Shown: piece by piece, positions 1 to 64,000 of the stretch
Layout: each line of letters starts with the position of its first letter
Position numbering within the stretch: position 1 is the stretch's first letter
From: Bosea sp. NBC_00550
Lineage (GTDB): Bacteria > Pseudomonadota > Alphaproteobacteria > Rhizobiales > Beijerinckiaceae
NCBI RefSeq assembly: GCF_026020075.1
Contig: NZ_CP102772.1
Location: 62,001 to 126,000, forward strand
Length of the DNA stretch: 64,000 bases
Reading direction: 5' to 3'
Notes under the pieces: generated by a model
What the model was told of the DNA's origin: nothing
The model's database searches: none
The model's input: only the letters and a program-made list of their open reading frames with translations
Made by a program: the position numbers and the translations under genes

Positions 1-2
1 CC

Positions 3-638
3 TTCGAGGAGGGCCGCAAGCGCCGCTTCAACACCGCGATCCTGGTCGACAAGACCGGCTCGATCGTCGGCAAGTACCGCAAGATCCATCTGCCGGGGCA
101 TCCCGAGCATCGCCCAGCCGCACCGTTCCAGAATCTCGAGAAGCGCTATTTCGAGACCGGCAATCTCGGCTGGCCGGTCTGGCGGACGATGGATGCCAAT
201 ATCGGCATGATGATCTGCAACGATCGCCGCTGGCCGGAGAGCTACCGCTCCATGGGCCTGCAGGATGTCGAGCTGGTCGTGCTCGGCTACAACACGCCCA
301 AGCACAACCCGCCGGCGCCGGACCATGACCGGCTCGGCAATTTCCACAACCAGCTCGTGATGCAGGCCGGGGCCTATCAGAACGCCACCTGGGTGGTCGG
401 CGTCGCCAAGGCAGGGCCCGAGGCCGGCGTCGACCAGATCGGCGGCTCCTGCATCATCGCGCCGACCGGAGAGGTCGTCGCGCAGGCCGTGACCGAGGGC
501 GACGAACTCGTCGTCGCCCGTTGCGACATGGACCTCGGAAAGAGCTATAAGGCCTCGACCTTCAATTTCGCCAGGCATCGCGAGCCGCAGGCCTATGGCC
601 TCATCGTCGAGCGCAAGGGCGCCGTCTCCCCGGTTTGA
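3..638 (+). CDS. N-carbamoyl-D-amino-acid hydrolase, 5' truncated by the window edge
   Basis: About 211 C-terminal residues of a carbon-nitrogen hydrolase (nitrilase superfamily). The reading frame is open from base 3; the usual length is about 304 residues, so roughly the first third lies outside the window. The nucleophile region MICNDRRWPE (Cys near base 220) and the catalytic-lysine segment YRKIHLPG are the two visible parts of the Glu-Lys-Cys triad, and CNDRRWPE is characteristic of D-carbamoylases. The enzyme cleaves N-carbamoyl-D-amino acids to the D-amino acid, CO2 and ammonia in the cytoplasm, normally downstream of a hydantoinase. It heads a same-strand cluster with an amidohydrolase 18 bp downstream and a PLP enzyme of D-amino-acid type at the end. 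Family call firm; exact substrate inferred. Confidence 0.88.
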   Translation, partial: FEEGRKRRFNTAILVDKTGSIVGKYRKIHLPGHPEHRPAAPFQNLEKRYFETGNLGWPVWRTMDANIGMMICNDRRWPESYRSMGLQDVELVVLGYNTPKHNPPAPDHDRLGNFHNQLVMQAGAYQNATWVVGVAKAGPEAGVDQIGGSCIIAPTGEVVAQAVTEGDELVVARCDMDLGKSYKASTFNFARHREPQAYGLIVERKGAVSPV

Positions 639-656
639 TCATCCTAGAGGACTAAA

Positions 657-1820
657 ATGACCCACGATCTCATCCTGAAGGGCGGCCGCGTCATCGACCC
701 GTCGCAGAAGCATGACGGCATTCTCGACGTCGCCTTCACGGACGGAAAGGTGTCCGGCTTCGGCAAGGACCTGAAAGGCGCCAAGGAGATCCGCGACGTC
801 TCCGGCTACATCGTCTCGCCGGGCCTGATCGACCTTCACACCCATGTCTACTGGGGCGGCACCTCGCTCGGCATCGACGCCGACGAGTTCTGCCGCCTTT
901 CTGGCGTCACCACCTCGGTCGACACCGGCTCGGCCGGCCCCGGCAACTGGCCCGGCTTCCGCAAGCATGTGATCGAGCAGAGCCAGGCGCGCATCCTCGC
1001 CTATCTCCACGTCTCGCATGCCGGCATCTACGGCTTCGACCACCGGGTCATGGTCGGAGAGAGCGGCGATCTGCGCCTGATGAACCCGATCGACTGCGTC
1101 GAGGTCGCCGACAAGAACCGCGACTACATCGTCGGCATCAAGGTCCGCGTCGGCCTCCATGCCTCGGGCAACTCCGGCATTGTGCCGCTCAACATCGCGC
1201 TGCAGGTCGCCAACGAGGTCGGCATGCCGCTGATGTGCCATATCGACCATCCGCCGCCGTCCTATGAGGAGGTCATCGGCATGCTCCGGCCGGGCGACGT
1301 GCTGACCCACGCCTTCCGCCCCTTCCCGAATGCGCCCGCGACGGCGCAGGGCACGGTGAAGCCGGAGGTGTTGGCCGCCCGCAAGCGCGGCGTCATCTTC
1401 GACATCGGCCACGGCAAGGGCTCGTTCTCCTTCAAGACGACGCGCGCCATGCTCGCCAACGGCTTCGAGCCGGACGTGATCTCGTCTGACGTGCACAAGC
1501 TCTGCATCGACGGCCCGGCCTTCGACCAGGTCACCACCATGTCGAAGTTCCTCTGCATGGGCATGAGCCTGAACAACGTCATCGCCGCCTCGACCGTGAA
1601 CGCCGCCATGGCGCTGAAGCGGACCGAGTACGGTTCGCTCAAGGTCGGCTCGCTCGGCGATGCGACAATCCTGACCGTCAGGGAAGGCAAGTTCGACTAT
1701 GTCGACGTCGTTGGCGAGCACCTGATCGGCGACAAGAAGATCGCATCCGAAGGTGTCGTGCTCAAGGGCAAGTGGTGGCACCCGAAGCGGACGAGCAAGT
1801 TCCCGAAGGTCGCGGCTTAA
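657..1820 (+). CDS. Amidohydrolase/deacetylase-family metal-dependent hydrolase
   Basis: A 387-residue amidohydrolase-superfamily TIM barrel. The metal-binding DLHTH motif is at residues 59-63, a lysine in GIKVR (about 162) fits the bridging carboxylated lysine, further metal histidines are near 195 and 218, and an acidic ISSDVH motif follows near 278. This resembles the COG3964 deacetylase group (Agrobacterium Atu3266 type), which hydrolyses N- or O-acyl groups, more than true dihydroorotase or hydantoinase. An AGAGGA-type ribosome site (cctagaggac) lies just before the ATG. It sits directly behind the D-carbamoylase, so it probably acts on a related carbamoyl or acyl amino-acid substrate. 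That role is inferred from context only. Confidence 0.8.
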   Translation: MTHDLILKGGRVIDPSQKHDGILDVAFTDGKVSGFGKDLKGAKEIRDVSGYIVSPGLIDLHTHVYWGGTSLGIDADEFCRLSGVTTSVDTGSAGPGNWPGFRKHVIEQSQARILAYLHVSHAGIYGFDHRVMVGESGDLRLMNPIDCVEVADKNRDYIVGIKVRVGLHASGNSGIVPLNIALQVANEVGMPLMCHIDHPPPSYEEVIGMLRPGDVLTHAFRPFPNAPATAQGTVKPEVLAARKRGVIFDIGHGKGSFSFKTTRAMLANGFEPDVISSDVHKLCIDGPAFDQVTTMSKFLCMGMSLNNVIAASTVNAAMALKRTEYGSLKVGSLGDATILTVREGKFDYVDVVGEHLIGDKKIASEGVVLKGKWWHPKRTSKFPKVAA

Positions 1821-1840
1821 TTGCCGCGCACGACACGCGG

Positions 1841-1944
1841 CGTCATTCTCGGGCGAAGCGAAGCGCAGACCCGGGAAACTCGGGGCGTTGGCGCGCAGGA
1901 GACTCCTTCGGCGGAAGATGCTCGGGTCAAGCCCGAGCATGACG
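1841..1944 (+). repeat. Palindromic intergenic repeat, family A, copy 1
   Basis: An imperfect inverted repeat that begins cgtcattctcgggc and ends ctcgggtcaagcccgagcatgacg. Copies in the same or opposite orientation occur at 13057-13150, 21232-21325 and 50829-50920. It lies between the amidohydrolase and the GNAT gene and is open in the GNAT frame, which produces a spurious N-terminal extension. Confidence 0.8.
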
Positions 1945-1967
1945 GGCGAGGAGGGGGCTGGCGCCCG

Positions 1968-2450
1968 ATGGCGCCCTCCGATCTGCCGGCCGTGATGGCG
2001 ATCGCGGCCGTCGTGCATCCGGATTATCCCGAGGATGAGGCGGTCTTCGCCGAGCGGTTGCGGCTGGCGCCTGTGGGCTGCCATGTTCTGGCCAGCGAAG
2101 GCGGTGGCCTGCTGGGTTATCTCGTCAGCCACCCCTGGCCCGACGGCATGGTGCCGGCGCTGAACTCGCTGCTCGGCGAGATCCCGCAAGGCACGCGGAA
2201 CTGGTATATCCACGATCTCGCGCTTCTGCCCGAAGGCAGGGGCGGCGGCGCTGCCGGCGGGATCGTCGCGCAAATTGCGGATCATGCCGCGCTGGCCGGC
2301 TGTTCGAGCCTCGCGCTGGTCGCGGTCAACGATTCGACCGGCTTCTGGTGGCGCCATGGCTTTCGCGAGGTGCATGACCCCGTGCTTGATCGCAAGCTCG
2401 CGAGTTATGACGATGCGGCCCGCTACATGCGCCGCGAATTACAGGTTTGA
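1968..2450 (+). CDS. GNAT-family N-acetyltransferase
   Basis: About 160 residues with the GNAT pattern: an N-terminal helix region (SDLPAVMAIAAVVHPDYPED), the beta4 strand NWYIHDLALLPEGRGGGAAG, whose R-G-x-G-x-A-like loop binds acetyl-CoA pyrophosphate, and a C-terminal VAVNDSTGFWWRHGFRE segment typical of the acceptor side. I start it at the ATG at 1968. The frame stays open upstream to a TTG at 1821, but that stretch is translated repeat DNA and has no ribosome site. There is no clear Shine-Dalgarno sequence before 1968 either, so the insertion may have altered the original 5' end. Substrate unknown; an amine or amino acid made by the surrounding operon is a guess. Confidence 0.72.
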   Translation: MAPSDLPAVMAIAAVVHPDYPEDEAVFAERLRLAPVGCHVLASEGGGLLGYLVSHPWPDGMVPALNSLLGEIPQGTRNWYIHDLALLPEGRGGGAAGGIVAQIADHAALAGCSSLALVAVNDSTGFWWRHGFREVHDPVLDRKLASYDDAARYMRRELQV

Positions 2451-2502
2451 GCCCAAGGGCCGGCGCGACAGATGCCGGCGAAGGATTGAGGAGAGAAACG
2501 CC

Positions 2503-2961
2503 ATGAGCGCCGAAGACAAGCTGAAGGAACTGGGTTTGACCCTGCCGGAGGTGCCGACGCCGATCGCCACCTATGTCAGCTTCAAGCAGGTCTGCGACAT
2601 CGTCTATCTTTCGGGCCAGGGCCCGAAGCGGGCGGACGGCACCTATCCGACCGGCAAGGTCGGCAAGGACGTCACGATCGAGGAAGCCTATGAGCACGCC
2701 AAGCAGACCGGCCTCGGCCTGCTCGCTGCGATGAAGAAGGCGGTCGGCTCGCTCGACAAGGTCGAGGTGGTCAAGCTGCTGGGCATGGTCAACGGCGCCC
2801 CCGATTTCGCCGACCAGCCCAAGGTCATCAACGGCTGCTCGGACCTGTTCGTCGCCGTCCTCGGTGATCGCGGCCGTCATGCCCGCTCGGCGGTCGGCAT
2901 GGGTTCGCTGCCGAACAACATGACGGTCGAAATCGAAGTCATCATCCGGGTGCTGCCATGA
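2503..2961 (+). CDS. RidA family (YjgF/YER057c/UK114) enamine/imine deaminase
   Basis: A 152-residue RidA-fold protein. The arginine that binds the substrate carboxylate in active RidA proteins is present in HARSAVGMGSLP, followed by VEIEVI, which carries the equivalent of the catalytic glutamate region. RidA hydrolyses 2-aminoacrylate and related enamines to keto acid plus ammonia and so protects PLP enzymes. The ATG at 2503 is preceded by a gaggaga ribosome site, while an in-frame start at 2275 would add unrelated residues from inside the GNAT gene. Its stop overlaps the next start by 4 bases (ATGA), so it is translationally coupled to the PLP enzyme that could produce its substrate. Confidence 0.87.
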   Translation: MSAEDKLKELGLTLPEVPTPIATYVSFKQVCDIVYLSGQGPKRADGTYPTGKVGKDVTIEEAYEHAKQTGLGLLAAMKKAVGSLDKVEVVKLLGMVNGAPDFADQPKVINGCSDLFVAVLGDRGRHARSAVGMGSLPNNMTVEIEVIIRVLP

Positions 2962-4079
2962 GCGTCACCGCGACCACATCGCAGGCTGTCGACCAGCCGG
3001 CCTCGACGCCGCTGGCCGCCGAGATCGCGCGCGTCTACGGCACGCCGGCCGTGGTGATCGATCTCGACAAGGTCGATGCCAACATCGCGCGGCTCCAGGC
3101 CGCCTGCGACGCAGCCGGAGTCGCCAACCGCCCGCATATCAAGACGCACAAATCGCCGGAGCTGGCGCGGCTGCAGGTCGAGGCCGGCGCGCGCGGCATC
3201 ACCTGCCAGAAGCTCGGCGAGGCCGAGGTCATGGCCGATGGCGGGCTCGACGACATCATGATCAGCTACAACATCCTCGGCGAGGAGAAGCTGGGCCGCC
3301 TCGGCGCGCTCCAGCGCCGCGTGCGGATGATCGTCGCCGCCGACAACCCCGTCACCATCTCCGGCCTGCCGCACGCCGGCGAGATCGCAGGCCGTGATCT
3401 GGAGGTGGTCATCGAATGCGATACCGGCCGCAAGCGCGCCGGCGTCGAGACGCCGAACGAGGCGGTGGAACTTGCGAAGATGGTCGCGGCCTCGCCGGGC
3501 CTGCGCTTCGCCGGCTTCCTGATGTACCCGCCCGAGGATGGCTGGGAACGCACGCAGATCTTCCTCGACACCGCCAATGCCGGCCTGCGCGATGCCGGCC
3601 TCAAGGCCGATATCATCTCGACCGGGGGCTCGCCCAACATCCCCAACATGGGCAAGCTGAAGGGCGCGACCGAGCATCGCTCGGGCACCTCGATCTTCAA
3701 CGACCGCATGCAGATCGCGGCCGGCGTCGCGACGCTGGAGGATTGCGCGCTCACGGTCTATGCGACGGTGGTGAGCCGGGCCGGGGCGGAGCGGGGCATC
3801 CTCGATTCAGGCTCCAAGACGCTGACCAGCGACAAGGGCAATCTCGAGGGCCACGGCTACATCCTCGAATATCCCGCGGCGAAGATCGCGCAATTCGCCG
3901 AGGAGCACGGCTTCCTCGACCTGTCGGCCTCGAACAAGCGGCCGGTCGTCGGCGAGGTCGTCCGGGTCGTCCCGAACCATGTCTGCGTCGTCGTCAACAT
4001 GGTCGACCGGCTGGTCACCGTGCGCGGCGACAAGCTGATCGGCGAGTTGCCGGTCGCCGCGCGTGGGCGGTTGACCTGA
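2958..4079 (+). CDS. D-threonine aldolase / D-serine dehydratase-type PLP enzyme (DSD1 family)
   Basis: A 373-residue fold-III PLP enzyme: an alanine-racemase-like N-terminal barrel (residues about 27-250) and a C-terminal beta domain. RPHIKTHKS near residue 57 carries the PLP lysine, and STGGSPN and EHRSGTS are phosphate-binding loops. The metal site near the C-terminus reads PNHVC, that is His-x-Cys. Eukaryotic D-serine dehydratases use His/Cys for zinc, whereas characterised D-threonine aldolases use His/Asp. The family either cleaves D-3-hydroxy amino acids to glycine plus aldehyde or dehydrates D-serine to pyruvate. Coupling to RidA favours the dehydratase reaction, but this is inferred. 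Confidence 0.82.
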   Translation: MSVTATTSQAVDQPASTPLAAEIARVYGTPAVVIDLDKVDANIARLQAACDAAGVANRPHIKTHKSPELARLQVEAGARGITCQKLGEAEVMADGGLDDIMISYNILGEEKLGRLGALQRRVRMIVAADNPVTISGLPHAGEIAGRDLEVVIECDTGRKRAGVETPNEAVELAKMVAASPGLRFAGFLMYPPEDGWERTQIFLDTANAGLRDAGLKADIISTGGSPNIPNMGKLKGATEHRSGTSIFNDRMQIAAGVATLEDCALTVYATVVSRAGAERGILDSGSKTLTSDKGNLEGHGYILEYPAAKIAQFAEEHGFLDLSASNKRPVVGEVVRVVPNHVCVVVNMVDRLVTVRGDKLIGELPVAARGRLT

Positions 4080-4081
4080 CT

Positions 4082-4120
4082 GAAGCGCATCCGCATTTCT
4101 GCGAAACGCGGATGCGCTTC
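4082..4120 (+). terminator. Hairpin terminator after the D-amino-acid operon
   Basis: A perfect 13-bp inverted repeat (gaagcgcatccgc at 4082-4094, gcggatgcgcttc at 4108-4120) starting 3 bases after the PLP-enzyme stop and followed by atttcc. The T-run is weak, but stem strength and position fit transcription termination. Confidence 0.7.
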
Positions 4121-4136
4121 ATTTCCTGGCTTGGTC

Positions 4137-4180
4137 GCATTTTCTTCACGCGAACCGGCTGCCACTTCGCTTGAAAATGC
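4137..4180. repeat. Short palindromic repeat (gcattttc ... gaaaatgc)
   Basis: A 44-bp imperfect palindrome with outer arms gcattttc/gaaaatgc and an inner gcgaa/ttcgc pair around a ccggctgccac loop. It resembles short intergenic palindromes common in Rhizobiales and may act as a bidirectional terminator between the convergent genes. Confidence 0.55.
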
Positions 4181-4186
4181 TCGGCC

Positions 4187-4777
4187 TCAGTTCTGGAGGA
4201 TCTTGGATCCTTTGATCGTGACAGTGCCGGACGCCTTGGCATCGAGGCGTCCGGATGCCCTGAACGTGATGTCGCGCCCCTGAAGCTCGACGCTGCCGTC
4301 CTTCCGCATATTCAGCTTGGCGTCGCCGCTCTTCAGCGTCGTGGCATCCGCACTCTCGATCGAGAGCGCCTTGCCGACGCGGACCGCCATATCCTTTCCG
4401 ACGCTCACCGCCATGTCCTTGCCGGAGGTGACGTTGAAGTTCTGCCCGCTGTCGATCTCGCAGCCGATCGCCGCGGCGACGCTGAAACTGCGCGTTTCAA
4501 GGGCGATCTCCTGGCTGCTGCTGACGCGCAGGCGGTTGCCGACGGCGAGGCTTGCATGGCCGCCGGCGGTCATGGCCAAGCCGCCTCCGGACGTCAGCGT
4601 CATGGAACTGCCGGCGCTGAGCGCGATGCCGAGGCCGCAATTCACGGTCAGCGATCCCGGTGCATTGATGACGACATTGCCACCTCGGTCGGCGGAGATC
4701 GCTTGCGTGAGAAGCGCGATCTGGGCTTCGAGCGCGGCGATCCGGCGCTGAAGGGCTTCGGTGTCCGGATCGGCCAT
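4187..4777 (-). CDS. Orphan VgrG-spike-like (DUF2345-like) beta-repeat protein with N-terminal coiled coil
   Basis: 196 residues. Residues 1-28 (EALQRRIAALEAQIALLTQA) form a short heptad coiled coil. The remainder is a series of short Gly/Ser/Thr/Val strands such as NVVINAPGSLTVNC, SMTLTSGGGLAMTAGG and SGKDMAVSVGKDMAVRVGKA. This is the pattern of the triple-stranded beta-helix in the C-terminal needle of VgrG and phage gp5. The tail GTVTIKGSKILQN resembles the ends of DUF2345 needles. The ATG has a strong gggagg ribosome site. No secretion, phage or effector gene is adjacent, so partner and role are unknown. A trimeric fibre is the structural expectation. Confidence 0.6.
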   Translation of the reverse strand: MADPDTEALQRRIAALEAQIALLTQAISADRGGNVVINAPGSLTVNCGLGIALSAGSSMTLTSGGGLAMTAGGHASLAVGNRLRVSSSQEIALETRSFSVAAAIGCEIDSGQNFNVTSGKDMAVSVGKDMAVRVGKALSIESADATTLKSGDAKLNMRKDGSVELQGRDITFRASGRLDAKASGTVTIKGSKILQN

Positions 4778-4800
4778 CAGCGCCTCCCGCAGGCTCGGTT

Positions 4801-4827
4801 GGTAAGGTGACGAAGCGTCAGCTTACC
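4801..4827 (-). terminator. Hairpin downstream of the DUF1028 gene
   Basis: ggtaag...cttacc and tgacg...cgtca arms form an 11-bp stem with one mismatch and an aag loop. It lies 36 bases beyond the DUF1028 stop on the minus strand and before the beta-repeat gene's ribosome site. There is no T-run, so termination is likely but not certain. Confidence 0.45.
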
Positions 4828-4862
4828 ACGGCCTGCAGGCTCCGAGAACGCGGCTCGCCGGA

Positions 4863-5591
4863 TCAGGCTGCCGGGTGCCGGGCGTTCCAATGGGCGGCGT
4901 AGTCCTCGCAGAGCCTGTCCAGTTCGGCCCTGTCGGTGACGCCGGCCGGGCGCCCACGCGATGGCGAAGCCTGCTGGAACGGCACATAGCGCTGATGCGC
5001 GATGCGCCAGAGCCGGCGCAGCTCCGCCAGCGGATCGGCATGATCGTCGACGCGGATGTCGAAGCTCGGCACCGGCTCGCCGTTCCAGATGCGGATCGCG
5101 GCTGATTGCCGGCCGCGCTTGTCGCCGCCGGCCTTCTCGCCCGCTTCCAGAGCCACCAGCAGCCGCTCATCGAAGTCCAGTGCCGAGGAGGCGATGTAGG
5201 CCTTGAGAGTGTCCTGCACGACTTCAGGGCCCGCGAGCATGTTGCCGGCGACCGAGACCTGCGGCCCGTCCACCGCCCCGCACCAGTCGATGCAGGCCGC
5301 GCCGGTATGGGCGGCAATCCGGCCGTCACGGTCGATGACGTGAAGCTGGCGATGGGCGCGGCCTTCGTCGGCCGCCGTCAATGTCGCGACGATCTCGACG
5401 GCCGAGCGCGCCTCCTGCAGCAGCCGCAGGCCATCGAGGCCGTAGAGCGGATTGACGAAAGCCTGCGTCGCGATGGCGCCGATCCGCCCGCCGCCAAAGG
5501 GCACGCGCGAGCCGACGGCGAAGGCGCAGGTCGAGACGGCGACGCCATAGGCGCCGGTCGCGGCGTCGCGGGCGACGATGGACCAGGTCAT
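4863..5591 (-). CDS. DUF1028 family Ntn-hydrolase-like protein
   Basis: 242 residues. The N-terminus MTWSIVARDAATGAYGVAVS, with the internal CAFAVGSRVPF and IGAIATQAFVNPLYG blocks, is the classic DUF1028 signature. The family has an Ntn-hydrolase-type fold and is often found with amino-acid or peptide catabolism genes; its biochemical activity is not established. It follows the gamma-glutamyltransferase gene by 12 bp on the same strand, so both are probably co-transcribed and act on the same imported peptides. The last 60 residues (SPSRGRP...CEDYAAHWNARHPAA) are more variable. Confidence 0.85.
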   Translation of the reverse strand: MTWSIVARDAATGAYGVAVSTCAFAVGSRVPFGGGRIGAIATQAFVNPLYGLDGLRLLQEARSAVEIVATLTAADEGRAHRQLHVIDRDGRIAAHTGAACIDWCGAVDGPQVSVAGNMLAGPEVVQDTLKAYIASSALDFDERLLVALEAGEKAGGDKRGRQSAAIRIWNGEPVPSFDIRVDDHADPLAELRRLWRIAHQRYVPFQQASPSRGRPAGVTDRAELDRLCEDYAAHWNARHPAA

Positions 5592-5603
5592 GCAGGCTAT
5601 TCC

Positions 5604-7403
5604 TCAGCGGCCGGCGGCATAGGCCTGCATCAGACGCGGCGTCGCGGCGGCGCGCAAGAGGCCGTCACTGCCGCGTTCCGCCGCAGTCAGCCGCCCGACC
5701 GTCCAGGCCGGCGCCTTCTCCAGCGCATGGCCGCGGCGTTCCAGCTCTGCCAGCGCCGCGCTGCCGATGCTCTCCTCGATCATCATATGGCCCGGTCGCG
5801 AAGACCGCGGATAGAAGGAGGAAGGGAAGTGCTGGGTGTGGAACAGCGGCAGGTCGATCGCTTCCTGCAGGTTGAGCCCGTGATGGACCCGGCGCAGGAA
5901 CAGGCCGAGCTGCCATTGCTCCTGCTGGTCGCCGCCCGGCGTGCCGAAGGCGAGCCGGGGCTCGCCCTTCTCGAAGGCGATCGTGGGCGTCAGCGTCGTG
6001 CGGGGGCGCTTGCCCGGCGCGAGCGAGGAGGGCAGGCCCTCCTCCAGCCAGAACATCTGCGCGCGCGAGTTGAGCGGGAAGCCGAGCTCCGGGATCACCG
6101 GCGAGGACTGCAGCCAGCCGCCCGAGGGCGTCGCCGCGATCATGTTGCCCCATTTGTCGATGACGTCGATATGGACGGTATCGCCCTTCCGCCCGGCCGC
6201 GACCATCGACGCCATGGTCGGCTCGCCGACGCTGGCGCCGCCCTGTGCGGGCTGGGCGATGGCGCCGAGCGCCCTCAGCGCATGCGCCACCTGGTCTTCG
6301 TAGCCGGACACGATGCCGGGCCTGAGTTCCAGGGAGGCCCGCTCGCCGATCAGGCCGCGCCGGCCGGCCGCGTAATCCTCGGAGAGCAGGGTCGCGAGCG
6401 GCACCTTCACGAAATCCGGGTCGCCGTAATAGGCCTCGCGATCGGCAAAGGCGAGCTTCATCGCCTCGACGACATGATGGACGAATTCCGGGCTCGCCGG
6501 CCCCATCCCGGCAAGGTCGATGCCTTCCAGGATCTTCAGCGTTTGCAGGAAGGCCGGGCCCTGGCCCCAGGGGCCGATCTTGAAGACCTCCCAGTCGTGA
6601 TAGCTGACCGAGGTCGGCGTCTCGTAGGTCGGCCGGTAACTCGCCATGTCCTGCGCGGTGAGCAGGCCCTTGTTGCGGCGGCCGGAGGAATCCATCACCT
6701 CCTGCGTGCGGCAGAAGCGGTCCATGGCCTCGGCGACGAAGCCCTTGTACCAGGCGTCATAGGCGGCCTGGATCTGCTCCTGACGGTCGCTGCCCTTCGC
6801 TTCCGCCTCGGAGAGGATGCGCTTGTAGGTCGCGGCTGCCGCCTTGTTGGCGAAGAGCTTGCGCGCTTCCGGCACATTGCCACCCGGCAAGTAGACCGCG
6901 CCCGAACTCGCCCACTCATTGGTGAAGAGGTCGGTGAGTTCGCGGATCGAGTCCGAGACGCGCGGCAGCATCGGGTGGCCGTTCTCGAAATAGCCGATCG
7001 CGGGCTCCAGCACCTCGCGCAGCTTCAGCCGGCCATGGTCGCGCAGCAGCGTCATCCAGCCCCCGAAGGCGCCGGGGATCACGGTGGCAAGCAGCCCGGA
7101 GCCGGGAATCAAATCGAGGCCGAGCGCCTTGTAGGCAGCGATGGTCGCAGCCTGCGGCGCCGGCCCCTGCGCGCAGAGCGTCTCAACCTTCTTCGTGTCG
7201 GCCGAATAGAAGATGGCGGGCATGTCGCCGGCCGGGCCGACGAGATGCGGCTCGACCACCTGCAGCACGAAAGCGGCGGCGGCGCAGGCGTCGAAGGCGT
7301 TACCGCCCTTCTCCAGCATCGCCATGCCCGACGCGGTGGCGAGCCAATGCGTCGAGGTGACGACGCCGAAGGTGCCGAGGATTTCGGGGCGGGTCGTAAA
7401 CAT
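5604..7403 (-). CDS. Gamma-glutamyltransferase family protein
   Basis: 599 residues, standard length for the GGT Ntn-hydrolase family. The N-terminal block ATASGMAMLEKGGNAFDACA and the DREAYYGDPDFV block are family landmarks. The maturation/catalytic threonine fits Thr409 in KGDTVHIDVIDKWGNMIA, where autocleavage would give large and small subunits. The region after it contains LNSRAQMFW, RTTLTPTIAF and TPGGDQQEQWQL, as in GGTs. No signal peptide is evident, unlike E. coli GGT, so the enzyme may be cytoplasmic and process imported gamma-glutamyl or related peptides. It is downstream of an oligopeptide importer but separated from it by the GIY-YIG cassette. Acylase activity on other amides cannot be excluded. 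Confidence 0.88.
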   Translation of the reverse strand: MFTTRPEILGTFGVVTSTHWLATASGMAMLEKGGNAFDACAAAAFVLQVVEPHLVGPAGDMPAIFYSADTKKVETLCAQGPAPQAATIAAYKALGLDLIPGSGLLATVIPGAFGGWMTLLRDHGRLKLREVLEPAIGYFENGHPMLPRVSDSIRELTDLFTNEWASSGAVYLPGGNVPEARKLFANKAAAATYKRILSEAEAKGSDRQEQIQAAYDAWYKGFVAEAMDRFCRTQEVMDSSGRRNKGLLTAQDMASYRPTYETPTSVSYHDWEVFKIGPWGQGPAFLQTLKILEGIDLAGMGPASPEFVHHVVEAMKLAFADREAYYGDPDFVKVPLATLLSEDYAAGRRGLIGERASLELRPGIVSGYEDQVAHALRALGAIAQPAQGGASVGEPTMASMVAAGRKGDTVHIDVIDKWGNMIAATPSGGWLQSSPVIPELGFPLNSRAQMFWLEEGLPSSLAPGKRPRTTLTPTIAFEKGEPRLAFGTPGGDQQEQWQLGLFLRRVHHGLNLQEAIDLPLFHTQHFPSSFYPRSSRPGHMMIEESIGSAALAELERRGHALEKAPAWTVGRLTAAERGSDGLLRAAATPRLMQAYAAGR

Positions 7404-7468
7404 GGGCGTGTCCAGTTTGTCAGAAAAAGGAATGGTCAGGCACGGAGCGGCTAGGTCTCTGCTTTCCG

Positions 7469-7527
7469 CTCAGCCCTCATCCTGAGGAGCCGCGAAGCGG
7501 CGTCTCGAAGGATGTTCCAGAAGGCTC
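7469..7527 (+). repeat. Left arm of the inverted repeat flanking the GIY-YIG gene (family D)
   Basis: Begins ctcagccctcatcctgagga and continues through ccgcgaagcggcgtctcgaaggatg. It can fold on itself through catcct/aggatg and gccgc/gcggc. It differs from the reverse complement of the right arm at two bases only. Confidence 0.9.
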
Positions 7528-7562
7528 GTAGACGCATCGCAAAGCGATATTGAAACCGCGGA

Positions 7563-7862
7563 TCATGTTCGGCGCCTTGCGAACTCGGGGAGTTGCTCCC
7601 AGCGACCATCGATCATGGCTTGCTTCTTACGTCGCGACCAACCCTTGACGCGCCGTTCCATGGCAATCGCATCGAGAATATTGGGGAAATGCTCCGCGAA
7701 GGCCAAGGTGACGGGTCGCCGAGTGAAGGTGTAGCTACCGGGGTGCAGCCCCGCATTGTGCTGACTGATCCGGGCTTCGATCTCTCCGCGCGAAGTTCCG
7801 GTGTAGAAGCTGCCATCGCTGCATTCTACGATGTAGAGCCAGCATCCATCCTGTTTCCGCAT
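7563..7862 (-). CDS. Small GIY-YIG nuclease-domain protein (YhbQ/UPF0213-like)
   Basis: 99 residues, a single GIY-YIG domain. WLYIVECSDGSFYTGTS supplies the two beta-strand signature elements (as YIV and YTG), GEIEARISQHNAG carries the conserved Arg and His helix, and LAFAEHFPNILDAIAMERRVKGWSRRKK carries the downstream metal-binding Glu and basic helix. These residues make metal-dependent phosphodiester cleavage plausible. I start it at the ATG at 7862. The frame extends upstream to 7997, but residues there are translated from the right-hand repeat. The gene lies entirely between inverted REP-like hairpins. Free-standing GIY-YIG proteins are widespread and mostly uncharacterised; a role in moving or processing the repeats is hypothesis. 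Confidence 0.85.
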   Translation of the reverse strand: MRKQDGCWLYIVECSDGSFYTGTSRGEIEARISQHNAGLHPGSYTFTRRPVTLAFAEHFPNILDAIAMERRVKGWSRRKKQAMIDGRWEQLPEFARRRT

Positions 7863-7924
7863 GACAGCCGGAGCTCCAAAGAATCCCAACCTCGTTCGGT
7901 CGAGGCTTGCTGGCAACCTCGGCG

Positions 7925-7983
7925 GAGCGTTCTGGAGCATCCTTCGAGACGCCGCTTCGCGGCTCCTCAGGATGAGGGCTGAG
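7925..7983 (-). repeat. Right arm of the inverted repeat flanking the GIY-YIG gene (family D)
   Basis: The inverted copy of 7469-7527, 57 of 59 bases identical. It ends 14 bases before the stop codon of the neighbouring permease gene and covers most of the permease-to-nuclease intergenic space. Confidence 0.9.
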
Positions 7984-7997
7984 TAGGTGGAGATCAT

Positions 7998-8879
7998 CTA
8001 GCCCTCCTTTGGATCGAGCGCGTCGCGCAGGCCGTCGCCGAGCAGGTTGAAGCCGAGCACGGCGAGGAAGATACAGACGCCCGGCGCCACCGACATCCAC
8101 GGCGCCTGCTCCATGAAGTTCTTGGCGACGTTGAGCATCTGACCCCAGGACGGCGACGGCGGCTGCTGGCCGAGGCCGAGGAAGGAGAGGGCGGCTTCCA
8201 GGATGATTGCCTGTGCCATGAACAATGTCGACTGCACCACGATGGGGGACAGGGTGTTGGGCAGCACATGGCGGAACATCAGCCGCAGGTCCCGCGCGCC
8301 GACCGAGCGCGCGCCTTCGACGAAATCCTCCGCCTTCACGCTCATCACCTGGCCGCGCACCAGCCGGATGAAGATCGGCACGGCCGACAGCCCGATTGCG
8401 ATCATCGCATTGGTCAGCGAGGGGCCGAGCACCGCCGCGAAGGCGATGGCGAGGATCAGGAAAGGGCAGGCGAGCAGCGCTTCCGTGATGCGCGAGATCA
8501 CGATGTCGGTCCAGCCGCCATACCAGCCGGCCAATAGCCCGAAGGGCAGGCCGATCGCCACCGCGATCAGCACCGAGACGATGCCGGCGAGCAGCGAGGC
8601 CTGCGCGCCGTAGAACAGCCGCGAGACCTGATCGCGCCCGAGCTCGTCCGTCCCGAACCAGTAGAGTTCCGAGGGCGGCTTGCGGATGGCGAGGAAGTTG
8701 GACTTGAACGGGTCTGCCAGCGGCAGGATCGGTGCGAGTACCGCCATCAGCACGAAGATCAGCACGATCCCGCCGCCGATCAGCGCGGACTTGTTGCGGA
8801 TCAGCCGGGCGAGCACGCCGGGGCGCGCCTTCATCCCGCTCGCCGCGCCCGATGAGGGGAGGGAATCCAGCGATGCCAT
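7998..8879 (-). CDS. Oligopeptide-type ABC transporter permease (DppC-like)
   Basis: 293 residues: a cytoplasmic N-terminus, a first membrane helix (ALIGGGIVLIFVLMAVLAPI, residues about 30-49), the periplasmic FGTDELGRDQVSRLFYGA block typical of DppC/OppC, then five further helices. The EAA loop GARSVGARDLRLMFRHVLPN contacts the ATPase. The ATG at 8879 shares one base with the stop of the DppB-like gene (TGATG). A longer same-frame reading up to 9848 is antisense/out-of-frame noise across the neighbouring permease. No ATPase gene is nearby, so the importer must borrow one encoded elsewhere. Confidence 0.9.
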   Translation of the reverse strand: MASLDSLPSSGAASGMKARPGVLARLIRNKSALIGGGIVLIFVLMAVLAPILPLADPFKSNFLAIRKPPSELYWFGTDELGRDQVSRLFYGAQASLLAGIVSVLIAVAIGLPFGLLAGWYGGWTDIVISRITEALLACPFLILAIAFAAVLGPSLTNAMIAIGLSAVPIFIRLVRGQVMSVKAEDFVEGARSVGARDLRLMFRHVLPNTLSPIVVQSTLFMAQAIILEAALSFLGLGQQPPSPSWGQMLNVAKNFMEQAPWMSVAPGVCIFLAVLGFNLLGDGLRDALDPKEG

Positions 8880-9823
8880 CAGCCGGTCCTGAGGCGCGGA
8901 TTGACGAGGACGTAGAGGATGTCGGCCAGCAGGTTCATCAGGATGAAGCCGATTGCGGTGCACAGCACCACGCCCTGCACCACCCCGTAATCGCGATTGA
9001 ACACGGCATCGACGATCAGCTTGCCGAAGCCGGGGATGGTGAAGACCTGCTCGGTCAGCACCGCGCCCGCCAGCAACTCGCCGAAGAGCAGGGTGGTCAG
9101 CGTGATGATCGGCACCAGCGCGTTGCGCAGCGCATGGCGGTGGATGACCGTGTCCTCGTCGAGCCCCTTGGCCCGGGCGGTGCGGACATAATCCGAGCGC
9201 AGCACCTCCAGCATCGCCGAGCGGGTATGGCGCATCAGGAAGGCCGCGAGCCCGTTGCCGAGCACGAAAGCCGGCATGATCAATCGCTGGATCGCCTCCC
9301 AGGGGTGAACGAAGATCGATTCGTAGCCCGAGGCCGGCAGCCATTTCAGGTGCACGGAAACCAGCAGGATCAGCATGATCCCGAACCAGAAATTCGGGAT
9401 CGAGAGGCCGGACAGCGCGGCTGCGCTCGCCGAATAGTCGATGATCGTGCCCTTGTGCCGCGCGGCGAGGATGCCGATCGGAATGCCGATGCAGATCGCG
9501 ACGAGGATCGAGGCGGTCGCGAGTTGCAGCGTCACCGGCAGCTTCTGCAGGATCAGGTTCAGCACCGGCTCGCCGGTGCGCAGCGAGCGGCCGAAATCGC
9601 CCTGGACCACCTGTCCCAGCCAGGCGAAGAACTGGACGACGACCGGGTCGTCCATCCGGTAGATCTCGCGCAGCCGCGCGATCACCTCCGGGTCGCGCTC
9701 CTCGCCGGCGATGACGAGGAAGGGGTCGCCCGGCAGCGCGCGCTGCAGGGCGAAGACGAAGAGCGAGACCAGGAATAGCGTCGGTATCGCGATGAGGATG
9801 CGGCGGATGATCAGGGTGAACAT
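8879..9823 (-). CDS. Oligopeptide-type ABC transporter permease (DppB-like)
   Basis: 314 residues starting MFTLIIRRILIAIPTLFLVS, the usual first helix of DppB/OppB. The ALPGDPFLV segment, the GDFGRSLRTGEPV motif of the periplasmic loop and the EAA loop (DYVRTARAKGLDEDTVIHRH) are all present. It forms the translocation pore with the DppC-like subunit, to which it is coupled by a one-base overlap. It is separated from the binding-protein gene upstream by a 145-bp gap holding a family-B palindrome. The substrate is probably a peptide, perhaps gamma-glutamyl, judging from the downstream gene. Confidence 0.9.
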   Translation of the reverse strand: MFTLIIRRILIAIPTLFLVSLFVFALQRALPGDPFLVIAGEERDPEVIARLREIYRMDDPVVVQFFAWLGQVVQGDFGRSLRTGEPVLNLILQKLPVTLQLATASILVAICIGIPIGILAARHKGTIIDYSASAAALSGLSIPNFWFGIMLILLVSVHLKWLPASGYESIFVHPWEAIQRLIMPAFVLGNGLAAFLMRHTRSAMLEVLRSDYVRTARAKGLDEDTVIHRHALRNALVPIITLTTLLFGELLAGAVLTEQVFTIPGFGKLIVDAVFNRDYGVVQGVVLCTAIGFILMNLLADILYVLVNPRLRTG

Positions 9824-9842
9824 GGCGCGCTCGGAACCGCTC

Positions 9843-9942
9843 CGTCATCCCGGATGCAGCGAAGCGGAACTCCGGGATCCATCGTAGAGAACCGCGCTCT
9901 GCGATGGGTCCCGGGACGACCTTCGGCCGCCCGGGATGACGG
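9843..9942. repeat. Palindromic intergenic repeat, family B, copy 1
   Basis: An imperfect palindrome beginning cgtcatcccggatgcagcga and ending cggccgcccgggatgacg. Related copies are at 16138-16242, 18376-18469, 28957-29053, 36331-36456 and 49317-49412. It lies within the ABC operon, between the binding protein and the first permease, where it could reduce read-through or protect the upstream mRNA. Confidence 0.8.
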
Positions 9943-9968
9943 CGCAGTCGCCGACCCGTGGGAAACCC

Positions 9969-11474
9969 TCACGAGCGCTTCAACCCCGCCAGCCGGATCA
10001 TCCCGTCCGGGTTGATCACGAAGCCCTGCATGGTCGAGCGCATCGCGAAGAACACCGTCTGGTTGTAGAGATAGATGATCGGCAGCTCGTCCTGCAGGAT
10101 CTTCTGCGCGGCGTCGTAGAGCTTCTTGCGCTCGGCCGGCTCGTAGACGGTGCGGGCCTGGTTCAGCAGGCGGTCGACCTCGGGGTTGGAGTATTTGCCG
10201 TCGTTCTGGCCGCCGCCGGTGGTGACGAAGGGGTGGATGTTGCCGTCCGGGTCGATGCGGCCGGACCAGCCGATCCGGCTCATCTGGAACTTGCCCTGCT
10301 GCTGGTCGCGCAGCTGGCTGGCGAACTCGGTCGAGCGGATCTGGATGTCGATGCCGGCTTCCTGGGCCATCGCCTGGATGACCTGCCCGAGCTGGGCATC
10401 GACCGGGTTGTTGGTGACGAAGAGCTCGGCCGTGACCTTGGGCTGACCGGCCTCCTTGAGCAGCGCCTTGGCCTTGGCGACGTCACGGGCGGGAACGGGC
10501 AGCTCGGCGCTGAGATAGAAATTGCCGGGGTTGAAGGGCTGGTTCATCGGCTCGTAGAGCCCCTCGAACACCACCTGGCTCAGCACCTTGCGGTCGATCG
10601 ACAGCGAGAGCGCCTGGCGCACGCGCTTGTCCTGGCCCACCGGCTGTTTCGCGGCGTCGCCATTGTTGGTGTTGATGGTGATGCCCTGGTAGCCGAGATT
10701 GGCCATGCTCGCGACCTTGAGCGACTTGTCGCCTTCCGCCGATTTCACGTCGGTCGGCGCCAGCCGCTCCAGCATGTCGAGCTCGCCCGAGCGCAGATTG
10801 GCGAGGCGTACCGTCGTGTCGGGGATCGAGCGGTAGACGATCCGGTCGAAGCCGTATTTGTCCGCCTCCCAATGCTCCTTGAACTTCTCCAGCACGATGC
10901 GGTCGTTCTGGACGCGTTCGACGAATTTGTAGGGGCCGGAGCAGACCGGCTTGGCGGCGACGTCGCCCGACAGGCTCTTGGGGGCGAGCATCATGCCGGC
11001 GCGGTCTGTCAGCTGCGAGAGCAGCGTGGCGTCCGGGCGCTTCAACTTCAGCACCAGCGTCGTCGCATCCGGGGCCTCGACCTTCTCGACCGAGGCCAGC
11101 TCCGATTTGCGCAGCGAGTCCGGCAGGGTCATCGCGCGCTCGATATTGGCCTTCGCGGCTTCCGCATTGAAGGGTTCGCCGTCATGGAATTTTGCGTCGC
11201 TGCGCAGCTTCATCGTCAGGGTGAGCCCGTCTGCGGAGAAGTTCCACTCCGTCGCCAGTCTCGGCACCAGCTTCAGTTCCGGCGTGATGTCGAGCAGCCG
11301 GTCGCACAGGCCCATGAACACGATGCGCCCGACGAAGGTGCGGGCCTTGTGCGGATCGAGCATGTCGGGGTCTTCTTGCAGCCCGATGCGTAGTGTGGAG
11401 GGTGCCTGGGCAAGGGCCGGAAGCGCGGCGAGCGCGAGCGCGGCGGCCGAGACTGCAACCTTCAACAGCTTCAT
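9969..11474 (-). CDS. Extracytoplasmic peptide-binding protein of an ABC importer (SBP family 5)
   Basis: 501 residues. MKLLKVAVSAAALALAALPALAQA is a Sec signal peptide with cleavage after ALA. LRIGLQEDPDMLDPHKA is the standard start of the mature OppA/DppA fold, followed by VPRLATEWNFSADGLTLTMKLR. The ATG at 11474 has a ggggg-aaag ribosome site; the open frame continues to 11609 but would bury the signal peptide. It is the first gene of a minus-strand unit with two permeases, then the GIY-YIG cassette, gamma-glutamyltransferase and DUF1028. The binding protein captures the peptide in the periplasm; the exact ligand is unknown. Confidence 0.9.
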   Translation of the reverse strand: MKLLKVAVSAAALALAALPALAQAPSTLRIGLQEDPDMLDPHKARTFVGRIVFMGLCDRLLDITPELKLVPRLATEWNFSADGLTLTMKLRSDAKFHDGEPFNAEAAKANIERAMTLPDSLRKSELASVEKVEAPDATTLVLKLKRPDATLLSQLTDRAGMMLAPKSLSGDVAAKPVCSGPYKFVERVQNDRIVLEKFKEHWEADKYGFDRIVYRSIPDTTVRLANLRSGELDMLERLAPTDVKSAEGDKSLKVASMANLGYQGITINTNNGDAAKQPVGQDKRVRQALSLSIDRKVLSQVVFEGLYEPMNQPFNPGNFYLSAELPVPARDVAKAKALLKEAGQPKVTAELFVTNNPVDAQLGQVIQAMAQEAGIDIQIRSTEFASQLRDQQQGKFQMSRIGWSGRIDPDGNIHPFVTTGGGQNDGKYSNPEVDRLLNQARTVYEPAERKKLYDAAQKILQDELPIIYLYNQTVFFAMRSTMQGFVINPDGMIRLAGLKRS

Positions 11475-11779
11475 GCTTTCCCCCATTGTGCGGATGATTT
11501 TCCGGGGAGCGTTTTCGATGATCTGGCGGACATGCCACTCGCCGAATTCGTTCCTCATGGCACTAAGCTGACTCAGAATCTCGCCGTCGTCGATGATGCG
11601 CCGCACCAATTCGCAGGCACCGCTGCCTCATCGAAAGGCAGCCTCGAATGTCCCTGATGCGGCGCGGCGACGCATGCCTTCAGGGAGACCGTTGGATGCG
11701 GCGATGGCTGTCGCTTCATCGGTGATCGGCGGCTAGAACAGCGATAGCAACCGGCCGGATGGCCGAGGGAGACGACGTG
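11475..11779. other. Divergent intergenic region between the peptide-binding protein and otnK
   Basis: About 305 bp with no convincing gene. It must hold the promoters of the two divergent units. Apart from the ribosome sites at its two ends I could not identify an operator, riboswitch or repeat. Confidence 0.5.
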
Positions 11780-13045
11780 ATGCTGCTGGGCGTGATTGCC
11801 GACGACATGACCGGCGCGACCGATGTCGCGCTGATGCTGAACCGTGCCGGCATGCGGACCGTCCAGGTCATCGGCGTGCCGCCTGCCGGCAGCACCTTGC
11901 CGGAGGCCGACGCGGTCGTCGTCGCGCTGAAGTCGCGCACCAACCCGGTGGCCGAGGCCGTCGCGGATTCGCTCGCCGCCTGTGAGGCGCTGCTTGAAGG
12001 CGGGGCGCGGCAGATCCTGTTCAAATATTGCTCGACCTTCGATTCGACGGCTGAGGGCAATATCGGCCCGGTCGCGAATGCGCTGGCGGAGCGCCTTGGC
12101 GCGAAGCTCGCCATCGTCTGCCCGGCCTTTCCGGCGAATGGCCGCTCGATCTATCAGGGCTATCTCTTCGTCGGCGCCGTGCCGCTGCACGAGAGCTCGA
12201 TGAAGGACCACCCGCTGACGCCGATGCGGGATTCGAACCTGATGCGACTGATGTCCGTACAGGCGAAGACCGAGGTTGGCCTCGTCGATTACGCTACGGT
12301 CCTGGCCGGCTCTGCCGCAGTGAAGGCGCGCCTCGCCAAGCTTCAGGCCGATGGCCTCCGCTATGCCGTGACCGACGCCCTGACCAACGAGGATTTGATG
12401 ACGCTTGGACACGCTGTGTCCGAGCATGTGCTGCTGACCGGCGGCTCGGGCATTGCCATGGGCCTGCCGCAGAATTTCCGCCGCGCCGGTCTCCTGCCGG
12501 AGCGGCCCGGCCCGCAGGAGCTGAAGGCTCCCGCCGGCCGCGCCGGCATCATCTCCGGCAGCTGTTCGACCGCGACGCGCGGCCAGATCAAGGCGGCGCT
12601 GGAAGCGGGCTATCCCGCGCTCAAGGTCGATCCCTTCGCGCTGGCCGATGGAAGCCAGGACGCCGCCGGACTTGCCGCCTGGGCGCTGTCGCAGCCGCAG
12701 GACAAGCCATTCCTGCTCTATTCCAGCGACGATCCGGCGGAAGTCGCGGCCGTGCAGGACAAGCTCGGCCGCGAAAAGGCCGGCAGCATCGTCGAGCACG
12801 CCTTCGCGGAGGTCGCGCGGCGTCTTTCCGAGGGCGGCGTGACGCGGCTTCTCGTCGCGGGCGGAGAAACCTCGGGCGCGACGGTGCTCGGCCTTTGCAT
12901 CCGCACGCTGGAGATCGGGCCCGAGATCGACCCCGGCGTGCCCTGGACGCGCGTCGTCGATGGGCCGGACATGGTCGTGGCGCTGAAGTCGGGCAACTTC
13001 GGCACCCCCGATTTCTTCCTGAAGGCCTGGAGCCTGCTGCGCTGA
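11780..13045 (+). CDS. otnK: 3-oxo-tetronate kinase (four-carbon acid sugar kinase family)
   Basis: 421 residues. MLLGVIADDMTGATDVALML at the N-terminus is the substrate-binding signature of the DUF1537/four-carbon sugar kinase family. SGSCSTATRGQIKAALEAGYP and the glycine-rich VAGGETSGATVLGL near residue 365 belong to the nucleotide-binding C-terminal domain. OtnK phosphorylates 3-oxo-tetronates at O-4 for later decarboxylation and aldol steps. The ATG at 11780 follows a gaggga ribosome site at the right distance; an ATG seven codons upstream has none. Usual partners (otnC aldolase, otnI isomerase, a dehydrogenase) are not next to it, so it is either isolated or works with distant genes. Confidence 0.87.
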   Translation: MLLGVIADDMTGATDVALMLNRAGMRTVQVIGVPPAGSTLPEADAVVVALKSRTNPVAEAVADSLAACEALLEGGARQILFKYCSTFDSTAEGNIGPVANALAERLGAKLAIVCPAFPANGRSIYQGYLFVGAVPLHESSMKDHPLTPMRDSNLMRLMSVQAKTEVGLVDYATVLAGSAAVKARLAKLQADGLRYAVTDALTNEDLMTLGHAVSEHVLLTGGSGIAMGLPQNFRRAGLLPERPGPQELKAPAGRAGIISGSCSTATRGQIKAALEAGYPALKVDPFALADGSQDAAGLAAWALSQPQDKPFLLYSSDDPAEVAAVQDKLGREKAGSIVEHAFAEVARRLSEGGVTRLLVAGGETSGATVLGLCIRTLEIGPEIDPGVPWTRVVDGPDMVVALKSGNFGTPDFFLKAWSLLR

Positions 13046-13056
13046 GGGAAACCGGG

Positions 13057-13150
13057 CGTCATTCTCGGGCGCAGCGAAGCGTAGACCCGGGAATCTCGGG
13101 ACCAGAGAAAACTGGTTTCCGAGATGCTCGGGTCAAGCCCGAGCATGACG
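13057..13150. repeat. Palindromic intergenic repeat, family A, copy 2
   Basis: Starts cgtcattctcgggcgcagcg and ends ctcgggtcaagcccgagcatgacg; it contains gacccgggaatctcgg and its imperfect complement. It lies between otnK and the malonyl-CoA decarboxylase gene. Confidence 0.8.
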
Positions 13151-13230
13151 CTCGCTCACGCCACTCCGGCGCTTCCGTCAGGATGCAGTGCACTCTAGGA
13201 TCGTAAGGCAACCAAGAGGCCAGCATCGAT

Positions 13231-14559
13231 ATGGCATTTCTCGGCGAACTTCTGACCAGCGTGGCCGATCGCGGCCGTGCTTTGATCGGCTTCGAACGCT
13301 TCCTCGGCAATCGCGCTCGTCCGATCGACCGGCTCTGCGAGGATTTGCTCTCCGGCCGGGGCGAGGCGTCCGGCATGGCACTGGCGCAGGCGGTGCTGGA
13401 AGCCTGGCAGCGGCTCGACAAGCCCGGCCGGCTCGCCTTCTTCAATCTGCTGCGGGAGCGCTTCGGGCCGGATCATGACCGGCTCGAAAAGGCGATCGAG
13501 GCCTATCGGGAGAAACCCGACGCGGCGACGATCTCGGCGCTGCACCTCGCTGCCGAGCCGCGCCGTCAGGAGCTGCTGCGCCGCCTCAACCTCGCGCCGG
13601 ACGGCACGCCCGTTCTCGTTAGGATGCGCGAGGCCCTGTTCGAAGCGATGGAGGCCGAGCCTGAGCTCAAGGCCATCGACGACGACTTCCGCCATCTCTT
13701 CGGCTCCTGGTTCAATCGCGGCTTCCTCGTGCTGCGTCGCATCGACTGGCGCACCCCGGCGAATGTGCTGGAGAAGATCATCCGCTACGAGGCGGTCCAC
13801 GAGATCCAGGGCTGGGACGAACTGCGGCGCCGGCTCGAGCCGGCGGACCGGCGCTGCTTCGCCTTCTTCCACCCGCAGCTCATCGACGAGCCGCTGATCT
13901 TCGTCGAGGTCGCACTCACCACGGAGATTCCGCGCAGCATCGGCGAGGTGCTTCAGCCCGAGCGCGAGGTGCTGCCGGCGCAGGCGGCGACGACGGCGGT
14001 GTTCTATTCGATCTCGAACTGCCAGGAAGGCCTGCGCGGCATCTCCTTCGGCAATTTCCTGATCAAGCAGGTGGCGGAAGACCTGAAGCGCGAACTGCCG
14101 GGCCTCGACACCTTCGTCACGCTGTCGCCGGTGCCTGGGTTCGCGCGCTGGCTTGCCGGCGTCGCCGGGGAAAACGGCGAGCTGGCCCTCACCAATGAGG
14201 AACGTTCCGAGCTTGCCCGCCGGCCCGGCGAAACCATCTCGCTCGACGACGTGACGAAGGCGCGCCGCGACAAGCTGCTCGGCCAGATGACCGCCGAATA
14301 CCTGCTGCGGGCGCGCACCGCGTCCGGCCGCGTCATCGACCCCGTCGCGCGCTTCCATCTCGGCAATGGCGCGCGGCTGGAGCGCATCAATGTCGGCGGC
14401 AATCTCTCGGCGCGCGGCCATCGCGAGTCGCATGGCGTGATGGTGAACTACCGCTACGATCTCGACGACATCGAGACCAACCACGAAGCCTTCGCGACCC
14501 GCAATACGGTCGTGGCCTCTTCCGGCGTGCGCAAGCTCCTGCGCCCGGCGGCGAGTTAA
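13231..14559 (+). CDS. Malonyl-CoA decarboxylase
   Basis: 442 residues covering the whole malonyl-CoA decarboxylase family: an all-helical N-terminal tetramerisation domain (about 1-140) and a GNAT-like catalytic domain. VFYSISNCQEGLRGISFGNFL carries the catalytic serine region. FHLGNGARLERINVGGNLSA and RGHRESHGVMVNYRYD near the end supply the histidine and the CoA-binding segment. It converts malonyl-CoA to acetyl-CoA and CO2. It is followed 29 bp later by malonyl-CoA synthetase, giving the two-step route malonate to malonyl-CoA to acetyl-CoA. No malonate regulator or transporter is adjacent. Confidence 0.92.
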   Translation: MAFLGELLTSVADRGRALIGFERFLGNRARPIDRLCEDLLSGRGEASGMALAQAVLEAWQRLDKPGRLAFFNLLRERFGPDHDRLEKAIEAYREKPDAATISALHLAAEPRRQELLRRLNLAPDGTPVLVRMREALFEAMEAEPELKAIDDDFRHLFGSWFNRGFLVLRRIDWRTPANVLEKIIRYEAVHEIQGWDELRRRLEPADRRCFAFFHPQLIDEPLIFVEVALTTEIPRSIGEVLQPEREVLPAQAATTAVFYSISNCQEGLRGISFGNFLIKQVAEDLKRELPGLDTFVTLSPVPGFARWLAGVAGENGELALTNEERSELARRPGETISLDDVTKARRDKLLGQMTAEYLLRARTASGRVIDPVARFHLGNGARLERINVGGNLSARGHRESHGVMVNYRYDLDDIETNHEAFATRNTVVASSGVRKLLRPAAS

Positions 14560-14588
14560 GACGGAAACGCCTGAAAGGACCCGAAATC

Positions 14589-16118
14589 ATGGGCAATCAC
14601 CTGTTCGACCTCATCCGCTCGCGCATGCCGGCGCCGGAGGCGCCTTTCGCGCTGCTCGATGACGGCCGGCGCCTGTCCTATGCCGACATGCTCGACGTTT
14701 CCGCCCGCTTCGCCAACGCTCTTGTCGGCCTCGGCGTGAAGCCGGGCAACCGTGTCGCGGTGCAGGTCGAGAAGAGCTTCGAGGCGCTGATGCTCTATCT
14801 AGGCACGGTCCGCGCCGGCGCGATCTTCCTGCCGCTCAACACCGCCTACACCCCGGCCGAGATCGAGTATTTCCTTGGGGATGCCGCGCCCGCCGTTTTC
14901 GTCTGCGACCCTGCCAAGGCCGAGGCGCTGCGTCCCTATGCCGAGAAGGCCGGCGCGAAGCTGGAGACGCTCGGCGTCGGCACCGGCAGCCTGCTCGACA
15001 AGGCGAGCGCTGCCTCGACGGGCTTCACCGATGTCGAGCGCGGCCCGGATGATCTCGCCGCGATCCTCTACACTTCCGGCACGACCGGCCGCTCCAAGGG
15101 GGCGATGCTCAGCCACGACAACCTGTCGTCCAACGCGCTGGCGCTGGTCGACTACTGGCGCTTCACGAAGGGCGACGTGCTGCTGCACGCCCTGCCGATC
15201 TTCCACACCCACGGCCTCTTCGTCGCGACCAACGTGATCCTGCTTTCGGGCGCCTCGATGATCCTGCTGCCCAAATTCGATCCCGAGCAGGTCTTCAGAT
15301 ACCTGCCCCAAGTGACGAGCATGATGGGTGTGCCGACTTTCTATGTCCGGCTGCTTCAGGATAACAGACTGACCAAGGAGGCGACGAAGCATATGCGCCT
15401 CTTCGTCTCCGGCTCGGCGCCGCTGCTGGCCGAGACGCATCGGGAGTGGAGTGCCCGCACCGGTCACGCCATCCTCGAGCGCTACGGCATGACCGAGACC
15501 AACATGAACACCTCGAACCCCTATGACGGGGATCGGGTGGCGGGCACGGTTGGCTTCCCGCTGCCCGGCGTCTCGGCACGCGTCACCGATCCCGAGACGG
15601 GCAAGGAGCTTGCCCGCGACGAGATCGGCATGATCGAGGTCAAGGGCCCGAACGTCTTCAAGGGCTACTGGCGCAATCCCGAGAAGACCAACGCCGAGTT
15701 CCGGCCCGATGGCTTCTTCATCACCGGCGACCTCGGCAAGATCGACCCCGCCGGCTACGTCCACATCGTCGGGCGCGGCAAGGATCTGATCATCACCGGC
15801 GGCTACAACGTCTATCCCAAGGAAGTCGAGACCGAGATCGACGAGATGCCCGGCGTGATCGAGAGCGCCGTGATCGGCGTGCCGCATCCCGATTTCGGCG
15901 AGGGCGTGACGGCGGTCGTTGTCGCCAAGCCGGGAGCGGAGATCACCGCCCAGGGCATCGCCCGGGCGCTGGAGCAGCGCCTCGCCAAGTTCAAGCAGCC
16001 CAAGCAGGTCTTCGTCGTCACCGAGCTGCCGCGCAACACCATGGGCAAGGTCCAGAAGAACCTTCTGCGCGAGCAGTACAAGGACATCTACGCCAGGCAG
16101 ATGAAGGCCGGCGAGTAG
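14589..16118 (+). CDS. Malonyl-CoA synthetase (acyl-adenylate-forming)
   Basis: 509 residues of the ANL superfamily. The P-loop-like TSGTTGRSKG is at residues 162-171, the adenine-binding ERYGMTETNMNTS near 298, the hinge region GRGKDLIITGGYNVYP near 397, and the C-terminal catalytic lysine in NTMGKVQKNLL. The YGMTET-NMN version of motif A5 and the pairing with malonyl-CoA decarboxylase support MatB specificity rather than general acyl-CoA ligase. It uses ATP, CoA and malonate. The ATG has an aaaggac ribosome site. Substrate call rests on sequence similarity plus the neighbouring gene. Confidence 0.88.
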   Translation: MGNHLFDLIRSRMPAPEAPFALLDDGRRLSYADMLDVSARFANALVGLGVKPGNRVAVQVEKSFEALMLYLGTVRAGAIFLPLNTAYTPAEIEYFLGDAAPAVFVCDPAKAEALRPYAEKAGAKLETLGVGTGSLLDKASAASTGFTDVERGPDDLAAILYTSGTTGRSKGAMLSHDNLSSNALALVDYWRFTKGDVLLHALPIFHTHGLFVATNVILLSGASMILLPKFDPEQVFRYLPQVTSMMGVPTFYVRLLQDNRLTKEATKHMRLFVSGSAPLLAETHREWSARTGHAILERYGMTETNMNTSNPYDGDRVAGTVGFPLPGVSARVTDPETGKELARDEIGMIEVKGPNVFKGYWRNPEKTNAEFRPDGFFITGDLGKIDPAGYVHIVGRGKDLIITGGYNVYPKEVETEIDEMPGVIESAVIGVPHPDFGEGVTAVVVAKPGAEITAQGIARALEQRLAKFKQPKQVFVVTELPRNTMGKVQKNLLREQYKDIYARQMKAGE

Positions 16119-16137
16119 GACAGTTTCTCAGGCGCTG

Positions 16138-16242
16138 GTCATCCCGGGCGACCGAAGGGAGACCCGGGATCCATGCCTGAGCATTTCTGTTAGACGTTCA
16201 GGCATGGATCCCGGCTCTTCGCTTCGCTGCGGCCGGGATGAC
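16138..16242. repeat. Palindromic intergenic repeat, family B, copy 2
   Basis: Starts gtcatcccgggcgaccgaag and ends gctgcggccgggatgac; the inner halves gggatccatgcctgag and ttcaggcatggatccc pair almost perfectly. It lies between convergent genes and is likely to act as a strong bidirectional hairpin. Confidence 0.85.
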
Positions 16243-16260
16243 GGCTCGGGTTGAAACAGC

Positions 16261-17025
16261 TCACACCAGCGCGGGTACGCCGAGTTCGATCGTCTCGCCA
16301 TCGGCGGGGATGCGCAGCCGCCGCGAGTCGACGCCGCGCTCCTTCGCCGCCTTCCGCAGGCGGGTGCGGCTGACGGTGGCGTGGTCGAGGGCTTCCATAT
16401 GCGTCGCGATCACGGTCGCGCGCGGGAAGGCCTCGGCAAGATCGAGCGTCTGCTCGTCGTCCATGACGATCAGCGTGTTGTCCCACATCGCGCCGCAGGA
16501 ATGGGTGACGATGATATCGGGGCCGGTCGCGGCCACCGCGTCGCGCAGCGGCTGGTAGAAGACGCTGTCGCCGCACCAGTAGAGCGTCGGCTCGCCCGGC
16601 GCCTCGAAGCTCAAGCCCATCACCTGACCCATCTTCTCGACGACGGCGCCGGTGCCGTGCTGCGCGGGATGCCGCTTCAGCACGATCGGCCCCAGCCGGA
16701 TGAAGCAGTCGATCGCGGTGATCGAGGAGAAGCCAGCCTGCGCGATCGCCGCCTCGTCGCCGGGCTGGCAGATGATCGGCAGCCCCTTTGGAACCCGCTC
16801 CTTGGCGACCTCGTCGAAGTGATCGGCGTGGAGATGGGAGACGATCACCGTGTCGACGCCGGCAAGGATGTCCTCGATCGGCTCGGGCAGATCGACCATC
16901 GGGTTCTCCGAGCGCCCGGTGAAGGAGCGGCGGCTGTGGCGCGGGCCGAAATCGGGGTCGATCAGGAAGGTCCTGCCGCCGTAATCGAGTTTCAGCGTCG
17001 CGTTGCGGAGAAGTTTGAGCTTCAT
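16261..17025 (-). CDS. MBL-fold metallo-hydrolase (UlaG-like)
   Basis: 254 residues with the metallo-beta-lactamase fold. VIVSHLHADHFD (residues about 60-71) gives the HxHxDH metal motif, KRHPAQHGTGA supplies the next histidine, YWCGDSVF the bridging aspartate and VIATHMEALDH the last histidine. The order matches the UlaG/YtnP-like class of small-molecule hydrolases rather than glyoxalase II or RNase Z. The start MKLKLLRNATLKLDYGGRTFLIDP is typical. It stands alone between a convergent malonyl-CoA synthetase gene and the FMN reductase downstream region. Substrate unknown. Confidence 0.8.
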   Translation of the reverse strand: MKLKLLRNATLKLDYGGRTFLIDPDFGPRHSRRSFTGRSENPMVDLPEPIEDILAGVDTVIVSHLHADHFDEVAKERVPKGLPIICQPGDEAAIAQAGFSSITAIDCFIRLGPIVLKRHPAQHGTGAVVEKMGQVMGLSFEAPGEPTLYWCGDSVFYQPLRDAVAATGPDIIVTHSCGAMWDNTLIVMDDEQTLDLAEAFPRATVIATHMEALDHATVSRTRLRKAAKERGVDSRRLRIPADGETIELGVPALV

Positions 17026-17141
17026 ATCCGTCTGCTCCTCGTCTCGGGGCGGGCATTGTTCCGCATCCCGACACGGTGAGACCAGTTCGGATTTGTGAAG
17101 CTGTCTCCACGTTCGCGTGACGTATCAGGCTAGATCACGCG

Positions 17142-17170
17142 CCGATCCGACTGCCACGCAGTCAGATCGG
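17142..17170 (-). terminator. Hairpin downstream of the FMN reductase gene
   Basis: ccgatc-c-gactg / cagtc-a-gatcgg arms make an 11-bp stem with a single mismatch and a 5-base loop, 18 bp past the stop codon of the minus-strand gene. No T-run follows. Confidence 0.5.
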
Positions 17171-17187
17171 AGAACGCGTTCTCTCAC

Positions 17188-17802
17188 TCAAAGTTTGGAG
17201 ACGGATTCCGGCTCCAAGGCGAACTGGCCGTAGGGCACGTTCTGGCGCGCGGTGCGCAGCGCGCTCGCCCACCAGTGAAGCTGTGCCAGCATGGTCGCCA
17301 TCGCCTGCTCGGCGCGGTCGGCATTGACCAGACAGCCCTCCGCATCGAAGCGGCTCCAGACATCGGCGAAGGCGACGCCGTCGCGGATCGGCGCGGCATG
17401 AAGCTCGCCGAAGACGAGGCGCAGCTGCTCGACGGCACGCAGGCCGCCTGAAATCCCGCCATAGGAGACGAAGCTGACCGGCTTGCCGCGCCATTCCGGC
17501 CCGACCGCATCGATCAGGAACTTCAGGATCGCTGGATAGCCGCGATTGTACTCGGGCGTCACCACGACGAAGCCGTCGGCCCAGCCGATGATCTGGCGGA
17601 GTTCCTCGAGGGCAGGGTGCTTGCCGCTGACATGGCGCGGCGGCAGGTCGATCTCGCCGGGATCGACGATAGCGAGATCGAAGGGCCCGTCGCCCTGGAT
17701 CTGCGAGATCGCCCAGCCGGCGACCTTGTCGCAGAAGCGGCCTTCGCGGCTGCTGCCGTAGATCAGGGCGAGCCTGATCCGGGTGTCGACCTTCTGGTGC
17801 AT
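17188..17802 (-). CDS. NADPH-dependent FMN reductase family protein
   Basis: 204 residues from the ATG at 17802, which has a ggag ribosome site 7 bases upstream. Flavodoxin-like fold: the phosphate loop GSSREGR at residues 16-22, TPEYNRGYP at 82-90 and SYGGISGG at 113-120 form the FMN-binding site of the NADPH-dependent FMN reductase/azoreductase family. It reduces flavins or quinones in the cytoplasm. It is divergent from soxR, and its promoter contains a SoxR-like palindrome in a 19-bp spacer, so it is probably induced by redox-cycling compounds. That fits a quinone-detoxifying role. Confidence 0.85.
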
Positions 17803-17835
17803 GGAAACGCTCCGGTTTGCATCACGGGAGCAGGG

Positions 17836-17866
17836 CTTATAGAACCTCAACTAAGGTTAAGGTCAA
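17836..17866 (-). promoter_or_regulatory. SoxR-type promoter (19-bp spacer with sox box) for the FMN reductase gene
   Basis: Read on the minus strand, -35 TTGACC (17866-17861) and -10 TATAAG (17841-17836) are separated by exactly 19 bp, the overlong spacing used by MerR-family activators. The 18-bp imperfect palindrome CCTCAA-N6-TTAAGG (17845-17862, plus strand) fills the spacer and matches the known sox box half-sites CCTCAA/TTGAGG at 11 of 12 positions. The predicted start of transcription is about 27 bases before the FMN reductase ATG. Confidence 0.7.
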
Positions 17867-17879
17867 GGGGCGTTTCGGA

Positions 17880-18335
17880 ATGGCCGGGAAGATGCGCTTG
17901 CCGGGCGAGCTCAGCGTCGGCGACGTCGCCCACCGCAGCGGCCTTGCCGTTTCGGCGCTGCATTTCTACGAGGCGGAAGGGCTGATCCGCAGCCATCGCA
18001 CGCCGGGCAACCAGCGCCGCTATCCGCGCGAGGTGCTGCGCCGGGTCGCGATCATCAAGGTGGCGCAGCGGGCCGGCATGCCGTTGAAGACGATCCGCGA
18101 GGTCTTCAAGGCCCTGCCGCAGGAGCGCACGCCGACCGTCGCCGATTGGACGCGATTGTCATCCGCCTGGAAGGCAGAGCTGGAACACCGCATCGACCGG
18201 CTGACGCGGCTGCGCGACCATCTCAACGGCTGCATCGGCTGCGGCTGTCTCTCGGTGCGCGACTGCCCGCTGCACAATCCGTTCGATCGGCTGGCGGAGG
18301 AGGGGCCGGGCCCGCGCCTCCTCGATCCCGATTGA
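17880..18335 (+). CDS. soxR: Redox-sensitive transcriptional activator SoxR
   Basis: 151 residues. A MerR winged helix at residues 11-50 ([20 protein letters not shown] and NQRRYP) is followed by a dimerisation helix (about 85-117). The [2Fe-2S] cluster ligands CIGCGC-x5-C are Cys118, 121, 123 and 129, one residue off the E. coli numbering. SoxR activates its targets when the cluster is oxidised by redox-active drugs. The ATG at 17880 gives the standard N-terminus; the upstream in-frame ATG at 17817 would overlap the operator. Divergent from an FMN reductase gene whose promoter carries the apparent sox box, the arrangement usual for SoxR outside enterics. Confidence 0.95.
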
Positions 18336-18375
18336 GCCACCCGCAGGGAACGGTGCACTTTCGTAAAACCGCGTG

Positions 18376-18469
18376 GTCATCCCGGACAAGCCGCGAAGCG
18401 GCGCCGATCCGGGATCCATCATGGAACTCCGGCGCCCTTCGACGGATCCCGGGGCAAGCCCGGGATGAC
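18376..18469. repeat. Palindromic intergenic repeat, family B, copy 3
   Basis: Starts gtcatcccggacaagccgcg and ends ggcaagcccgggatgac. It lies between the convergent soxR and creatininase-family genes. Confidence 0.8.
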
Positions 18470-18495
18470 GTGGTGGGACGGTCGAGCCCTGGCGG

Positions 18496-19296
18496 TCAGC
18501 CCGCCTCGTAGAGCGTATCGAGCGGGAAGCGCGCGACATCGGCCATCAGTTCGGCGAAGCCCTTCGCCTGCAGCGCCGCGGTCGCCTTGCCCTTCTCGGC
18601 CGTGGCAAGGCTGGCGTCGCCAACGGCGCCCGAGCGGTTCACGTCCTGGGCCATCCAGGCGAAGGCATGGGGACCGGTTGGCCTGAGATGGCGGTATCCT
18701 TCCTCGGCCATCGTCACCGTATGCGGCTTGAAGAGCCCGGCCTTGCTCATATCGACGAGGTCCGGCCGGAAATGCAGCATCAGCGAGGTCTCGACATCGC
18801 CGCCATGGATGCCGTGGCGGATGTCGAGTTCGGCATAAATACCCTCCGGCAGGCCGAAGGACATCCAGGCGGTGCAGACCGCGAGCATACCGTGGTTCAC
18901 GCGCAGCTCCCGCGCGACGATTTTCATCGGGTCGACATTGCCGCCATGGGAGGTGAGCAGCACGAGCTTGCTGAAGCCCGCGCGCTTCACGCTCTCGCCG
19001 ATCTCGATCCAGGCGCGGATCGCGCTCTCCCAGCCGATCGTCAGCGTGCCCGGCGAATGCAGGTGTTCGTTCGACTTGCAGATCGCCTGCGTCGGCAGGA
19101 CGAGGACGTCGAGATCGGCCGGCACCAACGGCATCGCCTCGGCCAGCATGGCGTTCATCACGGTGGTGTCGACCGAGACCGGTAGATGCGGGCCGTGCTG
19201 CTCGATCGCCGCCAACGGCAGCACAGCGACGGTGCGCTCGGGCGTGAGCGCGGTGAAGTCGGAACTCTTGAGGTCGCCCCAGAAACGCGCGGTCAT
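18496..19296 (-). CDS. Creatininase family amidohydrolase
   Basis: 266 residues. AAIEQHGPHLPVSVDT, LTSHGGNVDP and RHGIHGGDVETSL are the three conserved blocks that hold the binuclear metal site in creatininase/FAPy deformylase-like proteins. Characterised relatives open creatinine or remove formyl groups in riboflavin/F420 or mycofactocin pathways; which reaction applies here cannot be told from context. The start ATG at 19296 overlaps the stop of the upstream NAD(P)-binding gene by 4 bases (ATGA), so the two are co-translated. A longer open frame to 19590 lies inside that neighbour and is discarded. Confidence 0.85.
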   Translation of the reverse strand: MTARFWGDLKSSDFTALTPERTVAVLPLAAIEQHGPHLPVSVDTTVMNAMLAEAMPLVPADLDVLVLPTQAICKSNEHLHSPGTLTIGWESAIRAWIEIGESVKRAGFSKLVLLTSHGGNVDPMKIVARELRVNHGMLAVCTAWMSFGLPEGIYAELDIRHGIHGGDVETSLMLHFRPDLVDMSKAGLFKPHTVTMAEEGYRHLRPTGPHAFAWMAQDVNRSGAVGDASLATAEKGKATAALQAKGFAELMADVARFPLDTLYEAG

Positions 19297-19964
19297 GTGC
19301 TGGCTCCGAGCCGGTTGATCGCGGCGGAATCGAGGATGCGCTCCGGCGCGCCGTCCCGTGCGATCCGGATCATCGCCCGGCCGATTTGCTCGGTCGAAGT
19401 CACGTAGCGCGGAAAGATCGGGTGAAGCACCGCCCAGAGCGGAGCCGTCAGGGTGTAGAGCATGCGATACCAGGCTGTACGGGAGGTAATGCCGTGCATA
19501 GGCCGGATACCGCCCGGCCGGAAGACGTAAGCCCCCCGTAACGGCAGCTTCAGCACCGCATTCTCGGCGCGGCCCTTGACGCGCGCCCACATGACCTTGC
19601 CGTGCTCGCTGCTGTCGGCGCCGGCGCCGGAGACCAGGATGAAGACCGCCTGCGGGCTCGCCTTCACCAGCGCCTGCGCCGCCGCGACCGGCATGTCATA
19701 GGTGATGCGGCTGTAGTCGGCCTCCGGCATGCCAACCGAGCTGATGCCGAGGCAGAAGAAGCAGGCGTCGAAGCCGGTAAGCTCGGGCTGCAGGGCGGCG
19801 AAATCAGTCATATCGGCATGTACGAGCTCCCGCAGTTTCGGATCGACCTGCCCGATGGGCCGCCGGCTGATCGAGACGACGCCTTTCACTTGCGGATCGA
19901 GCAGGCACTCGCGCAGGACGCCCTGGCCGACCATGCCGGTCGCGCCGAAGATCAGGACTTTCAT
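19293..19964 (-). CDS. NAD(P)-binding Rossmann-fold (atypical SDR/NmrA-like) protein
   Basis: 223 residues starting MKVLIFGATGMVGQGVLREC, the GATGxxG dinucleotide loop of atypical short-chain dehydrogenases. FDACFFCLGISSVGM, YDMPVAAAQALVKA and FRPGGIRPMHGITS follow in the order seen in HIM1/YbjT-like epimerase relatives. A YxxxK catalytic pair is not obvious. It probably senses or reduces a nucleotide-linked or oxidised metabolite. It is the first gene of a two-gene unit with the creatininase-family protein and is divergent from the NMT1-type importer; the shared 229-bp region holds both promoters. Confidence 0.78.
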   Translation of the reverse strand: MKVLIFGATGMVGQGVLRECLLDPQVKGVVSISRRPIGQVDPKLRELVHADMTDFAALQPELTGFDACFFCLGISSVGMPEADYSRITYDMPVAAAQALVKASPQAVFILVSGAGADSSEHGKVMWARVKGRAENAVLKLPLRGAYVFRPGGIRPMHGITSRTAWYRMLYTLTAPLWAVLHPIFPRYVTSTEQIGRAMIRIARDGAPERILDSAAINRLGAST

Positions 19965-20193
19965 GAACGCGATCTCTGCCTTGCACGGAGAACAGGTTTG
20001 GTGGGGCTGAAGCTAGTCACGGATGCGATGCATGCAAGTTCATCACTTTGCGGAGCCCTTCGCCGATGAATGCTGCCTTGTTTCTGTGCAGAAACCCGGT
20101 AGCCCGGCGTTGCATTGTCCCGCGGTGCTATCGCATGGGATAAGGAGACGGGCCAGTGGCGGGACCGCCCGCAGATGCAGGGGAGATAGCGAG

Positions 20194-21225
20194 ATGACGA
20201 CGATGAAGTATCGCGTGAACCGGCGCGCCGCGCTCGGGCTGATCGGCGGCTCGACGGCTTCCCTGCTGATCCCCGTACCGGGCGCCCGCGTGAATGCGCA
20301 AGCGCTCGACAAGCTGAGTTTCCAGACCAATTGGCGCGCCCAGGCCGAGCATGGCGGCTACTATCTTGCCGCCGCCAACGGCATCTACAAGAAATACGGC
20401 ATCGAGACCGAGATCCGCCCCGGCGGGCCGCAGCAGAACCCGTCACAGCTTCTGCTCGGCGGGCGCGTCGACATGAGCATGTCGACGAGCTTCGAGGCGA
20501 TCCGCTTCGCACAGGAGAACATCCCCTTCCTCTGCATCGCGTCGATCTTCCAGAAGGATCCGCAGGTCATCATCTCGCACCCCAATCAGGGCAATGACAC
20601 GCTGGCCGCCCTGAAGGGCAAGCCGATCCTGATCGGCGCCGAGGGGCGCACCGCCTTCTGGCCCTTCCTGCGCGCCAAGTTCGGCTTCACCGATGAACAG
20701 ATCAGGCCCTACACCTTCAACATGGCGCCGTTCCTGGCCGACAAAAACCTCTCCCAGCAGGGTTTCCTCTCCTCCGAGCCTTTCGCGATCCAGAAAGCCG
20801 GCGTGAACCCGGTCGTCCACCTCCTCGCCGATAGCGGCTTCGAGGCTTACAACACGACGATCAACGTCTCGCGCAAGCTCGTCACCGAGAAGAAGGACTT
20901 GATCCAGCGCTTCGTCACCGCCTCGCTCGAAGGCTGGGCGCAGTACATGAAGGGCGGCGCGGAAGCTGCAGCGGCGAACGCGCGCATCCTCAAGGACAAC
21001 CCCGACCTGGACCAGGAGAAGCTCGACTACGCCGTCAAGGTCATGAACGAGCGCGGCATCGTGCAGTCCGGCGACGCGCTGACCTTGGGCATCGGCGCCA
21101 TGACCGATGCGCGCTGGGAGCGCTTCTACGGCTCGATGCGCGATGTCGGCGTCTTCCCGGCCGGGGTCGATTTCAAGAAGGCCTACAGCCTCGACTTCGT
21201 CAACAAGGGCATCGGCAAGGCCTGA
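20194..21225 (+). CDS. ABC transporter substrate-binding protein, NMT1/THI5-like
   Basis: 343 residues. The N-terminus VNRRAALGLIGGSTASLLIP is a twin-arginine-type signal, followed by LDKLSFQTNWRAQAEHGGYYLAAANG, the hallmark of the NMT1/SsuA-like binding-protein family (aminopyrimidines, sulfonates, nitrate, hydroxymethylpyrimidine). GRVDMSMSTSFEAIRFAQEN is the ligand-binding hinge region. The ATG at 20194 follows a ggggaga ribosome site. ATPase and permease genes follow on the same strand. I found no TPP riboswitch (THI box) in the leader, so thiamine-precursor uptake is not specifically supported; the ligand is open. Confidence 0.87.
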   Translation: MTTMKYRVNRRAALGLIGGSTASLLIPVPGARVNAQALDKLSFQTNWRAQAEHGGYYLAAANGIYKKYGIETEIRPGGPQQNPSQLLLGGRVDMSMSTSFEAIRFAQENIPFLCIASIFQKDPQVIISHPNQGNDTLAALKGKPILIGAEGRTAFWPFLRAKFGFTDEQIRPYTFNMAPFLADKNLSQQGFLSSEPFAIQKAGVNPVVHLLADSGFEAYNTTINVSRKLVTEKKDLIQRFVTASLEGWAQYMKGGAEAAAANARILKDNPDLDQEKLDYAVKVMNERGIVQSGDALTLGIGAMTDARWERFYGSMRDVGVFPAGVDFKKAYSLDFVNKGIGKA

Positions 21226-21231
21226 GGGAAA

Positions 21232-21325
21232 CGTCATGCTCTGGCTTGACCCGAGCATCTCGGAAACCAGCGGCTTCTCGTCATGAGATTCTCGGGTCGC
21301 CGCTATGCGGCGCCCGAGAATGACG
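21232..21325. repeat. Palindromic intergenic repeat, family A, copy 3
   Basis: An inverted-orientation copy beginning acgtcatgctctggcttgac and ending cgcccgagaatgacg. It fills the gap between the binding-protein and ATPase genes and contains the only two ATG codons available as upstream starts for the ATPase gene. Confidence 0.8.
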
Positions 21326-22174
21326 GCATTTCGTAGATCGGATCATCAGGCTTTGGACACGGCCTATCTAAGCACAGCTCCGGACAAGGAGAGCGCCGGC
21401 ACGCCGCTGGTGGCTGTCAGGCATGTCTCGAAACAGTTCGCCAATGGCACGCTGGCCGTTCGCGATGTCGATCTCGAACTGGCGGCAGGGCAGTTCATCA
21501 GCCTGCTCGGACCTTCCGGCTGCGGGAAGTCGACGCTGCTGCGCATGATCGCGGGCCTGGGCGCGCCGACATCCGGCATGATCTCGTGGCCGGGCGAGGA
21601 GGGCGCCAGCCAGGGCAGTGCCGGCCATGGCGGTCGCGATCTCGGCTTCGTCTTCCAGGACCCGACCCTGATGCCCTGGGCCAACGCCCTCGCCAACGTC
21701 ATGTTGCCGTTGAAGCTGAAGGGCGTACCGCGGGCGGAGGCCGAGGCGCGGGCGGCCGAGATGCTGGCGCTGGTCGGCCTCAAGGGGTTCGAGACATCTT
21801 ATCCGCGCGAGCTCTCGGGCGGCATGAAGATGCGAGTCTCGATCGCCCGCGCGCTGGTCATGCGGCCGAAGATCCTGCTGATGGACGAACCCTTTGCGGC
21901 GCTCGATGAGATCACCCGCCACCGCCTCAACGACGACCTGCTGGAGCTCTGGGCGCGCGAGCGCTTCACCGCCGTCTTCGTCACCCACTCCGTCTTCGAG
22001 TCGGTCTATCTCTCGCAGCGCATCGTCGTGATGGCGGCGCGCCCCGGTCGGGTCATGGCCGATCTCGCGGTCGATGCCGCCTATCCGCGCGACGACCTGT
22101 TCCGAACCTCCGGCGAATACGCCCATCTCTGCCGCGTCGCCTCCACCAAGCTCAAGGAGGCGATCGGCCAATGA
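21320..22174 (+). CDS. ABC transporter ATP-binding protein (SsuB/TauB/ThiZ type)
   Basis: About 284 residues with a complete nucleotide-binding domain: Walker A GPSGCGKST near residue 64, Q-loop FVFQDPTLMPW, signature LSGGMKMRVSIARAL, Walker B ILLMDEPFAALDE and the H-loop FVTHSVFES. LSGGMKMR rather than LSGGQ is usual for this subfamily. The start is uncertain: ATGs at 21305 and 21320 both lie in the palindromic repeat without ribosome sites, and a TTG at 21353 is the first candidate outside it. It energises the permease immediately downstream (4-bp ATGA overlap). Confidence 0.88.
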   Translation: MTAFRRSDHQALDTAYLSTAPDKESAGTPLVAVRHVSKQFANGTLAVRDVDLELAAGQFISLLGPSGCGKSTLLRMIAGLGAPTSGMISWPGEEGASQGSAGHGGRDLGFVFQDPTLMPWANALANVMLPLKLKGVPRAEAEARAAEMLALVGLKGFETSYPRELSGGMKMRVSIARALVMRPKILLMDEPFAALDEITRHRLNDDLLELWARERFTAVFVTHSVFESVYLSQRIVVMAARPGRVMADLAVDAAYPRDDLFRTSGEYAHLCRVASTKLKEAIGQ

Positions 22175-23046
22175 GCGCTCCCGTCGAAACGCTGGCGGCC
22201 GATGGCACCGACGCGCAGGCGTTGCCTCTCGCCACGGCGGAACCCCGGCTTCTCGGCCTGCCGGTCAGCGTCTGGCCGCGCATCGTCGCGCCGCTCGCGA
22301 TCGGGGTGATCGTCCTGGCGCTCTGGGAGTTCGCTGTCCGCTGGAACGAGATTCCCTCCTATGTGCTGCCAGGTCCGATCTTGGTCGGGCAGACGCTGGT
22401 CGCCGATTGGAGCACGCTTTCGGGTTCGCTCTGGATCACGCTGAAGATCACCTTCATGGCGCTCGCCGCTGCGATCATCGTCGGCGTCACGCTCGCCGTG
22501 CTGTTCAGCCAGTCGAAATGGCTGGAGATGGCGCTGCTGCCCTATGCGGTGATCCTGCAGGTGACGCCGATCGTCGCCATCGCGCCGCTGATCATCATCT
22601 GGGCTGATGATATCGACCTCTCGCTGCTGATCTGCGCCTGGATCGTCGCCTTCTTCCCGATCCTCTCCAACACGATCCTCGGGCTGAACTCGGCCGACCA
22701 CAACCTCGTCAACCTGTTCGAGCTTTACGGCGCCTCGCGCTGGCAGACCATGCGCTATCTCAAGCTGCCGGCGGCGCTGCCCTATTTCCTGGCGGGGCTG
22801 AAGATTTCCGGCGGTCTCGCCTTGATCGGGGCGGTCGTGGCCGAGTTCGTCGCGGGCACCGGCGGCAACGCCTCGGGCCTCGCCTATCGCATCCTCGAGG
22901 CAGGCTACCAGCTCAAGATCCCGCGCGTCTTCGCCGCGCTGGTCATGATCTCGCTGTCGGGAATCGCGATCTTCCTGACGACGAGCTTGATCTCGTACCT
23001 GCTGCTGCATCGCTGGCACGAAAGCGCGATTCGGCGCGAGAACTGA
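22171..23046 (+). CDS. ABC transporter permease (SsuC/ThiX type)
   Basis: 291 residues. A cytoplasmic N-terminal tail of about 38 residues is followed by six membrane segments, including IVAPLAIGVIVLALWEFAVR and IVAFFPILSNTILGL. The EAA-type loop ELYGASRWQTMRYLKLPAALP is the contact site for the ATPase. Start overlaps the ATPase stop by 4 bp. It is the last gene of the NMT1-type import operon (binding protein, ATPase, permease) and forms a homodimeric channel in the inner membrane. Confidence 0.9.
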   Translation: MSAPVETLAADGTDAQALPLATAEPRLLGLPVSVWPRIVAPLAIGVIVLALWEFAVRWNEIPSYVLPGPILVGQTLVADWSTLSGSLWITLKITFMALAAAIIVGVTLAVLFSQSKWLEMALLPYAVILQVTPIVAIAPLIIIWADDIDLSLLICAWIVAFFPILSNTILGLNSADHNLVNLFELYGASRWQTMRYLKLPAALPYFLAGLKISGGLALIGAVVAEFVAGTGGNASGLAYRILEAGYQLKIPRVFAALVMISLSGIAIFLTTSLISYLLLHRWHESAIRREN

Positions 23047-23083
23047 CGCTCCCTACCGGGGAGATGGAGAGCGCCGCGTGGCG

Positions 23084-23959
23084 TCAGACGAAATAGGCGA
23101 GCTTGCGATCGGCCTGCAGGGCGTCGATCTCGCGCAGCCCTGCTTCCGAATAGCCCGCCGCGACGCGTTTCGGCTCGGGCGGTGCTGCGGCCGGCTCATC
23201 GAAGACGATGTCATCGTCGAGAAGATGGACCGTTCCCATGCGCGTTTCCGGAGCGATCCGGTCATTGAGCTCAACCGGGGCCTCGACTTCGTCCGATCCC
23301 ACGACGTCGAGATTGTCATAGCTGTGCCGCATCGTCACCGTCGGAACATAGCCCGACGCCGATGCGCCTCTCTCGGCGGCCGCCGCCATGGCCTCGAAGC
23401 TCGCGCCGGGCTCGCGGGAGATTTCGCCGAAGGCGCGCAGGCTCGAATCCAGCATCGCGATGGTGTCGGCGATCTTGTCGATGCGCTGGACCAGCCCGTC
23501 GACGACGCCGATCGCGGTCGATATCTCCGTGGATTGCCGGTCGAGCCTGTCGCACAGCCCTTCCTCGGCGCCGGCCTCGCGCAGCTCCCAGGCAGCTTCC
23601 TGAATGGCCTCGGTCGCACTGAGAACGGTGCCCGCCGCCTTCTCGATCTGGACGGCGAGGCCCGACGAGCGGATATCGGCCTTGCCGCTCACGCGCTCCA
23701 GATCGGCCCGGAGATCGCTGATCAACGCGGCGGCCTCGATCAGGTTGGTTTCGCGGCTGGTCTCCTGCACGCCGAGCCCGACGACGCGCTCGATCCGCTG
23801 GATCGCGCCGAGCAACTGCATCGTGTCGGACTGGCGGTTGCGCTTGGCGTATTCTGCCATGAACCAGCGGCCACGCGCCGTCTCCAGCACGGCGGCCTCA
23901 ATCGCCTCGAAATCGGCCTGGCTCAGCGGTGTCAGCGAGCGCGCATCGCCCATGACCAT
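23084..23959 (-). CDS. Conserved protein of unknown function with ARGRWFMAEYAKRNR motif
   Basis: 291 residues, no signal peptide or membrane helix. The N-terminal block LSQADFEAIEAAVLETARGRWFMAEYAKRNRQSDT is the best-conserved-looking part and recalls hypothetical proteins of other Rhizobiales. It is followed by a long helical, coiled-coil-like region (residues about 50-190, rich in Ala/Glu/Leu, with DRLDRQSTEISTAIGVVDGL) and an acidic, low-complexity tail (LLDDDIVFDEPAAAPPEPK). The helical profile is vaguely CheZ-like, but I do not see the phosphatase motif. Divergent from mlaE across a 300-bp region with a perfect palindrome. Function unknown. Confidence 0.7.
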   Translation of the reverse strand: MVMGDARSLTPLSQADFEAIEAAVLETARGRWFMAEYAKRNRQSDTMQLLGAIQRIERVVGLGVQETSRETNLIEAAALISDLRADLERVSGKADIRSSGLAVQIEKAAGTVLSATEAIQEAAWELREAGAEEGLCDRLDRQSTEISTAIGVVDGLVQRIDKIADTIAMLDSSLRAFGEISREPGASFEAMAAAAERGASASGYVPTVTMRHSYDNLDVVGSDEVEAPVELNDRIAPETRMGTVHLLDDDIVFDEPAAAPPEPKRVAAGYSEAGLREIDALQADRKLAYFV

Positions 23960-24259
23960 TCTGCCTTCGATAGACCAGCCGAATCAGCGGTGGTCGGGAG
24001 GTTCTGCGCCCGAAGCTGCTCCACGATTCCTTAAGGAATTGCTGCCGGGGGCCCTGAGGCCGGCCAATCCGCCCCGAGCGGGCCATTCTATGGCCGTTCG
24101 GCAACGCTTTGCCGCCGAAACGTCCGGCCCGGCGCCATGCGCTTGCCAAGCACCGCCATGGCGGCAATAAAGGATGCACGGGGGTGGATTTCGGCGCGAT
24201 GAACCGGTGCTGCGCAGCCGCAAGGCTGCCCCGGCCGGGGCGAGGGACGTCACAGCGAC
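23960..24259. other. Divergent intergenic region upstream of the MCE operon
   Basis: 300 bp between the hypothetical gene and mlaE. Apart from a perfect 14-bp palindrome at 24026-24039 it shows several GC-rich short hairpins but no gene. It must contain promoters in both directions. Confidence 0.5.
24026..24039. promoter_or_regulatory. Perfect 14-bp palindrome (attccttaaggaat), candidate operator
   Basis: An AT-rich two-fold symmetric site, 67 bases upstream of the hypothetical gene's start and about 220 bases before mlaE, in an otherwise GC-rich stretch. The regulator is unknown. Confidence 0.35.
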
Positions 24260-25405
24260 ATGGCGAGCGTTGATACCGCCGAACCGCAGGCGATCATCCG
24301 CGACGATGCGGGCACGCTCGCGGTGGCGCTCGCCGGCTCCTGGAGCGCCGACCGTGCTCCGCGCATCGAGGAACTGGTCGAGGAGATCGTCGAGCGTTTG
24401 CCGCAGGCGGCGTCGGCCCGCCTCGATCTTTCGGACGTCACCCGCCTCGACACGCTCGGCGCCTATGTCCTCAACCGTTTCAAGGCGCGTCAGATGCGCC
24501 ACGGCGGGTCGATCGACATCGTCAGCGACAAGCCCGAGCACGAGATCCTGCTGGCCGAGGTCCATGTCCACGACGAGGACAAGCCGGCGCCCCACCATCA
24601 ATTCCGCGTGGTCGACATCCTCGTCAATATCGGCGAAGGCATCGTCCGCTTCGGCCGCGACATGGTTGGCGGCGCCATGTTCCTCGGCGAGGTCGTGGTC
24701 GGCTCGGCCAGCGTCGTGCTCGGGCCGCGCAAGTTCCGCGGACCGTCCCTGGTCAACCAGATCGAGCTGATCGCCTTCAATGGCGCGCCGATCATCATGC
24801 TGATCTCGTTCCTGGTCGGTTGCATCGTCGCGCAGCAGGGCATCTTCCAGCTGCAGCAGTTCGGCGCCTCGGCCTTCGTCGTGAACCTCACCGGCATCCT
24901 GATCCTGCGGGAACTCGCGGTGCTGCTGACCTCGATCATGATCGCCGGTCGCTCCGGCTCGGCCTTCACCGCCGAGATCGGCTCGATGAAGATGCGCGAG
25001 GAGATCGATGCGCTGCGCGTGATGGGCCTCGATCCGATCGAGGTGCTGGTCGTGCCGCGCATCCTCGCCTTGATCATCTCGCTGCCGATCCTGACCTTCA
25101 TCTCGGCGATGGCGGGCCTCGTCGGCGCCGGCCTCGTGGCATGGCTCTATGGCGGCATCGGCGTCGACACCTTCCTCGCCCGGCTGCAATCGGTCATCAC
25201 CTGGAAGCATTTCGCGGTCGGGCTGATCAAGGCGCCCTTCATGGCCTTCGTCATCGGGCTCATCGCATCGATCGAAGGGCTGGCGGTGAAGGGCTCGGCT
25301 GAATCGCTCGGCCGTCAGGTCACGGCGTCGGTGGTGAAGGCGATCTTCATGGTGATCGTCGTCGACGGCCTCTTCGCCATGTTCTTCGCTTCGATCGAGT
25401 TCTGA
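24260..25405 (+). CDS. MlaE-family lipid ABC transporter permease with N-terminal STAS domain
   Basis: 381 residues. Residues 1-115 form a STAS-like domain (ARLDLSDVTRLDTLGAYVLN is the conserved central strand-helix). The rest is a MlaE permease of five to six membrane helices with the family signature IMIAGRSGSAFTAEIGSMKMREEIDAL. In E. coli Mla the STAS protein (MlaB) is separate; here it is fused, as in many alphaproteobacteria. The complex moves phospholipids between inner and outer membrane with the MCE protein encoded downstream. It is the first gene of a tightly packed operon (2-bp gap to the ATPase). Confidence 0.92.
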   Translation: MASVDTAEPQAIIRDDAGTLAVALAGSWSADRAPRIEELVEEIVERLPQAASARLDLSDVTRLDTLGAYVLNRFKARQMRHGGSIDIVSDKPEHEILLAEVHVHDEDKPAPHHQFRVVDILVNIGEGIVRFGRDMVGGAMFLGEVVVGSASVVLGPRKFRGPSLVNQIELIAFNGAPIIMLISFLVGCIVAQQGIFQLQQFGASAFVVNLTGILILRELAVLLTSIMIAGRSGSAFTAEIGSMKMREEIDALRVMGLDPIEVLVVPRILALIISLPILTFISAMAGLVGAGLVAWLYGGIGVDTFLARLQSVITWKHFAVGLIKAPFMAFVIGLIASIEGLAVKGSAESLGRQVTASVVKAIFMVIVVDGLFAMFFASIEF

Positions 25406-25407
25406 CG

Positions 25408-26262
25408 ATGGCAGCCCACGACAGATCTCTTGCTCACGAGGCCGATGCCGCTCCGCCGCCTGCCGATCGGCCGGCCGACGAGCCCGAGGCCGTGATCCGG
25501 GTCCGCAATCTCAAGGTCGCCTTCGCCGAGAAGGTCATCATGGACGGGCTCGATCTCGACGTGATGCGCGGCGAGATCCTCGGCTTCGTCGGGGGGTCGG
25601 GGCAGGGCAAGTCCGTGCTGACCCGCACCATCCTCGGGCTGGTGCGCAAGGCGAGAGGCACGATCGAAGTCTTCGGCGAGAATGTCGACACGCTCAACGG
25701 CCAGCAGCGCCGCGTTCTCGAGCGCCGCTTCGGGGTGATGTTCCAGCAGGGGGCGCTGTTTTCGGCGCTGACGGTCAAGCAGAACATTCAGGTGCCGATG
25801 CGGGAATACCTGAAGCTCTCGCCCGATCTGCTCGATGAGCTGGCGATGGTGAAGCTCGATCTGGTGGGCCTGCCGCTCGACGCCGCCGACAAGGTGCCTT
25901 CCGAGCTATCCGGCGGCATGATCAAGCGGGCTGCGCTCGCGCGCGCGCTGGCGCTCGACCCCGAGATCGTCTTCCTCGACGAGCCGACCTCGGGCCTGGA
26001 CCCGATCGGCGCGGCCGAGTTCGACGACCTCATCATGACGCTGAAACAGACCTTGGGGCTGACCGTCTTCATGGTGACCCACGATCTCGACAGCCTGTAT
26101 CATGCATGCGATCGAATCGCCGCTCTGGCGGATAAGAAGGTGATCGCGGTCGGTCCGCTTGCGACGATGCTCGCCTCGGAGCATCCGTGGCTGAAGGCCT
26201 ATTTTGGTGGCGAGCGTGCCATGGCCCGGATGTCGTCCGGGGAGCGGGAACGAAGCAGCTAG
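25408..26262 (+). CDS. ABC transporter ATP-binding protein, MlaF type
   Basis: 284 residues. After a 30-residue proline/alanine-rich N-terminus comes a full nucleotide-binding domain: Walker A GGSGQGKS near residue 67, Q-loop MFQQGALFSALTVKQN (the MlaF-typical FQQGALF), signature SELSGGMIKRAALARAL, Walker B IVFLDEPTSGLDP and the H-loop MVTHDLDSL. It powers the MlaE permease. It lies 2 bp after mlaE and 3 bp before the MCE gene, so it is clearly part of the same operon. Confidence 0.92.
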   Translation: MAAHDRSLAHEADAAPPPADRPADEPEAVIRVRNLKVAFAEKVIMDGLDLDVMRGEILGFVGGSGQGKSVLTRTILGLVRKARGTIEVFGENVDTLNGQQRRVLERRFGVMFQQGALFSALTVKQNIQVPMREYLKLSPDLLDELAMVKLDLVGLPLDAADKVPSELSGGMIKRAALARALALDPEIVFLDEPTSGLDPIGAAEFDDLIMTLKQTLGLTVFMVTHDLDSLYHACDRIAALADKKVIAVGPLATMLASEHPWLKAYFGGERAMARMSSGERERSS

Positions 26263-26265
26263 GGC

Positions 26266-27408
26266 ATGGAATCGCGCGCCAACTACGCACTTGTCGGCCT
26301 CTTCACGCTCGCAGTCCTCGCGGCGGCTTTCGGCTTCGTCTACTGGTTCAACAGCGGCGGAGCCGGACGCAGGGAGAGCGTCCGCGTCATCTTCACCGGC
26401 ACGGTGACCGGTCTCGGCCGCGGATCGAGCGTGCTGTTCAACGGCCTGCGCGTCGGCGAGGTCACCAGTATCGAATTGCAGCCTGACGATCCCCGCCGCA
26501 TCTACGCCGTCATCCAGGTCGCCAGCACGACACCGCTGCGCGAGGACACACGCGCCCGCATCGAGGCTCAGGGTCTGGCCGGCGTGGTCGCGCTGCAGCT
26601 CATCGGCGGTGCGCCCGACGCGCCGGTGCTGACCGCCAAGCCCGGCGAGCCGATGCCGACGATCATCGCCGAGCGTTCGGAGCTGCAGGACATCATCGAG
26701 ACCGTGCGCAACGTGGCGCAGAAGGCCGACACGATGCTGACCTCGCTCGATGGGCTGATCAAGCAGAACACCGGGCCGATCAACAACACGGTGCGCAATG
26801 TCGAGAAATTCTCGCAGGCGCTCGGCAACAATGCTGACGGCATCGACAAGCTGATGGCCGGCTTCGGCAATCTCGCCGAGACCATTCAGCCGCTGTCGCA
26901 GAAGCTGCAGTCGCTCAGCGAGGAACTGACGGCGGTGGTGCGCTCGGTCGACCGGCAGAAGGTCGCCAGCATCATCGAGAACGTCGACAAGTTCACCGGC
27001 GCGCTCGGCGGCTCCAGCGCCGATGTCGCCAAGGTGGTCAAGGACGCCGCCTCGATCTCGGCCAAGCTCGACCGCGCGGCCGATCAGGTCGAGGGCGTGC
27101 TCAAGGCGGCGAAGGGCTTTCTCGACTCCGGATCGGGTCCCGATGGCCGCAGCGCCTTCCAGGAGGTCGCCGACGCCGCCAAGTCGATCCGCGTTCTCGC
27201 CGACAATCTCGACAAGCGCACGGCGGAGATCACATCCGGGATCAACCGCTTCACCGGGCCGGGGCTGCGCGACGTCGAATCGCTCGCCGCCGACGGCAAG
27301 CGCACGCTGACGGAACTCAATCGCACGTTGCGGAATTTCGAACGTAACCCGCAGCAGTTCATCTTCGGCGGCAAGCCGCCGCTCCCGCAATACAACGGAT
27401 CGCGCTAG
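26266..27408 (+). CDS. MCE-domain lipid-binding protein (MlaD family)
   Basis: 380 residues. One N-terminal membrane anchor (YALVGLFTLAVLAAAFGFVYWF, residues 7-28) is followed by a single MCE domain (about 38-120; VLFNGLRVGEVTSIEL and GLAGVVALQLIGG are its landmarks). A long C-terminal helical region (about 140-370, with many heptads such as LAETIQPLSQKLQSLSEELT) probably forms a periplasmic bundle or tunnel extension. E. coli MlaD is only about 183 residues; the long helical tail is common in alphaproteobacterial and Mce-type homologues. It binds and passes lipids between the transporter and outer-membrane partners. Confidence 0.92.
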   Translation: MESRANYALVGLFTLAVLAAAFGFVYWFNSGGAGRRESVRVIFTGTVTGLGRGSSVLFNGLRVGEVTSIELQPDDPRRIYAVIQVASTTPLREDTRARIEAQGLAGVVALQLIGGAPDAPVLTAKPGEPMPTIIAERSELQDIIETVRNVAQKADTMLTSLDGLIKQNTGPINNTVRNVEKFSQALGNNADGIDKLMAGFGNLAETIQPLSQKLQSLSEELTAVVRSVDRQKVASIIENVDKFTGALGGSSADVAKVVKDAASISAKLDRAADQVEGVLKAAKGFLDSGSGPDGRSAFQEVADAAKSIRVLADNLDKRTAEITSGINRFTGPGLRDVESLAADGKRTLTELNRTLRNFERNPQQFIFGGKPPLPQYNGSR

Positions 27409-27411
27409 CTC

Positions 27412-28011
27412 ATGACGACCGAGGCACCGTTCTACCCGGCGACCAAGGCCCGTTGCCTCACGGCTTTCGTGCTGGTCGCCAGCGCATTGCTGGCCGGTTG
27501 CGGCGGCTCGACGCCGACGACCTTCGACCTTTCGGCACCCAGCGGCTTCGGTCGCGTCGGCGGCTCGCGCGCCGTGATGATCGTCGCCGAGCCGACGGCA
27601 GTGCAGGCGCTCGATTCCGACCGGGTCATCGTCAAGGATTCGAGCGGCGCGCTGTCCTTCGTCGGCGGGGCTCAATGGGCGGACCGCATCCCGGCGCTGG
27701 TGCAGGCGCGCCTGATCCAGACTTTCGAGAACGCCAGCCGCGTCGGCTCCGTCTCGGCGCCGGGCCAGCGTATCCAGCCCGATGTGCAGCTCAACACCGA
27801 CATCCGCAGCTTCAACATCGACGCCGCCAGCGGAACGGCGGTGGTCGCGATCACCGCAAAGATCGTCGGCGACCGGACCGGGCAGATCCAGCGCGCGCGC
27901 CTGTTCTCCGCGCGCGTGCCGGCGGGCGCCGTCGATGGGGCGGGCGCGACGCAGGCGCTAGACCGGGCGCTGTCGCAGGTCCTCGTCGAGATCGTGCGCT
28001 GGGCGCGCTGA
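27412..28011 (+). CDS. ABC-type transport auxiliary lipoprotein (PqiC/YmbA-like)
   Basis: 199 residues. A type-II signal peptide ends in the lipobox LLAGC (Cys near residue 29), followed by GGSTPTTFDLSAPSGFGR, the start of the ABC-type transport auxiliary lipoprotein domain. VMIVAEPTAVQALDSDRVIV, FVGGAQWADRIPALVQARLI and the final LSQVLVEIVRWA match the PqiC/YmbA architecture. It probably sits in the inner leaflet of the outer membrane and receives lipid from the MCE protein. It starts 3 bp after the MCE gene and closes the mlaEFD operon. Confidence 0.88.
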   Translation: MTTEAPFYPATKARCLTAFVLVASALLAGCGGSTPTTFDLSAPSGFGRVGGSRAVMIVAEPTAVQALDSDRVIVKDSSGALSFVGGAQWADRIPALVQARLIQTFENASRVGSVSAPGQRIQPDVQLNTDIRSFNIDAASGTAVVAITAKIVGDRTGQIQRARLFSARVPAGAVDGAGATQALDRALSQVLVEIVRWAR

Positions 28012-28218
28012 GATCGTCTATCTGACGGGTACGCCGGTACGGCTGTTTTCCTGCGCTCCGGCTTGAGCTAGAATCCGATTCTGGCTCGGCCCGAGCCTCC
28101 CCCCTCCAGCCGGGGAAGTATCTTTCATACGGGGCATTTTCCGACAATCCGACCGACTGTCCGGGCATCACGCATGAGGAGGGATTGCGCCACCTGCTCG
28201 CGATAGGAGGTTCTCGTC

Positions 28219-28932
28219 ATGACGTTGTCGGCCCCAATCCATCAATTGAAACGCAAGGCCAGGCTGCTGAGCCGCAGGGAGCAGATCCCGCTCCATACCG
28301 CGCTCGACCGCATCGCCACCGAAGAAGGTTATCGCAGCTGGAGCCTGCTTGTCGCGAAGCAGCCCCGAACGACGTCCGCTCGCAGGCTGCTGCCTTGCCT
28401 CCAGCCGGGCGATCTCGTGCTGATGGCGGGGCGACCCGGGCAAGGCAAGACCCTGGCGAGCCTGGCGCTGCTGGCGGAAGCCATGAAGGCAGGACATCGC
28501 GGCGTGTTCCTCACGCTCGAATACACACCGGCAGACGTGGCGGGCCGCCTGCGTGCGATCGGCATCGAGCCTGACGAGTTCGCCGGCCTTTTCGAGTGCG
28601 ATTGCTCCGATGCCATCAGTGCCGACTACATCACTGCAACGTTGGCCGCTGCGCCGCCCGGAACGGTGGCGGTCATCGACTATCTCCAACTGCTGGACCA
28701 GCGACGCGACACGCCGGAACTGGCCATTCAGGTCACGACGCTTAAGGCCTTCGCGCGCGAGCGCGGGCTGATCCTCGTTTTCATCTCGCAAGTCGACCGC
28801 GCCTATGAAGCGTCGGGCAAGCCGTTTCCCGATATCGCGGATGTGCGTTTGCCCAACCCGCTAGACCTCGCGCTCTTCGACAAGACCTGCTTCCTGAACA
28901 AGGGCGAAGCCAGGATTCAGGTGGCCGCGTAG
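28219..28932 (+). CDS. DnaB-like RecA-fold ATPase without primase-binding domain
   Basis: 237 residues. Walker A GRPGQGKT at residues 71-78, Walker B VAVIDYLQLLD at 150-160 and VFISQVDR near 187-194 reproduce the C-terminal domain of DnaB-family helicases. The DnaB N-terminal domain and linker are absent. Instead, residues 8-45 (IHQLKRKARLLSRR and HTALDRIATEEGYRSW) form a small helical module with a GYRSW motif. Full helicase activity is doubtful because the protein is half-length; a KaiC/RadA-like switch or DNA-handling ATPase is possible. The ATG has a strong aggagg ribosome site. No replication or phage genes are adjacent. Confidence 0.72.
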   Translation: MTLSAPIHQLKRKARLLSRREQIPLHTALDRIATEEGYRSWSLLVAKQPRTTSARRLLPCLQPGDLVLMAGRPGQGKTLASLALLAEAMKAGHRGVFLTLEYTPADVAGRLRAIGIEPDEFAGLFECDCSDAISADYITATLAAAPPGTVAVIDYLQLLDQRRDTPELAIQVTTLKAFARERGLILVFISQVDRAYEASGKPFPDIADVRLPNPLDLALFDKTCFLNKGEARIQVAA

Positions 28933-28956
28933 AGCGTGCATTTTCGTGGAAAGGCT

Positions 28957-29053
28957 GTTCATCCCGGACGGAGCGAAGCGCAGATCCGGGATCCATGCCT
29001 GGCGATCCGCCGGGCAGGCTCCGGCATGGATTCCGGGTCAAGCCCGGGGTGAC
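28957..29053. repeat. Palindromic intergenic repeat, family B, copy 4
   Basis: Starts gttcatcccggacggagcga and ends gtcaagcccggggtgac; the inner halves include ccatgcctg and caggctccggcatgg. It sits between the convergent DnaB-like and GPR-like genes. Confidence 0.8.
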
Positions 29054-29132
29054 GCGTGGTTTCGTGCAAAATCAGCACGCTCCAAGGGCGGGGGCCGCAG
29101 CATCCTGCCCGCCCGAGCGAGCCCGGAAATGA

Positions 29133-29160
29133 GAAAGGCCGCCGGTGACGGCGGCCTTTC
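29133..29160 (-). terminator. Terminator of the GPR-like gene (possibly bidirectional)
   Basis: A perfect 11-bp stem, gaaaggccgcc / ggcggcctttc, around a ggtgac loop, 26 bp downstream of the GPR-like stop codon. On the minus strand the stem is followed by TCATTTCC. Confidence 0.75.
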
Positions 29161-29186
29161 TGGTTCGGTCGGACCGGGCAGGGCGC

Positions 29187-32100
29187 TTATTCGAAGCGCC
29201 CGCTGGCATGGGCCAGCATGGTGTAGACCTTGCCGGTTTCCGAGGTCAGGTAGGTCTTGGCCACCATCGAGTCGCGGTCGTCCTTGGCGGCTTCGCCGAG
29301 AAGGCGCTCGAACTCGTCGATATAGCGGTCGACCGTATCCTTGAACTCGGTGTCGCGCCGGTATTTGCGGCGGATGTCGTCGAAGGTCTGCTGGCCCTGC
29401 AGCGTGTAGAGCCGGCGGGTGAAGACGTTGCGCTCGCCGCGCTTGTAGCGGTCCCACAGCTCGACGGCGGCGTCATGGTCGATCATCCGCGCAATATCGA
29501 CGGAGAGCGAGTCGAGCTTCTCGATCGAATGCGTCGTCGGCTTGCTCGGCTCCGGCAGCTTGTCCTCGCGCGAGGCGCGGGTCAGCAGGTCCGAGAGCCA
29601 GCCGGCCTTGGCGGGCTGCTGCTGCGGGGTGGCCTCGGGCTGGCGGCGAGCGGCTTCCTGCGCCGGAGCCGGACGGCTCGGGGTGGGGGCCGGCTCATTG
29701 CGCGGCTCGGCGCGCGGCGTGGCGGCGCGTGCGGGCTCGGCTGCCGCGTCGAGCGACGGCCGCAGCAGGGGCTCTTCCGCTGCAGGCTTCGGCTGCGGCG
29801 CCGGGGCGAGGGCCGGGGCCGGCTGCGCCGGGGCAGGGGGCACGGCGACGGCAGTGGTGGTCCGCCGGCTCGCCATATGGTCGATCGGCAGCGAGACGTC
29901 GCCGCGCCGGCCGGCACGCGTCACGATCTCGGTGAGGTCGTTCAGCGCCTTGATCTGCTCGGCGACGACCCTGCGCATGGCCGAGGTCGATTCCTGCGCC
30001 TCCTGCGGCAGCTCCAGCACACCGCGCTTCAGCTCGGCGCGCGTCGCCTCCAGCTCGCGCTGGATGTCGCCGGTGATGCCGCGCATGTCCTGCGCCGCCT
30101 TCTGGAAGCGGTCGGTCACCTTGGCGAGCTCGCCGCTGATCTCGGTCGAGACCTGGGCGTAGGCCGCGCGCAGGGCTTCCGCCGTCAGCTCGCGCTCCTT
30201 GCCGGTCGCGGCGCGGATCGTCTCGAACTGATGGGCGATCGCGCTTGTCGTCGACTCGGCCGAGTCGGACAGGACGGCGCCGATCTGGCGTGCCCGTGCC
30301 TCGGCGGTGCCGAGCGACTCGTCGATCAGCGAGGCGAAGGAGCGGGTGATCGCCTCGACATCCTCGGTGCGGTTCGCGATGAGCCCGTGCAGCTGCTCGA
30401 GCGACTCGCGCCGCTCGGACAGCGCCTTGCCGACGCGTCCCTCGATCTGCTCCAGCCGGCCGGCGACGGCGTTGAGCGCCGCGCTGCTGGCCTGCGTCGC
30501 TTCGTTGAGCGAGGTGCCGCGGTCGTCGAGCTGGCCGATCAGGGCCGTCGTCTCGCGCAGCGTGCCTTCCGAGAAGCTCTTCAGCTCCGCGATCTGGGCC
30601 GTGACCTGCTGCGAGGCGTTGCCCGCCTCCGTCATCACGGTGCCGATCACGTTCTGCAGCTCGCCGACGCGGGTCGACAGGCTGTTCTCGACGGCGGCGA
30701 GGTTCTTGTTCGCGCCGTTGACGATCTGCTGCATCAGCTTGTTGGCTTCGCCGAGGCGGCCGAGCATGCCGCCCAGCTCCTCGCGCAACTGCTCGTTCGT
30801 GCCGACCAGGGCCTCGACAGACTGCTTCGAGCCGGCTTCGAGCGTCTCGCGCAACGCGTTCGACGAGGCGTCGACCGCATTGGTGATGGCGGCGCCGCGG
30901 TCGCGCAGGCCGGCGACGATGGCGTTGCCCCGGCTCTCGAGCGCGCGCACCACCGTCTCGCCGACCGAGGCGAATTCGGCGGCCAGCGCCTCGCCACGCT
31001 GGTTCAGCGCCTCGACGGCGCCGCTGCCCTTGGCATCGAAGACCGCGCGCAGCGTTTCGACCCGCTCGTCGAGCGAGTGCGTGATAGCCTCGCCCTGGCG
31101 GCCGATGATCTCGACGAGGCCGTGGCCCTTGGCGTCGAAGGCGGCGCGCATGGCGTCCGTCCGCTCTTCCAGCGAGGTTGCGATTGCCGCGCCCTGGCGT
31201 TCGAGCGCGGTGACGATGCCGGCGCCCTGGCCTTCGAAGATCGCGCGCAGCTGCTCGGTGCGCTGGTCGAGCGCGCCGGAGATGGCGTCGCCCCGACGGC
31301 CGAGCGCAGCGACGATGCCGAGCCCGCGATCGTCGAACAGCGTGCGAAGCTGCTCGGCGCGTTCGGTGAGCGCGGTTGCGAGCGCTTCGCTCTGCCCGGC
31401 CAGCGCCGAGACCATGCCGTTGCCTTCATTGCTGAAGAGGGAACGCAGTTCCTGCGCCCGCTCGCTGAGCACGGAGGCGATGGCCTCGGAACGGCCCTGC
31501 AGCGTGGCGGCGATTTCGTCGCCGCGGCTGTCGAGCGTGTGCGAGACGGTGTCGAGCCGGTTGACCACGCGCTCCTCGAAGCGCGCGACGCTCTGGTCGA
31601 GCGTATCGGCGATCTGGAGGGCGCGGCCGCCGAGCGTCGCGTTGATCGTGTCGGCCTTGTCGCTGAGCGTGCGGGTGAGCGACTCGCTCTTCGAGGTGAC
31701 GACCTCGCCGATCTCGTCCGCCTTTGCGGCAAGAGCGCGGGTGACCTCGCGGCCGCCCTCGGCCAGGACGCGGGCGATATCGACCGTGCGCTCGACCAGC
31801 GCCTCGTTGAGGGCGGTGGCGCGGGAGCCGAGGCTGCCGTCGATGCGCGCGATCAGGCTGTCGAGCGTCCCGGCGATCTCGGCGCTCTTGGCGCCGGAGC
31901 GATCCTCGAACAGCTTGATCTGGCCTTCCATCGCATCGGCCGCCTCGCGGGTGCGGTGCGCGAGGAGCTCGGCCGCTTCCAGCGCCCGCGTGCCGACCTT
32001 GTCGGCCAGCGAAACGCCATCCTCGGAGATCAGCTTCTCGACCTGGGCGATGCCGCTATGCAGGGCTTCGGTGAGGTCGCGGGCATCGCCCGAGATCTTG

Positions 32101-35100
32101 GCGGTCAGTGCGCCGCCCTGATGGACGATCAAGTCCTCGAAGGCGCTGAGGCGCGCGCCGAGCGCGGTTTCGACGTCGCGGCCCTGCGTGTCGAACAGCG
32201 CGGAGAATGCCGACAGTCGCCCGCCGAGAGCCGTCTCGATCTCGCGGCCACGCTCGTCGAAGAGCCTGGTCAGCGCGTCGTGGCGGGTGGCGAGCGCTTC
32301 GGTCAGGGCCTGGGCGCGGCCCTCGACCGAGCGCAGCATCGATTCGGCATTGGCCGACAGCGCCTCGTTGACGCGGCCGCCCTGCTGGGTCAGCGCCAGC
32401 ACGATCTCGCGGCCGGTGCCGGCGAGCAGGGTGCGGGCCTCTTCCGCATGGACGGTGAAGGTGTCGCGCAGGCCCTGCGTCGCCTCGACGACGCGGTCGG
32501 CGACATGGCGGCCGTCGACATTGATCGTCTCGGTGAGGGTGCGGGTCGCATCGGTCATGCGGCGCGCCAGATCCTCGCTCTGCTCGCCGAGCAGGGTGTG
32601 GACTTCGCGGCCGGTGTTGACGAGGTCGCGGACCATCGTCTCGCGCTGCTCGCCGAGCAGAGCGCCGACCTTGTCGCCGGTCTCGCCGATGCTGACGAGG
32701 AAGCCGGTCTGCTGCTGCTCCAGTGCGTTCTGGGCGGCCTCGACGCTGGCGTTCACGCGGGCGGCCAGGGCCGCGCCACGCTCGTCCAGCCTCTGGTCGA
32801 TGCTCTCGCCGGTATCGGCGAGGCGGGAAATCAGCGCGTTGCTGCGCTCGGACAGGATGCCGTGCACAGAGCGGCCGACATCGGCGACGCGGCTGGCCAG
32901 GGCCTGGCCCTCGCTGCCGAGCAGATCCTTGATCTCGAGCCCGGCCTGCGAAACCTTCACGGTCATGGCGCCGGCCTGCTCGTCCAGTAGTGCGCTGACG
33001 CGCATGCCGGTCTCGGAAAGCCCGGAGATCAGGCGCTCGCTCTCGCTGCCGACGACGCTGCTGACGTCCTGGCCGGCCTGGGTCAGGCGGCTGACGAGCA
33101 GCTCGCTCTCATCGCGCAGGCGGGTCTCGACGGTGTTGACGGCGCCCGACACGCTGGCGACCAGCGCCTCGCTGCGTTCGGACAGGAGCTTGGCGACATC
33201 GGCACCGGCGTTCGAGACGCGGGCGACCGTGGCATCGCCCTGTTCGCCCATGAGGGCTGCGAGGCTGCGGCCGGCATCCGAGACATTGGCGACGGCGATC
33301 TCGCTGCGCTCCACAAGTAGGCGCGACAGATCGCTGCCGGCTTCGGAGACACGCGCGACGGCGGTGTCGCTCTGCTCGCCGACGAGGCTGGCGAGCTCGC
33401 GGCCTGCGCCGGAGACGCGGTCGACGAGCTTTTCGGCCTGCTGATCGAGCAGCGCATGCACGGTCTCGCCGGTCTCGCCGAGGCGGTCGACCAGCTTGCC
33501 GCCCTGTTCGGTGAACAGGCCGTGGACCTGGCCGGCGACATCCGTGATGCGGCCGGTCAGCGTGTCGCCATGCTTCTCGACGGCTGCGCCGAGGCTCTGG
33601 CCGGCATCGCCGACGCGCAGGATGATGGCTTCGCTGCGCTCACGCAGCACGTCGTCGACGGTGCGGGCGGTGTCGTTGAGGCGGCCGACCAGCGTGTCGC
33701 CATGCGTGCCGATGAGGCTGTGGACGCTTTCGCCGACCTGCGTGAGGCGAGCGGCAATGGCTTCGTTCTGGCGGGTGAGCAGGCTGTTGACCCCGCGCCC
33801 GACCTCGGCGAGGCGGGTGGTGACGCTCTCGCCCTCGTCGGAAAGGGCGCTGCGCAGCGCTTCGCCGGATTCGGACAGGCGCTGCTGCAGGGCTTCGCTC
33901 TGGCTCTCGATCAGCGCGACCATGCTGCGGCTGCTGGTCTCGAAGCGCTCCGCCGCCTCGGTTCCGCGCGCGGAAATGTCCTTCGCCAGGGTTTCGCCGG
34001 TGGTCTTCAGCGTCTCGTTGACCGCATCGACGCGGGTCGTCAGCGTCTCGGCGACCTGCATGCCGGTGTCGCTGATGGCGCGAGTGACGCCCTGGGCGCT
34101 GGTGGTCAGGCCCTCGGTCAGCACCACGCCGGTGCGCTCCAGCGAGCCGGCGATTTCCTTGGCGCGGCCGTCGAGCATCGTCGAAAGATTGTCGCTGGCT
34201 CCGGCCAGCCGCTCGGACACTTCGCCCGAGGTGATCTGAAGCCGCTCGACGAGATCATGCCCGCGGCCGCTGATCTCCTCGACCATGCGTTCGCCGGCCC
34301 GGCCGAGCGCCTGGGTGATCTGGTCGCCCTTGGCGCCGAGCGAGCCGGTGACGCGGTCGCCGGCCTGCGCGACGGCCTCGGCGATGGTGCGGCTGGCGCT
34401 GTCGAGGTCCTTGGCGAGGCCGTCATGGGCGCCACTGATGGCGAGCTTGACGCGTTCGGCATTGCCGACCACGGCCTCGCGCTGGGTGACGAGCTCGTCG
34501 ATCAGCGAGCGCAGCCGGATTTCGTTGTCGGCATAGGCGCGCTCGAGCGTTGAGATCTCGCCGCGCACGATTGTCTCCAGCTCGCCCGCACGCGCCACGG
34601 CGCGCTCGATGCCGTCGCCCATGGCGGCGACCTCGCGGCGGATGGTCTGGCTGAGCGACAGGACGGAATCGGCGCCGGCGATCTCGGGCTCGGCAAGCCG
34701 CAGAGCGACTTCCGTCATGGCGCGCGAGATCAGGCGCATTTCCTGGGTGCGGCGATAGAGCGCCGCCAGCACGAAGAAGAACACGACCGGGGCACCGATC
34801 GACAACGCGAGCAGCGTCCATTCGCCGATGCCGAAATTGGCGACGGGCTCGGGCAGGCCATTGCTGAAGGAGCCGTAGCGGCCGAACAGCACGAAGGCGG
34901 CGCCGCTTAGCCAGGCGAACGAGGCGAGGGCCGCGAACCAATAAGGCTTGCGGGACGGGCGCACGGAGAAGGCTTGCACCAGCGAGCTGGAATCGCGGCG
35001 GTCGTCATTGGCGACGCGGCTGGTGTCGGGCGCGATCGCAGCACGCGGTTGCGCGGGCTGCTGCGGGGGAGGGGTTACCGGCGCAGGCGGCGCGGCAGCC

Positions 35101-35294
35101 GGAGCAGGCTCGACGCGCGGCAGCTCGAGCTTGAGATCGTCCTCGCTGGTGGCGGGCAGCCGGGGCTCGGTGCTGACCGCCGTTTCCGACTCGCCGCTGG
35201 CGGTGTCGGAGTGCGGCTGGTCAAGGCGGAGCGCCTCCTCGATCGCCGACATCGCAGCTTCAGTGGGATCCTGGAGCTTCTTGGGTCGATTCAT
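29187..35294 (-). CDS. Growth-pole-ring (GPR)-like giant coiled-coil/apolipoprotein-like membrane protein
   Basis: 2035 residues. Residues 1-115 are cytosolic and proline-rich; two membrane helices follow (about 118-137 WFAALASFAWLSGAAFVLF and 159-180 WTLLALSIGAPVVFFFVLAA). Residues about 220-1760 are almost entirely amphipathic helix, including about 17 consecutive 22-residue units (462-835) and 8 consecutive 33-residue units (about 1220-1484), both multiples of 11. Residues about 1805-1905 are Pro/Ala-rich. The end (RRLYTLQGQQTFDDIRRKYR, SMVAKTYLTSETGKVYTMLA) is globular and looks conserved. Length, membrane pair and apolipoprotein-type repeats match the 2115-residue GPR of Agrobacterium tumefaciens, which forms a ring at the growth pole. 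Monocistronic, with its own terminator. Orthology is likely but based on architecture. Confidence 0.8.
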   Translation of the reverse strand: MNRPKKLQDPTEAAMSAIEEALRLDQPHSDTASGESETAVSTEPRLPATSEDDLKLELPRVEPAPAAAPPAPVTPPPQQPAQPRAAIAPDTSRVANDDRRDSSSLVQAFSVRPSRKPYWFAALASFAWLSGAAFVLFGRYGSFSNGLPEPVANFGIGEWTLLALSIGAPVVFFFVLAALYRRTQEMRLISRAMTEVALRLAEPEIAGADSVLSLSQTIRREVAAMGDGIERAVARAGELETIVRGEISTLERAYADNEIRLRSLIDELVTQREAVVGNAERVKLAISGAHDGLAKDLDSASRTIAEAVAQAGDRVTGSLGAKGDQITQALGRAGERMVEEISGRGHDLVERLQITSGEVSERLAGASDNLSTMLDGRAKEIAGSLERTGVVLTEGLTTSAQGVTRAISDTGMQVAETLTTRVDAVNETLKTTGETLAKDISARGTEAAERFETSSRSMVALIESQSEALQQRLSESGEALRSALSDEGESVTTRLAEVGRGVNSLLTRQNEAIAARLTQVGESVHSLIGTHGDTLVGRLNDTARTVDDVLRERSEAIILRVGDAGQSLGAAVEKHGDTLTGRITDVAGQVHGLFTEQGGKLVDRLGETGETVHALLDQQAEKLVDRVSGAGRELASLVGEQSDTAVARVSEAGSDLSRLLVERSEIAVANVSDAGRSLAALMGEQGDATVARVSNAGADVAKLLSERSEALVASVSGAVNTVETRLRDESELLVSRLTQAGQDVSSVVGSESERLISGLSETGMRVSALLDEQAGAMTVKVSQAGLEIKDLLGSEGQALASRVADVGRSVHGILSERSNALISRLADTGESIDQRLDERGAALAARVNASVEAAQNALEQQQTGFLVSIGETGDKVGALLGEQRETMVRDLVNTGREVHTLLGEQSEDLARRMTDATRTLTETINVDGRHVADRVVEATQGLRDTFTVHAEEARTLLAGTGREIVLALTQQGGRVNEALSANAESMLRSVEGRAQALTEALATRHDALTRLFDERGREIETALGGRLSAFSALFDTQGRDVETALGARLSAFEDLIVHQGGALTAKISGDARDLTEALHSGIAQVEKLISEDGVSLADKVGTRALEAAELLAHRTREAADAMEGQIKLFEDRSGAKSAEIAGTLDSLIARIDGSLGSRATALNEALVERTVDIARVLAEGGREVTRALAAKADEIGEVVTSKSESLTRTLSDKADTINATLGGRALQIADTLDQSVARFEERVVNRLDTVSHTLDSRGDEIAATLQGRSEAIASVLSERAQELRSLFSNEGNGMVSALAGQSEALATALTERAEQLRTLFDDRGLGIVAALGRRGDAISGALDQRTEQLRAIFEGQGAGIVTALERQGAAIATSLEERTDAMRAAFDAKGHGLVEIIGRQGEAITHSLDERVETLRAVFDAKGSGAVEALNQRGEALAAEFASVGETVVRALESRGNAIVAGLRDRGAAITNAVDASSNALRETLEAGSKQSVEALVGTNEQLREELGGMLGRLGEANKLMQQIVNGANKNLAAVENSLSTRVGELQNVIGTVMTEAGNASQQVTAQIAELKSFSEGTLRETTALIGQLDDRGTSLNEATQASSAALNAVAGRLEQIEGRVGKALSERRESLEQLHGLIANRTEDVEAITRSFASLIDESLGTAEARARQIGAVLSDSAESTTSAIAHQFETIRAATGKERELTAEALRAAYAQVSTEISGELAKVTDRFQKAAQDMRGITGDIQRELEATRAELKRGVLELPQEAQESTSAMRRVVAEQIKALNDLTEIVTRAGRRGDVSLPIDHMASRRTTTAVAVPPAPAQPAPALAPAPQPKPAAEEPLLRPSLDAAAEPARAATPRAEPRNEPAPTPSRPAPAQEAARRQPEATPQQQPAKAGWLSDLLTRASREDKLPEPSKPTTHSIEKLDSLSVDIARMIDHDAAVELWDRYKRGERNVFTRRLYTLQGQQTFDDIRRKYRRDTEFKDTVDRYIDEFERLLGEAAKDDRDSMVAKTYLTSETGKVYTMLAHASGRFE
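30843..31635 (-). repeat. Eight tandem 33-codon units inside the GPR-like gene
   Basis: Protein-level tandem repeats of 99 bp. Units begin with F or L, have G near position 5, L/I at 8-9, L at 12, a second G/S near 16 and end L-R-x-x. I could align eight units without gaps, from LGGRALQ to SSNALRET. DNA copies are diverged, so the repeat is old and held by protein structure. Confidence 0.8.
32789..33910 (-). repeat. About 17 tandem 22-codon units inside the GPR-like gene
   Basis: Protein-level tandem repeats of 66 bp with no insertions, from IESQSEAL to DTGESIDQR. Position pattern in each unit: hydrophobic 1, E/Q 3 or 4, S/G 5, L/A 8, R 11, V/L 12, G 16, V/L 19, L/V 22. The 22-residue period is that of apolipoprotein amphipathic helices. 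Confidence 0.85.
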
Positions 35295-35466
35295 CGTTGC
35301 CGCCTCGCCACTCTACTGACGATGGACGCGAAAGCCCGTCCCCGCCGTCCCTCGCCGCCTCTGGCTGGGATGATCGGTGACACTGCGCCCATCATTTACC
35401 AATTGGAAGGGTAGTGGAGCCCCGGACCCTTGGAAACCCATTTGAGTGCTCGATTCACAAACGTCG

Positions 35467-35481
35467 TTAACGCCTCGTTCA
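35467..35481 (+). promoter_or_regulatory. CtrA-like box (TTAA-N7-TTCA) between the GPR-like and Hpt genes
   Basis: TTAA (35467-35470), seven bases, TTCA (35478-35481), matching the CtrA full site TTAA-N7-TTAA at 7 of 8 positions. It is about 75 bp upstream of the Hpt gene and 170 bp upstream of the GPR-like gene. Such short sites occur by chance, so this is tentative. Confidence 0.35.
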
Positions 35482-35556
35482 CCATCATGGCGCTTCTTGG
35501 AGGGGGTAAGACCGCTCGTGCGGCCGTCAGATGTTCATGCGTTCACGAGTTCCCTC

Positions 35557-35895
35557 ATGTCCCAGAATGCCATCGATACCGAGCACCTCTCCCGCCAGAG
35601 CGGCGGCGATCACGAGCTCGAGCGCGAGCTGCTGACGCTGTTCGCCCAGCAATGCGTCGCGCATCTGCGCACCATCCACGGGAGCGCCGACAGGAAGGCC
35701 AGGATGGACGCGGCCCATACGCTGAAGGGTGCGGCGCTCGCGATCGGCGCCTGGCAGGTCGCGGAAGCAGCCGACAGGATCGAGCACGGCCTCGGCGAGC
35801 CGGAGCCGCGCCTGACCGAAAGCGCCCTGGACGCGCTGGCGCTGGCCGCGGCCGAGGCGCGGGCCGTGATCTCGCGCTTCGATTGCGCGGCCTGA
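35557..35895 (+). CDS. Hpt-domain histidine phosphotransfer protein
   Basis: 112 residues from the ATG at 35557, all one Hpt four-helix domain. AAHTLKGAALAIGAWQVAEAA contains the phosphorylated histidine (His54) in the standard HTLKGAA context. Such single-domain proteins relay phosphate from a hybrid kinase to a response regulator. No kinase or regulator gene is adjacent. Upstream in-frame starts (35446) would add residues with no Hpt similarity. It lies divergent to the GPR-like gene, with a possible CtrA box between. The partner pathway is unknown. Confidence 0.83.
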   Translation: MSQNAIDTEHLSRQSGGDHELERELLTLFAQQCVAHLRTIHGSADRKARMDAAHTLKGAALAIGAWQVAEAADRIEHGLGEPEPRLTESALDALALAAAEARAVISRFDCAA

Positions 35896-35980
35896 TAGGG
35901 TCGCTGCCGCGCGAAACCCCGTTCCGCGCCGCTTTGAAATGCTCTAAGCGGAGCCCGTCATCGCGCCGCCGGAGTGCCTC

Positions 35981-36301
35981 ATGCCGAATATCACCTTCAT
36001 CGACGCTCATGGAGAGAGCCGCACCGTCGAGGGCGAGACCGGCTCCACCGTGATGGAGACGGCGATCCGCAACGCGATCCCCGGCATCGAGGCGGAATGC
36101 GGCGGCGCCTGCGCCTGCGCCACCTGCCACGTCTACGTCGACGATGCCTGGATGGCATCCGTCGGCCCTGCCGAGCCGATGGAGGAGGACATGCTGGACT
36201 TCGCCTTCGACGTCCGTCCGAACTCGCGCCTCTCCTGCCAGATCCGGATCCGCGACAACCTCGACGGCCTCATCGTCCGCACGCCAGCGCGCCAGGGCTA
36301 G
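35981..36301 (+). CDS. 2Fe-2S ferredoxin (putidaredoxin/FdVI type)
   Basis: 106 residues. The cluster ligands fit Cys40, Cys46, Cys49 (ECGGACACATCH) and Cys86 (RLSCQIRI), the vertebrate/putidaredoxin-type spacing C-x5-C-x2-C...C. An extra Cys44 lies in the loop. The PAEPMEEDMLDFA segment is the acidic redox-partner helix. Such ferredoxins feed electrons to P450s, Rieske enzymes or Fe-S assembly. No P450 or reductase is nearby, so the partner is encoded elsewhere. Confidence 0.92.
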   Translation: MPNITFIDAHGESRTVEGETGSTVMETAIRNAIPGIEAECGGACACATCHVYVDDAWMASVGPAEPMEEDMLDFAFDVRPNSRLSCQIRIRDNLDGLIVRTPARQG

Positions 36302-36330
36302 AGCGAGGTGACTTCTCTGAACCGCAGCGC

Positions 36331-36456
36331 GTCCCGGCCTTGAGCCGGATCCGTCGGAGGGTTCCGGAGCTCGGCGATGGATCCCGGATCGGCGCTGCGG
36401 AGTTTATCCTTGGGCCGACCAAAAGTCGAACCCGAGGGCAGCTTGTCCGGGATGAC
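36331..36456. repeat. Palindromic intergenic repeat, family B, diverged copy 5
   Basis: A degenerate member: gtcccggccttgagccggat at one end and cagcttgtccgggatgacg at the other, with gatggatcccggatcggcgc inside. It makes up most of the 290-bp gap between the ferredoxin and universal-stress genes; the remainder shows no feature except the ggagg ribosome site of the next gene. Confidence 0.6.
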
Positions 36457-36591
36457 GCCCTTTCTACGTTGGAAATCAGCAGGTGCTGGCCTGACGCGCG
36501 ACGCCGCGCCGCATCGTGCATTTTGCGCTGGATCATGGCGCCCGCGCTGTCAAACTCCAGAATGGTTCTGCAACCAGCCTTGGAGGATACG

Positions 36592-37014
36592 ATGTACAAG
36601 TCGATCATGGTCCCCGTCGATCTCGCGGAGGCCGAGCTCGCCGGGCCGGCGCTCGCGGCTGCCGTATCCTTCGCCAAGATTTCGGGCGGGACGGTGCGGC
36701 TCGTCTATGTCCGCTCGCTGATCCCTATCACCTACATGGAGTTCGTGCCGGCGGACTTCGATTCCGAGCAGCAGGAGGATGCCGAGGCGAAGCTCGCCGA
36801 GATCGCCGCCAAAGTCGACCTGCCCTCCGAGCAGGTCTCGGCCAAGGTGCTGATCGGCTCGGTCCATGGCGAGGTGCTGGCCGAAGCGGACGCCAGCGGC
36901 GCCGACCTCATCGTCATCGGTTCGCATGAGCCCGGCATGCTGGCTTATGTCATCGGCTCGAACGCGTCAGCGATCGTGCGCCGGGCCAAATGCTCGGTGC
37001 TGGTGGTTCGTTGA
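36592..37014 (+). CDS. Universal stress protein (UspA superfamily)
   Basis: 140 residues. MYKSIMVPVDLAEAELAGPA is the beta1-alpha1 start of the fold. LIVIGSHEPGMLAYVIGSNASAIV corresponds to the nucleotide-binding loop; the second glycine of the classic G-2x-G-9x-G motif is Glu here and the spacing is one shorter, as in the UspF/UspG-like subgroup. The strong ggagg ribosome site at 36582 supports the ATG at 36592 over the much longer open frame beginning at 35974. Cytoplasmic dimer expected, induced under stress or growth arrest. ATP binding uncertain. Confidence 0.88.
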   Translation: MYKSIMVPVDLAEAELAGPALAAAVSFAKISGGTVRLVYVRSLIPITYMEFVPADFDSEQQEDAEAKLAEIAAKVDLPSEQVSAKVLIGSVHGEVLAEADASGADLIVIGSHEPGMLAYVIGSNASAIVRRAKCSVLVVR

Positions 37015-37017
37015 ACT

Positions 37018-37614
37018 TCAGCCCGGCCGGCCGGGGACGAGGCTGTCCGGCACTTCGCCGGTCGCAAGCTCGCGCGGCCGGTTGAGGCTGACGAGCGGCC
37101 AGACCTGCCAGAACGAGGCGGCCACCAGGAGGATGCCGAGCAGCGCGGCATTGGTCGCGCCCTGCTGGAACGCCCGCAGCGAGAAGACGGTCAGCATCAG
37201 CAGCGACAGCGCCCCGACGATGGCGACGCCGAGCCAGATCGGTTTCGGCCGGCCCGCGACGAAGCGGGCGCGCGGATTGGCCCGCGCGATCGCGGCGCAC
37301 AGGGCCGCGACGAAGTGGTGGTAGCGCGCATCGTCGCGGTCGAGATCGGTCAGGGAACGCCAGGACAGATTGCCGAAGGTCACGGTCCGGCCGTCGCTGA
37401 GCCGAAGCTGCGTCTTGTAGCCCTTCGAGGAGATGTTGCCCGGCGCGTAGACGAAGCGGACCTGCTCGACGGCGCTGAGCCGGATGCTGTCGACCCGGCG
37501 CGTCCGGTCGATCTCGAGCGTATCGCCGTCCAGCTTGTAGGCGATCTCGAAGCCGACCGGCTTCGGGCGCTGGCGCCAGCTCGGCGGAGGGGCGTCGTCT
37601 TGATCGTTCGTCAT
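37018..37614 (-). CDS. Hypothetical membrane protein with two C-terminal helices
   Basis: 198 residues. Residues 20-115 look like a PH-like beta-rich domain (FEIAYKLDGDTLEIDRTRRV, FVYAPGNISSKGYKTQLRLSDGRTVTFGNLSW), followed by two membrane helices (about 127-147 IWLGVAIVGALSLLMLTVFS and 155-175 AALLGILLVAASFWQVWPLV). I do not recognise a named family. It is convergent with the universal stress gene (3-bp gap), so it is not in an operon with it. No functional context. Confidence 0.7.
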   Translation of the reverse strand: MTNDQDDAPPPSWRQRPKPVGFEIAYKLDGDTLEIDRTRRVDSIRLSAVEQVRFVYAPGNISSKGYKTQLRLSDGRTVTFGNLSWRSLTDLDRDDARYHHFVAALCAAIARANPRARFVAGRPKPIWLGVAIVGALSLLMLTVFSLRAFQQGATNAALLGILLVAASFWQVWPLVSLNRPRELATGEVPDSLVPGRPG

Positions 37615-37628
37615 GGCCGGTAGTTAAA

Positions 37629-37673
37629 GCATCGGCCCGAAAAGTGGAATGCGGTTTTCGGGAAAGCCGATGC
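37629..37673. repeat. 45-bp palindromic repeat, family F, copy 1
   Basis: gcatcggc(ccgaaaa)...(ttttcgg)gaaagccgatgc: outer gcatcggc/gccgatgc and inner ccgaaaa/ttttcgg pairs around gtggaatgcgg. The second copy is at 56471-56516. This element type is widespread in Rhizobiales. Confidence 0.85.
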
Positions 37674-37759
37674 AAGATCAAAGCCCTACGGCATCGGGCC
37701 GAATACGGATGCTGTCGGGCATTCCGGCCGCTCAGGGGAAGCGCACCGATCGTCGGGGG

Positions 37760-38935
37760 TCAGCGCGCGAGAACCTTCATGGCGCCGTCGAGCCCGTCGA
37801 GCGTCAGCGGGAACATGCGCCCGCCCATCAGCCCCCCGATCTGGCGGATCGACTGGGTGTAGTTCCACAGGTGCTGCTGGACCGGGTTGAGCCACACCGA
37901 TTTCGGGAATTTCGCGGTCAGCCTGTTCACCCAGACCTCGCCGGTCTCCTCGTTCCAGTGCTCGACCGAGCCGCCGGGCATCGCGATCTCGTAGGGGCTC
38001 ATCGAGGCATCGCCGACGAAGACCAGCCGGTAATCGCCCGGATAGGTCCGCAGCACGTCCCAGGTCGCGATCTGCTGGTCGTGGCGCCGCCGGTTCTCCT
38101 TCCACACCCGCTCATAGGGGCAGTTGTGGAAATAAAAATGCTCGAAATGCTTGAACTCCGCCCGCGCGGCCGAGAACAGCTCCTCGGCCAGCTCGATATG
38201 CCAGTCCATCGAGCCGCCGACATCGAGGAAGAGCAGCACCTTGACGGCGTTGCGGCGCTCGGGCCGGAGCTGGACGTCGAGATAGCCGTGCTTGGCGGTC
38301 TCGCTGATCGTGGTGTCGAGATCGAGTTCCTCGGCCGCGCCCGTGCGGGCGAAGCGGCGCAGGCGCCTCAGCGCGATGCGCAGGTTGCGCACGCCGAGTT
38401 CGCGCGTGTCGTCGAAATCCTTGAACTCGCGCTTGTCCCAGACCTTCACCGCCCGGAAGTTGCGGTTCTTGTCCTGGCCGATGCGGATGCCTTCGGGATT
38501 GTAGCCATAGGCGCCGAAAGGTGAGGTGCCTCCGGTGCCGATCCATTTGTTGCCGCCCTGGTGACGGCCCTTCTGCTCGTCGAGCCGCGCTTTAAGCGTC
38601 TCCCAGAGCTTCTCCCAGCCCAGCGCTTCGAGCTGTGCCTTCTCTTCGTCGGTCAGGAATTTTTCAGCGAGCTTGCGCAGCCATTCCTCGGGAATGCCGG
38701 CCTGCTCGATGGCCTGGCCAAGCGTCTCCATGCCCTTGAACACCTGGGCGAAGACCTGGTCGAACTTGTCGAGATGGCGCTCGTCCTTCACCAGCGTGAC
38801 GCGGGCGAGATAATAGAACTCGTCGACCCTGTGTTCGGCGAGATCGGCCTCGACGCCTTCGAGCAGCGTCAGATACTCGCGCAGGGTCACGGGGACCTTG
38901 GCGGCGCGCAGATCGGTGAAGAGGCGAAGGAACAT
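37760..38935 (-). CDS. VWA-domain protein, CoxE-like
   Basis: 391 residues. The first 210 residues are helical, with an unusual GGNKWIGTGGTSPFGAYGYN linker. The rest is a VWA domain: VKVLLFLDVGGSMDWHIELA gives the DxGxS MIDAS motif (Asp-Val-Gly-Gly-Ser), FYFHNCPYERVWKENRRRHD follows, and YRLVFVGDASMSPYEI carries the third MIDAS aspartate. COG3552/CoxE-like proteins normally work with a MoxR AAA+ ATPase to insert metals or mature enzymes. No MoxR gene is adjacent here. No membrane helix or signal is visible, so it is cytoplasmic. Confidence 0.82.
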   Translation of the reverse strand: MFLRLFTDLRAAKVPVTLREYLTLLEGVEADLAEHRVDEFYYLARVTLVKDERHLDKFDQVFAQVFKGMETLGQAIEQAGIPEEWLRKLAEKFLTDEEKAQLEALGWEKLWETLKARLDEQKGRHQGGNKWIGTGGTSPFGAYGYNPEGIRIGQDKNRNFRAVKVWDKREFKDFDDTRELGVRNLRIALRRLRRFARTGAAEELDLDTTISETAKHGYLDVQLRPERRNAVKVLLFLDVGGSMDWHIELAEELFSAARAEFKHFEHFYFHNCPYERVWKENRRRHDQQIATWDVLRTYPGDYRLVFVGDASMSPYEIAMPGGSVEHWNEETGEVWVNRLTAKFPKSVWLNPVQQHLWNYTQSIRQIGGLMGGRMFPLTLDGLDGAMKVLAR

Positions 38936-39018
38936 GCCGCTAATGTGAGGGCATGGTGCGCAGGGTCAAGCAGCGTCCACGTCTGATGCGCGAACGCTGC
39001 CTGATCCCGATGCTGGCT

Positions 39019-39291
39019 TTACGCCACCGCGTCGGCAAGGTCCTTGGTGACCTTGAACTTCACGACGGTCTTGGCGGGAACCTTGATGGTCGCGCCGGTC
39101 GAGGGGTTGCGGGCCTCGCGGGCTTCGCGCTTGGCGGCGGAGAGCTTGCCGATGCCGCCGAGCGTGACGTCGTCGCCGCTCTTCAGCGTCTTGGCGACGG
39201 TCGTGCCGAGAGACGCCAGGATGGCGGAAACGTCCGCCTTGGTCTTGCCGGTCTCGTCGGCGATGGCGGCAATCAGTTCATTCTTGGTCAT
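39019..39291 (-). CDS. HU-family DNA-binding protein
   Basis: 90 residues, exactly HU length. MTKNELIAAIADETGKTKAD is the N-terminal dimerisation helix pair, VTLGGIGKLSAAKREAREARNPSTGATI is the beta arm with the minor-groove-intercalating RNPxTG, and the C-terminus is VKFKVTKDLADAVA. The GIGKL version replaces the usual GFGTF. It bends DNA as a nucleoid protein. Monocistronic; a weak gcagcgt/acgctgc hairpin (38970-39000) lies downstream. The ATG has an aaggagg-type site. Confidence 0.95.
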   Translation of the reverse strand: MTKNELIAAIADETGKTKADVSAILASLGTTVAKTLKSGDDVTLGGIGKLSAAKREAREARNPSTGATIKVPAKTVVKFKVTKDLADAVA

Positions 39292-39616
39292 GAAAATCCT
39301 CCTTGAGAAGGTGCTTCAGGCGTCGCGTGCTGGACTACGGCCGTTCATGCTGGTTTCCGACACGAGCGACCGCGACACATTGCTGCTATTCGCGGCGCGC
39401 AACTCACGCAGTTGCCACGGTTATCGCGGAAAGACGATGCCCGTGGCGGTAGATACGCACAGAAAACGGCTTCGTTCCGCCGATCGAGGGTTTGACGACG
39501 CGGTCTGGGCGGGGCTGAGGGGTTGCGGGACCGCCCGCTGACGCAGGCAGAGGCGGGCACGGCGCGAATCGCAGCGCCGGCGGAGGGAAGCCCGCCAGCG
39601 CTGGTGGACAGTAGGC
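39292..39616. other. Intergenic region upstream of HU and downstream of the purine operon
   Basis: 325 bp. The HU end carries its ribosome site (aaggagga on the minus strand) and must hold its promoter. The other end contains a hairpin at 39574-39601. I found no gene, repeat-family member or riboswitch here. Confidence 0.5.
39574..39601 (-). terminator. Hairpin downstream of the BMP-family binding-protein gene
   Basis: gcgccggcgg / ccgccagcgc arms give a 10-bp stem with one mismatch, 15 bp past the stop codon of the last gene of the minus-strand purine operon. No T-run follows. Confidence 0.45.
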
Positions 39617-40696
39617 TCAAGCCTGGATGCCGTCGACGTACCAGTCCATCTTGGAGAGCATCTCGTCGCTGGCCTTCTCGCCGGCCTTGAGGCGCACGAC
39701 GCCCTTCTGGTCCTTCAATTCGCCGGTGAAGGGGTGGAGCGTGCCGGCCGAAATGCCCTTGATCACCTCGTCGGCGGCGGCGCGGGCCGCAGGTGTGACC
39801 GCATCGTTATAAGGCGCGATCCGAACCATGCCGGCCTTGAGACCGTCCCAGACGTCGCCGGTCTTCCAGGTGCCGTCCATCACGTCCTTGACGCGCTTGA
39901 TGTAGTAGCCCGACCAGTCGTCGACGATGGCGGTGAGATGCGCCTTGGGCGCGAAGGCCTTCATGTCGGAGGCCTGGCCGAAGGCGAAGACGCCGCGCTG
40001 CTCGGCCGCCTGCAACGGCGCCGCCGAATCGGTGTGCTGGGTGATCATGTCCGCGCCCTGGTCGATCAGCGCCTTGGCGGCGTCGGCTTCCTTGGCCGGG
40101 TCGTACCAGGTCGAGGCCCAGACGACCTTGGTCTTGAAGTTCGGGTTCACCTTGCGCGCGGCGAGATGGAAGGCGTTGATGCCCATCACCACCTCGGGGA
40201 TCGGGAAGGAGGCGACATAGCCGGCCTGGCCGGTCTTCGACATGTGGCCGGCGATGGTGCCGATCACGGCGCGGCCTTCGTAGAAGCGGGCGTTGTAGGT
40301 CGCGACGTTGTCGGCACGGATATAGCCGGTGGCGTGCTCGAAATGGATCTTCGGGAACTGCTTGGCGACCTGGATGGTCGGGTTCATGAAGCCGAACGAG
40401 GTCGCGAAGATCAGCTGGTTTCCGGCCTGGGCGAGCTGGCGGATGGCGCGGGCCGCGTCCGGCCCTTCGGCGACGTTCTCGAGGAAGCTCGTCTTGATCT
40501 TGGAGCCGTATTCCTTCTCGAGGGCGAGGCGCCCCTGGTCATGGGTCCAGGTGTAGCCATGGTCGCCGATCGGGCCGACATAGACGAAGCCGATGCCGAG
40601 CGGGGCCTGTGCCGAGGCGCCGCGGCCGAGAATGGGCAGGGTCGAGGCGGCGGCCGCCCCGAAGGTCAGCCTGCGGCGGGTGATGATGCTGGTCAT
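39617..40696 (-). CDS. BMP-family (PnrA-like) substrate-binding protein of an ABC importer
   Basis: 359 residues. A twin-arginine-like signal ITRRRLTFGAAAASTLPILG is cut around GASA-QA. The mature part GIGFVYVGPIGDHGYTWTHDQGRLALE is the BMP/Med signature (PnrA nucleoside-binding type), as are DMITQHTDSAAPLQAAEQRG and GMVRIAPYNDAVTPAARAAA. It captures nucleosides or bases in the periplasm. It is the last gene of a run in which two permeases, an ATPase and xanthine dehydrogenase genes precede it on the same strand, so a purine such as xanthine, hypoxanthine or urate precursor is the likely ligand. Confidence 0.9.
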   Translation of the reverse strand: MTSIITRRRLTFGAAAASTLPILGRGASAQAPLGIGFVYVGPIGDHGYTWTHDQGRLALEKEYGSKIKTSFLENVAEGPDAARAIRQLAQAGNQLIFATSFGFMNPTIQVAKQFPKIHFEHATGYIRADNVATYNARFYEGRAVIGTIAGHMSKTGQAGYVASFPIPEVVMGINAFHLAARKVNPNFKTKVVWASTWYDPAKEADAAKALIDQGADMITQHTDSAAPLQAAEQRGVFAFGQASDMKAFAPKAHLTAIVDDWSGYYIKRVKDVMDGTWKTGDVWDGLKAGMVRIAPYNDAVTPAARAAADEVIKGISAGTLHPFTGELKDQKGVVRLKAGEKASDEMLSKMDWYVDGIQA

Positions 40697-40726
40697 GAGG
40701 TGAACTCCCCGTTGTCGGTTGCGGCG

Positions 40727-41650
40727 TCAGGACGCCGAGAAGGGTTTGCCGAGGCAGGCCGGTGCGTCGAGTCGGCCGGTCTTTCGTCCTAGCGACATCA
40801 TGGTCAGAACCGCAATCGTCGCAAGGTAGGGGGCCATCGCCAGCACCTCGGGCGCGAGCCAGCTGATGCCGGCGGCCTTGGCCTGCAGCTCCAGCGTCAT
40901 CACCGCGCCGAAGAGATAGGCGCCGAGCAGGAGGCGGCCCGGCTTCCAGGCCGAGAAGACGACGAGCGCCAGCGCGATCCAGCCGCGCCCGGCGGTCAGA
41001 CGTTCGGCCCACATCGGCGTCAGCGCCAGCGAGAAATAAGCGCCGCCCAGCCCCGCCAGCGCGCCGCCGAAGGCGACGGCGGCATAGCGGATGGCGATCA
41101 CCGGATAGCCGATCGCATGAGCGGAGCCGTCATTCTCCCCGACGGCGCGCAGGATCAGCCCCGGGCGCGTGCGCCGCAGGAAGAAGCCGACGCCCGCGAC
41201 CAGGATCAGCGAGAGATAGACGAGGAGATCGTGCCCGAAGATCACCCGCAGCACCGGGTGTTCCGACAGCGCCGCGGGAAACACCGGCTGCAGCCGCGTC
41301 ACAGTCCGCCCGACGAAGCCGGCCCCGACCAGCGAGGAGGCGCCGATGCCGAAGATCGTCAGCGCAAGCCCGGTCGCCACCTGATTGGCCATCAGCGAGA
41401 GCGAAAGCACCGCGAAGACCATGGAGGCCGCGACGCCGGCGAAGGCCGCCGCAACGAGGCCGAAGCCGGTGCTGCCGGTCGAGAAGGCGACGGCGAAGCC
41501 GGCGACCGCGCCGCACAGCATCATCCCCTCGACGCCGAGATTGAGCACGCCGGCCTTCTCGGCGACGAGCTCGCCCAAGGCCGCGAGCAGCAACGGCGTC
41601 GAGGCCGCGATCAGCGTCATCAGGATGGAGACGAGCATGGTGGTGGTCAT
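40727..41650 (-). CDS. ABC transporter permease (nucleoside-type, YufQ-like)
   Basis: 307 residues with about nine to ten hydrophobic helices typical of the BPD_transp_2 family, starting LVSILMTLIAASTPLLLAAL then GELVAEKAGVLNLGVEGMML, the family fingerprint (the GVLNLGVEGMM loop contacts the ATPase). It pairs with the longer permease encoded upstream to form a heterodimeric channel. The binding-protein gene follows 30 bp later. The 181-bp gap before it contains a family-C palindrome. Confidence 0.9.
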   Translation of the reverse strand: MTTTMLVSILMTLIAASTPLLLAALGELVAEKAGVLNLGVEGMMLCGAVAGFAVAFSTGSTGFGLVAAAFAGVAASMVFAVLSLSLMANQVATGLALTIFGIGASSLVGAGFVGRTVTRLQPVFPAALSEHPVLRVIFGHDLLVYLSLILVAGVGFFLRRTRPGLILRAVGENDGSAHAIGYPVIAIRYAAVAFGGALAGLGGAYFSLALTPMWAERLTAGRGWIALALVVFSAWKPGRLLLGAYLFGAVMTLELQAKAAGISWLAPEVLAMAPYLATIAVLTMMSLGRKTGRLDAPACLGKPFSAS

Positions 41651-41660
41651 GGAAACGCAC

Positions 41661-41808
41661 CGTCATTCCGGGGCTTCGCGCAGCGAAGAGCCCGGAACCC
41701 AGAAGCGCGGGTCGATCCTGAAAAGGCGCCGCAAGCTCCCCTGCTGATGAAAAGAGGGCATCGATTCTGGGTTCCGGGCTGAAGCCTTCGGTTTGCCCCG
41801 GAATGACG
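41661..41808. repeat. Palindromic intergenic repeat, family C, copy 1
   Basis: Starts cgtcattccggggcttcgcg (agcccggaaccc follows) and ends ggttccgggctgaagcc...ccccggaatgacg. It lies inside the operon between the two permease genes. The related copy is at 45273-45418. Confidence 0.85.
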
Positions 41809-41831
41809 TCGGAGATTGGTGGGAATTGCCG

Positions 41832-42914
41832 TCACGCCACCCTCCGCCTCCAGACGATCCGCCACCGCACCAGCACGTCGGTCGCGAGCAGCATGAACAG
41901 CAGCATCGCCTGGAACATGCCGGTTGCCGCCTGCGGCAGGCGCACGGTCGACTGCGCGATCTCGCCGCCGACATAGGTCGCGGCCAGAACGATGCCGCCG
42001 AAGACGATGCCGAGCGGGTGCAGCCGCCCAAGAAACGCGACGATGATCGCCGTAAAGCCGTATCCGACCGGGAATTGCGGCGTGAGCTGCCCGAACGGGC
42101 CGGCAGCCTCGAACAGCCCGGCGAGGCCTGCCAGCGCGCCGCCGATCAGCAGCGTCGCCCATGTCGTGCGCGCGGCACTGAAGCCGCCATGGCGGGCCGC
42201 CGCAGGCGCCAGCCCCACCACCTTCACGGCATAGCCGGCCGTCGTCTTCTCCATGAGCAGCCAGGCGACGACCGCAAGCAGCAGCGCGACGGGGATGCCG
42301 AGATGGGCGAGAGAGCCCTCCCACATCGTCGGCAGCGTCTGGTCGGCTGTGAACATCCGCGTCTGCGGGAAGTTGAAGCCCTCCGGATCCTTCCACGGCC
42401 CGCGCACGAGGAAATACAGGAACTGGACCGCGACATAGGTCAGCATCAGGCTGGTCAGGATCTCGCTGACCTGCAGTTTCACCCGCAGGAATGCCGGGAT
42501 CGCGGCCCAGGCCATGCCGCCAAGGATACCCGCAAGCACCATGGCGGGCAGGATCCACCACCCCGTCATGCCGTAAGTCAGCAGTGCGACGCCCGTGCCG
42601 GCGATGGCGCCCATGATGTATTGCCCCTCGGCGCCGATGTTCCAGACATTGGCCCGGAAGCCGATCGCGAGCCCGAGTGCGATCATGATGAGCGGCGCGC
42701 CCTTCACGCCGATATCGGCCCAGCGCTGCGGTTCCAGGAACGGCGTCAGGAAGATGCTACCGACGGCATGGAAACCGTCATAGCCCATGGCGGTGAAGAC
42801 GATCATGCCGAGCAGCATGGTCAGCACGATCGCGATCAGCGGGCTCAAGGCCAGCATCGGCATGCTCGGCTCGCGGCGGCGGCGCCACTCAAGCATGCGC
42901 CGTCTCCGCGCCAT
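41832..42914 (-). CDS. ABC transporter permease (nucleoside-type, YufP-like)
   Basis: 360 residues, BPD_transp_2 family with about ten helices. PLIAIVLTMLLGMIVFTAMG is the first helix, APLIMIALGLAIGFRANVWNIGAEGQYIMGAI the conserved ATPase-contact block (NIGAEGQ). The start overlaps the ATPase gene's 3' end by 26 bp, so the two are translationally linked. The N-terminus MARRRRMLEWRRRREPS is strongly basic, consistent with a cytoplasmic start. Confidence 0.9.
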   Translation of the reverse strand: MARRRRMLEWRRRREPSMPMLALSPLIAIVLTMLLGMIVFTAMGYDGFHAVGSIFLTPFLEPQRWADIGVKGAPLIMIALGLAIGFRANVWNIGAEGQYIMGAIAGTGVALLTYGMTGWWILPAMVLAGILGGMAWAAIPAFLRVKLQVSEILTSLMLTYVAVQFLYFLVRGPWKDPEGFNFPQTRMFTADQTLPTMWEGSLAHLGIPVALLLAVVAWLLMEKTTAGYAVKVVGLAPAAARHGGFSAARTTWATLLIGGALAGLAGLFEAAGPFGQLTPQFPVGYGFTAIIVAFLGRLHPLGIVFGGIVLAATYVGGEIAQSTVRLPQAATGMFQAMLLFMLLATDVLVRWRIVWRRRVA

Positions 42915-44433
42915 GGACGCCGCCCATCATCAGGCCGATCTCATCGATGCCGAGGCTGGCGACGGGGCGCGGCACCGACAGCCGGCCTTCGTTGATGACG
43001 CAGAGCCGGTCGGCGAGTTCGAGCAGCTCGTCGAGATCCTGCGAGATCACCACCACGGCCGAGCCCTTGGCGGCGAGGTCGACAAGCTCCTGCCGGATCG
43101 CGGCGGCCGCGCCAGCATCGACGCCCCAGGTCGGCTGCGAGACGACGAGAACGGCGGGCTGCTGGCCGATCTCGCGGCCCATGATGAACTTCTGCAGATT
43201 GCCGCCCGAGAGTGAGCGGGCGAGGGCACCATTGCCGGTGGTTCTGACGTCGAAGAGCTTGATGACGCTGTCTGCGAAGCGCCGGACACTGCCGCGGCTG
43301 ATGAAGCCGTGCGGCGCCAGCGGCAGGCGGTGGCGTGCGGTCAGGACGCCGTTGTCGGCGAGCGAGAAATCCGGCACGGCGGCATGGCCGTTGCGCTCCT
43401 CGGGCACGCAGGCGAGGCCGAGAGCCCGACGCGGGCCGGCGCCTTCGAAGCCGATCGCCTTGCCGTCGAGCCTGATCGCCTCGGCATTGGCGGCCAGCTG
43501 TTCGCCCGAGAGTGCGGTCAGCAGTTCTGCCTGCCCGTTGCCGGCCACACCGGCGATGCCGAGGATCTCGCCGGCCCGCGCCTCGAACGAGACGTTCTCC
43601 AGATCGGTACCGAAAGGCGGCTCGCCGGGGAGGGACAGTCCGTTGGCCTCCAGTCGGACCGCTCCGGCCACGGCCGCCTTGCCGTGTTCGATCTTGCGCA
43701 GCTCCGCGCCGATCATCAGCTCGGCCATGCGCTTGGTCGTCTCGACCTTGGGGTCGCAGGTCGCGACCACGCGCCCGCCGCGCAGGATGGTGGCGCTGTC
43801 GCAGAGCGCCTTGATCTCATGCAGCTTGTGCGAAATGTAGAGGATCGAGCAGCCGCCCAGTGCGATCTGGCGCAGCGTCGCGAACAGGCGCTCGACCTCC
43901 TGCGGCGTCAGCACCGAGGTCGGCTCGTCCATGATCAGCAGCTTCGGCTTCTGCAGCAAGCAGCGCACGATCTCGATGCGCTGGCGCTCGCCGACCGAGA
44001 GCGTATGCACCTCCCGGTCAGGATCGAGCGGCAACGAATAGGATTGCAGGATCGCGGCGACACGGAGCTTCAGCTCCTCGCGGTCCACCGCCTCGTCGAG
44101 CCCGAGCGCGATGTTCTCGATCACCGTCATCGCGTCGAACAGCGAGAAATGCTGGAAGACCATGCCGATGCCGAGCCTGCGCGCGGCCTTGGGCGAGGGG
44201 ATCGCGACGGGCGAGCCGTTCCAGTGGATCGTGCCTTCGTCGGCCTGCTGCACGCCGTAGATGATCTTGACCAGCGTCGACTTGCCGGCCCCGTTCTCGC
44301 CGAGCAAGGCGTGGATTTCGCCGGGTTTGACGCTCAGGCTGATGTCTTCGTTGGCTTTGACGCCTGGGAAGCTCTTGGAGATATGGGCGAGCGCCAGCCG
44401 CGGCGGCACATCCTGCTCACGCGGCGGATTCAT
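42889..44433 (-). CDS. ABC transporter ATP-binding protein with two nucleotide-binding domains (nucleoside type)
   Basis: 514 residues from the ATG at 44433 (gggag ribosome site). NBD1 has Walker A GENGAGKST, Q-loop MVFQHFSLFDAMTV, signature LSVGERQRIEIVR and Walker B LLIMDEPTSVLTP. NBD2 has a degenerate Walker A (GVAGNGQAELL, no lysine), signature LSGGNLQKFIMGREI and VVSQPTWGVDAG in place of the Walker B acid pair. This asymmetry is normal for the BMP-type nucleoside/sugar importers. It overlaps xdhC upstream by 17 bp and the first permease by 26 bp, so transport and purine oxidation genes are transcribed together. Confidence 0.9.
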   Translation of the reverse strand: MNPPREQDVPPRLALAHISKSFPGVKANEDISLSVKPGEIHALLGENGAGKSTLVKIIYGVQQADEGTIHWNGSPVAIPSPKAARRLGIGMVFQHFSLFDAMTVIENIALGLDEAVDREELKLRVAAILQSYSLPLDPDREVHTLSVGERQRIEIVRCLLQKPKLLIMDEPTSVLTPQEVERLFATLRQIALGGCSILYISHKLHEIKALCDSATILRGGRVVATCDPKVETTKRMAELMIGAELRKIEHGKAAVAGAVRLEANGLSLPGEPPFGTDLENVSFEARAGEILGIAGVAGNGQAELLTALSGEQLAANAEAIRLDGKAIGFEGAGPRRALGLACVPEERNGHAAVPDFSLADNGVLTARHRLPLAPHGFISRGSVRRFADSVIKLFDVRTTGNGALARSLSGGNLQKFIMGREIGQQPAVLVVSQPTWGVDAGAAAAIRQELVDLAAKGSAVVVISQDLDELLELADRLCVINEGRLSVPRPVASLGIDEIGLMMGGVHGAETAHA

Positions 44434-45259
44434 GTCTGGCCCGTCTCCCTTTCGCCGGCTGCCGGCGGCCAAGCAAGCAACGCACCAGCTCGGCTGCCGT
44501 CAAGGCCGCGATCACCTCCGGGCGCTTGTCGTCCACATCCGAACCACCGATAGGGCATGTCAATCGCGCCAGCGCCTCGCGCCGGCCACCGCTGCGCAGG
44601 AAGCTCGCCGCGAAGCGCGCGCGCTTGGTGGCGGAGCCGATCATGCCGACATAGGCGGCATCGCCCCGCGCCAGCGCCGCTTCCGCCAGCCGGTAATCCA
44701 GCGCGTGGCTATGCGAGAGCACGACGACAGCGGCACCTTGCGGCGCTCCCGCCATCGCATCCACGGGGTCGGCCATGCGGATGCAGGTCACGGCAGGGGG
44801 CAGCCCGGTCATGACGTCGTCGCGGTCGTCGATGAGGGAGACCGAAAAGGGCAGCGCCGCCAGCGCTTTCGCCAACGCACGCCCGGTATGGCCGGCGCCG
44901 AAGATCAGGACCGGCGGCCGCGCCGCCGCTTCCGCCTTCTCGCGCGCGGCGATCATGGCGCGCTCGGCCGAACCGCAATGGCGCAGCGAAACGCGCACCC
45001 GGCCGCCGCAGCACTGCCCCATCTGCGGGCCGAGCGGGATGTCGAGCAACTGGCCCTCGGCGCCTTCGCTCAGCATGTGCCGGGCGAGGTCGATGCAGTG
45101 AAACTCGAGCTGACCGCCGCCGATGGTCCCGGCGACGGCACTCGCGCTGACGGCCATGCAGGCGCCGGCCTCGCGCGGTGTCGAGCCTTCGGCGGCCTCG
45201 ATCCGGACGAGGACGATGCCTTCGTGGCCATGTGCGGCGAGGAAGGCGGAGAGGGTCAT
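44417..45259 (-). CDS. xdhC: Xanthine dehydrogenase accessory protein XdhC
   Basis: 280 residues. GSTPREAGACMAVS and GTIGGGQLEFHCIDLARHML form the N-terminal XdhC/CoxI domain; LGPQMGQCCGGRVRVS includes the conserved QCCGG cysteines. The Rossmann part starts PPVLIFGAGHTGRALAKALA, and YVGMIGSATKRARF lies in the C-terminal domain. XdhC loads the sulfurated molybdenum cofactor into xanthine dehydrogenase. It lies between xdhB (178 bp upstream, with a family-C repeat in the gap) and the importer ATPase, which it overlaps. Confidence 0.93.
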   Translation of the reverse strand: MTLSAFLAAHGHEGIVLVRIEAAEGSTPREAGACMAVSASAVAGTIGGGQLEFHCIDLARHMLSEGAEGQLLDIPLGPQMGQCCGGRVRVSLRHCGSAERAMIAAREKAEAAARPPVLIFGAGHTGRALAKALAALPFSVSLIDDRDDVMTGLPPAVTCIRMADPVDAMAGAPQGAAVVVLSHSHALDYRLAEAALARGDAAYVGMIGSATKRARFAASFLRSGGRREALARLTCPIGGSDVDDKRPEVIAALTAAELVRCLLGRRQPAKGRRARHESAA

Positions 45260-45272
45260 GTCTCACCTCCGC

Positions 45273-45418
45273 CGTCATTCCGGGGCGGGTCGCAGGCCCG
45301 AGCCCGGAACCCATAACCGCAGCTATGGCAGGAAAGAGCGGGTACCGTGACGCTCTTGCGAGCACCATCGGCGGTTATGGGTTCCGGGCTCTTCGCTGCG
45401 CGAAGCCCCGGAATGACG
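45273..45418. repeat. Palindromic intergenic repeat, family C, copy 2
   Basis: Starts cgtcattccggggcgggtcg and ends cgcgaagccccggaatgacg; the inner halves cccggaacccataaccgc and gcggttatgggttccggg pair perfectly. It lies between xdhB and xdhC. Confidence 0.9.
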
Positions 45419-45437
45419 TGGGAGGTTGTTCCGAACC

Positions 45438-47798
45438 TCAACGTCCCGCCTCCACCCTGACCCGCTCCACCGCATCCAGCACCCGCTCGGGCGTCGCCGG
45501 CGCATCGAGGCGGGGGCAGACCCGGTAATCCGCCACGCTCGCCACCGCATCCGACAGCGCATGGAGCACGCAGATCGCCAGCATCAGCGGCGGCTCGCCG
45601 ACGGCCTTCGAGCGATGGATCGTCGGCTCACGGTTCGGCGCGTTCTCCAAGAGATGCACGTTGAAAATGCGTGGCCGGTCGGAGGCGACGGGGATCTTGT
45701 AGGTCGAGGGCGCATGGGTCCAGAGCCGGCCCTTCTTGTCCCAGACCAGCTCCTCGGTCGTCAGCCAGCCCATGCCTTGCACGAAGCCGCCCTCGATCTG
45801 GCCCTTGTCGATCGACGGGTTCAGCGGCTGCCCGCAATCATGCAGGATATCGACCCGCTCGACCTTGTATTCGCCGGTCAGCGTATCGATGGCGACCTCT
45901 GCCGCCGCCGCGCCATAGGCGAAATAATAGAAGGGATGGCCGCGCCCGGCCTTGCGGTCCCAATGGATCTTCGGCGTGGCGTAGAAGCCGGTGGCGGAGA
46001 GCTGGATGCGCGCCATGTAAGCGGCCTGGATCAGCTCCCCGAAAGCGATGTCGCGGGGGCCGATCTTCACCCGCCCCGGCAGGAAGGCGATGTCTTCCGG
46101 CCGCTCCTGCCAGTGCTTCGCCGCGAATTCGGTCAGCCGCTTCTTTATCGTCTCGCAGGCATCGAGCGCGGCCATGCCGTTGAGGTCGGAACCCGAAGAG
46201 GCTGCGGTGGCCGAGGTGTTCGGTACCTTGCCGGTAGTGGTCGCGGTGATCTTGATCTGGTCGAGCGCGATGCCGAAGGCCTGCGCCACGACTTGCGCAA
46301 CCTTGATGTAGAGCCCTTGCCCCATCTCGGTGCCGCCATGGTTCAGCGCGACCGTGCCGTCGGTATAGACATGCACTAGCGCGCCGGCCTGGTTGAACCA
46401 GGTCGCGGTGAAGGAGATGCCGAATTTCACCGGCGTCAGCGCAATGCCGCGCTTGACGATGAGGCTTTTCGCGTTGGCCTCCCGGATCGCCGCCTTGCGC
46501 TCCTGATAGTCTGAGCGCCGCTCCAGCTCGGCGATGACCTCGGCGGCGATATTATCCTCGACCGTCTGGTGATAGGGCGTAACGTCCCGGCCAAGTCCTT
46601 CACTGGAAGAATTGCCGCCATAGAGGTTACGCCGCCGCACCTCCAGCGGGTCGAGCCCTGTCGCGAAGGCGACCTCTTCGATGAAGCGCTCGGCCCCGAC
46701 CATGCCCTGCGGTCCGCCGAAGCCGCGGAAGGCGGTGTTCGAGCAGGTATGCGTCCGCAGCGGTTCCGAGCGGGCGCGCACGGCCGGGTAGAAATAGCAA
46801 TTGTCCATGTGGAACAGGGCGCGGTCCGTCACCGGGCCTGAGAGATCGGCGTTCCAGCCGCAGCGCGCGGCATAGACCGCGTCGACGGCGTGGATGCGGC
46901 CCTCGTCGTCGAAGCCGATCTCGTAGTCGCAGACGAAATCATGGCGCTTGCCGGTGATCGCCATATCGTCGTCGCGGTCCGGCCGGAGCTTCACCGGGCG
47001 CCTGAGCCTGCGCGCGCAGATCGCCGCGACGCAGGCGAAGAGATTGGCTTGCGTCTCCTTGCCGCCGAAACCGCCGCCCATGCGCCGGACCTCGACGGTC
47101 ACCGCATGCGAGCCGACACCGAGCACGGCGGCGACCATGTGCTGGACCTCGCTCGGATGCTGGGTCGAGACCAGCACGAGCATGTCCTCGTCCTCGCCGG
47201 GGACGGCGAGCGCGATCTGGCTTTCGAGGTAGAAATGCTCCTGACCGCCGATCGCCATCGAGCCGGTCAGCCGACGCGGGCTCGCGGCCAGCGCCGCGGC
47301 GAGGTCTCCGCGTTCGAGCTTCAACGGATCCGTGACGAGCGTCCCGCCGGCGGCTCTTGCGGCGGCGATGTCGATGAGCGGCGCTTCCTCCGCATAGTCG
47401 GCCTTGGCTAGGGCCGCCGCATGGCGCGCTTGCTCGCGTGTTTCGGCGACGACCGCGAAAAGCGGCTGGCCGTGAAACAGGACCGCATCCGTCGCGAAGA
47501 GCGGCTCGTCATGGCGGTGCGTCGAGGAGATGTCGTTGGCGCCGGGCACATCCGCGGCCGTCAGCACCGCGACGACGCCGGGCGCCTGCCTCACCGGATC
47601 GAGATCGAGCGAGATCAGCCGGCCGTGGGCGATGCCGCTCGTGCCGAGATAGGCGTGGAGCAGGCCTTCCGGCGCGGCGATGTCGTCGATGTAGAACGCT
47701 TCGCCCGCGACATGCTTGATCGCCGAGTCGTGGATGCGGGCGCTGCCCACCGGCCCGGCCTCGATGGCGATATCCAGCTTGCGGCGCGCGTCAGCCAT
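45438..47798 (-). CDS. xdhB: Xanthine dehydrogenase molybdopterin-binding subunit
   Basis: 786 residues from the ATG at 47798, which has a ggagg ribosome site and overlaps xdhA by 8 bp. VGSARIHDSAIKHVAGEAFYIDD opens the N-terminal domain; RRMGGGFGGKETQAN and NTAFRGFGGPQGMVGAE are the cofactor-binding loops, and LNHGGTEMGQGLYIKVAQV lies near the substrate channel. Length and motifs match the large subunit of the heterotetrameric bacterial XDH. It oxidises hypoxanthine and xanthine to urate, passing electrons to the Fe-S/FAD subunit XdhA. No urate-degrading genes are in the window. Confidence 0.95.
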   Translation of the reverse strand: MADARRKLDIAIEAGPVGSARIHDSAIKHVAGEAFYIDDIAAPEGLLHAYLGTSGIAHGRLISLDLDPVRQAPGVVAVLTAADVPGANDISSTHRHDEPLFATDAVLFHGQPLFAVVAETREQARHAAALAKADYAEEAPLIDIAAARAAGGTLVTDPLKLERGDLAAALAASPRRLTGSMAIGGQEHFYLESQIALAVPGEDEDMLVLVSTQHPSEVQHMVAAVLGVGSHAVTVEVRRMGGGFGGKETQANLFACVAAICARRLRRPVKLRPDRDDDMAITGKRHDFVCDYEIGFDDEGRIHAVDAVYAARCGWNADLSGPVTDRALFHMDNCYFYPAVRARSEPLRTHTCSNTAFRGFGGPQGMVGAERFIEEVAFATGLDPLEVRRRNLYGGNSSSEGLGRDVTPYHQTVEDNIAAEVIAELERRSDYQERKAAIREANAKSLIVKRGIALTPVKFGISFTATWFNQAGALVHVYTDGTVALNHGGTEMGQGLYIKVAQVVAQAFGIALDQIKITATTTGKVPNTSATAASSGSDLNGMAALDACETIKKRLTEFAAKHWQERPEDIAFLPGRVKIGPRDIAFGELIQAAYMARIQLSATGFYATPKIHWDRKAGRGHPFYYFAYGAAAAEVAIDTLTGEYKVERVDILHDCGQPLNPSIDKGQIEGGFVQGMGWLTTEELVWDKKGRLWTHAPSTYKIPVASDRPRIFNVHLLENAPNREPTIHRSKAVGEPPLMLAICVLHALSDAVASVADYRVCPRLDAPATPERVLDAVERVRVEAGR

Positions 47799-49281
47799 GG
47801 GCGACCTCCGCCAGCAGGCCGGCAACGCGGGTTTGCCCCGTGGGCGCCGTCGTCTCGATCAGGAAGCGCCGCAGCAGATTGCCGGCGACCTTCAGGCGAT
47901 AGGTGGCCGAAGCGCGCATGTCGCTGAGCGGCGTGAAATCCTGTGGCAGGGCGGCGATGGCAGCGGCGACGGCTGTCTCATCCCATGGCTGGCCGAGCAG
48001 TGCCTCTTCCGCCGCCTTGGCCCGCTTGGGAATGCCGGCCATGCCGCCATAGGCGAGCCGCGCCTCGCTGACTCGGCCATCCGGCCCCAGTCGCAGGTGG
48101 AAGGCGCAGCAAATGGCGGAGATATCCTCGTCGAAGCGCTTCGACACCTTGGAGACGTGGAACTGCGCGTCCGTCCCCAGTTTCGGCACCAGCACCGCCT
48201 CGACGAATTCGTCCGGGTGGCGGTCCTGCTTGCGGTAGTCTAGGAAGAAGCTTTCGAGAGGGATCGTGCGGCGTTCGATGCCGTTTGCGCCTTGGCGCGC
48301 CAGCACCAGCGTCGCGTCGAGCGCGATCAGGGCCGGCGGCAGGTCTCCGATCGGCGAGCCGTTGGCGATGTTGCCGCCGATCGTGCCGGCATTGCGCACC
48401 TGCTCGCCGCCGAACCGCCGCATCAGCTCGTCGAGCTGCGGCGAGAGTCGGGCGAGGGCGGTCCTGACGTCGATATGGCTCGCCATCGCGCCGAAGCGCA
48501 GGTGATCGCCCTTGTCCTCGATTTCGCGCAACGCCTCGATCCGCCCGAGATAGATCACCGGATCGAGCCGCTTCATGCCCTTGGTGACCCAGAGCCCGAC
48601 ATCGGTGGCGCCCGCGACCAGCGTCGCCTGCGGGTGAGCGGCGACGAGCTCGGCCAGGCCCTCGGTCGTCGCGGGCGCATGGAAGCTCCGGCCGGAGCCA
48701 TCGAGCTTCAGCGTCTCCTCGTCCCGCAACGCCATGAGCCGTTCGGCGACGGCCGCGCGGTCGCGCAGGAAATGGTCCTGCTCGCGCGGCGCGATTTCGT
48801 CCATGCGCCGTCCGGCGGCGATGATCGGCTCGTAGCCGGTGCAGCGGCAGAGATTGCCGGCCAGCGCATCCTCGATCCGCCCGATGCCGGGCTCGGCTTC
48901 GTTCAGGCGTAGCGCCAGCAGCGACATCACGAAGCCCGGCGTGCAGAAGCCGCATTGCGAGCCATGGCATTCCACCATCGCTTGCTGCACCGGGTGCAGG
49001 CTGCCATCCGATCCCTTGAGATGCTCCACCGTGAGAAGCTGGCAGCCGTCCAGCGTCGGCAGGAAGCGGATGCAGGCGTTGATCGCCTCATAGCGCAGCC
49101 GGCTGCCATCGAGCCGGCCGACGACGACGGTGCAGGCGCCGCAATCGCCCTCGGCACAGCCTTCCTTCGTGCCGGTCATGCGCCTGTCGAGGCGCAGCCA
49201 GTCGAGCACCGTCAGCGTCGGGTCGCAGCGATCGATCTCGATCAGCGCGTCGCCGAGCAGGAAGCGCAGGGTGTCACGCAT
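47791..49281 (-). CDS. xdhA: Xanthine dehydrogenase small subunit (2Fe-2S and FAD domains)
   Basis: 496 residues. The first Fe-S cluster fits Cys42, 47, 50 and 70 (GCAEGDCGACTVVVG), the second Cys110, 113, 145 and 147 (QCGFCTPG, NLCRCTGY). The FAD domain follows from residue 195, with TLVAGATDVGLWVTKGM and GTIGGNIANGSPIGDLPP. This is the XdhA layout of alphaproteobacteria, where the FAD/Fe-S parts are one chain and the Mo subunit another. It is the first gene of the minus-strand purine operon; its upstream region is shared with the divergent guanine deaminase gene. Confidence 0.95.
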   Translation of the reverse strand: MRDTLRFLLGDALIEIDRCDPTLTVLDWLRLDRRMTGTKEGCAEGDCGACTVVVGRLDGSRLRYEAINACIRFLPTLDGCQLLTVEHLKGSDGSLHPVQQAMVECHGSQCGFCTPGFVMSLLALRLNEAEPGIGRIEDALAGNLCRCTGYEPIIAAGRRMDEIAPREQDHFLRDRAAVAERLMALRDEETLKLDGSGRSFHAPATTEGLAELVAAHPQATLVAGATDVGLWVTKGMKRLDPVIYLGRIEALREIEDKGDHLRFGAMASHIDVRTALARLSPQLDELMRRFGGEQVRNAGTIGGNIANGSPIGDLPPALIALDATLVLARQGANGIERRTIPLESFFLDYRKQDRHPDEFVEAVLVPKLGTDAQFHVSKVSKRFDEDISAICCAFHLRLGPDGRVSEARLAYGGMAGIPKRAKAAEEALLGQPWDETAVAAAIAALPQDFTPLSDMRASATYRLKVAGNLLRRFLIETTAPTGQTRVAGLLAEVAHG

Positions 49282-49316
49282 GGTGCGGACCTCCGTCCGG
49301 CTTCCATTGTAACGAG

Positions 49317-49412
49317 GTCATTCCGGGCTTGGCCCGGGATCCATGCCGGAGCGCGTCCGGCGAAGGTTCAGGCATGGATCCCGGATCTCCGCTTCGCTGC
49401 GTCCGGGATGAC
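49317..49412. repeat. Palindromic intergenic repeat, family B, copy 6
   Basis: Starts gtcattccgggcttggcccg and ends cgctgcgtccgggatgac; inner halves gggatccatgcc and aggcatggatccc. It sits between the divergent xdhA and guanine deaminase genes, so it is close to or within their promoter region. Confidence 0.85.
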
Positions 49413-49525
49413 CACCGCCGGGTAATGCACGACTTCATGCCCTCAGATTAGGCACGATCCGCGCTTGGCCGGAAGCTTTGATTTGGTGCAGATGTGACGT
49501 GGATTTGTGCTGGAGCCCGCCGAAC

Positions 49526-50851
49526 GTGACTGCCCCCACCGCCATCCGCGCCCTGCGCGGCCGCCTGCTCTGGTTCGTCGATGATCCCTGGACCGCGGGA
49601 GAGGCCGCGCATCGGTTCATTGCGGATGGGCTGCTCGTCATCGAGGGCGGGCTCGTCAAGGCGGCAGGCGAGGCGAAGGCGCTGCTGCCGACGCTGCCGG
49701 CCGATGTCGAGATCTTGGACCACCGGCCGCATCTGATCATGCCCGGCTTCATCGACGCGCACATCCACATGCCGCAGACGCAGGTTGTCGCCTCCTATGG
49801 CGCGCAGCTGATGGAGTGGCTGAACAAATACACCTTCGTCGAGGAGCAGAAGCTCGGCCAGCAGGGCCATGCCGAGAAGCTCTCGCGGTTCTTCCTCGAC
49901 GAATTGCTTGCGAGCGGCACCACCACGGCGGCGGTCTACTGCTCGGTGCATTCGCAGTCGGCGGACGCTTTCTTTGCCGAATCCGAGCGACGCAACACCC
50001 GCATGATCGCCGGCAAGGTGATGATGGATCGCAACGCGCCGGAAGCGCTGAGCGATACGGCCGAAAGCGGCTATCGCGAATCGAAGGCGCTGATCGCGCG
50101 CTGGCACGGCAAGGGCCGGCAGCTCTATGGGATCACGCCACGCTTCGCCGTGACCTCGACGCCGGAGCAGCTGGCCGCGGCCGGGCAACTCGCGGCCGAG
50201 CATCCGGGCTGCCACGTCCAGACCCATATCAACGAGAACCGGGCCGAGATCGCCTTCGCCCGCAAGCTCTATCCCCAGGCCGCGGATTATGCCGACATCT
50301 ACAGGGGCTATGGCCTGCTCGGGCCCAGGAGCCTGATGGGCCATTGTATCCACATGACCCACAATGAGTGGCAGGCTTTTGCGGAGACCGGCGCAGTCGC
50401 CGTGTTCTGCCCGACCTCGAACCTGTTTCTCGGCTCAGGCCTGTTCGACTGGGCCCATGCCCGCCAACGCGGCGTCAAGGTGGCGGTCGCGACCGATATC
50501 GGCGGCGGCACCTCCTATTCGATGCTGCGGACCATGGCCGAGGCCTACAAGGTGCTGCAGTTGCAGGGGCAGTCGCTGTCCGCCTTCGCGGCGCTGCACG
50601 CGATCACGCTGGGCAATGCCGCCGCGCTCGGCCTCGATCATCTGGTCGGATCGTTCGAGCCCGGCCGCGAGGCCGATGCCGTGGTGCTCGATACCGGTGC
50701 GACGCGGGCGATGGCGCACCGGCTGGAGACGGCGCGCGATCTGGCAGAGGAGCTTTTCGTGCTCGTCACGCTCGGCGACGAACGCAACGTCGCCGCGACC
50801 TATGTGATGGGGGAACGCACCGCTGGAGCGTCATTCTCGGGCGGCGCCTAG
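49526..50851 (+). CDS. guaD: Guanine deaminase
   Basis: 441 residues from a GTG start with a gga ribosome element about 10 bp upstream; a weaker ATG lies at 49478. Amidohydrolase fold: PGFIDAHIHMPQTQV gives the HxH zinc motif (residues 79 and 81), VQTHINENRAEI the next histidine, LMGHCIHMTHNEW another and VATDIGGGTSYSML the catalytic aspartate. THINEN and FCPTSNLFLGSGLF are guanine-deaminase-specific. It converts guanine to xanthine, the substrate of the divergent xdh genes. The last eight residues (GASFSGGA) and the stop codon come from a family-A palindromic repeat, so the original C-terminus was altered. Confidence 0.93.
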   Translation: MTAPTAIRALRGRLLWFVDDPWTAGEAAHRFIADGLLVIEGGLVKAAGEAKALLPTLPADVEILDHRPHLIMPGFIDAHIHMPQTQVVASYGAQLMEWLNKYTFVEEQKLGQQGHAEKLSRFFLDELLASGTTTAAVYCSVHSQSADAFFAESERRNTRMIAGKVMMDRNAPEALSDTAESGYRESKALIARWHGKGRQLYGITPRFAVTSTPEQLAAAGQLAAEHPGCHVQTHINENRAEIAFARKLYPQAADYADIYRGYGLLGPRSLMGHCIHMTHNEWQAFAETGAVAVFCPTSNLFLGSGLFDWAHARQRGVKVAVATDIGGGTSYSMLRTMAEAYKVLQLQGQSLSAFAALHAITLGNAAALGLDHLVGSFEPGREADAVVLDTGATRAMAHRLETARDLAEELFVLVTLGDERNVAATYVMGERTAGASFSGGA

Positions 50852-50920
50852 CGCCGACCCGAGAATCTCATGCCGAGATAGCTGGTTTCCGAGATGGCCG
50901 GGTCAAGCCCGACCATGACG
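50829..50920. repeat. Palindromic intergenic repeat, family A, copy 4, overlapping the guaD 3' end
   Basis: Starts cgtcattctcgggcggcgcc and ends gtcaagcccgaccatgacg. The first 23 bases are coding for guaD and supply its stop codon. Confidence 0.85.
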
Positions 50921-50934
50921 GCTGTTCAGGCAAT

Positions 50935-51792
50935 TCAGCCCAGCGCGCCGCCCTTGCGGGCATGGTCGATATAAATCTCGCGCAGGCGCAGCGTCGCCGG
51001 GCCGGGCGCGCCGTTATGGATCGTGTGGCTGTCAATCGTGGTCACCGGCATGACGAGGCTGGTCGCGGAGGTGATGAAGGCCTCCTCGGCGTCGATCGCC
51101 TCTTCCAGCGTGAATTCGCGCTCCTCGAAGGAGAAGCCCGACTCCGCCAGGAAGGCGAGCACGGCCTTGCGGGTGATGCCCGGCAGCACCTTGTTCGAGA
51201 GCGGGCGCGAGATCAGCGTCTTGCCCTTGACGATCCAGGCGGTGGAGGAGGCGCCCTCAGTCACGACGCCGTCCTCGACGAGCCAGGCTTCCTGCGCGCC
51301 GCTCTCCAGCGCGAACTGCTTGGCAAGGACCGGCGCCAGCAGGTTGACGCTCTTGATGTCGCGCCGCGCCCAGCGCAAATCCGGCGTCGAGACGACCTTG
51401 ATGCCGGTCTTGGCGCCCGGCGCATTCACGAAGTTCCGCGCCTGGGTGAACATCACCAGCGTCGGCTGGACATCCTTCGGGAAGGGGAAGTCGCGATCGG
51501 CCGCGCCGCGCGAGACCTGCAGGTAGATGCCGCCCTCGTCGAGGCCGTTGCGCTTGATCAGCTCCTCGTGGATCGCGACGAGCTCGGCCTTCGCCCAGGG
51601 CAGCGCCAGCCGGATCTCGCCGCAGGAGCGTTCGAGGCGGGCCAGATGCGCCTCGCAATCGACGAGCTTGCCGCCGATCACCGCCGAGACCTCGTAGATG
51701 CCGTCGCCGAAGATGAAGCCGCGGTCGAACACGGAAATCTTCGCCTCTTCCTCGGGAAGATAGGCGCCATTGACATAGACGATACGGCTCAT
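50935..51792 (-). CDS. D-amino-acid transaminase (class IV PLP aminotransferase)
   Basis: 285 residues, fold-IV PLP enzyme. ISVFDRGFIFGDGIYEVSAV opens the N-terminal domain, with RGFxFGDG typical of Dat/BCAT. The PLP lysine fits Lys147 in RWARRDIKSVNLLA, EGASSTAWIV contains the cofactor-binding Glu (about 179), and TSATSLVMPVTTID is the phosphate loop. The RDIKS context and YLQVSRGAADRDF favour D-amino-acid transaminase over branched-chain or 4-amino-4-deoxychorismate enzymes. It would interconvert D-alanine, D-glutamate and keto acids. Lone gene; it fits the window's recurring D-amino-acid theme. Confidence 0.85.
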   Translation of the reverse strand: MSRIVYVNGAYLPEEEAKISVFDRGFIFGDGIYEVSAVIGGKLVDCEAHLARLERSCGEIRLALPWAKAELVAIHEELIKRNGLDEGGIYLQVSRGAADRDFPFPKDVQPTLVMFTQARNFVNAPGAKTGIKVVSTPDLRWARRDIKSVNLLAPVLAKQFALESGAQEAWLVEDGVVTEGASSTAWIVKGKTLISRPLSNKVLPGITRKAVLAFLAESGFSFEEREFTLEEAIDAEEAFITSATSLVMPVTTIDSHTIHNGAPGPATLRLREIYIDHARKGGALG

Positions 51793-51904
51793 CGCTGCGG
51801 ACTCGCTGGATGGAAAAGGACGCGCCCTTCCTAGCGAAGCTTCGCAGCGGTTGCGAGCACCAAGGCAGGGAAACCGCCCGGCGTCTGGCGCAGGGCCGGC
51901 TTGC

Positions 51905-53506
51905 CTATGGTTTAAGGCTCAGGAAGCGGGTTGGGATCGCGCCGCGCAGGTTCTGCTCGAAGCCGGCGAGCTTCGGCGAAACCAGGTTCTTCGTCGAATA
52001 GTGAAGCACCGGAATCCAGGGTTCCTCGGTGATGACGATGCTGTCGGCCTCGCGCAGGATCGCGGCGCGTCGGGCGATATCGAGTTCGTCGGCGGCGAGC
52101 TTCATCAGCGCGTCGAATTGCGGATTACTGTATTTGCCGATGTTGAAGCCGGCATTGTCGCTCTGGAACAGGAACAGGAAGTTCTGCGGGTCGGAATAGT
52201 CGCCGATCCAGCCATAGCGGGCGACATCGAAATCGCCGCCTTCCCGCAGATAGGCGAAATGCGTGCGGTAATCGGTCTCGACGAAGCGGGTTTCGACCCC
52301 GATGGCGCGCCACTGCTCGGCGATCGCTTCAGCCGTGTGGCGGTTGTTGTCGGTGGTGTTGAAGCGGAACTCGATATCGAGCGGCACGCCGCTGCCGAAG
52401 CCGGCCGAGGCCAGCAGGCGCTTGGCCTCGTCCTCGCGCTCCAGCACCGAGCTGTAGCGGAAATCGAGTTCGGCGCGCTCGCCGTAATTGCCGATATGCG
52501 GCGGCACCACGCCATAGGCCGGCAGCATCGTGCCGCCCCAGATCCGGTCTGCGATGAATTCGCGGTCGAGTTGCAGCGACAGCGCCCGGCGAACGCGAGC
52601 GTCGTCGAAGGGCGGCTTGGCGCTGTTGATGATCAGGAAATAGGTCGCGAGATAGGGGCCGATGCGGACCTGCTCGCCGAGCTTTTGCTTCAGCTGCTTG
52701 AATTGGTCGGCCGGAATGTCCGTGGTCAGGTGCAGTTCGCCGGCCTGGAAGCGCCGCGCCGCCGCCACGAGGTCGGAGGCCGGATAGAAGATCACCGTAT
52801 CGATCTTCACATTCGCCGCGTCGTGGAAATGCGGATTGCGGTCGAGCCGGATATGCGAATTCGGGGCGAACTCCTTGATGCTGTAGGCGCCGTTGGTGAT
52901 CAGGTTCTCTGCCCGTCCCGGCTCCGGCGTCGCGGTGGCGGCGCTCGCCGGGTGGACGGGCAGGGCGCTCTGATGGGTCAGCAGTTCGACGAGATAGGGC
53001 GTCGGCCGTTCGAGCGCGATTTCCAGCGTCCGCTCGTCGACAGCCGAAACGCCGAGACTGTCGAGCGACGAGCCGGCCGCCGCCTTGTGGATCGCCTCGG
53101 CATTGCGGAGCGGGTAGAGCAGGTTGGCGTATCTGGCGCCGATTTCGGGGTTCAGGATGCGGCGGAAGGAATAGACGAAGTCTGCGGCCCTGACCGGATC
53201 GCCATTGGACCATTTCGCATTGGCGCGCAGTGAAAAGCGCCAGAGCTTGCCGTCCGGGCTCATCGTCCAGCTCTCGGCGACGCCGGGGACGACTTCCCCC
53301 CTCATGTTGTGGATGACGAGGCCTTCGCGCAGATCGCGCAGCAGGTGGGCTTCGGCGACTGTCGAGGTCTTGTGCGGATCGAGCGTTTCCGGATCGCCAT
53401 CATTGCCGCGATGGAAGACGATCCGGCCCTGTGCCGTCGCGGCACGGGTCGCGGCCAGGATGGCGGCGAGCGCCAAAGGTGCGTTGCGGCGCGTGACATC
53501 GAGCAT
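51905..53506 (-). CDS. Orphan peptide-binding protein of an ABC importer (OppA-like, SBP family 5)
   Basis: 533 residues. The signal peptide is about 26 residues (VTRRNAPLALAAILAATRAA, twin-arginine-like), then IVFHRGNDGDPETLDPHKTS opens the SBP_bac_5 domain; VPGVAESWTMSPDGKLWRFSLR and DYSDPQNFLFLFQSDN are OppA/MppA-type landmarks. No permease or ATPase is adjacent, so it is either an extra binding protein for a remote transporter or a murein-peptide binder. A strong hairpin in the 5' leader overlaps its ribosome site (53515-53558). Confidence 0.88.
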   Translation of the reverse strand: MLDVTRRNAPLALAAILAATRAATAQGRIVFHRGNDGDPETLDPHKTSTVAEAHLLRDLREGLVIHNMRGEVVPGVAESWTMSPDGKLWRFSLRANAKWSNGDPVRAADFVYSFRRILNPEIGARYANLLYPLRNAEAIHKAAAGSSLDSLGVSAVDERTLEIALERPTPYLVELLTHQSALPVHPASAATATPEPGRAENLITNGAYSIKEFAPNSHIRLDRNPHFHDAANVKIDTVIFYPASDLVAAARRFQAGELHLTTDIPADQFKQLKQKLGEQVRIGPYLATYFLIINSAKPPFDDARVRRALSLQLDREFIADRIWGGTMLPAYGVVPPHIGNYGERAELDFRYSSVLEREDEAKRLLASAGFGSGVPLDIEFRFNTTDNNRHTAEAIAEQWRAIGVETRFVETDYRTHFAYLREGGDFDVARYGWIGDYSDPQNFLFLFQSDNAGFNIGKYSNPQFDALMKLAADELDIARRAAILREADSIVITEEPWIPVLHYSTKNLVSPKLAGFEQNLRGAIPTRFLSLKP

Positions 53507-53514
53507 GGCAACCT

Positions 53515-53558
53515 CCCTTCAAGCGGGCGTCGTTGCGAGCGATGCCCGACTTGAAGGG
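53515..53558 (-). promoter_or_regulatory. 5'-leader hairpin overlapping the ribosome site of the OppA-like gene
   Basis: On the minus strand CCCTTCAAGTCGGGC pairs with GCCCGCTTGAAGGG (one bulged base), placing AAGGG of the AAGGGAGG Shine-Dalgarno sequence in the stem just before the ATG at 53506. Could limit translation, or be a repeat remnant or secondary terminator of maeB. Confidence 0.5.
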
Positions 53559-53592
53559 AAGTAGAACCTGACTGAGTGAGTCTGCCAAGCCG

Positions 53593-53619
53593 GAAAACGA
53601 CGCCCATGTCGTCGTTTTC
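53593..53619 (-). terminator. Terminator of the malic enzyme gene
   Basis: A perfect 10-bp stem gaaaacgacg / cgtcgttttc with a 7-base loop, 32 bp after the maeB stop. On the minus strand it ends CGTCGTTTTC, with a short T-run inside the stem. Confidence 0.65.
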
Positions 53620-53650
53620 ACGCCTGGACTGTCAGGAGCTGGCTACAGGC

Positions 53651-55951
53651 CTAGCGGCCCGCCGCCTTCGCCGCGCTCTCCTGCGCCTCGACGACGGCGA
53701 CGGCGGTCATGTTGACCACGCCGCGGGCCGTCACCGAGCTGGTGAGGATATGGGCCGGCTTCGCCGTGCCGATCAGGATCGGCCCGACCGGCAGCGCATC
53801 GGCCAGCACCTTGGCGAACTGATAGGCGATGTTGGCGGCGTCGAGATTGGGGAAGATCAGGACGTTGGCCATGTCCTTCAGCGTCGAGGAGGGCAGGACG
53901 CGCTCGCGGATCAGCGGCACCAGCGCCGTGTCGGCCTCCATCTCGCCGTCGCATTCGAGCTGCGGCGCGCGCTCCCGGATCAGCTTCAGCGCCTTGCGCA
54001 TCTTGAGCGAGGTCGGGGTGTCCGCCGCGCCGAAATCCGAATGCGAGAGCAGCGCGATCTTGGGCTCCAGGCCGAAGCGCTGGACATGATTGGCCGCCAG
54101 CACGGTCATGTCCGCGATCTCCTCGGCGGTCGGATCGTGCTTCACATGCGTGTCGGAGAGGAAGAAGGCGCCCTTGTTGGTGATGATCAGCGTCATCGCC
54201 GCGATGTCGCAGACATTGGGCGCCAGGCCGATGATGTCCTTGATGTGCCGCAGCCGCGACATGAACCGGCCTTCGAGACCGGAGATCATCGCATCGGCCT
54301 CACCACGCGCCACGGCCAGCGCCGCGATCACCGTGTTGTTGGTGCGCACCAGCGCGCGCGCCGCTTCCGGCGTGATGCCGCGCCGGCCGGCGATGTCGAG
54401 ATAGGTCTGGACGTAGTCGCGATAGCGCGGATCGTCTTCCGGGTTGATCACTTCGAAGTCGACGCCGGGCTTCAGCGACAGGCCGAAGCGCTGGATGCGG
54501 GTCTCGATCACGCTCGGGCGGCCGATCAGGATCGGGATGGCGAGCCCTTCCTCCAGCGCGACCTGGGCGGCGCGCAGCACGCGCTCGTCCTCGCCCTCGG
54601 CATAGATCACGCGCTTGGGGTCGGCCTTGGCCTGCTGGAATAGCGGCTTCATCAGGAAGCCGGAGCGGAAGACGAAGCGCGAAAGCTGGTCGCGATAGGC
54701 CTCGACATCGACCAACGGCTTGCGCGCCACGCCAGTCGCCATCGCGGCCTCGGCCACGGCGGGGGCGATCCGCATGATCAGGCGCGGATCGAACGGGTTC
54801 GGGATCAGCGAGTTCGCGCCGAAGGTCGAGGCCTCGCCACCATAGGCGCGGGCCGCGATGTCGGAGGTCGCCTCGCGGGCGAGCGCCGCGATGGCGCGCA
54901 CCGCGGCGAGCTTCATCGCCTCGTTGATCGTCGTCGCCTGCACGTCGAGCGCGCCGCGGAAGATATAGGGGAAGCACAGGACGTTGTTGACCTGGTTCGG
55001 GTAGTCCGAGCGGCCGGTGCAGATCATCGCGTCGGGGCGCACCGCGAGCGCATCCTCCGGCGTGATCTCGGGATTCGGGTTGGCGAGCGCCAGGATCAGA
55101 GGCTTCGCCGCCATGCTCTTGGCCATTTCGGGCTTGAGCACGCCGGCAGCCGAGAGGCCGAGGAAGACATCCGCGCCGCCGATGACGTCGGCGAGCGTGC
55201 GGGCGTCGGTCTCCTGCGCATAGATCTCCTTCCAGCGATCCATCAGCGTGTTGCGGCCCTTGTAGACCACGCCGTCGAGATCGGTGACCCAGATGTTCTT
55301 GCGCTGCGCGCCGAGCTCGACCAGCAGGTTCAGGCAGGCGAGCGCGGCGGCGCCCGCTCCGGAAACCACGATCTTGACGTCGGCGATCTTCTTGGCGGCG
55401 AGGTCGAGCCCGTTCAGCACAGCGGCCGAGACGATGATCGCCGTGCCGTGCTGGTCGTCATGGAAAACCGGAATCTTCATCCGGGCCTTGAGCTGCTCCT
55501 CGATCTCGAAGCATTCCGGGCCCTTGATGTCCTCGAGGTTGATGCCGCCGAAGGTCGGCTCCAGCGCCGCGACCACCTCGACGAACTTCTCGATGTTCTT
55601 CTGTTCGACCTCGATGTCGAAGCAGTCGATCCCCGCGAATTTCTTGAACAGGACCGCCTTGCCCTCCATCACCGGCTTGGAGGCGAGGGGGCCGATATCG
55701 CCGAGGCCCAGCACGGCAGTGCCGTTGGTGATGACGGCGACGAGGTTCTGGCGCGAGGTGAGTTCGGCGGCTTCCGACGGATCGTCGACGATCGCCTCGC
55801 AGGCGGCGGCGACGCCGGGCGAATAGGCGAGCGCCAGGTCGCGCTGATTGCCGAGCGGCTTGGTCGCCTGGATCTCGAGCTTACCGGGCCGGGGCTGGCG
55901 ATGATAGACGAGCGCGCCCGAGCGCAGATCGTTAGAGAGAGTGCTTTTCAT
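53651..55951 (-). CDS. maeB: NADP-dependent malic enzyme with C-terminal phosphotransacetylase-like domain (MaeB type)
   Basis: 766 residues in two parts. Residues 1-430 are the malic enzyme: [16 protein letters not shown], the [18 protein letters not shown] block, [20 protein letters not shown] (metal-binding acids) and the dinucleotide loop [17 protein letters not shown]. Residues about 435-766 resemble phosphate acetyltransferase ([65 protein letters not shown]). This fused form is the standard large MaeB; the second domain is thought to be regulatory (acetyl-CoA sensing). It decarboxylates malate to pyruvate, making NADPH. Monocistronic. Confidence 0.95.
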
Positions 55952-56198
55952 AGCGCGCGTTCATCCCCGCAATCCGAATGTTGCTGGTCGCGCGAAAGCC
56001 CCTACGGCGTCAAGCGGTCAGGATGCCTCAACTGGCAGCGCGTTGCCGGGGAGGGAGCCACGCCCGGTTGAATCAATCTATGAAGGACGTGAATCACGCA
56101 CTGAGCCAACCGTCGCAACCTGCTGGCCTGATTCAGGAAATGGCATCCTGAAACGACGCTGGACCGGTCAGGCCCGGATATCGATGGCCGATGCGGGC

Positions 56199-56435
56199 TC
56201 AGAACGCCTTGAAGGTGATGATCGTGTGGGTGTCGGCGATCTCGGGTATCGACTGCACCTTCTGCGCGACGAAATGGCCGATATCGACATCGGCCGCGAC
56301 ATGGAATTTGGCGAGGATGTCGTAGTTGCCGGCGGTCGAGTAGATCTCGGAGGCGATCTCGCGATCGGCCAGCTCGCTGGCGACCTCGTAGGTCTTGCCG
56401 AGCTTGCATTTGATCTCGACGAAGAAGGTCTGCAT
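56199..56435 (-). CDS. Stand-alone Lrp/AsnC ligand-binding (RAM) domain protein
   Basis: 78 residues: MQTFFVEIKCKLGKTYEVAS, then IYSTAGNYDILAKFHVAADV and TIITFKAF, a complete alpha-beta ligand-binding (RAM) domain of Lrp/AsnC regulators with no DNA-binding part. Such proteins form rings and bind amino acids; some modulate full-length Lrp regulators. The ATG at 56435 is used, because the upstream in-frame extension (to 56507) is read from a family-F palindrome. Two genes away are an amidase-like hydrolase and an asparaginase, so amino-acid sensing is plausible. Confidence 0.85.
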   Translation of the reverse strand: MQTFFVEIKCKLGKTYEVASELADREIASEIYSTAGNYDILAKFHVAADVDIGHFVAQKVQSIPEIADTHTIITFKAF

Positions 56436-56470
56436 CGCGCGCTCCGAAACTCTGATGCGGTCTGGATAGG

Positions 56471-56516
56471 GCATCGGCCCGAAAAGTGGAATGCGGTTTT
56501 CGGACAAGGCCGATGC
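56471..56516. repeat. 46-bp palindromic repeat, family F, copy 2
   Basis: gcatcggc...gccgatgc with inner ccgaaaa/ttttcgg; nearly identical to 37629-37673 (one inserted or changed base in the right arm). Confidence 0.85.
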
Positions 56517-56547
56517 GGAAACAAGGGCGATCCTCCGCGCCGGAAGA

Positions 56548-57372
56548 TCAGGCTCCGGCGAGGGCGGCGATGCGCCGGGTCATTGGATTGTCCGGCTCCG
56601 CCAGCCCGGCGATGACGGTGAAGTGATTGGCGCCGGGGATCTCCTCATAGCGTGTCGTCACGCCTTCCAGCCCCCAGACATCGACGAGCCGGCGGCTCTG
56701 CTTGTGGTACTCGTCGCTCTCTGCGCCGCCGACCACGGCATCCATCGTCAGCCGCGACGGCGCCGACCAGAATAGCGGGCTTTCGAGCTCGGCCGCCTCC
56801 ATGCTGAGGCCGAGCGCCTTGTTGATGCTCGTCTCGGTCAGGGGCTTGAGGTTGTAGAGGCCGGAGATGCCATAGGCGGCCGGCACCAGATGCTCGGGCA
56901 GATCGGCGTCGACATTCTTCCAGTCGGTGGCCAGCGTGCAGGCGCTGAGATGCCCGCCGGCGGAATGCCCGGTCGCGACGACGGGCAGGCCGAAGCGCCG
57001 CCATAAGGCAGCAGCTGCCTGCTGCAGCTCCCAGACGATATGGCCGAGATCGACCTGCGGGCAGAGGTCGTAGCCGACAACCGCGACGGGCAGGCCGAGC
57101 CCGTTCAACCCCCGTGCCATATGCGAGAAATGGCTGCGATCCAGTCTCTGCCAGTAGCCGCCATGGATGAACATGACGAGCGCGTTGCCTTGGATCGTTT
57201 CGGGTTTGAACAGATCGTAGAACTGCCGCTCGCCCTCGCCATAGGAGACGCCGAGTTCGCACAGCGCCGTGGCGCGGTAGGCCGCGGCATCGGCCTGCCA
57301 GCCGGCGACGATGCCGGGATGCTCCGGCACGCGGGCGCGGTTGTCGTATTCGGTCTCGTAATCCGGCGACAT
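56548..57372 (-). CDS. Alpha/beta hydrolase, kynurenine-formamidase-like
   Basis: 274 residues. VMFIHGGYWQRLDRSHFSHM carries the HGGYW oxyanion motif that marks kynurenine formamidase/BNA7-like esterases; VATGHSAGGHLSACTLATDW holds the serine nucleophile (GHSAG) and PGANHFTVIAGL the catalytic histidine, with an acid probably in the preceding segment. It cleaves formyl-kynurenine or a similar aryl amide or ester. No kynureninase or tryptophan dioxygenase gene is visible in the window. It is divergent from the asparaginase gene. Confidence 0.83.
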   Translation of the reverse strand: MSPDYETEYDNRARVPEHPGIVAGWQADAAAYRATALCELGVSYGEGERQFYDLFKPETIQGNALVMFIHGGYWQRLDRSHFSHMARGLNGLGLPVAVVGYDLCPQVDLGHIVWELQQAAAALWRRFGLPVVATGHSAGGHLSACTLATDWKNVDADLPEHLVPAAYGISGLYNLKPLTETSINKALGLSMEAAELESPLFWSAPSRLTMDAVVGGAESDEYHKQSRRLVDVWGLEGVTTRYEEIPGANHFTVIAGLAEPDNPMTRRIAALAGA

Positions 57373-57512
57373 CGGTATCCTGCTCGGGAGAAGGCTCGGC
57401 TGACTTCGGAACTACGGTGGCAGCCGCGCGCGGTTTCCGCCAGCGCTTTTGACAGGTCGTACTGTCGGCGCCAAAACCGGCTATCCGCAGCAAGCGGAAT
57501 CTGGAGGCCGCC

Positions 57513-58511
57513 ATGGAAAACCCCGTCCTCGCCGAAGTCACGCGCGGCAATGTCGTCGAATCGCGACACCGCGGCTCCGCGATCGTGGTCGATGCCGATG
57601 GGGCGGTGGTCTTCGCCGCCGGCGATCTCGATCGGCCGGTGTTTCCGCGTTCGGCCGTCAAGGCGATCCAGGGGCTGCCGCTCCTGGAGAGTGGCGCTGC
57701 CGATCGTTACGGGCTGACGGAGGCCGAGATCGCGCTCGCGGTGTCCTCGCATTCCGGCGAGCCGCTTCACGCCCAGACCTCGCTCGCCATGCTGAAGAAG
57801 GCCGGCCGTGATGCCGGCTGTCTCGAATGCGGCGCGCACTGGCCGATGAACGAGGCCGTGGCGCGCGAGCTGGCTAAATCGGGCGCCGAACCCAGCGCGC
57901 TGAACAACAACTGCTCCGGCAAGCATGCCGGCTTCGTCTGCCTCGCCTGCGGTCTGGATGAGGACCCGGCCGGCTATGTGAAGGCGAGCCACCCTGTGCA
58001 GCAGGCGGTGCGCGACGCGCTGGAGACGGTGACCGGCGCCCCCCATACCTCCGAGCGCATGGGCATCGACGGCTGCTCGATTCCCTCCTACGCCGTGCCG
58101 CTCAAGGCGCTGGCGCTCGGCTTCGCGCGGCTGGGCACCGGCCATGGCTTTGGCCCCGAGCGTGCGAAGGCGGCCGCGCGCATCCGCGCCGCCGCGGCGG
58201 CCCATCCCTTCATGGTGGCCGGCACGGGCCGCTACGACACGCGGCTGATGGAGCTGCTGGGCGCGCGCGCCTTCACCAAGACCGGGGCCGAGGGTGTCTA
58301 TTGCGCCGCCCTCCCGGAGCTGGGCTACGGCATCGCGCTGAAATGCGATGACGGCGCCGGTCGTGCCGCGGAGGTTGCGCTCGGCGCGCTGATCGCCCGC
58401 TTCCTGCCAATGGACGAGCCGACGCAGGCGGCTTTTGCGCCGCTGCGCGAGACCGTGCTGAAGAACTGGAACGGCATCGAGGTCGGTCGCATCCGCGCGC
58501 CGGCCGCCTGA
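57513..58511 (+). CDS. Class 3 (Rhizobium etli-type) L-asparaginase
   Basis: 332 residues. FPRSAVKAIQGLPLLESG contains the Ser-x-x-Lys pair (Ser47, Lys50); SSHSGEP (78-84) holds the second serine cluster; NNNCSGKHAGFVCL contains the Cys134/Lys137 pair and GIDGCSIPSYAVPL Cys188, together the zinc-site Cys-Lys-Cys of R. etli ReAV. This asparaginase class is unrelated to the E. coli type I/II enzymes and resembles a beta-lactamase fold. It hydrolyses asparagine to aspartate and ammonia. No signal peptide, so cytoplasmic. Convergent with the TIGR03808 gene (7-bp gap). Confidence 0.9.
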   Translation: MENPVLAEVTRGNVVESRHRGSAIVVDADGAVVFAAGDLDRPVFPRSAVKAIQGLPLLESGAADRYGLTEAEIALAVSSHSGEPLHAQTSLAMLKKAGRDAGCLECGAHWPMNEAVARELAKSGAEPSALNNNCSGKHAGFVCLACGLDEDPAGYVKASHPVQQAVRDALETVTGAPHTSERMGIDGCSIPSYAVPLKALALGFARLGTGHGFGPERAKAAARIRAAAAAHPFMVAGTGRYDTRLMELLGARAFTKTGAEGVYCAALPELGYGIALKCDDGAGRAAEVALGALIARFLPMDEPTQAAFAPLRETVLKNWNGIEVGRIRAPAA

Positions 58512-58518
58512 GGCCGTC

Positions 58519-59889
58519 TCAGCGCACCGCGTTGTTGGCGATCGTGATCCCCGCGGCCTTCGGGTCGGGGGCCTTGGCGAGGTCGCCAGTGACGGGCTTC
58601 CCGTATTCGGTGCCGACGATGGCGCCGTCCCGGGCTTCGTCGATGACGTTGTTGGCGATCAGCGCGCTGCGTTCCTTCGGCACCAGCGAGACGGAGATGC
58701 CGATCCCGGCTTTGCGGACCACGTTGCCGGTGGCGGATAGATTGCGCATGCCCCAGGACCAGCCGAGCGAGATGCCGATCTCGCTGGCGTTCTCGATGAC
58801 GTTGCCGGTCACGGCTGCTTCCGCCTCGACATGGACGCCGATGCCGCCGACCGGCGCCTTGCCGTTAGGGGCGATCGCCCGCCTGGCGTTGCGGATGATG
58901 TTGTTGGCGAAGACGGCGAGCCGCCCGCCATGGTCAAGATTGGTGATGTTGGCGCCCTGGGCGCAATCCTCGACCAGGTTGTTGGCCATGATCGTGCCCT
59001 CGAAGGCGAATTCGGCATAGAGCCCGACCTCGCCGCAGCGCCGCCCCTGATTGCCGAGGATCTGCACGCCGGAGCCCGAATTGTTGCGGATGAAGGTCAT
59101 GGCGCAGTCACGCAGCTGGTTGCCTTCGATGATGACGCCGCCGGCGCGATAGAGACTGATGCCGTTGCCGTTCTGGCCGTCACCGCCGGCATCGGCGCGG
59201 ATGCGGCTCACCATGTTGCCACGGACGATCGAACGATCGTCGCCGGGCTGGCTGCGCCAGATCTGGATACCGTTATTGCCGCAATCCTCGACCTCGTTCT
59301 GCTCGATCGCCAGACCGGCCGAGTCGAGCGAGAACAGGGCGGAATCGCGCATGCCGCGGAATTTGCTGGTCGCGACGCGCCCGCCGCAGCGATTGAGCAC
59401 AAGGCCGACCGAGCCGGCCTTGGCGAATTCGCAATCCGAGATCGCGATCTCGCCGACGGTGTCGCAGGCCACGAGCCCTGCCTTCTGGGGCGAGGGGATA
59501 TCGAGGCCGTCGAAGGTCAGTCCGGAAAGGCTCGCGCGGCCGATATTGGAAGCGACGAGCAGCGGGCCGCCGCTCGCGGTGACGAGGCGCGTCTTGCCGG
59601 AAACCCCGATGAGCTGCGCGCCATCCGGCAACTGGACAGCACCGAGGCGGTAACGGCCGGGCGGCAGGACAAGAGGCGCGCCGCGCTTCGATGCCTCGTT
59701 AAGGGCAGCCTGCAGTCGTTGCGCCTGATCCTCGGACGCGCCGGGCCGCAGCCCGAACTGGCTCGCGTCCAGGCCGAGATGGCCGAGCGGGCCTCTGTTC
59801 GCCGGGGTGGGCTGTGCCCAAGCCGGCAAGGTGGGCCAGGCCGCGCCGACGAGGCCGGCCGCCAGCAATCCGCGCCGTGAGAGGGCCAT
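58519..59889 (-). CDS. TIGR03808-family Tat-exported right-handed beta-helix protein
   Basis: 456 residues. SRRGLLAAGLVGAAWPTLPAWA is a twin-arginine signal peptide. The mature protein begins with a pectate-lyase-like cap (LQAALNEASKRGAPLVLPPGRYRLGAVQL) followed by about ten parallel beta-helix coils with repeated I-x-G/N-N patterns (NNGIQIWRS, NGISLYRAGGVIIEGNQL, NNLVEDCAQGANITN). This is the alphaproteobacterial TIGR03808 family of unknown function. A carbohydrate-binding or polysaccharide-modifying role in the periplasm is suggested by the fold only. Confidence 0.88.
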   Translation of the reverse strand: MALSRRGLLAAGLVGAAWPTLPAWAQPTPANRGPLGHLGLDASQFGLRPGASEDQAQRLQAALNEASKRGAPLVLPPGRYRLGAVQLPDGAQLIGVSGKTRLVTASGGPLLVASNIGRASLSGLTFDGLDIPSPQKAGLVACDTVGEIAISDCEFAKAGSVGLVLNRCGGRVATSKFRGMRDSALFSLDSAGLAIEQNEVEDCGNNGIQIWRSQPGDDRSIVRGNMVSRIRADAGGDGQNGNGISLYRAGGVIIEGNQLRDCAMTFIRNNSGSGVQILGNQGRRCGEVGLYAEFAFEGTIMANNLVEDCAQGANITNLDHGGRLAVFANNIIRNARRAIAPNGKAPVGGIGVHVEAEAAVTGNVIENASEIGISLGWSWGMRNLSATGNVVRKAGIGISVSLVPKERSALIANNVIDEARDGAIVGTEYGKPVTGDLAKAPDPKAAGITIANNAVR

Positions 59890-59984
59890 GAAACCTCCTG
59901 TTCGGTCGAGCCACGATCAAGCGCCGTGCCAGCGCTGACGTGCCGATTTGGAACGGGCTTGTGAAGAGAGGCGGCCGATTTAGG

Positions 59985-60971
59985 CTAGAGCCCAAGCGCC
60001 TGCGCGATCTCCTCGGCGGCGAGCGTCGGCGCGAGTTCGCCGGACGAGACGGCGGCCTCCAGCTCCGGGGTGCGCGCCTTCAATGCGGGATCGTGCCGGA
60101 GCCTGGCCTGCAAGCGGTCCTGCACCATCGCCCACATCCATTTGACGTCCTGGCGCCGGCGCTTCTCGGCGATCAGGCCTTTCGCCTCGAAGCGGGCATG
60201 GTGCTCCTCGACCTTGGCCCAGAGCGCTTCGAGCCCGTCGCCGGCCAGCCCCGAGATGGTCACGACCGGCGTGCTCCAGAGCGGCGACGCGGGCGCGAGA
60301 ATGTGCAGTGCCGCCTTGTATTGCGCGGCCGCTGCGCGGGCGGCGGTCGCGCCGGTGCCATCGGCCTTGTTGACCGCGATCATGTCGGCAAGCTCGATGA
60401 TGCCCTTCTTGATGCCCTGCAGCTCGTCGCCGGCATTGGGCAGCATCAGGACGAGGAAGAAATCGGTGAGATCGGCGACCGCCGTTTCCGACTGGCCGAC
60501 GCCGACCGTCTCGACCAGGATGATGTCGAAACCAGCCGCCTCGCAGAGCAGCATCGTCTCACGCGTCTTGGCGGCGACGCCGCCCAGCGTGCCGGAGGAG
60601 GGCGAGGGGCGGATATAGGCGTTGGGGTCGACGGCGAGCTGCGCCATCCGCGTCTTGTCGCCGAGGATCGAGCCGCCCGTGCGCGTGGAAGAGGGATCGA
60701 CCGCGAGCACCGCGACCTTGTGGCCCTTGCTGGTGAGATAGCCGCCGAGAGCATCGATCGTCGTCGATTTGCCGACGCCGGGCACGCCGGTGATGCCGAC
60801 GCGGATCGCGCGCCCCGTATGCGGCAGCAGCCGCTGGATCAGCGCCTGCGCCTTCTCACGATGATCGGCGCGACGCGACTCGACCAGCGTGATCGCACGG
60901 GCCAGCGCGGCGCGCTCGCCGGCGAGGATCGCATCGCCGAGCGATTCGGCTGGGGAAGTGCGGTCGGCCAT
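59985..60971 (-). CDS. meaB: Methylmalonyl-CoA mutase-associated GTPase MeaB
   Basis: 328 residues from the ATG at 60971 (a TTG five codons earlier is less likely). G3E-family GTPase: Walker [10 protein letters not shown] near residues 62-70, [21 protein letters not shown] with the switch acids, [16 protein letters not shown] (G3) and [11 protein letters not shown] (the NKxD base-recognition motif). MeaB protects and gates cofactor loading of methylmalonyl-CoA mutase. The mutase genes are not in the window, which is common because mcm can be unlinked. Divergent from the first DUF900 lipoprotein gene. Confidence 0.93.
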
Positions 60972-61103
60972 GGCGCCAGTTAGCAAGCAGGCGCCGCGGG
61001 CGACAAGGCATCCCGCGCATCACTTGCATCATCACTGTGTCATGCAGGCATCTTGAAGATTTGGGCCTGTGATGAGACGACTTGGCGAATGAAGGGCGTG
61101 GTG

Positions 61104-62252
61104 ATGCGGCTTCGTGGTGTTCTGTTGGCGTTGGTGCTGCCGCTGCTCGTGGCCGCCTGTGCAACGCCGCGCGTGCTGGAACTGACCCAGGCGCCGGCCG
61201 CCGATATCGCCGGAAAGGTCGAAATCTACGTTGCGACGACGCGTGAGCCTTCGGCGCAGCCCGTCTACTTCAGCGGCGAGCGCGGCCCCAAGCTGTCCTT
61301 CGCCCGGCTCGACATCAACGTTCCGCGCGACCACAAGGCCGGCAATCTCGAGCTGCCGAGCTCGGGACCGGGCGATCCGGCCAAGCACTTCACTGCCACC
61401 CATGTCCAGCGGCTCGATCTCGCGCCCATCGTCTCCGATGTGCGCAGGGAGCTGCAGCGGCGTCCGGCCTCGCAGCGCGACGTGCTGGTCTTTGTACACG
61501 GCTACAATACGAATTTCGCCGATGCCGCCTATCGCTTCGCCCAGATCGTCTATGATTCCGGCTTCAAGGGCGTGCCGGTGCTGTTCTCATGGCCGTCGCG
61601 CGGCGAACTCCTCGCCTATCCCTACGATCGCGAGAGCGCCTTTTACTCGCGCGATTTCCTCGAAGGGAATTTGCGGGCGATCGCGCGCGATCTCGGCACC
61701 TCGCGCATGGATATCCTCGCCCATTCGATGGGGACGCTGCTGACGCTGGAAACGTTGCGCCAGGCCGCGATCCGTGGCGACGGCGCTTTCGGCGGCAAAC
61801 TGCGCGACGTGATGCTCGCGGCGCCCGACGTCGATCTCGACGTCTTCAAGACGCAGATGAATCAGATCAGGCGACCAGTTACCGTCTTCGTTTCGGCCGA
61901 CGACAGGGCGCTCGACTTCTCCCGTCGCTTCGCCGGTGACAAGAGGCGCCTCGGCGCCGTTTCGGCGAAGGATGCGGAGATCGTGGCCGAGCTGGAGAAG
62001 CTCGGCGTGCGTATTGTCGATATCTCCGAGGTGACGTCGGCCGACAGCCTGAACCACGCCAAGTTCGCCTCCTCGCCCAAGGTCGTGCAGCTCATCGGTG
62101 AGCGGTTGCGGCAGGACAAGGGGATCGGCTTCGCCGGGCCGCAATTCGGCGATCGGATCGGCGATGTTGCAGGCGGCGTCGTCGGCACGGTGGGCTCGAC
62201 GGTCGGGTTGGTCGTGACCGCGCCGTTGACGATCCTGTCCGGCGGACGCTGA
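61104..62252 (+). CDS. Alpha/beta hydrolase lipoprotein, DUF900 family (first of tandem pair)
   Basis: 382 residues. MRLRGVLLALVLPLLVAAC is a lipoprotein signal with the lipobox VAAC (Cys19). VEIYVATTREPSAQPVYFSG is the DUF900 start, VLVFVHGYNTNFADAAYRFA gives the oxyanion loop, MDILAHSMGTLLTLETLR the nucleophile (AHSMG), and TSADSLNHAKFASS the histidine. The glycine-rich C-terminal tail (GDRIGDVAGGVVGTVGSTVGLVV) may insert in a membrane. The ATG at 61104 (with aaggg upstream) is preferred to 61089. Probably an envelope-located esterase. The second paralogue follows 120 bp later. Confidence 0.85.
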   Translation: MRLRGVLLALVLPLLVAACATPRVLELTQAPAADIAGKVEIYVATTREPSAQPVYFSGERGPKLSFARLDINVPRDHKAGNLELPSSGPGDPAKHFTATHVQRLDLAPIVSDVRRELQRRPASQRDVLVFVHGYNTNFADAAYRFAQIVYDSGFKGVPVLFSWPSRGELLAYPYDRESAFYSRDFLEGNLRAIARDLGTSRMDILAHSMGTLLTLETLRQAAIRGDGAFGGKLRDVMLAAPDVDLDVFKTQMNQIRRPVTVFVSADDRALDFSRRFAGDKRRLGAVSAKDAEIVAELEKLGVRIVDISEVTSADSLNHAKFASSPKVVQLIGERLRQDKGIGFAGPQFGDRIGDVAGGVVGTVGSTVGLVVTAPLTILSGGR

Positions 62253-62281
62253 TGTCACATCGCTGCAACGACCGCGAACCT

Positions 62282-62298
62282 CCGCGCGCTGAGCGCGG
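62282..62298 (+). terminator. Short GC-rich hairpin after the first DUF900 gene
   Basis: ccgcgc/gcgcgg stem with a gctga loop, 29 bp past the stop codon; a perfect gcccttaagggc palindrome (62327-62338) lies further on in the 120-bp gap. Weak evidence for termination. Confidence 0.35.
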
Positions 62299-62372
62299 GC
62301 TCGCCGCATTCTGGCCGCGTTAGCCTGCCCTTAAGGGCGCGGCCGGCCAGTTCGGCCCTCACGTTTGATCGG

Positions 62373-63389
62373 ATGCCTGTCACCATGCCTGTCACGAGGC
62401 GCGCCTTTTCATGCCGTTCGCTGGCGCTCGCCACATTGCTGCCGCTCGGGCTCGCCGCCTGCGCGCAGAGCGAGGCGAGCGTTTCGCCCTTCAGCGAGCC
62501 CGAGAGGGCCGACACCTCGTCGCTCGGCAAGGATCCGCGGCTACTGGTGATGACGACGCGCAGATCGACAGGCAATGCCCCACCGTATTTCGGCACCGAT
62601 CGCGGAGCACTGACCTTTGCCGAGGTGCGCCTGTCCCCGCCCGGGCGCGGCATCACGGGGCGGGTCTCGTCCGCCGTGAGCGGCGATTGGGCTGTGCTCG
62701 GTGTCGGCCGCGAGGTGACCAACGAGGCGGCCCGTGCGCTCTCCGAAGCCGTCAACGGCCGCGACGTGCTGCTCTTTGTCCACGGCTTCAACGAGACGTT
62801 CGAATCGGCGGCGCGCAGCGCCGGCCAGCTTTCGCATTCGCTCGAATTTCAGGGCCGTACGGTGCTCTTCACCTGGCCGTCGGGCGGCAAGCTCTTCGAC
62901 TATGCCTATGATCGGGAGAGCGCGCTCTGGTCGCGCGATGGCTTCGCCCAGACCCTGCAGGCGCTCGTCGCCAACCCCACGGTCGGGCGCATCCACATCG
63001 TCGCCCACTCGATGGGAACCTTCCTGACGCTGGAAGGGCTGCGCGAGTTGCGCGATTCCCAGGATGTCTATGCGCGGATCGGCTCCGTGGTGCTGGCCTC
63101 GCCCGATGTCGACATCGACGCCTTCGAGCAGACGGTGAAGCGGCTCGGCCCGCTGGCGCAGCGCATGACCGTGATCATCGATCCGGGTGACCGTGCGCTG
63201 GCGGTCTCCGCGCGCATCGCCGGCGGCGTCGCTCGCGCCGGTGCTGCCGATCGCTCGCGGCTCGATGCATTGGGCGTGCGCGTCGCCGACACCTCCGGCC
63301 GGGGCTGGAGCATGCTGCGCCATGACCTGTTCCTGTCGAACAGCGAGGTCACGCAGGTCGTGCGCCGGGCGATGGAACGCGGCGTCTGA
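62373..63389 (+). CDS. Alpha/beta hydrolase lipoprotein, DUF900 family (second of tandem pair)
   Basis: 338 residues, paralogue of the preceding gene. The signal peptide ends in the lipobox GLAAC (Cys30). LLVMTTRRSTGNAPPYFGTD is the DUF900 start, VLLFVHGFNETFESAARSAG the oxyanion loop, IHIVAHSMGTFLTLEGLREL the nucleophile and WSMLRHDLFLSN the histidine. It lacks the glycine-rich tail of its neighbour. An MPVT duplication at the N-terminus (ATGs at 62373 and 62385) leaves the start ambiguous. Cell-envelope hydrolase of unknown substrate; convergent with the Lrp gene, with no gap. Confidence 0.85.
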   Translation: MPVTMPVTRRAFSCRSLALATLLPLGLAACAQSEASVSPFSEPERADTSSLGKDPRLLVMTTRRSTGNAPPYFGTDRGALTFAEVRLSPPGRGITGRVSSAVSGDWAVLGVGREVTNEAARALSEAVNGRDVLLFVHGFNETFESAARSAGQLSHSLEFQGRTVLFTWPSGGKLFDYAYDRESALWSRDGFAQTLQALVANPTVGRIHIVAHSMGTFLTLEGLRELRDSQDVYARIGSVVLASPDVDIDAFEQTVKRLGPLAQRMTVIIDPGDRALAVSARIAGGVARAGAADRSRLDALGVRVADTSGRGWSMLRHDLFLSNSEVTQVVRRAMERGV

Positions 63390-63848
63390 TCAGATCGGCG
63401 GCAGGCCGGAGCGCTTCTTGATCGTCGCCAGAGCGAAGTTGGATTCGACCGACTGGATGCATTTCAGCCGCGTCGCCTTCTGCTTCAGGAAGCGCTCATA
63501 GCCTTCGATGCCGTCGGTGACGACGCGCAGCAGGTAGTCCTGCGAGCCGGTCATGAGGTAGCATTCGGCAACTTCGCTCCAGCCTTCGACCGCCTTCTCG
63601 AATTCGGCGATCTGCTCCTGGTTCTGCTGCGTCAGCCGCACCGAGACGAAGACGCTGAACGGCAGCCCGTAGGCCTTGGGGTCGACGATCGCGGCATAGC
63701 CCTGGATGACGCCGGTCTCTTCGAGTCGTTTGAGGCGGCGCAGGCAGGGTGTCGGCGAGAGCCCGACCCGCTGCGAGAGGTCCTGGTTGGTGATCCGGCC
63801 ATCCTCGCGCAGCACGGCGAGGATTCGGCGATCGATCGTGTCGAGCAT
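63390..63848 (-). CDS. Lrp/AsnC-family transcriptional regulator
   Basis: 152 residues. A helix-turn-helix at residues 3-50 (MLDTIDRRILAVLREDGRIT, NQDLSQRVGLSPTPCLRRLK) is followed by a RAM ligand-binding domain (VFVSVRLTQQNQEQIAEF, CYLMTGSQDYLLRVV). The start at 63848 has a ggag ribosome site; the ATG at 63860 overlaps that site and is less likely. Lrp-type regulators often control a divergent amino-acid catabolism gene. Here a gene starts on the plus strand at 63991 and an AT-rich palindrome lies between, which fits that pattern. Confidence 0.93.
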   Translation of the reverse strand: MLDTIDRRILAVLREDGRITNQDLSQRVGLSPTPCLRRLKRLEETGVIQGYAAIVDPKAYGLPFSVFVSVRLTQQNQEQIAEFEKAVEGWSEVAECYLMTGSQDYLLRVVTDGIEGYERFLKQKATRLKCIQSVESNFALATIKKRSGLPPI

Positions 63849-63937
63849 GATATGCTCCATATGAAGACAAGATGAGCAGGAAGATGCGCATCAGGGTGTA
63901 GGACGAGCTTCATCGACCAAGCAATGGCGCTGCGAGA

Positions 63938-63947
63938 AGAATATTCT
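63938..63947. promoter_or_regulatory. Perfect palindrome agaatattct, candidate Lrp operator
   Basis: A 10-bp symmetric AT-rich core between the divergent Lrp gene and the next plus-strand gene; the central AATATT resembles the A/T core of Lrp consensus sites. Could be chance. Confidence 0.4.
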
Positions 63948-63990
63948 GGGTTCTGGAAAACGACCGCCGCAGGCACATAGGGAGAAGGCC

Positions 63991-64000
63991 ATGAGCGACG
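63991..64000 (+). CDS. First codons of a gene divergent from the Lrp regulator (truncated by the window end)
   Basis: ATG AGC GAC with a gggagaagg ribosome site nine bases upstream. Only three codons are visible, so no product call is possible. By position it is the probable target of the adjacent Lrp-type regulator. Confidence 0.6.

Follow-up and report, generated by a model that had tools for sequence, protein, structure and literature searches.

A GIY-YIG nuclease gene framed by inverted REP hairpins in Bosea sp. NBC_00550: probable dedicated partner of its own repeat family

What a small nuclease gene is doing between two inverted, hairpin-forming repeats, and whether enzyme and repeat belong together, is the question raised by a locus of Bosea sp. 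NBC_00550. The locus lies in the window, i.e., the stretch of 64,000 nucleotides analysed here (NZ_CP102772.1, 62,001 to 126,000; coordinates below without a prefix are those of the window). The original prediction saw in it a REPtron-like layout with a GIY-YIG nuclease in place of the Y1 transposase, and supposed that the nuclease may recognise or cleave the hairpins and drive their dispersal.

The cassette occupies the 597-bp stretch (7404..8000, permease stop codon included) between ggt (gamma-glutamyltranspeptidase, PF01019; 5604..7403, minus strand) and an ABC peptide permease gene (7998..8879, minus strand; 293 aa from the Met of MASLDS.., within the 7998-9848 open frame). It comprises a left REP arm (7469..7527, plus strand; head CTCAGCCCTCATCC outward, tail GGATGTTCCAG facing the gene), a single-domain GIY-YIG nuclease gene (7566..7862, minus strand; stop codon 7563-7565) and a right REP arm (7925..7983, minus strand), the mirror image of the left one. 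The arms were recognised by inverted-pair comparison and folding, the left one also by its genome copies, and the gene by Pfam, alignment and selection. As had been claimed, two inverted arms, 59 nt each, matching at 57/59 positions (97% complementary) and spaced by 397 nt, surround one intact gene, and both arms can fold as hairpins (-12.0 and -11.3 kcal/mol as single-stranded DNA, z -3.0 and -2.6). Their pairing is far beyond chance, with a score of 108 vs. a maximum of 31 with shuffled flanks (20 shuffles x 30 loci). The two 15-base core halves find exact matches in the window at the two arms alone. No Rfam family reached up to its gathering score over 7200-8200, and a plasmid nucleotide search with 7440-8000 returned a single record covering 9% of the query.

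The sole Pfam family matched by the cassette gene is PF01541 (E=1.2e-13), and its Y, Y-x-G, R, H and E positions, which we take to be the GIY-YIG catalytic set, are invariant across 24 aligned sequences. The length of 99 codons presumes that the conserved downstream Met, at which the homologues begin, is the true start; the mechanically listed open reading frame of 144 aa reads through the right arm. Upstream of the conserved start, an in-frame ATG (MLQN.., 7938-7940, minus strand) arises from the right REP, in its GGATG tail, and could extend automatic annotation with REP-encoded residues. Among five proteins compared with NCBIfam, four matched no family and one (L108) gave a 20-bit match to a group I intron endonuclease, far below the cut-off.

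The arm is dispersed in the 6.27-Mb genome (two contigs): at E<1e-3, a hand count gave 36 places, comprising the two cassette arms, 30 copies in 15 close doublets and four single copies. All 15 doublets are oriented like the cassette arms, with heads outside and tails inside. In the eight doublets readable in full by a strict regular expression, the outer ends AGCC..GGCT agree with those of the cassette in 8/8 and the inner TCCAG in 7/8. Thus, in layout the cassette resembles such a doublet, except that a gene occupies the spacer. The gap between the two hairpins is 32 bp in 7/8 of the own-genome doublets, and elsewhere is often 22 or 32 bp (e.g., G052, G163, G516), lengths about one helical turn apart. 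The outer stem covaries: among 130 distinct hairpins from the fetched loci, 118 keep Watson–Crick pairing vs. 70.8 expected with independent sides, counted with no down-weighting of related loci, and 27 of the 39 hairpins departing from the major outer-stem type still pair. As a short imperfect palindrome of many copies, with inverted doublets, a hairpin and a covarying stem, the arm is a REP/REPIN sequence.

Other GIY-YIG sequences are present in the same genome. An open frame of 717 residues at 2300873, probably uvrC, matches GIY-YIG, and a solitary REP (G000:C1:2302200-2302258) lies ~1.1 kb from that match. Two further small GIY-YIG genes, L100 (G000:C1:5681308-5681526) and L099 (G000:C1:1047386-1047598), are flanked by two other repeats, the flank pairs being GTCATTCCGGGGC..GAGCCCGGAACCCAGA (score 91) and the weaker ATGGTCGCC..GGCGACCAT (score 34). 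Hence, this one genome may hold three enzyme–REP pairs.

The homologues are largely bracketed as well. A search at the protein level through 199 genomes from the same family delineated clade A, a sharp close group that includes the window gene, and a more distant group B. An inverted match between the 400-bp flanks with a score of at least 34, a limit chosen after the shuffles were known, was found at 31/40 clade A and 39/46 group B loci; one of 41 A rows (which include gene fragments) and three of 49 B rows were excluded for short flanks. In shifted-window controls, the same test was passed at 1/56 places for clade A and 1/59 for a phylum set made up of 90 high-scoring listed places rather than a random sample; the group B loci were all too short for this control. 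Flanks taken from different loci reached the limit in 55% of pairs for clade A and 14% for group B, the former because one REP superfamily is common to the clade A flanks. The failures (9/40 in clade A, 7/46 in group B) count against the explanation preferred below; a pattern search shows a REP beside the gene, on one side or both, at all nine failing clade A loci. The clade A gene of G524 has no REP by pattern, in a genome with one REP copy, and that of G525 is split in two pieces, with a REP on one side.

A further set of loci, found with one protein pattern in named genomes, was bracketed in 60/79 cases vs. 7/154 shifted controls (57/76 after removal of three passing loci repeating earlier ones; L354 was excluded for a short flank). 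CGTC-like sequence occurs in 58 of the 60 passing loci by a loose regular expression, and two passing loci (L355, L367) resemble other repeats by eye. The passing loci include Winogradskyella and Hanstruepera (presumably Bacteroidota), Scalindua (presumably Planctomycetes), Uhrbacteria, Parcubacteria, Moraniibacteriota and Omnitrophus; L336, from a record titled Bacteroidetes bacterium, failed. The bracketed genes range over Proteobacteria, Bacteroidota, Planctomycetes, Omnitrophota and Patescibacteria. Of 98 CGTC loci with REPs to either side of the gene, 20 have them in the same orientation instead of mirrored. Y1 genes, taken for comparison, have inverted flanks scoring at least 34 at 6/18 loci (two of 20 excluded for short flanks), two of them CGTC-type and four other by regular expression, and none like the CGTC consensus by eye. 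The Y1 genes L282-L284, from three genomes, have in common a repeat in their flanks that reads GCGAGCCTTCAGGCTCGC or differs slightly from it.

A search of the plasmid collection PLSDB with a group B protein gave 36 records. In four of them (Neisseria, S. meliloti, A. lipoferum and N. aromaticivorans), chosen because CGTC REPs are attributed to their species or genera by Di Nocera et al. 2013 (PMC3733652), the gene is present with inverted flank matches of 54-106. In Azospirillum lipoferum 4B (L400, NC_016623.1 255506-255799), the group B gene, flanked by REP dimers to either side, has sufB as one neighbour and sufC as the other. The 2.17-Mb Neisseria gonorrhoeae records NZ_CP119142.1 and NZ_CP119140.1, plasmids according to PLSDB, look from their size like chromosomes.

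The kind of REP goes with the kind of enzyme. In a tree built from 179 GIY-YIG rows (a quick one, with few columns and many weak forks), clade A is accompanied by TGAGG-type REPs and group B by CGTC-type REPs, the split amounting to one change, a figure that depends on labels given in part by eye. The labels come from loose regular expressions, and “TGAGG-type” takes in several related motifs; the raw group B labels were 34 CGTC, two TGAGG, three other and seven none, and L116, L123, L125, L144 and L145 (group B) as well as L165, L217, L228 and L245 (phylum set) were relabelled CGTC by eye. L094 (G109), counted with clade A in the copy-number test and with group B in the bracket test, is a long branch in neither on the tree. 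REP and protein diverge together: across 114 CGTC-labelled loci, their similarities are correlated (Mantel r=0.36, p=0.001), also for pairs under 60% identity (r=0.11, p=0.001). The profiles of clade A and group B match each other with a probability of 99.6 and 32% identity. The bracketed vs. unbracketed state requires 21 changes on the tree, with unbracketed rows inside A and B too. A third GIY-YIG clade, which we take to be UPF0213/YhbQ-like, is unbracketed in 47/47 rows; the notion that all GIY-YIG genes are alike in this respect was discarded on this ground. Overall, since the homologues tend to be bracketed by their own matching kind of REP, the enzymes are probably dedicated REP partners, and certain repeats that abound in bacteria would then have GIY-YIG enzymes as partners.

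The number of REP copies was compared with the presence of the enzyme, the copies at the nuclease loci themselves being included in every count. The clade A REP pattern was found in 89/199 family genomes, and its reversed version, used as a control, gave none among the matches listed. At least four copies were present in 33/37 genomes with clade A vs. 39/162 without it (p=1.6e-13), and at least 15 copies in 26/37 vs. 23/162; with a strict clade A set (E<1e-20), at least four copies were present in 29/32 vs. 43/167 genomes (p=4e-12). Among the 20 genera holding both kinds of genomes, 17 departed in the expected direction, two in the opposite one, and one was a tie. Across the same 199 genomes, the number of clade A REPs showed an association neither with the presence of group B (p=0.38) nor with that of Y1 (p=0.36). 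Group B was counted in 43 genomes (G105 and G130 on matches resembling clade A copies), and its absence is unreliable because the search query was a clade A protein, which missed the two group B genes of the own genome. The other REP type behaved similarly: at least 10 copies of the GCGAG-type CGTC REP were found in 14/14 genomes with the matching tree subclade vs. 59/185 others (p=3.4e-7), and their number was not associated with other group B (p=0.52) or clade A (p=0.26). The number of copies thus goes with the enzyme in both REP types that were counted.

The expectation that copy number tracks the GIY-YIG clade therefore holds across the family; within the genus, the link is weak. There, clade A is present in 8/61 genomes, with a median of 48.5 REP copies vs. 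24 in the rest (p=0.097), and 29 of the 53 genomes without it hold at least 15 copies; the two-contig genome G536 has 171 copies and no nuclease match at E<=1e-5. Such genomes imply that REPs can outlast, or do without, a resident nuclease, and the REP-rich family genomes lacking clade A (the 23/162 above) count against the preferred explanation.

The permease–ggt locus itself was aligned in the 30 closest of the 61 genus genomes. The gap is just 18-35 bp in 20 of them, which bears out the view of the cassette as an interruption of an operon; it measures 72 bp in three and 172-174 bp in three more, and it houses the GIY-YIG cassette in four, the window included, so that 26/30 loci are cassette-free. 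In the gaps of 172-174 bp (L193-L195 in G491, G501 and G513), a CGTC-headed REP dimer from a different family stands alone, which gives the impression of a site that accepts REPs repeatedly. Permease DNA was matched in 61/61 genus genomes, in some merely as paralogues, and the cassette is at this locus in five of them: the window, G510, G486, G528 and G490, the last judged from coordinates, not alignment. The same-locus proteins are 74-84% identical, and their genes show apparent purifying selection, with dN/dS of about 0.06-0.12 in the pairs that have a dS of 1.3-2.4 (the remaining pairs are saturated). In G522, a 53% identical gene lies at another place with REPs on both sides, and the permease–ggt gap is without a cassette. 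No target-site duplication, the lack of which had been remarked on before, and no clean empty site showing one were discernible by eye in the 30 aligned intergenic regions.

In our reading, the cassette has long been resident and under selection, with a relocation or transfer now and then. Recent hopping, the sense in which mobility had originally been suggested, is left unsupported and was rejected in view of the shared locus and the purifying selection; the marks of an autonomous mobile element, i.e., a recent change of place and a target-site duplication, were not seen in the cassette. In G114 (C1:62708-63713), two near-identical clade A genes (L051 and L086) are situated 0.45 kb apart with REPs at each, an apparent cassette duplication.

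The explanation preferred here, with good confidence, is that the cassette represents a resident, non-hopping REP-plus-nuclease unit: the clade A protein would be a nuclease dedicated to the REPs of its own kind, hairpins of the form CCTCAT..TGAGG..TCGAAGGATG. We are highly confident that enzyme and REP are functional partners. It is likely that the enzyme cuts the REP hairpin; that it also drives REP dispersal is a tentative proposal, somewhat short of an even chance. The protein would recognise the hairpin in single-stranded or extruded DNA and nick it near the CCTC head or the CCAG tail, on the analogy of Ssn at its repeats (see below). Repair or recombination of the nicks might then spread the REPs as doublets, which would be gene-less derivatives of the REP-plus-nuclease unit, and the nuclease gene would be held at one place by selection. 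RAYT genes are likewise kept by selection at one place. In its broadest form, the proposal is that REPs of the CGTC and TGAGG types owe their origin and spread to two sister GIY-YIG sets, by a nick-and-repair process unrelated to HUH transposition, the pairs co-diverging; we advance it with slightly less than balanced expectation.

The same evidence can be read in other ways. A site-specific nuclease of single-stranded DNA could act at places marked by REPs to tune the uptake of DNA or recombination, with another driver behind the spread of REPs. This possibility, which we regard as real if not probable, has the first half of the preferred explanation in common, so the likelihoods of the two overlap. 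The presence of the Neisseria group B gene among dRS3-type CGTC repeats speaks for it, purifying selection without hopping suits a host function, and the REP-rich genomes without nuclease are accommodated by it; taken alone, it leaves unexplained why copy number follows the matching clade across genera. It is also conceivable that the GIY-YIG gene behaves as a homing-type element, its product cutting empty sites that lack REPs and the gene being copied into them. GIY-YIG homing endonucleases exist, and cassette-free sites are found at the same locus, but the neighbour genes differ among the annotated records examined and between the window and G522, and the gene has long been present in the genus (74-84% identity, dS of 1.3 or more), which makes homing unlikely.

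Passive bracketing, with REPs piling up in the intergenic gaps on either side of a short gene, draws on the fact that REPs are common in these genomes. It is opposed by the shifted windows (1/56, 1/59, 7/154), which are less than an ideal control since they are not always gene-sized gaps, by the GIY-YIG clade unbracketed in 47/47 rows and by the prediction of REP type from enzyme clade, and we assign it a very small probability; chance or REP crowding as the source of the bracket was rejected on the shuffled and shifted controls. A smaller chance still is given to a RAYT acting on the REPs in trans with the GIY-YIG gene as a passenger. PF01797 is matched in 40/199 family genomes, some of them also with clade A, but the own genome has no PF01797 match anywhere, clade A REP number is unrelated to Y1, and the inverted flanks of the Y1 loci are by eye unlike the CGTC consensus. 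The RAYT-in-trans scheme was therefore discarded, owing to the absence of a PF01797 match from the genome and the lack of association.

If the preferred explanation of a dedicated REP nuclease is true, it helps to explain the abundance of REP-like palindromes in genomes without RAYTs, ties the biochemistry reported for Ssn of Neisseria to general REP biology and supplies matched enzyme–site pairs for single-strand work. In the open-access literature searched, no paper pairing GIY-YIG with “REP sequences” or “repetitive extragenic palindromic” was found, papers combining GIY-YIG with REPIN were, judging by title, on restriction enzymes, and none of the other titles listed brought the two subjects together.

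The earlier statement that no GIY-YIG counterpart had been described is probably wrong. A 2025 paper in Nature Communications is said to describe Ssn, a GIY-YIG family cutting single-stranded repeats site-specifically in Neisseria; its members are reportedly small GIY-YIG domain proteins with the catalytic residues kept, with a role in the tuning of DNA uptake or recombination. Like Ssn, the cassette protein is a small single-domain GIY-YIG enzyme tied to a many-copy repeat, with catalytic-type residues kept. The Neisseria group B gene is bracketed by CGTC/dRS3-type repeats, and its smallest starred set on the tree has 78 rows (CGTC 59, none 11, query 4, nd 3 and one more) and no TGAGG. We infer that this gene is Ssn; since it falls in group B, group B is probably Ssn or its close kin. 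The window protein differs from it in belonging to the separate clade A (apart from the Neisseria gene at SH-aLRT 90, not starred), in the 32% identity and in its TGAGG class of REPs with a CCTC head. By protein and repeat comparison, clade A thus appears as a set related to group B with its own REP class. The only two solved structures retrieved with the clade A profile are the UPF0213 GIY-YIG proteins 1zg2 and 1ywl, and the presumed UPF0213-like clade is the one devoid of REP brackets.

In PMC3733652, REPs are divided into GTAG REPs, served by RAYTs, and CGTC REPs, apparently without a dedicated transposase; the latter have a CGTC (or TGTC/CCTC) head, an 8-9 bp stem starting with AT, a 4-5 nt loop and a CCA tail, and form dimers. 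The group B REPs are by eye like these CGTC-tagged REPs in the CGTC/TGTC head, the AT start of the stem, the CCA tail and the dimers. The window REP shares the CCTC head and the AT start with them and differs in a longer interrupted stem, a different loop and a displaced CCAG tail. Group B thus fits as a candidate enzyme for the CGTC REPs left without one in that account, and the specific answer offered to its question is that each type of REP is associated with a GIY-YIG clade of its own.

The dispersed REP arm, the GIY-YIG enzyme, the bracketed homologues with matching flanks and the family-wide tracking make the layout look like a REPtron with another enzyme, in line with the original prediction. 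The three outcomes named there as leaving mobility unsupported were checked, and the opposite was seen each time: the arm has 36 places in the genome, most homologues carry flanking repeats (31/40, 39/46 and 60/79), and 26/30 of the closest genus loci lack the cassette. Compared with the REPtron (RAYT/TnpAREP with GTAG REPs), as outlined in PMC3733652, the cassette has a GIY-YIG protein (PF01541) where the HUH/Y1 transposase would be, no Y1 gene and no GTAG tag in its arm. What it has in common with the REPtron is a single gene within a bracket of dispersed inverted REPs and gene-less doublets of the same REP elsewhere in the genome.
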